Of a DNA stretch of 23,794 bases, positions 1 to 23,794 are shown in pieces. Origin of the DNA: Gracilariopsis chorda (Eukaryota > Rhodophyta > Florideophyceae > Gracilariales > Gracilariaceae); the NCBI GenBank assembly GCA_003194525.1, contig NBIV01000776.1, forward strand, positions 1 through 23,794, in the 5' to 3' direction. The notes beneath the pieces were generated by a model. That model was given only the letters and a program-made list of their open reading frames with translations, had not been told where the DNA came from and did no database searches. Every line of letters starts with the position of its first letter. The first letter of the stretch is position 1. The translations under genes were made by a program, and so were the position numbers.

Positions 1-6
1 CAGTAA

Positions 7-759
7 AAAACTTTGAAACTTTTGAAGAACAACGATGTGGTGGTGATCGCTCTGCCGGCACACACATCTCATATCACGCATCCAATTGATGTAGGCGTGT
101 TCAGCGCATACAAGTCATGTTTGCAGAACGAGCTGCATAAAGCCGCGAGACAGAAAGCAAAAATGAACGCCTTTGATGTCGCCTAGTGCATCAGTAATGC
201 CTATATAAGCTCCCACACTGTTGTGAGTATCCGCTCCGGTTTTCATAGCACTGGAATCTGGGATTTTGAGTTGCTGAAATCCAATTTTGCGCCGTTGGAG
301 AAGCATTTAAAATGATTCAAAGAATGCGGGAGAGGATGTTGTGTCAGTCGAAGAACTGCTGGAACAGTTTTCACGGAAGCAACGTACGTTGGTAAATGAC
401 GGAATGTGGAAGAATGTGGTCACATTCGTGTTAAAACAACGGCTAGTTGTCAAAGAACATCTCAAGTGGTATTAGATGGTTTGAATAAGCGAATGCAACA
501 ATTGCGGGAGAAACATAAGAAGGAAAAGGCACGCAAACGTGCAGTGGCGTATAGAGAACCAGATATGGATTTGCAGCGACCTATCGAACTAGCACCTGAC
601 CGCAGTATTCAACTGGAACTTGTGACGCACAGTCGCCGAGCAAGGCTGAACATAAGCAAGGCAAAATCGCGGGCGGCTGGCGCGGAAAAGCGCAGTACGC
701 ACCGGGGTCGTGTTGCGGGTACTGCGCCACCAGACAGCGAAGAGGAGGTGGACTGGTGA
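7..759 (+). pseudogene. DDE_1 (pogo/Tigger-like) transposase, 3' remnant
   Basis: This is the C-terminal end of a cut-and-paste transposase of the DDE_1 superfamily endonuclease family; the rest lies to the left of the window or is lost. Frame 1 from base 7 reads through LPAHTSHITHPIDVGVF, the signature around the third catalytic acidic residue, followed by the conserved GFHSTGIWDF block at about 238-270. An in-frame TAG sits at 184-186, between these two blocks, and a TGA at 313. The reading continues in frame 2 (316-471, VSVEELLEQFSRKQRTLV) and then in frame 1 (about 463-759), a basic Arg/Lys-rich tail ending in an acidic DSEEEVDW. One stop and two frame changes make this a decayed copy. 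The family call rests on the first two blocks and is fairly secure; assigning the basic tail to the same gene is inference from adjacency. Confidence 0.7.
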
Positions 760-1124
760 CTGCAGCGAACGGTCAAGTCTCTCAGCAAGCGCATATTTCT
801 TGCCAAATTTGAGTAAGCTGGCTTTTTGAGCCGTTACAGCTGGTTGTTTGTTTAACCGTTTTCGTGGCGAGTAAACTGATTACGCGTTTTCATGTTCCGG
901 TTATCTATTCTATAGCTTTCTGTCTTGAAATTGAGTGGCTCTTGAAGGCAATAGAGCGGATGGTTACCAAGATAGGCGAAGTTTGATATACTCCTTTCCC
1001 CAAAATCGCTACACCTGTCGATTTAGCGACTGAACGGCTACCAAGCCCGAATTGTGTGCCATGAGAACAAAGACCATTGACGGAGATTAGGGTAAAGGTC
1101 AGCAAATGACCAATTGTCATTCTT

Positions 1125-1155
1125 TGCTTATGTGTACAATTTGTAGCCATAAGCA
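1125..1155. repeat. 31-bp imperfect palindrome, copy 1
   Basis: The unit begins TGCTTATG and ends CATAAGCA, so its outer 8 bases are a perfect inverted repeat around an AT-rich centre containing ATTTGTA. A second copy of the same length lies at 1230-1260, and 26 of 31 positions agree by eye. The function is unknown. It could be a protein-binding site, a cruciform-forming element or the end of a small mobile element. Confidence 0.6.
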
Positions 1156-1229
1156 AGAGCTTATGCCACTTGGCAGGCTGAAGGCCATTTCCTTACGATT
1201 GTGAAATCAATGTGGCCAATGAAGTGCTC

Positions 1230-1260
1230 TGCTTATGTAAACTATTTGTATACATAAGCA
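1230..1260. repeat. 31-bp imperfect palindrome, copy 2
   Basis: This is the second copy of the palindrome at 1125-1155, in the same orientation and starting 105 bases further on. Here the inverted arms are slightly longer (TGCTTATGTA against TACATAAGCA). A partial match to the arm (ATGCTTATGTATGCAT) recurs at about 1375-1390. Confidence 0.6.
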
Positions 1261-1538
1261 GTTGGGTTCAAAAGGGTTCAGCGCTTTGAAAATAGATTCC
1301 GCACATTCTTTGATGTCCGGCACAGCATAAAAAAACAGAGTGAAGGACGGATGGCTAACGTATATATATATACGATGCTTATGTATGCATCAATATCGAG
1401 CATATTTTCACTTTTACCGCAGCTCGAGTAGCAGTAAAGAAATACTTTTCTGCCGTAGTGCTGCAAAAGCTTTTGCAGTGCGTACAACTAATAATAACAC
1501 ACTCGAAACACTCGGCTAGAGACGATGAGTGCAAAGTG

Positions 1539-2242
1539 TCAAAAAGAACTCACACAGTTTTTCCTCACTGTCCAATATTCTGCCTTTGCCGGACCGAAAT
1601 ACATCTGCTCATCGCGTTGGACAATTTCGCATTTCGAATCCGCTACAGCCTGAAGGTACTCTTGCTCAAACTTGACAATAGTAGTTGATCGAATAGTAAT
1701 GAGGGCGATTCCGTTCTTACGCAGACAGGCAAGCACATTCGGAAGTGCAGAAGCATCACAATGGCCCTCAACAAATACACCCATGGCAACTGCGATATCC
1801 ATAGCACGGGCCTCTGTTGGCAAAGGATGGTTTATGTCTGCCACAATCAGCTTGTCATAACACTTCTTGTTGCGAGCTTTTCCAGCATTTCGCTACTGAA
1901 GTCGACACCTACTAAGAACGCTGAGATATCGGTGGATTTGAGTCGGTCCGAAACGAGGGTACCCAGGTATCCTGTACCACAACCGACATCCACAAGTTTG
2001 AAGGGCCGCGATATGTTTTCTTCGGAAGCCATGTTGGACATTACGGCGAAGATCTTTTCAGCGCAGATTGGCCATGCGACATAGTCATTGTCAAGAACGT
2101 CCTGCTCGTATGTTTCGGACCATTGAGCATAGACTTTTTGCTTATCCTTCGTGGACATCTTGGTGACTGCCTGCTTGCCGAAACTGCATGAGACAAAGAC
2201 ATCTGTGGCATTCACGTGCCCCTCGGCAGATGGTGGATGCAT
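1539..2242 (-). CDS. METTL27-like SAM-dependent methyltransferase, one frame break
   Basis: A class I S-adenosylmethionine methyltransferase of the METTL27/WBSCR27-like group; the substrate is not predictable. The N-terminal part has the family's YAQWSETYEQDV segment, then motif I LVDVGCGTGYLG, the cofactor-binding glycine loop, and VDFSSEMLEKLA as motif II. In a second frame the protein continues YDKLIVADINHPLP, then VGVF-type sequence VAMGVFVEGH and ITIRSTTIVKF, covering the rest of the Rossmann fold. The two halves are separated by a -1 shift near 1857-1866, explained by one missing A in an AGAAG run. I chose the ATG at 2242 (MHPPSAEGHV) because the same frame upstream looks like untranslated leader; an ATG at 2158 (MSTKDKQK) is a good alternative. 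The length, about 235 residues, is normal for the family, so this may be a live gene with a sequence error. Confidence 0.75.
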
Positions 2243-2377
2243 GGTTGGCTGTTGGTGAGCGTGTACGTGACTCAGGAGTGGGAAGCAAACAAGGAGCGAA
2301 CAGATTCGGGAGTGCGAGTGCGGAAAGACGAGGAGGAGGGCTGATGCGAACGTCGGGCAGGTCGTGCGAACGTTTGC

Positions 2378-2385
2378 TATAAATA
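2378..2385 (-). promoter_or_regulatory. Possible TATA box for the methyltransferase
   Basis: TATTTATA on the minus strand (TATAAATA on the plus strand) lies about 136 bases upstream of the preferred start at 2242. It would place a transcription start at around 2350. The motif alone is weak evidence. Confidence 0.25.
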
Positions 2386-2482
2386 CAAAATTAGAGGATG
2401 AACCATTGGTTTGCGTGCAGAGAAGCTCAGTGGTTACGGTGTCATGCGTTGGAGGCGACCTGTAAGCATTAATGAAGCGCAC

Positions 2483-3691
2483 ATGCTATTCACTGGTAGG
2501 AACAGTACTGTACAAATGTTAAAGAAAAAGCGCAAATAGAGGGCAAGCAAAGCATACGTGTGCTAGAATGTCAATGGGTGGATGAGGACAGCGACGATCC
2601 AGCGCAAAACGTGTTGTGGCTGCGAGCTTCTGTACCATTAAATGCTTCTGATATCAGTTTGTGGTTCAGGACAGCGATTAAATCAGTCGTCTGGACCATG
2701 GGCTGCAGACAGAACAAGGCGTTGACTGAGCACACTTGCACCGCACCACCGCCACAGCAGTCACGGGAACGATATCCGTCGTGCTGACGATGAGAAAGCT
2801 GCATGCCGCCCACGGCACGCGAGGAGACACGTTTGCAGTTGTGTACACGTACTTTCGTGTAACAGCGTCACGTCTGTGTCGTCACTGCGCACCACGAGTC
2901 CTTTCAGAGCCCGGAACCTGTCGGGCGTTGAGCACTTGGTGCGTCCACCAACGCCTTGTCTCAAGCGTGAAGCCCTACTGAGTTTTGTTGCTCATGCAAA
3001 CATATCGACCACATGTTTACCGTGCGTGCCAAGAAATGTGCAGTTTTAAAATTAAAAAAAGTGCAGTGGGAACATTAGAAACGCACAACTCCGCTCGCGA
3101 GCGGAAGGGAAGATGCAACTCTTGCACTAACATTTTGTGTTTTTGGTTAAGGGTTACCGAAGGGTAGCATTCCAAAACTCAACTCAAATCAATAACGGCT
3201 ATGTCATTCTTGTACGAGTGGCGTACCTACCCTTACATTTGTGATGCTGGCAGACTGTTTTTGCAGCACCAGAAACGTTGCGTTGATGCTGTTGCGCAAG
3301 AAAGCTCATGGACATGGCGTCTAAGAAACAGCTGTACCAAACGTCATGTCGAACATGAATTCTCAATCCCGACATCCTTCAATGGCCAACAACAGTACCC
3401 TTGGGTAATTCCAAGTTCGAGTTTTGCAAAGTGAACAACAGAGCACAAACACCGGACTGAGTCCTGCGATGGCTCTACGTGCGCGGAAACGGCGTGTGAG
3501 CTGAACCCTTCGCATGTTTATTGTTAGAGAAATGTACATTGGCCAGCACACATGTCGCACGTATTCCAGAAAGGAAACACCGGGCAAGCAAGGGCGTAAG
3601 CGCATCATTTTAGAAGTTCCAGCCGCAACAGCGACTTTCGCACCTTCACGCGCCCCAAAACGCCCGGACGTACACGCTCGTGATACCCGAA
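2483..3691. other. Long intergenic stretch, nothing recognised
   Basis: Several 60-110 codon open frames overlap on both strands, with no family motifs and no agreement between strands. I see no RNA gene or terminal repeat. A short sequence near 3153-3166 (ACCGAAGGGTAGC) is the reverse complement of one near 14419-14431, possibly a shared fragment of an unnamed repeat. Confidence 0.35.
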
Positions 3692-4223
3692 ATGGCTTCA
3701 ATATCGTCCTCGGTTGTCATCTCATCCCTCCTTGCCCTCATGCACCTCAAGCTCAACGTCAGCAATTCCTACCGACCGCAGCGTCATCATCAAATTTCAA
3801 ACCGACCTACGAACGATCGGATGGCCTCTCATTATTGACGGCGACTACGGACCCGCCACCACTGCTGCCGTCAAAAGATTTCAAACTGGGTGGGCCTTCA
3901 AGCTATTAACCACTGACGGCGATGCCGGGCCCCTGACCCGCCCCGAAATCGCCAGATGTGCCGCAGAGGGCAGCTATGCCAGCCAGCATGTCAAGCAGTC
4001 GGAGTTCAAATCCAGAGGCTATGGCGATATTCGAGTTGTGCGCGAGCTGCTGTTTGGGCTGGAGAAGCTGAGGGAAGCCATGGGTGGCAAATCGCTTACA
4101 ATCTGGTCAGGTTATCGCGACTCAGCGCATAATGCGCGGGTGGATGGTGCCAGTAGGTCACAGCATCTTTTGGGAACCGCAGCGGATATCCCGCAGAGCT
4201 ATGGCGCTACACCGCTTTCGTGA
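3692..4223 (+). CDS. Secreted peptidoglycan-binding plus M15 D-Ala-D-Ala peptidase-like protein, damaged
   Basis: This resembles bacterial zinc D-Ala-D-Ala carboxypeptidases that pair an N-terminal peptidoglycan-binding domain with a Peptidase_M15-type domain. The ATG at 3692 opens a signal-peptide-like stretch (MASISSSVVISSLLALMHL). The mature domain lies one frame over, from about 3780, so a +1 shift or a very small intron ending at the CCGCAG near 3775-3780 is needed. The binding domain shows WPLIIDGDYGPATTAAVKRFQ-type sequence. The catalytic domain shows SGYRDSAHNARVDGASRSQH followed by LLGTAAD, whose His and Asp are expected zinc ligands. The frame stops at 4221, before the third ligand (a late HVDVR-like motif). 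A plausible continuation LKVIIGIDIR lies in another frame to 4270, with no later His motif. Family call good; integrity doubtful. It is probably an old bacterial acquisition. Confidence 0.72.
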
Positions 4224-4286
4224 AGGGATTGAAGGTGATCATAGGCATCGACATTAGGTTACACATGTAGATGTGCTTGCAGGAGA

Positions 4287-5023
4287 TCCTTCCAGGCCGA
4301 CTACTTGGCTGTATCCTTGCTAGAGAGGTTATTGAACTCATGTTAGTGTCACCCTCCAGGAACATCCGTGGACAGCTTGGGTGCATGCAATCCAACAGCA
4401 TGTGCTCCATGTGAAGTTCACCCGCTTCTAGCCAACTCGGCTTCATCCAAATTTGAGATGCCTAGAACCATCAGCGATAACGTTGGCAAGGCCATGAAGA
4501 TTGGCAGGTGTGGTATTTTAATGTTTCAGGAGTTTACTGGTATGGTTTACGATCATTTCTTATCATTATCTTGCTGATTAGCGCCTTTAGATAATTTCTG
4601 CAAAAGCCCTAGACCCGTAGGAAGTATTTCAAATGGCTTCTTCATGAGATTTATCCACAAGGCTCCAGCATGTTTTAATCCCACGTTCTCAGCCGGTTCA
4701 AACATCTGTAATGTGCTTCTCGAGCTATCCTTCGGTAACTCCGTAACTCGCACATGATACTGCGCGCAACCGCCACCGCTTTCGAGCAAAGGAACGTAGA
4801 AAATCCATAGCACTGCTCTAGTGTGCACCAAATTCCTAGGTTCCTTCCGCTCTTCTCCTTCGCTCTGTGCCTCTTTGTGCCGTCAATACGGTAAACTTCC
4901 ATGTAATTCTGTCTTATGTCAGCAAACACATTGCCGACTCACCTGGCCGCATGGTGTTAGCGCCTGCTGCGTTACAACGCTGCGAAGACAGCCGGATTTT
5001 TTTTCGTGCAAGAGAGTGAGGTG
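4287..5023. other. Intergenic stretch left of the Harbinger element
   Basis: No gene is assigned. On the minus strand two overlapping frames (4929 to 4675 and 4831 to 4553) give protein-like composition, for example RNLGIWCTLEQC and then HAGALWINLMKKPFEILP. They could be halves of one frameshifted relic, but I recognise no family and cannot choose a start. Confidence 0.3.
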
Positions 5024-5049
5024 CTCTCTCTCTCTCTCTCTCTCTCTCT
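5024..5049. repeat. (CT)13 microsatellite
   Basis: Thirteen uninterrupted CT dinucleotides end exactly where the TAA beside the left Harbinger end begins. The element may therefore have inserted at the edge of a simple repeat. Confidence 0.95.
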
Positions 5050-5051
5050 AA

Positions 5052-5069
5052 GGGCCGTTCTATGACTTT
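5052..5069 (+). repeat. Left terminal inverted repeat of Harbinger element
   Basis: Eighteen bases, GGGCCGTTCTATGACTTT, identical to the reverse complement of 13527-13544. A weaker match extends inward to about base 5099. The TAA outside is the proposed target-site duplication. Confidence 0.85.
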
Positions 5070-5220
5070 ATTTACGCGAAAAAGTGAACGCGAAGTCTGA
5101 AGACGTCCAATAAAACGACAACACGTTGCAAAACATGCTTACCAAATTTCATTTCCGTCTGCAGCCCACAAGTTTCCGCAGTCATGTGAACAAGACCTTA
5201 ACTCATCTGCATACCCTTGC

Positions 5221-5721
5221 TTGTTGAGTGACCTCCTTCCAATCAACTTTTACAAGATGATGGACACAAGCGCAGTTTACGCCGTCGGCTCGAATACGTC
5301 ACAACACCACGAGCAGCATAACTCTTCTTCCTACTTGGAGAGATTATTGACTAGCCAACATGATTCAACCCAATCAGACACAATTAAAGCGCCCAAAACA
5401 GTCAAGAAAGCTGAATGTTTGATCAAAGCCGCTTAACTTGATAATCAGAAATGCAAGGCTATTGTCAAAGAGTTGAAGATAATAGGCGAACAGAACGCTC
5501 GCCTATCAACCAAACAACTTCTGCTAGCACGTAAGATGGTGCAAAGATCGTTAACATCCAGCAGATTAGAAAACTGAGTACTGACCACCTAAATTCTAAC
5601 CACAAACAATGATCGGACGCAGGAACTTGCATCACTACGGTGAGAATTGTTTGCAGAGAAAATGGTGATGAAGAAACTGAATAAGTAAGAGGAGACGTAC
5701 CAATTATTACGAATGGAGTTG
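5221..5721 (+). pseudogene. Decayed coiled-coil reading frame, unknown family
   Basis: A single frame from 5221 keeps coiled-coil-like composition across about 165 codons while crossing six stop codons, the first at 5434. Recognisable stretches include KCKAIVKELKIIGEQNARL, DRTQELASLR and AEKMVMKKLNK. It ends just before the proposed start of the Myb/SANT-like gene at 5745, in the same direction. It may be a relic of an additional element-encoded protein or an older nested insertion. I do not recognise the family, and the call rests only on composition that persists through the stops. Confidence 0.3.
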
Positions 5722-5744
5722 TAGCTGTAGATCTTTCGACTAAT

Positions 5745-6623
5745 ATGTCTCAAGAACAAAGTGCAACTCAGAGTGGTGACAGAAGACCTGCCTTTGAAGC
5801 AGTAGAGTATTGTCGTTTACTTCATGTACTGGGAGATGTTTGAATGACAGCGAAAAGACAGAGATTTGATGCAATCCATGTCTCGGGATCAACTGGATTG
5901 GCAACAAGATTACCCATGGTCTGTTACAATAGCGCCGCTTTTTCAATGACGAAAGGTTCAAACCAAAGGCGAACACCGTTCTCTCGGGAGGAGTTACGCT
6001 GGATGATATCATAGCAATTGGCCCAGCAAAACGACCACATATACGGGACGGTGGAGTGTGGAAGCGGAAGTTTGGAGAGTTCAAAAGTGTTTACGGAACA
6101 TGTGTTTCTCGTTTTGAAGCATCAGGACAAGGAGATCCCGATGCATTTGCGAGCTTCGCTGACGGGAAATCATATATTATGTATGCATACTGTTACTTAC
6201 AATTGAATCCTATTCTGCAACCATTGGCCACTCGTGTGCTGAGCGCAGATGTGCAAAGAGAAGAGGGCGTGGGTGAAGGTGTGTCTCCGTATGGGTACAG
6301 TGGGCGTCAGGTTTTGCGTCATCCTCCAAAACGATGTAAGGCAGATTCGCGGGAGGTTAATATCGTTTGAGTAGAAAAGCCTTATATCCGCTCTGCGTTC
6401 TAACGAGGAAATCGTAGACGACGTTTGTAAGCGGTCAGAAAAGAGAAAACGCTCGTTTGAGGAAATGGATGCGGCATCACGGGCTAGTAGATCAACTTTG
6501 CAGGCGTTGAGTGAAGCGAAGCAGATGCATGCAAAAGCGAATACAGAACAAGAGAGGAATCTTCTGCAGGGAATCATAGACAAACTTCTAATTCAGCTTG
6601 CACAGGCAGAGGCTGCCATGTGA
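5745..6623 (+). pseudogene. Myb/SANT-like accessory protein of Harbinger element, broken
   Basis: Harbinger elements need a second, DNA-binding protein of the Myb/SANT-like (trihelix) type alongside the transposase. ATG 5745 opens MSQEQSATQSG, with EYCRLLHVLGD typical of the start of such proteins in this position. The body then moves to frame 1 (DLMQSMSRDQLDWQQDYPW, about 5850-5940) and to frame 2 from about 5940. There the core reads FNDERFKPKANTVLSGGVTL and VWKRKFGEFKSVYG, then RFEASGQGDPDAFASF and a tyrosine-rich YIMYAYCYLQ, to a stop at 6370. A C-terminal coiled coil with a basic KRSEKRKRSFEEMD stretch continues in frame 0 to TGA 6621. One shift is in a run of five T near 5939. At least three frame breaks make this copy inactive unless the sequence is in error. 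Family assignment is by characteristic segments. Confidence 0.65.
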
Positions 6624-6783
6624 CGTTTACATTGAGCAGCATTGCGGTTTATGCACAACGTCTGTGATGATTTGCAATGCTTGCAATAAGTGTTCAACCT
6701 GCAAGTTTATTCGTCTTCAATGTCATTGCAGAACGGTGGCGGGCCATCATAATCTTATCCACGTCTGCAAAGAAAAGCTATAA
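6598..6783 (+). other. Short cysteine-rich open frame, possible zinc-binding peptide
   Basis: Overlapping the last codons of the Myb/SANT-like gene in another frame, an open stretch of about 60 codons has unusually dense Cys and His: CGLC, then CNACNKCSTCK, CHC, HH and a final C. The spacing would suit zinc binding. There is no ATG at its start, so it would need a fused upstream exon or a frame shift from the preceding gene. It may be the true C-terminus of that protein in an intact copy, or chance. Function unknown. Confidence 0.25.
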
Positions 6784-6995
6784 CTGCCATGGATAACCGG
6801 GCGCGGGTGAACTCCGTCCATAAATCTGTCACATATACTCCAGCCGAAAGGGTTCCGACGCTCCAATGTAGTACCAGAGGAGCGCTTATTTCTCGTTTAG
6901 CAAAGGCGTTGCGATACATTCAAGGACGAGCACAATGCTATTAGATATGATTTGTTTGATGAACCGAGGGGTTCTCTGTGGCAACCATAGGACTG

Positions 6996-7678
6996 TCATA
7001 GGAGCAATTCAGGGGCAATATACTGCGGTGTGCCAACCATGTCCGTTGCGTTCACGTTGTGAGCATTGGTATCCGCGATGCCAAAATCAGGGAGCTTCAC
7101 AGTGGGGTCTTTGCTTTCAGAAAAATAGAGAATGTTCTCCGGTTTGACATCGCGATGGGCAATACCATGAAGATGGAGATGAGCAAGTGCGCGCACCAAC
7201 GAGCGCGCAACAGTGACAATGTCATTTTCGCAATATCGGGGATAATATCGCTCTCTGTCAGTGAGTCTAGGCAGCATTTGTCCGCCCGTAAGCAGTTCCA
7301 TGACGATATAAATGAATCGTTCATCCTCATAAATTCCCGAGGACTGAAAAAAGAATGGAGTGGCTCTGCATGGCACGAAAGGCGAGAACCTCGCGACAAT
7401 CACCAGACTGTGGGCAGAACAAATCCGGAGCGCCCTTGGAAATAATCTTAATAGCGGCACGAACAGAAGAATCGTTAATGGATTCACAAAAGACGCACTT
7501 CTGAACAGGCACCCATACCGAGTCGAGTACTAAGCTTCCAGAAGTGATCAATGGATCCGCGACGATACAAGGCAGGTCCAGCCGCCTGCTCCACCCGGGA
7601 ACGCAAAAGCAACTGAGTTGCACTCCATGTATTTCTATCAAAGACTGGGCTAAGATAATTGGCGTAAACCTCTCCCAC
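6996..7678 (-). pseudogene. Protein kinase fragment (CAMK-like), truncated
   Basis: The segment covers a eukaryotic Ser/Thr kinase domain from the glycine loop to the APE motif, in three frames. First comes RLGMGACSEVR, the GxGxxxxV nucleotide loop (about 7530-7490). After a shift near 7490 come VRAAIKIISK, with the ATP-anchoring Lys, and a degenerate helix C. After a second shift in a T6 run near 7345 come IYIVMELLTGGQ, the catalytic loop HRDVKPENIL, DFG within VKLPDFGIAD, and VGTPQYIAPELLL. A stop at 6996 removes the rest of the C-lobe, and no helix F-I sequence follows. MELLTGG and the HRD loop context suggest the CAMK group, as a weak call. All catalytic motifs survive, but the missing C-lobe and frame breaks make it non-functional as it stands. 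It lies inside the proposed Harbinger element, between the two transposon genes. Confidence 0.75.
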
Positions 7679-8820
7679 AATCCCGTTAGCGTTTACATTA
7701 GCATCATCCGCAAGCGACGTCGAGGACTTTTCAGTATGACCGTAAGACTGAAGTGACTGAAAAGTAAAACGTAAGCCAAATTGAGCGGCGGCTGGTGGGC
7801 AGCTGCAGAGGCAAGTGAATCATTTCTGGGAACATTTGTGCTTCCTACTCTGGAAAAATGTTCGGAGGTGACGCGCTCAATGCGTAAACCAAATTTGCTC
7901 GGTAAGGCACTCATAGCACCATACTGGAGTTGCGCGCCGGCGGCAATCGGTCCGAGTCGGCGCGATGCACAGAGGCTGTTCGAAAGGAGGAATACAGATG
8001 GGCGGCATCTTCAAGCTTGGAACGGGCGGATAGCGGAGGTCTCGCGCGCGTTGGCGGTGGTGGGGTGTAGTTGGGACGTGGGGGGCGGCCGTTGAGCGGT
8101 CGCGCTGGAGCTGGAGCTGGCAGTGGCGGTGGCGGGAGAGGTCGCTGCAGGCCGTGTAAACGCGCAAAGTGACTGAGCGGAGGTAATGGCGGAGGTGGTG
8201 GCGGAGGTGGAGGGCGAGGGGAGGCGCTGGTTGAGGCCGTGGTGGTGGCAGTGCCGGGGCTGGTTCTGGGGGCGGGAAGGGCGGTGGCAGTATCAACGGC
8301 GTGGCGGGGGTGGTGGAAAGGGAGAGGAGATGGTGAGAGAGCGCGCCAAAGAGGGCGCCCGACCACGCTTACGTGGCTTGGGTGGTGAAGCTGATTGTGG
8401 TGTATTGGGTCGCGGCACAGAGACAGAGTCTGGCGGGTGATGGGGGAGCGAGTGCAACCACTGGAGTACGTGGGCCTCGGAGGAGGAGAGGGGAGAGAGG
8501 GGAGAGAGAGGGAGAGAGAGGGGACGGTGGCGGGGCGGGGGAGACGGTGGCGGGGCGGGGGAGACGGGCATGGGGCGAGGGGCGATGAAAGAGGGGGAGG
8601 GGAAGAGGAAGAGAAGGGGTGAGGGGGAGAAGGGACGATCGATGCATATGGTGTGGACTGGCGTGCGTGTGGGTGTGCGAGAGAGATGGGCGAGGCGGAA
8701 CCGTTTCGACAGCGAGGTGCGTGCAGCGGTGCGACTACGCGCAGTGGCTGTGGTTGCACGGGCGGCTCTCACGTGGCGCTTCAAAACACAGGCAAAGTTT
8801 ACGGACTACGGTACCAAATA
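7679..8820. other. G-rich low-complexity block between kinase and esterase
   Basis: From about 8080 to 8640 the plus strand is strongly purine- and G-rich, with GGA/GGT and (GA)n runs; the minus strand is correspondingly C-rich. Long open frames here, including a minus-strand proline-rich one at 8759-7911, follow from the lack of A and T rather than from protein selection. From 7680 to 7914 the minus strand may hold the kinase's original N-terminal region, but no motif shows this. No gene is called. Confidence 0.5.
8523..8562 (+). repeat. Perfect 20-bp tandem duplication with G-quadruplex potential
   Basis: GACGGTGGCGGGGCGGGGGA occurs twice with no gap. Each copy has two runs of four or more G, so the pair, with the following GGG and GGGG, could fold as a G-quadruplex. 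It sits in the purine-rich block. Confidence 0.8.
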
Positions 8821-10288
8821 TTAATCAGCGTCCCTTCCGGGCAGCGACTGCTTGAGGCTCAGCTTGCTGAGCAGCGCCGGTTGCGTCGCTCGGTACTCCT
8901 CTTCCACGCGACTCACGCGTTTGAACAGCCGCGCCTGGGCTGTGGACGACGACGACGACGACGGCGGCGATGACGAGGGCGATGGTGTCGGTGCGTATAG
9001 CTGGTCGACGAGGTGATGCACGACGCGTCGGCCGCTGGCATTCATCCAGGTATGCATCATGTTGCGACTCATGGCGACGATGCGGTTGTGTGCCAGCGGC
9101 GCCGGCATGGGGAAGTCCACCCCGATCACGGTCCATCCTGCGGCGCGAAGGCGTGCCGCCATGACGCGTTCCACAGACTCGCCATCGTGCAGCTGTGCGC
9201 GCTGGTCGCGAACGAGAGCGCCACCGTCTGCCGCGGGTGCGTATTCGAGCTCGAAACACACCCGACATCCCTTTTCGTCTGCGTCTTTGTCTTCGTCGAT
9301 AGTGGTAGCGCCAAATCCCTTCATAACGTGCTCCAACGTATCGCCGGATATTTGCCTTATATCCTCGTCGAGCGCGGCCGTGCCGTAATTAACCATGAAG
9401 TCGTTTCGCAAGTTGGCGTACAACACCATTTGCCGGAACGCCATGATGGCGGACATGAAAGCGCCGCCCTTTGCGTGCGTGTTACGCGTCATGAGTTCCA
9501 ATAAACAGTCCTCATCCGGCAGGAGCAGCTGCTTCGCCGTGTTGAACAAAAAGGCAGTGTGCTATGGGAATCATACTCTGGAGAAACCTGTACACACCAA
9601 ACTGACGCACACCCAAATTGGGACTGGCTACCATCACTATCTTATCAGCGGTCAGACCGGCTATCTTACCAGTTTGCTGGTCGTACAGGTGTGCAACGGC
9701 GTAGCGGACGTACATCCCACGCAGCGAGAAGCCAACGAGAGATATGGACTGTAAGGAGCTATGCTTGGCGACGGTGTGGCGGATGTCCTCCGCCAGCCTC
9801 AACCCTCCAAGGTCATTTCCGTCGTGCGTCTTGTCGGTGTTGACTCTACTAGCATGCACCAGTATTCTGCCAGAGGACACCTCATCCGTACTGTCCAACG
9901 TCTCCAACAGGTACGAAAAGTCCTCAACGGTGCCCTGCAAGCCGTGCGACAGCACGAGGATGGATGTCGGTGGCTGGTGCTTGTGCTCCAAAAATGGGGC
10001 GTTCGGTTTGGTAGCTGCCATCGATTGGGTGTGCGATCTTCGTAGCAACGGGAGCGGGGACGATGATCTAGGCAGTCGAATGCCGTGCAGCGGGCTGGAA
10101 AGGCGCGCAATGATCTGAGAGAGATTCTTTCGCGGCTTTTGGCGGGGAGATGTCACGGAGTCGACGCTATCACTAGGCTGCTTGGCGGCAGAAAGATTAG
10201 TGCGGTTTTCGGAGTTATTTTCTTCGCGAACGGAGCGCAGAAGGGCCTGAGCAAAGGACGGCGCCATGGAGCAACGGACAAATGGCAT
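8821..10288 (-). CDS. DUF676-type putative serine esterase/lipase, one frame break
   Basis: An alpha/beta-hydrolase of the DUF676 putative serine esterase family, predicted to cleave an ester or lipid substrate. From ATG 10288 (or 10267, MAPSFAQALL) there is a Ser/Arg-rich leader of about 110 residues. Then come LVLSHGLQGTVEDFSYLLE, the oxyanion-side motif; HASRVNTDKTHDG; GGLRLAEDI; and the nucleophile elbow VGFSLRGMYVRYA. ASPNLGVRQFGVYRFL follows. A shift at about 9548-9552, beside a run of five A on the plus strand, moves the frame. The second half then reads KQLLLPDEDCLLELM, GGAFMSAIMAFRQMVLYANL and NDFMVNYGTAAL, and later VVHHLVDQL, near where the catalytic His is expected. The elbow has Arg where the family has Gly (GxSxG becomes GFSLR), which could be inactivating. 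At about 490 residues it is close to full length. It lies inside the proposed Harbinger element. Confidence 0.78.
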
Positions 10289-10911
10289 GGTGCGTTAGAA
10301 ACAACGAAATCGTTATTGAAGTGATGTGGGCTGTGGTGGTGGCGCTATGATAGATATGGCGGAAGGGCGCGAAGCTGCCAATTGTGCACATGTAACACTA
10401 CCGTTGGTAGCGATGCGCCGTAAGTAGAGTTAGCGGTGAGGAGGCGGACTGCTTTGCAGTGCACCGTGTGCCATTTTGTCAGCGGCAGCCAGCGCGCAGC
10501 TGTCCTGTTCATGAGCATGTGCCGATATTATGCACGTGTAACACGCTTCTGCTCATCTGCCGCACCCTGCGCCACCGACGCCCCTATCATACGCGATCAA
10601 CGCGCCATTCACGCGTGCAGCGCAGCGGCCGCCGTGCGAGCCGTTGCCGCTGCCTTATGAAGCCGCCCGCATTGCGAGCAGCGCAAGCGCTCACTCTCCT
10701 CCTCAAAACGCTCCTGCAGTCCGCCATATATGCCGTCGTTCTGCGCGATGGGCGCGCATGCGATGTCGCCCTGGCTAACCTCCTTCTCCACCATCGATCG
10801 GACAACAAGCCCCTTCTCTTCTCCCCACAACGATAAGCGCACCTACCTCGCACGGCCAATCCATCATGTCAATCCCTCATTCACATCATAACCCCCGACA
10901 ACCGAGCTCCA
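10289..10911. other. Upstream region of the esterase, weak minus-strand frame
   Basis: This holds the esterase's likely promoter, with no clear TATA box. On the minus strand, 10842 to 10609 gives 77 codons with mostly G/C third positions and a plausible protein segment (SQGDIACAPIAQNDGIYGG, then a CSQC pair), but no ATG at its start and no family I know. It could be an exon of a small gene, since a GAG/GTAGGT donor-like site lies just upstream, but this is unproven. Confidence 0.25.
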
Positions 10912-11571
10912 TTGCGCCCTTATGCAGCCACTGCTATTCATCACCAAGTCAGTCACCTCGCCATTGGCACCACCCGGCTTGAACGAGGTGTAACCGCCGT
11001 CACTTCAATCTCCGCCAATCCGATCTGCGGCGATGCGTCCACTGGAATTGAAATGCTCCCGAAAGGAACGCTCACCTTCCATGAGCCCCTTTCCACCGTT
11101 GATCACGCCACAATTTGCTCAACCGTACAAGAAAACGTCCCACCCGAATACAATCGAACCGCCGATCCTACCTTCATGCCTCCTCAACTCATTCAAGCCG
11201 CTTTGCAACTCGCCAATCAGAAGAAATTTTCCCTCCAATTACTGCAACACCAATCCGATGACTTGCTGCGCAATAGCGTGCTTGAAAGCAGTCAATGGAG
11301 CTATATCGTCGCCCCAACCGACATGCTTTACGAAACATTCAACTCCAGAGGCGCTCCAAGACTGGCCGTCATCCATGCTGCGCAACGAATGTGTCTGCAT
11401 GTTTCAGGTTCCGCAAAATCGCTTTCGCGGGATGAACCACAGGTCAATCGTGTCTGCGAGACCGTATTCAAACCGTCAGCCGACAATAACATACAGGACC
11501 TGCCAGAGGGAAGAACTGCTGCTGGCGTCGTGTTGCGTCCGGCCACTGGTCGCTTTGGGAGAAGATTGTGA
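10912..11571 (+). CDS. Hypothetical protein, about 170-220 residues
   Basis: A 220-codon open frame; the first ATG is at 11053, giving about 172 residues. The middle looks like folded protein, with an amphipathic stretch PPQLIQAALQLANQKKFSLQ and then SSQWSYIVAPTDMLYETF. I recognise no domain, signal peptide or membrane segment. A second frame (11033-11590) is also open over the same bases, so part of the openness may reflect C-rich composition. It lies inside the proposed Harbinger element, between the esterase upstream region and the transposase, and is not a known Harbinger protein. Treat it as a possible gene only. Confidence 0.3.
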   Translation: MRPYAATAIHHQVSHLAIGTTRLERGVTAVTSISANPICGDASTGIEMLPKGTLTFHEPLSTVDHATICSTVQENVPPEYNRTADPTFMPPQLIQAALQLANQKKFSLQLLQHQSDDLLRNSVLESSQWSYIVAPTDMLYETFNSRGAPRLAVIHAAQRMCLHVSGSAKSLSRDEPQVNRVCETVFKPSADNNIQDLPEGRTAAGVVLRPATGRFGRRL

Positions 11572-12106
11572 ACTGGTAATAATCATTTGATGATGCTAAC
11601 CAGGGAACCGGATCATGACACGCCAAGCCTCTTATCCACCCGTTTGAGAAGTAATTATGCGTGCGCCCCGTTGCATGAGCAACAGTACGTGTACTGTGAT
11701 AATCGTTTCGTAAAGCTTGCTGCACCGACATCCATCCTGGACACACACCACAATTGAGCGCTCAGCGCGTATTTGAAGCCGCGTTCCGTCCCGTGTCGCA
11801 GCATAAGCAACAGATGGCTTATTGCACGTTGTACATACGTCAGCTGCGTCGTTCACATTGCGACCTCATGACGTTGGTGTCCAATCGAGTACGACAGTTC
11901 CACCCACGTTGGAGTGCATTCGTGCATTGCCCGTCGTGTTTCAGACGAAAGCTGGCTCACGTGCTACGGTAAATCTTGTCATCCCTCGCAAGCGTGTCTG
12001 CTGAGTCAAGTGGAATTTCTCATCTACTTTTTCATCATCAGCTCTCCATATAACACCGCTAAAGTGCGCCGTTTTCTCACAATGCTCTGAACATGTCCCT
12101 CACAAT
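11572..12106. other. Unassigned DNA downstream of the Harbinger transposase
   Basis: No gene is called. Small open frames overlap on both strands at 11632-11972. The minus-strand one carries a CTTC and a CVQDGCRC cluster but has no ATG and no known family. No second copy of the terminal repeat is seen here that would close a smaller element around the transposase. Confidence 0.35.
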
Positions 12107-13419
12107 TCAGCAGGCTCTTCGTCTAATAAGCCCCATTCTCTGCAGATTGTCTGCCAGTTCATCTCTCAGCAAAGAGCTCTCTCTGGCACGGTTTCTAGCG
12201 CGCATATTATCTCGCTCGGTATGTAATCTGTCTTGGAAGTGAACTACGGGAGTTCCGGCTACATGGTTGTCCTCATGATGAGGAATATATTCATAAAAAC
12301 TTTCGTTAGCGTAGTCAATTAGGAAGTTGTGTAACTTACAAGCCACCATAATTATAAGAGTAGTTTGACGCAAAGAATATCTTATCGCAGACCAGAAGAT
12401 ACCGAAACGACATATCAGCATTCCAAATGCCTGCTCCACGCATGATCGCGTTAAAGAATGATATGTATTATACGCGTCTTGTTTTGGTGTGAGGTTTCGA
12501 CAACAGTAAGGCGTTAAAACTCTAGACTTGTTTGAGTACGCATCGTCCGCCACGACCGCCGCCCACGTTGACAGTTCGTCACCATGCAGTAGATTGAAGA
12601 GTTTTGTATTACTGAAAGCAGTAGAATCATGAGTCCCACCAGAATGGCGGGCTGACACAAACGAGAATTTGTAGTTTGCCTGTACTGTTGCTTGCACACA
12701 AATAGCAAAAAACTTCTTACGGTTGTAATACTTCTTTGGATCCGGCGCGTCTTGCAGAGTAGGGCAACGAATTTCAATTGCAATTCCGTCCAACGCAGCG
12801 ATGATACCATGAAAAGGACTGTTTCTCAAGCACTGAAAAAGTTCTGCTCGTTCTGAACACTCTTGTTCTGTGACTGGAAATTGTAGTTAGGGCAAAATAC
12901 AATCCAAGGATAGTAGTGTCTCAGAAAAATATGGTACACCGTTGAAGTTGCAATACCATACGGCCACGAAACGTCAAGATAACTTGCTCCTGCTAGCATT
13001 CTTAAAGTAACAAACAGCATAACTGAAGGATGTAGAGAACGTGCAATGTTAGAAACGTTATTCTGGCGTCGTTGTATTCTGGTTTGTACTTTAGATAGCA
13101 GAAACAAAAATTGAGATTTGGAAACACGGTACATCCTCTTGAACATAATGTCGGAAATACTCTCAAGATGTGCTTGTTTATCAAACAATCTTCGAGGTAG
13201 GACGCATCGGAATGCTCGATTGTCGGTTTTTTCAAGTTGCGCGTATATTATAGTCCACATACTGTGGTAAATACACATCATCGTAGTTCGTCTTCGTTTG
13301 TTTTCCTTCGTAGGCTTTTGAAATGCTTGATTTCGGACGAGGTTGAGGACAATGGTAGTGCTCGGAGAAAGAGTGAGTCGAGTCATGATATGGAATTGGA
13401 GGGATGAATACTCTTCCAC
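12107..13419 (-). pseudogene. PIF/Harbinger transposase, one frame break
   Basis: The DDE_Tnp_4-type transposase that cuts and joins Harbinger ends. The N-terminal half (13419-12826) contains SDIMFKRMYRVSKSQFLFLL and the helix-turn-helix-like GASYLDVSWPYGIATSTVYH. The catalytic half shows the first Asp in IIAALDGIAIEI and YYNRKKFFAICVQ, then SFVSARHSGGTHDSTAF. The second Asp is in VVADDAYSN and the Glu in SLTRSCVEQAFGMLICRFG, so the DDE triad appears present. A single -1 shift at about 12876-12877, explained by one missing C in a CC run, separates the halves; across it the sequence reads smoothly (TEQECSERAELF). The combined length, about 430 residues, is normal. The start is uncertain: the frame has no ATG at 13419, and 13386 is the first Met. 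If the shift is a sequence error, this transposase could be intact. Confidence 0.85.
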
Positions 13420-13526
13420 ATGTAATGGAAATGTCCTTCCAGCTTTGTCCTCCTTTCCATTGAGACAACAAAAATGGACAGAAATCGAAAGTTTTTTAAT
13501 TCAAAGTTAACCGTTCACAGTTTAAG

Positions 13527-13544
13527 AAAGTCATAGAACGGCCC
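13527..13544 (-). repeat. Right terminal inverted repeat of Harbinger element
   Basis: Exact inverse of 5052-5069, followed by TAA at 13545-13547. It lies about 110-140 bases upstream of the transposase reading frame, the usual distance in these elements. Confidence 0.85.
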
Positions 13545-13767
13545 TAACCTAAGTAAGGATTTGTGCGACAACGACCTTCGCACCCCTTAAAAAATTAGTA
13601 AAATGCACGATTTCGTTTTTTGTCGCAAACTGCGCCAGCACCCAAACTCTTGCTTCACGTTGATTTTTTGAGCCTTTTGGTTCGACAACTTTTTGCGCCA
13701 ATGAGAATCAAACGTTTTGGACAACCAAAATATTTGATTCTCAGGTTTGTGACCGCTCAAGCTCGGG

Positions 13768-13905
13768 CCCTATCACTCTTTCCTGCAGGCAAGATGCAGA
13801 CATCACAACTGCAGGAAACTGTGGTAAGGCGGCGCTACCACTATTTACTGCAGGCAAGATGCAAATGTCACAACTGCAGGAAAGAGTGGTAGGGCCGAAG
13901 GCCCT
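13768..13905. repeat. Two tandem hairpins plus a short palindrome
   Basis: Hairpin 1 pairs 13768-13788 with 13809-13829 around a 20-base loop; hairpin 2 pairs 13835-13853 with 13874-13894 around a 20-base loop. The loops are near-identical (GCAAGATGCAGACATCACAA and GCAAGATGCAAATGTCACAA), and all arms are built on CTGCAG plus an AGAGTGGTA-like segment. Five bases separate the hairpins. A further palindrome, AGGGCCGAAGGCCCT, follows at 13891-13905. It could be a foldback or non-autonomous transposon end, or a structured RNA; no gene is linked to it. Confidence 0.75.
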
Positions 13906-15718
13906 TCTTACCCTCTTTTCCCCGATAAAAAGATTGTTCTCATGTGGGTGCGGGAAAGAAGTCTGAAGTAGGTAATAATACTTCATTGTTACAAATTCCG
14001 TATTCTGAAATACAAACTACGGTACATAGAAAAGAATTAGAGAAGATCTTTCCTTTCTGCCTAAGAGAACGCTCTGTAGTTCTGGTTTAGAAGACACAGA
14101 GACAGTAAGAGGACACATTTTGGGCGTAGGCTGCGTTGACAAGGACCACACGCTGGCAATATTTTAGGTGAACCTAGTCTTTCATGTTATGCTTGACCGA
14201 GGTAAAGGGGTTGCTCTACTGCAGTTCATACTAACAAGATTCAGTGCCACTATGCCAAAACAGAACACAAGTTTCAAGAGAGGATAAAAAGTCCAAGCTT
14301 TGCCTTCGTCTCAAATTGAGCCCTTCTTTGTCTACCATCCGTCCGAGGGATACCAAAAGCTACGCAAAATTATATATTTTTAACGTCTTGAATATGTTCC
14401 AAATTAAGCCCTTCTGACCGCTACCCTTCGGTATATAAAGATACCCCATTTTGTTTACCGTTTTGGTTGGAGTCTAGTTCTTATACAACTTCCCGGTCTG
14501 CAGCATCTTTATTATTGAGCGGAGGAGTAAACTTGTTACTATGATTTTCGCTGTGTGTGTGTGTCAAGGGATTCTAATTCAGTATGCAACATGTACGCGC
14601 CGCCCGATAGTTTCGAGTGACCTAACACTTGGAATACTAGACGCAACACGTGAACCTTCACCTATATTATTTCAGGGTTAATGATACCGCGGAGTAATCA
14701 GCAGAGTATAGGCCACACGTCTCTTTTAATTCAAAGTGACTTCAAACTTGGAGTATTCCGCCGGTCGTCTCGAAGCCACAGGCAGTGAAATGGGGGAATG
14801 GCAGTGGGAGGACTCGATCGTCGCTTTATGGTGTTCTGCAAAAAGGACTCACGGTGGTTACCAGCTGAGCTGTTACCGCTCATGTACTAGTGCAAAGCAC
14901 ATGGTTGGAGTTGTTGAAGTACTGATATTGTCTTCGATCTGTAGCTCCATGACACAACAACACATCGCCTTCGTGGCTGCGAAGCCCGGGGTAGTCCCAA
15001 AGAAGAAGGTTGAGTTGCCGTAGCAATCGTGGTTTAGTCGTAGTTGCCATTGATCTATCTGCTTTTTGTTCTACAACAAGCTCACGATCTTTTCTGTGTT
15101 ATGTACTGTCTGCAGCAGTACTTATGTCCCTACCAGTGACGAAGGTCAGCACAGTTCTGTGCTCACTACCGAAATAAATGTCGTGCTGTGTGCAGCGCAG
15201 GCTGCGAATTCATCCACAGTTTCATCACAATACGGCAGGTAAGAACTTACAGAGCTCTACATAGCCTTTTCCGCAGAATACTTTTTAACCTCCCAGTGTT
15301 TTCTGAAATATCGATCTAAACATTTTGCATGTTGTCTATGTGCAGAATGCCTCCGGATCTGTTTTCGGGTAGTTTCTTGGGTCCCTGCATCTCATTTAGA
15401 AGGTGCGCGAGCATGTTCAGCTGAAACGCTTCGATTAAGGTTCGGGTCATGTGCTTTTCAATCTCTAGACTGTGTGTTGGACAATCGAGGCGTACTTCCT
15501 TCCAGATCTCGCTAACGCAAATCAATTTTGCTAAAATTGTAAGAAGGGTACATGATAACTCCATAGGAGACGAGTTAGATATACATCGGTCGGCAATGAT
15601 GTAGGTCGAAGTCTCGTATTTACAAGGGGCCATAGAAGGGTCCAATGGAGGTCGAACATCAAATCAAAGGCACCAAACGACATAGAATTCAACAAGAGAT
15701 GGTGCTGTGAAGTACCCA
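13906..15718. other. Long AT-rich stretch, no gene called
   Basis: No family motif was found on either strand. Visible structure: a partial direct repeat of about 85-90 bases (CAAATTGAGCCCTTCT near 14312 and CAAATTAAGCCCTTCT near 14399, each followed by a CTACC-rich segment) and a (GT)5 tract near 14552. A minus-strand frame of 109 codons (15645-15316) has protein-like composition, for example MTRTLIEAFQLNMLAHLL, but no recognised domain. Confidence 0.35.
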
Positions 15719-15877
15719 ATGAATTTTTTTAGATTCACACAGCATCATACTGGGGAGATTGTGGGGGCAAACATCGCCTCTCTACTTGAAAGATCAGGAG
15801 ATGTGGGAAGCGTGATAAATGGTTTTACAAAGGTACATGCGACAAAAGCCATATTGAAAAATGCGAAAACAAAATAA
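15719..15877 (+). pseudogene. Possible hAT transposase remnant
   Basis: A 52-codon frame from ATG 15719 contains QHHTGEIVGANIASLLE and, later, INGFTKVHATKAILKNA. In hAT transposases the HTGxNIA segment precedes the catalytic TTDNASN block at a similar spacing, and the second piece looks like a degenerate version of that block. No other part of the transposase is found nearby. The match is by eye and short, so it is tentative. Confidence 0.35.
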
Positions 15878-16072
15878 GTCTGGTAGCAACGGGCTAACGC
15901 CCTTTGCGCCAGTTCCAATCTTCGTAAGCCGCGAGTGACGAGTAAGTTCGAAACCGATGCGCGAAGAATCTCGTAATGCACAGTGAATCAAAGGTGTAGT
16001 CCGAAAAAAAAAAAACCCATGCAGAACAAGTTGTCTACCGTTGGTACTATCCACCGCACTCATTTTCTTGAA

Positions 16073-16606
16073 TCACAGAACGACAAAGCCAGGATCAGCC
16101 GAATTTGCCACCGACAACAGAATACAAGGATGCACTTTCGAAACGCACTCCACATCATGAACAAGTCCTTGCGGAATGAGAGCAACCTCTCTGGCCCTAA
16201 CCACATTAGTGACCCTCCTCAGAACAGTGGCCAAACTAGGATCAGATTCAAAAGTAAAGCTTATCTTCGCCGCGCCACGCACAACATTAATTACTTCGTT
16301 GCCTCGCGGATGCAACTGCGTTGCCAATCTGGAGCCCGGCTGCATAACGAATCGCAACAACCTGGTCTGAATATCCACTGCACCGAGCACTGGGAATTGT
16401 TGAGCCTCCAGTGACTGTACGGAGTAGTCGGGGAATGTTGATAGCCTTGCTTCGGCGTACGGGAGACGAAAGGCAGAATCGTTGAAGGCATTGCGAACTT
16501 CAAAGGCGGTTTGACTCCCGCGGCTGGGGATTCGAGCGTGCGAGAAAGTGAGGAACGCGAGCACAGGCAGCAGGAGCGCAAGGTGTGGCGCACTGGAGCG
16601 AGTCAT
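16073..16606 (-). CDS. Germin-like cupin, secreted
   Basis: A single-domain germin-like protein of the cupin_1 family, a secreted beta-barrel that usually binds a metal and may act as oxidase, dismutase or wall protein. ATG 16606 starts a clear signal peptide (MTRSSAPHLALLLPVLAFLT). Germin box 1 is present with canonical spacing, GSRLATQLHPRGNEVINVV then RG, except that the first metal-binding His is Gln. Box 2 reads EVALIPQGLVHDVEC and keeps the P-x-G-x-x-H pattern with the His. The protein ends at DPGFVVL, about 20-40 residues earlier than typical germins (177 in total), so the C-terminal helices are missing or never existed here. No frame break is seen, and this is the cleanest complete gene in the window. 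The substrate and metal state cannot be predicted, and loss of one ligand weakens the case for metal catalysis. Confidence 0.85.
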   Translation of the reverse strand: MTRSSAPHLALLLPVLAFLTFSHARIPSRGSQTAFEVRNAFNDSAFRLPYAEARLSTFPDYSVQSLEAQQFPVLGAVDIQTRLLRFVMQPGSRLATQLHPRGNEVINVVRGAAKISFTFESDPSLATVLRRVTNVVRAREVALIPQGLVHDVECVSKVHPCILLSVANSADPGFVVL

Positions 16607-16992
16607 TGCGGGAGGTGGGAGGCAGGGGCAACGGGGAGGTAGCGAAGAAGCTCAGACGTGATGAGCCGTGACGCACGCCGTTTTATGCGCGAGATTTGGA
16701 GCGGAATACAGTTGCACACCCCGTTGTACACCGTGGCCACAACCAGAGGCGTCTAACAGTTCTCTTCCAATCACAATAAAGGAATTACGCAACACGAATT
16801 TCGTAGCGTTTTTCGTAGAAACGTATGACACGCAGTACAGGGTACTAAAAACAGGATGAGATACGAAATCTGTTGTCGTAGATTTCAGAAAGATACAAAA
16901 CTGCTTTTCGTGGCTGTGCTAAAAGAAGAAAGCAACTGATTGCACTTCAGTGGGCACAGCCAAGCTCACATCATAACCAAACCAAGTGCAAC
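16607..16992. other. Upstream region of the germin-like gene
   Basis: No gene is seen. The minus strand has CATAAAA at 16687-16681, about 75 bases upstream of the germin-like start, which could serve as a TATA-type element. The remainder has no repeats or motifs I can name. Confidence 0.35.
16681..16687 (-). promoter_or_regulatory. Possible TATA-like element of the germin-like gene
   Basis: CATAAAA on the minus strand within GCGCATAAAACGG, about 75 bases before ATG 16606. This is a reasonable distance for a short 5' leader; it is a motif match only. Confidence 0.3.
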
Positions 16993-17680
16993 ATGGTTTT
17001 GTCATGCGTGAGCTTGTCGAAGCCTGGAATGAAGCCCATTACGTCTAGTCCACCCAGCGTATATTCGGTTCATACTGAGCAACGACAAAATGCGTCACAG
17101 TGTAACACACATCACAACGCTCTGCAAGAGATTTCTTCCGCTCAGCAGTCATCTAAGACTCAAAAACTTTCCACAAGTTTAACAACTTCAGATAAAGTTG
17201 AAGCCAATGCCGCCCATATCAAAACTGAAACGCTACGCAAGTTTATATTTAATGACTCTCACAAAATGCTGCTTCTTAAATGCACGCATTGAACAGATGT
17301 TCACAGAGCCAAACATGGAGATCATGATCGTAAATATAATAAGGTGTGTTCAATTTTTATAGATAACATTCCCAAACGCTTATGAAATCATAAATATCAG
17401 CCCTCTGTAAAAACAATGCGGGATAAAATGGGAACAATGATGTGTCAACGTCGAAAGCAAAACCGTAAGAGCATTTCAGAATCGAGTATGACCGAAGAAG
17501 TAACACATATTTACCGATTTATAGATGAGCTCATCGTAAAAAGGGATGACTTTGAACTTTTTCAGGTTCAAGAAAGAGAAATTGCGAATGCAAGAGAAAA
17601 AAAACTTATTAGAGGCGGATAAACAAGTGCTGAGAATGGCACTCGAACGTAAGCGAAACCAGGAAGAAGACAAAGATTAA
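16993..17680 (+). pseudogene. Orphan Myb/SANT-like transposon-associated protein, decayed
   Basis: From ATG 16993 one frame runs to 17622 through TGA stops at 17290 and 17383. The first third is Ser/Gln/Thr-rich. The later part matches the pattern of Myb/SANT-like DNA-binding proteins of transposons: RKYNKVCSIFIDNIP, then PSVKTMRDKMGTMM, RRKQNRKSISESSMTEEV and FIDELIVKRDDFE. A C-terminal coiled coil resumes in another frame (NLLEADKQVLRMALERKRN) to TAA 17678, the shift being explained by the A8 run at about 17597-17604. The two stops and the shift suggest a dead gene. No matching transposase lies beside it, and the protein differs from the one at 5745-6623, so it probably comes from another element family. 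Confidence 0.5.
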
Positions 17681-17749
17681 TTGGCTTGTAGTGAGACTCG
17701 ACCACGATCGAGGGCAAAAAAAAAAGTCACGACAGCTTTTCAGTTTGAC

Positions 17750-18413
17750 TGTAGTATAGCGGGCCCGCCCGGGAGTGCACTTCAGAGTGTGCTTGAGTGC
17801 CTTCAAGCACCGTATCCGAGCGGATTGTTTGGCACGTTATGATTGGCCGAACGGAATCGTTGAGTGGTGCACGGGAGCGGGCAATGCCATTGGTTGTGCA
17901 CTCATTGCCCACAGGTGTACACGTGCCGGACGGCTGAGGTGCAGGGTTGCTGCGCCAGACGGACAGGTAGCCACGTGGCTGGTGGCATTTGTACGATAGG
18001 CTTAGATATTTTAATAATTTTATCCGTACGTAGTAGAAGGGTAGCGATTGCGGTGCAGGTTGAGCTCGAGGTGCAGTACTTAGTGCACCTCGCTCCCCGC
18101 TACCCACACTCAGTAAACGGTAAGCACCACCGTCCTGAACTACTTTTGTCTCTAAAGCAGACCTGAGACATTACTCCGTACGGGACTCAACTAGGTTTAC
18201 AAGCCGTTCGGACTCTTCGCGCGTATCTCGACCGCGCCTGACGTACCTAACCGCCCAGTCTTTCCTACGACCGCCCGGTGCTGGCGCTCGTCCCCACGCA
18301 TCACCTCCCCCCCGACCGGATCTCGTGACCCATCACGCCCCGCTACGCACGCCGAGCGGATACTGCTTCTAGGACACACTTTCAATTGTGTGAATTAGAA
18401 TCACTATCTCACA
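17750..18413 (+). repeat. Inferred 5' LTR of the gypsy element
   Basis: Boundaries are inferred from TGTAG at 17750 and CTCACA ending at 18413, giving TGT...ACA ends and a 664-base LTR directly before a TGG-starting primer site. An AT-rich segment at 18003-18025 (ATATTTTAATAATTTTATCC) could hold promoter or polyadenylation signals. Without the 3' LTR these limits are provisional. Confidence 0.45.
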
Positions 18414-18414
18414 C

Positions 18415-18430
18415 TGGTCTCCCGACCTAG
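18415..18430 (+). other. Candidate primer-binding site
   Basis: TGGTCTCCCGACCTAG follows the inferred LTR end by one base. TGG matches the CCA tail of a tRNA, and the reverse complement has a C at the position expected for conserved C61. The donor tRNA is not identified. Confidence 0.4.
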
Positions 18431-18488
18431 AAGTGGGACTCGTAACTTTCCGTACGGATTCTAGAACGTTTTGGATAACGAACACGAG

Positions 18489-20670
18489 ATGCAGACACGT
18501 GACGCAAACGTGGAGTCGACCGCAAGGGTCGATGTCGAAAAAGAATTGGCTCCGTCCGGCGAGCCACCAATGCAGACCGCTTCGGACAATGCCTCGGTTG
18601 GCCGCCGCAGCACCCGTAGCACTGCACCAGCTCCGGACGTCCGATTGGAGAACCCCGAGGTGCTCGTGCGCAAAGCTCCTCGCTCCTCCCGGGCTTCTCA
18701 AACGCCTACCGACCGGAATTTAGGCCCGTCAATGAACCCAGAGGGTGCAGCACCGCTCCCTCTACTCGCCACTCCGACCGGCCTAGTGGCAGCCGAAATT
18801 CCCGCACGGACGCTCCCAGAACTGTGGAAGCAGCTCGAGCCCTATTGGGGTTACAAGCTGAAGAGCGAGCTTGCTGCTCGTGTCCCCGTTCGGGTTGAGC
18901 GCTACCTGCAGGAGCGCCTGCCAGAACTGCTGGCAGAACTGATTACCCCGACGGTCCGCCAGACCACCGAGGCAATCCTTCAGCAGCTCCTTCCGACCGG
19001 ACTTGGTGCCATGAAGCACGAGGACCGTACGGCAGTTTATACGGCAGCGACAACGCTGCCACCCTTCCCAAGTTTTCCCTTGGCCGACCGGACCAAGCCC
19101 AATTACACACCGGACGGGATGAGGAACCCCACCCAGAAGGGGGCCATCAGAGTGCCCCCATGGTCCCAGTCCTCCCGGTGGAACCCCACCGAGATGATCC
19201 GAACGGAAATTCAGACAGCTCCTCTTCTAACGAAGGAAGAGGGGGCCGCCGTGACAGGGCGGCAGAGCTGACAAGTCCGACACGGATCGCCCTCGCCGCG
19301 CACGGAAGAATCGTCGCCGCAGGAAAAAGCGACATTCCTCCGGTTCGGATACTGATTCTGACCGCTCGGATAGTTCCGATGCCGTTTCCGGAACTGATAG
19401 CGACTCAGACTCCGACCGTTCTGGCCGCAGAGGCCGCTCCGACCGGTATCGTTCCCGTTCGGAAAGATCCGCGCCTCGGCGCATCAAACCACTGAACGAA
19501 TTGTTCACCAGGGTGGTGAATTATCGTACGTACCGGCTAACCAATCGTAGCCAATCGTACAACTCGCGAGTCGCGCGTAAGATTACGCGCTACCAGAAGA
19601 AACTGAATGTCCAGATGAAGGGACATTCGTTTTCCGGAGCGGATCCGATATCCGTTCTAAACTTTTTACAGCGGTTCAAGACCGCCTGTAACCATAACGG
19701 ACTGTCCGAGGGAGCAGCGGTATGGTGCTTCCAATTCTACCTGACCGGACCGGCTCACTCACTGATCCAGTCACGGCTCATGGGAGAGTCAGGCGCCGTG
19801 GATGTACGACGTGGCGAGATGCTCCGCTCATACTCCGAAGTCGTCAACTTTTTATTGACAACGTACGCAACGGATGAAATAATTGCCGACGCGTACTCCG
19901 AGGTCACCCTCTACCGTCAGTCGTCGGGTATGTCCGAAACGGAGTATTCACAGAAGCTGTGGAACAAGGCCCTCCGTTGTGGCAATGTATTCTCCGACCG
20001 GCGTTTAAAGTCCCTATTCGTGGAAGGATTACTTCCTTCCATTCGGGCGAAGGTGAGAAATCACCTTACGACGCATCCGTCCATCGGCTATGATGCGTTG
20101 GCGAGGTATGCCGAATCGTATGGCGACACCAGCCGTTCGGTACGACGACAATCCGTTCGGCTTGACTCCCTTCCCCATCCCACGGGGAAAAGGGTGGCCG
20201 CTCGTACAGACCGTCGGAGTGTCCTAAGCATGGGGAGCCGTACGGATTCGGTAGCCTCCGACACCGATGACGGTGAGGCCGTCCTGGCATTTACCCAGGT
20301 CGGCTCCGCCCCATCACCCCCCACGACGCCGTCAACAGCGACGACCTCGTACCGTTCGGGACCCTCCCGATCGGATTTTTATAAGCCTGCTGACGCTCGG
20401 GCACCAACAAACCGACAGCCGGACGGGAAGCAGTTGATGGACAAACCGTGTCGGATTTGTCTGTCACGGGAACCGGACCACTGTCAAATGATCCCTCCGA
20501 ACGTTCGGGATGCTCTGCTAGCCGCTCGGGAACAAAACTACCAACTTCGCAAAGAAGAGGGTTACTACAACCGTAACACTCCCGGTCGGTCCAGCATTGG
20601 GGTCCGGACCCTGGGTCAGCAGACTCCGAACGGAAACCTCCTGCATACGATCACGTCAACCGCTCAATAA
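18489..20670 (+). CDS. gag: gypsy Gag polyprotein, two frame breaks
   Basis: The capsid/nucleocapsid precursor that packages element RNA. The first ATG is at 18489. The N-terminal region is Ser/Arg/Pro-rich and followed by a helical segment (LWKQLEPYWGYKLKSELA, then RVERYLQERLPELLAEL). After -1 shifts near 19118 and 19255 comes an Arg/Ser- and Asp/Ser-rich linker resembling an RS domain (SDTDSDRSDSS, RSDRYRSRSERS). The Retrotrans_gag capsid region starts near 19600: MKGHSFSGADPISVLNFLQR, AVWCFQFYLTGPAHSLI, YRQSSGMSETEYSQKLW. Near the end CRICLSREPDHC is a C-x2-C-x6-H-C cluster, perhaps a variant zinc knuckle. Translation ends at TAA 20668. Both shifts lie near G runs or repeats and may be errors. 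The long RS-like linker is unusual. Confidence 0.75.
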
Positions 20671-20800
20671 TGGCCGTTAAAGATCACGGCATGTCCGAGT
20701 CGGAAAACGATGTGGAGGGAGCGTAGAGGCAACGCCCCCTCCGAGGTCGGAACGCCTCACCCGAACGAACGGTTTAGATTCTTCGCCCAAGCCGGACGAA

Positions 20801-21562
20801 GTGTACGTTGTGGATGAGTATGAGCCGACAGCCCCAGTGGCCCTTTTAAAGAATACCCACTATAAGATAAACTTTTCTGTGGGATTCTCCCGCTCGGTCT
20901 TGTACCCCCTCACCGGTGTACTTGACACCGGCGCTGGCCCTAACCTCATCCACGAACGGAACCTCTCCCCTAATTGGGAGGAGCATCTCCAATCCCGTTC
21001 GTTCACCAACATCACGGATGCCTCTCGGAATCGTATGAACATCCGTGGTGTTGTTCCCCTACTCGTACACATCGGAGCTCTAACCGTTCGGATCCCCTTT
21101 CTCGTTGCCACCAACCTCGGGGCCAGTTGTATTCTCGGTACTTCTTTTATCGATAAGTACGTCATGGCAATACTACCCCCGAAACGGACAATAATCTTAC
21201 GTCACTCCCACCCCGTGGCGATTCAATCTTCTGCCGGTCGGTCCTCTCGCTCGCCGGGAGAGCACGTACCGGCTACAACTCGGAAGACCCCTTCTAATAA
21301 GATACGGGTCGCCCGACCGGTCGTCATACCCCCCATGTCGGAATCATCCGTCCGGGTAACCACCAAGGCGGCCGGCCTTGCATTTTTGCAAGGATATCAC
21401 CGTTCGGCTAGCCGGCAGGAGTTAACCCTCCTGGCCAATGGCATCATGGAACTCCGTCCGGACGTACCATTTTACGTCCAAGTGGCGAACTTTTCCGACC
21501 GTCCGGTACGCTTACACAAGCGTACAATCATCGGATTAGCTCTACCCTCCCCATCGCGTTAA
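20801..21562 (+). CDS. gypsy aspartic protease region of Pol
   Basis: A retropepsin-like protease that would process Gag-Pol. VLDTGAGPNLI carries the catalytic D-T-G, and ASCILGTSFIDKY is the expected ILGxDF-like partner strand. After the protease come about 130 residues of linker containing the PFYVQVANFSDRPVRLHKRT segment that precedes reverse transcriptase in many gypsy elements. The frame is open from before 20801 and differs from the gag frame, so expression would need frameshifting, or a lost base between 20670 and 20800. It stops at TAA 21560, about 50 bases before the reverse transcriptase frame. Confidence 0.82.
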   Translation: MYVVDEYEPTAPVALLKNTHYKINFSVGFSRSVLYPLTGVLDTGAGPNLIHERNLSPNWEEHLQSRSFTNITDASRNRMNIRGVVPLLVHIGALTVRIPFLVATNLGASCILGTSFIDKYVMAILPPKRTIILRHSHPVAIQSSAGRSSRSPGEHVPATTRKTPSNKIRVARPVVIPPMSESSVRVTTKAAGLAFLQGYHRSASRQELTLLANGIMELRPDVPFYVQVANFSDRPVRLHKRTIIGLALPSPSR

Positions 21563-21577
21563 TCACACCGGAATTTC

Positions 21578-21592
21578 CGTCACGGAGTGACG
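21578..21592 (+). other. Short stem-loop in the protease-RT junction
   Basis: CGTCAC, loop GGA, GTGACG: a perfect 6-bp stem in the 49-base gap between the protease stop and the reverse transcriptase frame, followed by a purine run (AAGGAGGGGGA). It might influence readthrough or reinitiation, or be chance. Confidence 0.3.
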
Positions 21593-21611
21593 AAACTAAG
21601 GAGGGGGACCC

Positions 21612-23794
21612 TTGTCTAATTCATTTTCCGATACGGACAACGCAGCTAACCCGCGCGTTCAGGCGCCACCAAAGGTTCCGGACGATTGGATATCCAATAT
21701 CCAATTGGCGCCCGAACACGAATCCGAACGGACGAAGATTGTCGAGCTACTGCGCCCATTCCGTGATATGTGGGACGGCCATCTCGGACTTGTGGCAGCG
21801 GCAAAACACCGCATTGAGCTGGAACCCGGCACGCGGCCAATTTACCAAATGCCGTACCGTGCGGGCCCCGCTCGTAGAGAACTTGAACGAGCGGAAGTCG
21901 AAAAGCAGCTCAGACAGGGCGTTATTGAGCCCTCTACACCTGAGTGGGCCAGCCCGGTCGTGTTTGCTCAGAAGAAGGATGGTAGCCTGCGCTTCTGCGT
22001 AGACTACCGCCGCCTAAACAAAGCAACCGTACGGGATACCTATCCACTACCGAGGATGGATGAATGCATCCACTCCCTTGGGAGGCGAAGATATTCACCA
22101 CCCTCGATGCCAATAGCGGATATTGGCAAGTGGAAGTGGATGAGACCGATCGGGACAAGACTACTTTCACCTCACACATGGGGCTGTTCAGGTATTTACG
22201 AATGCCGTTCGGATTGAAGAATGCTCCGGCGACGTTCCAACGTGCACTGGATATCATCCTATCCCGTGTGAAGTGGCAGTACGCATTGGTCTACCTTGAT
22301 GACGTCATCATCTACTCCAGTTCGGTAACCGAGCACTACGAGCACGTACGGACAATTCTGACCCTACTCCGATCGGCAGGCGTGACGCTACGTCTGGACA
22401 AGTGCCACTTTTTCAGTAGCACGGTCGACTACCTTGGCCACATCATCCGTCCAGGCAAGCTTCAAGTGTCAACAAAGACACAAGAAGCAATCCGAGCGGC
22501 TAAGCCACCGACCAACCAGACAGAGCTCCGATCGTTCTTAGGCCTGTGTAACGTCTTCCGCCGGTTCGTCAAGAATTTCGCTCGAGTTGCGGCACCGCTT
22601 AACCGCAAGCTCGAGAAAGGCCAACCAGTCTGCTTCGATACTCTGTCCGATGAGGAATACCAGGCGTACGATGAGTTACGGCAACGGCTCATTCGACCGC
22701 CTATCTTGGCAATTCCGCGCCAAGATATGCCGTACGTTCTGGACACTGATGCCTGTGATAAACAGGTAGGTTGCGTATCCTACAGAAGCAACCGGAGGGC
22801 GACCTACTCCCGATCGGCTACTGGAGCCGTTCTTTGTCGAAACCCGAACGGGACTACACCACGACCGAACGGGAATGTCTCGCCGTTGTATGGGCGATAT
22901 GCACCTCCGACCGTACCTGGAAGGCCAGAGAATCACGCTCCGCACGGACCACCACGCATTACGGTGGATACTCAATCTGGCCGATGCCACCGGTCGGCTA
23001 GCACGATGGCGCCTGCGCCTCATGGAGTACGAATTTGACATCGTACACCGACTGGGAGTTAAGCATCAGGCAGCCGATGCTCTTTCCCGAATCCGAACGG
23101 ACGGCGAAGACACCAACCCCCTTGACGAGGAGGTGCCGTGCCTCCTGATATCCGACCGAGCGGAAGAAGACGACGATTTGGTCGCCGATGTCACCATCGA
23201 CGGACAGGAGCACCGAGGCGTCACGCTGGACACCCCGTGCGGACATGACCCGGTCGGAATTCCAGAGGTCCTCGCAATAGTCGAGGAAGAGACGGACGTC
23301 CGGCCAATCACGGTCGAAGAATTCGTCCGAGCCCAGGCCGAAGACGGATATTGCAAGACCGTGCGGAAGGACATTGGTGACGGTGTCACGCTATTCGACG
23401 TGAACCGGTACGGAATTATCGTCCGACGCTCCCCCTTGGATGGTGCTCTCCAGCGAGTGGTGCCCCGTGCACTGGTACCGCGCGTGCTGTATCTCGCGCA
23501 CTATCCGCGCTTGGAAGGGCACCCGGGCGGGACCCGCATGTACAATACCCTGAGGAGGGATTTCTACTGGCCGCAAATGGCGAACGATGTGTTCCAGACC
23601 GCACGGGACTGTCGATCGTGCGCTGCCGTGCGGGGAACTCAGTACCGGTCGCAGAAGCGACTCAAGCTGTTTCCCGCTGCCGGACCATTGGAATTTGTCG
23701 CAATGGACATTGTCGGTCCATTCCCGAAGTCCGTCAACGGCTACGAGTATATCCTCGTCATTACCGACCGGTTCTCCAAATATGCGCGCTATCC
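21612..23794 (+). CDS. pol: gypsy reverse transcriptase, RNase H and integrase (3' end outside window)
   Basis: The frame begins MPYRAGPARRELERAEVEK-type RT finger sequence, then VIEPSTPEWASPVVFAQKKD and FCVDYRRLNKATVRDTYPLP. After a -1 shift near 22082 come FTTLDANSGYWQVEVDETD, MPFGLKNAPATFQRALD and the YLDD active site (ALVYLDDVIIYSS). RNase H starts at YVLDTDACDKQVGCV. Two more -1 shifts (about 22774 and 22900) are needed to continue through TTTERECLAVVWAI and RTDHHALRWIL to VKHQAADALSR. From 23022 the frame is open to the window edge. It contains the integrase zinc finger (HYPRLEGHPGGTRMYNTL, then CRSCAAV) and the core start with its first catalytic Asp in VAMDIVGPFP. The remaining core and any chromodomain are not in view. 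Confidence 0.9.

Follow-up and report, generated by a model that had tools for sequence, protein, structure and literature searches.

In a contig of the red alga Gracilariopsis chorda, host-like genes lie between what resemble the two inward-pointing genes of a Harbinger transposon. This arrangement raises the question of whether a single mobile element has taken up host DNA and, if so, by what route. The window, i.e., the whole stretch of 23,794 nucleotides that was analyzed, had been described in an earlier note as carrying an 18-bp exact inverted repeat (5052-5069 and 13527-13544) with TAA outside both ends, and both features were recovered as described (Table 1). Including one base of the duplication lengthens the exact pair to 19 bp, and 21 of 22 positions match when 5051-5072 is compared with 13524-13545. 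No other exact 18-mer inverted pair in the window is separated by more than 1 kb (this one appears in two registers), and only 1 of 200 first-order Markov sequences contained any such pair. The repeat begins with GGGCCG, and this initial G fits PIF/Harbinger terminal inverted repeats, whose first base is mostly A or G according to the available text of PMC4482050. Consistent with the TWA rule for target sites, TAA flanks both sides of the window copy and of the elements on contigs C41, C36, and C208, and TTA flanks both sides of the copy on C258. The left arm is common to C8, C240, and C44 as far as 6980/6981; the right arm is common to C96 from 11974 and to C8, C44, and C240 from 12016. The sequence supports reading 5049 to 13547 as a PIF/Harbinger terminal inverted repeat DNA transposon of 8.5 kb with host DNA between two convergent genes.

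Table 1. Features of the element and its cargo (window coordinates).
Feature	Position	Strand	Remarks
Left target site duplication, TAA	5049..5051		TTA on both sides of independent copy C258
Left terminal inverted repeat	5052..5072	+	First 18 bp exact
Left Harbinger arm with accessory (second) gene	5052..6981	+	Gene interrupted in window copy
Accessory gene, longest readable piece (145 aa)	5933..6367	+	No Pfam match
Captured host DNA, 94% identical to C11	6982..11979		Single contiguous piece
Captured protein kinase gene, readable part	6999..7529	-	Native ORF 1011 aa; 1781 of 3033 nt captured
Captured DUF676 esterase gene	8824..10294	-	Whole ORF present, frameshifted; native ORF 490 aa
Captured third host ORF, readable part	10837..11571	+	Interrupted; native 519 aa; no Pfam match
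Right Harbinger arm	11980..13544	-	Shared by relatives
DDE transposase gene	12110..13500	-	Split over two frames here; one 464-aa frame in C258
Right terminal inverted repeat	13524..13544	-	Pairs with left repeat
Right target site duplication, TAA	13545..13547		Equals left TAA

The right-end gene proved to be the inward-pointing DDE transposase that had been claimed. It matches the full length of the Pfam profile DDE_Tnp_4 (E = 2e-25, positions 1-158 of 158), a DDE domain of the PIF/Harbinger kind, and its two frames in the window span 12110-12886 and 12829-13500. The left gene likewise points inward, and its protein is kept across the transposon family, with matches that include one from Chondrus crispus. 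Its proposed Myb/SANT identity, however, was not confirmed. In Pfam, the 145-aa piece from the window matched nothing and its relatives matched no Myb/SANT profile, and a search of PDB sequences gave no match below an E value of 0.7. An AlphaFold2 model had a mean pLDDT of 51 and was confident in a helical region around residues 106-235; Foldseek matched it to no known fold at E ≤ 0.001. In C258 and in C108 alike, the accessory gene forms an open frame of 506 aa, measured from stop to stop; the frame in C41 has 464 aa, and the transposase is open as well in both C258 and C41. The suggestion that the element is potentially autonomous accordingly fails for the window copy, in which both genes are broken, but appears to hold, in form, for C258.

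Between the arms, the cargo (4,998 bp) is 94% identical to one host locus on contig C11, which matches the window across this interval only and contains no Harbinger sequence. The kinase ORF at C11 extends past the captured part, and the best species-named match of the native esterase is from Agarophyton chilense. The donor lies at 431 kb on its contig, and the nearest listed family match there (an accessory gene) lies at 300 kb. The proposal that the middle of the element, put at 5.5 kb and holding a kinase fragment, an esterase, and a further frame, is cargo is therefore supported by a Harbinger-free donor with long open genes, by copies elsewhere with the same ends and junctions, and by the TWA duplications. 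Kinase and esterase standing side by side without Harbinger sequence in a related genome had been named as a finding that would speak against capture. They do stand so, in the same genome at C11, but as the donor, and a complete element also exists elsewhere.

Searching for the left and right ends together, as the earlier note had proposed, showed that they recur as pairs on many contigs, around the same interior as well as around different ones. The composite was found at a minimum of four insertion sites, flanked by TAA or TTA duplications and with common capture junctions wherever these were covered: the window shares both junctions with C258, the right one with C223 and C282, and the left one with C108. 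The cargo pieces on C108 and C223, each with one end only, meet at query positions 2285 and 2281 and may together represent a single element that was interrupted, so we count at least four independent sites and not five. Ends and cargo have evidently amplified as a unit. No empty site for the window insertion was present among the 41 listed matches of its joined flanks. Six contigs (C754, C554, C576, C402, C1033, and C772) have the element at the left junction, and five of them have it at the right junction too (C1033 ends earlier); the right flank is a repeat that begins at the same base as the flank. We rejected C262 as an empty site: its match covers query positions 327-570, comprising some of the CT repeat and the right-flank repeat (89%), and lacks the left flank. 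The element on C41 is inserted in a repeat whose uninterrupted copies, each with a single TAA, are listed at 100% identity to its joined flanks, implying that an element laden with cargo moved recently.

In sister subfamilies the same slot holds other host DNA, and altogether ten donor loci were identified. In four elements a middle derived from one donor is enclosed by an older piece from another: the cargo reads C108/C140/C108 in C41, C108/C112/C108 in C36, and C234/C174/C234 in C96, and in C8 less of C16 and C166 is retained than in C240, with C259 between them. The cargo of C282 derives from six donors (C59, C16, C259, C166, C234, and C11). Judged from these sequences, use of the slot recurs across the family, beyond what the earlier note could see. 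Some donor assignments are less exclusive. In C41, the short piece from C108 (cargo positions 103-664) has at least 19 further matches at 84 to 85%, so part of the C108 donor is repetitive, and the C174 piece also matches C26 over a greater length but less closely (82%). Genome-wide there are 72 convergent gene pairs. Four compact relatives (C128, C54, C188, and C4:573k) have a gene spacing of 29 bp. We considered them as cargo-free forms but count them as gene pairs only, because a search for the terminal inverted repeats of C128 and C54 found none.

Synonymous divergence from the donors gave a mixed picture of the age of these layers. In C41 the inner piece is younger than the outer (dS of 0.052 versus 0.082), and in C96 the two are nearly alike (outer, 0.124; inner, 0.101). 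In C8, the values for the inner C259 ORFs (0.170 and 0.129) do not make them younger than the outer piece, E2, and the C16 piece gave values of 0.147 in C8, 0.080 in C240, and 0.085 in C44. Given that dS is not clock-like here, the order of the layers rests mainly on their geometry.

The explanation we favor, with a probability of roughly 0.8, is that internal gaps were repeatedly filled by template switching and that the resulting composites were then amplified. The element would acquire an internal gap, in the simplest case while the site of an excised copy was being repaired, and synthesis from both ends would fill it. Such synthesis could switch to an unrelated locus at little or no homology and then rejoin the element. 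The ends and both genes would be retained, the middle would become host DNA, and the composite would then transpose. A later gap within the cargo would remove the old inner part and be refilled from another locus, leaving the order donor A, donor B, donor A. Somewhat less firmly, we consider it probable that in this algal lineage cargo recurrently enters the space between the convergent Harbinger genes: elements retaining both genes would lose their middle time after time and have it replaced by kilobases of host DNA, the nested layers in sister subfamilies would record successive repairs, and such elements would have moved recently.

As to the origin of the gap, excision-linked repair, repair of a break in place, and replication fork switching all fit. 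It is accordingly possible, if less likely than our favored account, with which it overlaps, that gap filling or fork stalling and template switching took place in a resident element independently of transposition, which followed later, the break not having been caused by excision. The internal breakpoints and short microhomology described in the available text of Tan et al. 2021 (PMC8277862) accord with this, as do the junctions here. In seven donor-donor junctions inspected by eye we found 0 to 4 bp of homology or short filler, a sample too small to demonstrate an excess of microhomology. Overlaps between the BLAST alignments, reaching 16 bp, had hinted at long homology at the switch points, an idea that the base-by-base views removed. 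On the other side, the many captures in one recently mobile family fit excision-linked breaks, without proving them.

A distinctly unlikely alternative is that two nearby elements flanked host DNA and that aberrant excision or deletion fused their outer ends, as modeled in print for Pack-CACTA. Such an event yields host DNA between element halves, as observed. However, nine donor stretches that we fetched carry no Harbinger arms and still have their genes in place. On the C234 contig the donor lies at 102 kb and the nearest listed family match (a transposase) at 5 kb; on the C108 contig the donor lies at 56 to 60 kb and the nearest such match (a left end) at 200 kb. Moreover, to build A-B-A cargo from donors that lie on separate contigs, nested events would have to recur. 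The recurrence of the ends as pairs on many contigs and the arm-free donors also led us to reject a composite of two separate elements.

It is very improbable that the interior was not captured at all, i.e., that loci like the one on C11 derive from the transposon or that the cargo consists of old accessory genes. Accessory genes are known in Harbinger relatives, namely, TET/JBP in rusts and SET in HarbingerS (PMC12730594, available text), but several donor ORFs exceed their captured parts (kinase, valyl-tRNA synthetase, and TIMELESS), and the cargo differs among the subfamilies examined. Most cargo copies contain stops or frameshifts, and in 38 cargo-donor comparisons dN/dS ranged from 0.37 to 1.00, with 37 values of at least 0.49. 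The cargo thus appears to evolve without clear constraint; no clear selection emerged from these comparisons, with which weak constraint in single copies is still compatible. Least probable of all is a chimeric assembly that fused host genes to transposon ends: the sequence is indeed broken into 1081 contigs, and the window amounts to a single short one, but identical joins occur on several contigs at different insertion sites, the duplications agree at both ends, and the C41 target exists in uninterrupted copies.

Gene pickup by cut-and-paste transposons has been called not known or perplexing (PMC3260210 and PMC8277862, in the text available). Here one genome contains both the donors and elements set apart by successive fillings, so that how large the gap-filling steps were, and in what order they came, can be read from it. 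In the open literature, we found no title or abstract describing layered cargo in Harbinger among the matches listed, and no paper on gene capture by transposons of Rhodophyta. If the process is general, gene capture here would be a routine by-product of autonomous transposition rather than a trait of decayed passengers. The family also shows that transposase-bearing elements can capture several genes and whole ORFs, cases that would be missed by surveys that set such elements aside.

Among known systems, the element resembles PIF/Harbinger in its TWA duplication, short terminal inverted repeats starting with G, and DDE transposase accompanied by a second gene. It differs in length (8.5 kb versus a mean of ∼4.1 kb for autonomous consensus sequences in the available text of PMC4482050), in the host DNA in its middle, and in a second protein without a recognized Myb/SANT domain. 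Harbinger-type elements with TET/JBP or SET also carry an extra gene, but there, as far as the available text of PMC12730594 goes, one gene class recurs, whereas here unrelated, decaying host DNA differs among the subfamilies examined. Maize Ds elements likewise contain gene pieces as interior filler, for which errors of break-repair replication have been suggested; unlike the present elements, Ds is a nonautonomous hAT transposon whose largest class has a modal length of ∼1 kb (PMC3260210, part available). Pack-TIRs of animals share internal breakpoints, short microhomology, and template switching under gap-filling and FoSTeST models, and the apparent serial replacement of old cargo by DNA from further donors sets our elements apart from those in the available text (PMC8277862). 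Pack-TYPE elements, including Pack-PIF of maize and rice, hold host gene pieces between terminal inverted repeats, with the donor elsewhere in the genome, and spread by transposition; in the available text of PMC8903248 they are by definition nonautonomous, and any element matching a transposase was counted as autonomous. The window copy, with its broken genes, would in practice fit that definition. In contrast, the family keeps both element genes (open in C258 and C41), and its cargo is kilobases long and layered. These elements are best explained as a layered-cargo Harbinger variant within Pack-type gene capture.

Alignment of the stretch C11:428500-438000 (C numbers denote contigs of the same assembly) to the window is confined to 6982-11979, at 94% identity, and the arms of the element had no match in that stretch. 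At the donor locus, an ORF of 1011 aa encodes a full kinase domain; two others have 490 aa (DUF676, matched by scanning the window copy) and 519 aa. Within the cargo we found 1781 of the 3033 nt of the kinase ORF, the complete esterase ORF (1470 nt) and 1433 of the 1557 nt of the third. Because these ORFs lie on both strands and were captured with the DNA between them, the template was genomic DNA, not RNA. Most cargo copies carry frameshifts or stops, and dN/dS between element copies and donor ORFs across all subfamilies ranged from 0.37 to 1.00 (38 comparisons, outside which are the kinase in C223 and in C282, where it gave no match). The best species-named match of the native esterase was to a red alga.

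Searching the assembly (91.3 Mb, 1081 contigs) returned at least 40 left-end and at least 36 right-end matches among those listed. Cargo of the C11 type is near complete in C754 (whose full length is the window), C576, C554, C772, C402 and C258, and partial in C223, C282, C1033, C108 and others. One left flank is common to C754, C554, C576, C772, C402 and C1033, so these six represent a single insertion present as alleles or as duplicated contigs or a duplicated region; identity to the window element is 99.4 to 99.5% in C554 and C576 and 97.5 to 97.7% in C772 and C402. The flanks of C258, C282, C108 and C223 are unlike the window's. Since C108 (199664-203530) has only a left end and C223 (140565-145184) only a right end, with window-type cargo ending at query position 2285 in the former and beginning at 2281 in the latter, they may be the two parts of a single element, divided either by a contig break or by a later insertion. 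We therefore count at least four insertion sites. C258 is flanked by TTA at each end, and its two element genes are open, at 506 and 464 aa between stops. Its left and right capture junctions match those of the window, as do the right junctions of C223 and C282, and the C108 match spans the left junction. Capture junctions common to copies at different sites show that capture came first and spread after.

The exact inverted repeat reported in the earlier note (5052-5069 and 13527-13544) was confirmed, and the window holds no other of that length; 1 of 200 Markov sequences contained such a pair. TAA is indeed present outside both the left and the right end, and the right-end gene, previously read as a DDE transposase, matches DDE_Tnp_4. 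For the left, or accessory, gene, which had been called Myb/SANT-like, no Myb/SANT match was found. Its family occupies at least 91 places in the genome among the matches listed, and a database search for the protein gave six relatives, among them one of the red alga Chondrus crispus. An AlphaFold2 model (seven sequences) had a mean pLDDT of 51, with a confident helical stretch at about residues 106-235, and Foldseek returned no match to it at E <= 0.001. Given no domain match, this pLDDT and no structural match, the Myb/SANT name remains a guess from position. Duplication, transposase and TIRs agree in indicating a PIF/Harbinger element by type, with the Myb/SANT domain unmatched in the second gene. 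Both genes are broken in the window copy.

Sister elements carry other cargo at the same position between the two genes. The 8.1-kb element in C41, with both genes open (464 and 445 aa), contains EF-hand/glyoxalase and valyl-tRNA synthetase pieces from donors on C140 and C108, and this cargo is also full length in C180, C270 and C91. C36 and C208 share the arms and outer cargo of C41, and their middle is 3.5 kb of C112. C96 holds pieces of C234 (TIMELESS) and C174 (O-methyltransferase). C8, C240 and C44 hold pieces of C59 (WD40) and C16 (E2 acyltransferase), joined by a C166 piece in C8 and C240 and a C259 (aminotransferase V/MOSC) piece in C8. C240 and C44 contain further interior DNA without a donor match, which in C44 (L033) includes a DDE_Tnp_1_7 transposase gene, presumably piggyBac-like; by eye, one frame in C240 (L035) resembles it. 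C282 has six donors in series (C59, C16, C259, C166, C234, C11). Ten donor loci were identified across subfamilies. Element arms aligned to none of the nine donor stretches fetched (1.4 to 9.5 kb), and for the tenth, C112, no element end, transposase or accessory match was among the matches listed.

The cargo is also layered. Positions 1066-4969 of the C108 stretch form the outer cargo of both C41 and C36; C41 lacks 1627-2710, where 2,030 bp of C140 lie instead, and C36 lacks 1377-4495, replaced by C112. Likewise, C96 has C174 in place of positions 3439-4045 of the C234 stretch. C16 is retained to 1297 in C8 versus at least 2501 (the stretch end) in C240, and C166 from 570 versus from 312, with C259 between the two pieces in C8. 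Because inner donor parts are missing and other donor DNA occupies their place in C41, C36, C96 and C8, four refillings probably occurred in which inner cargo was removed and outer cargo retained. Outer and inner dS to donor were 0.082 and 0.052 in C41 and, weakly in the same direction, 0.124 and 0.101 in C96. C8 breaks this pattern (outer E2, 0.147; inner C259 ORFs, 0.170 and 0.129), and the common E2 piece itself varies (C8, 0.147; C240, 0.080; C44, 0.085); dS therefore serves poorly as a clock for these layers. Seven donor-donor junctions inspected by eye showed 0 to 4 bp of identity or short filler, and no duplication or inverted repeat was seen around the inner pieces.

The 91 accessory rows reduced to 88 places once split frames were merged, and the 148 transposase rows to 89 after the same merging and the omission of weaker or partial rows; both are lower bounds from scoring part of the candidates. 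When accessory and transposase places were paired, at least 72 convergent pairs lay less than 26 kb apart, with a median spacing of 5.1 kb: 29 bp (n = 4), 0.3 to 2.2 kb (n = 18), 3.1 to 8.2 kb (n = 45) and more than 14 kb (n = 5). These pairs take in alleles and nested insertions, and cargo was identified in the subfamilies named here only. Genes related to the transposase and the accessory gene stand 29 bp apart, without cargo, in C128, C54, C188 and C4:573k; element ends were sought in C128 and C54 and not found.

The right flank of the window element (13545-13764) is a repeat with at least 29 further copies listed, nearly all starting near the right duplication. Since nearly all of them begin within a few bases of that duplication, the element sits on the edge of another repeat. 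A 131-bp unit at 13766-13896 has inverted arms of 23 bp and consists mostly of two 65-bp direct repeats. Among the other features, we take the retroelement parts to be Gypsy-like; the ORF preceding them (19255-20667) had no Pfam match. The peptidase and peptidoglycan-binding combination is unusual in a eukaryote, and this ORF could be a bacterial acquisition.

Other features in the window
Feature	Position	Strand	Evidence
M15 peptidase + peptidoglycan-binding ORF	3684-4220		domain matches
Cupin-domain ORF	16076-16651	-	domain match
Retroelement parts	20681-23035		matches to aspartyl protease, reverse transcriptase, RNase H

Joining the flanks of C41 with a single TAA gives 219 bases, which match full length at 100% at three of the places listed and at 99% or more at all 40 (the best 40 of 835 candidates). 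Such uninterrupted matches show that C41 inserted, cargo included, into a recently spread repeat.

A gap inside the element, arising by excision, a break in place or a stalled fork, would be filled with template switching to host loci. The geometry of the cargo is consistent with this process because the ends are kept, the middle is replaced and the donors are copied yet still present, and because switch homology is small and refilling repeated. In behavior, the cargo element is like Pack elements. Pack-TYPE elements are defined as non-autonomous (PMC8903248), however, and C258 and C41, judged from their open genes, would fall outside that definition.
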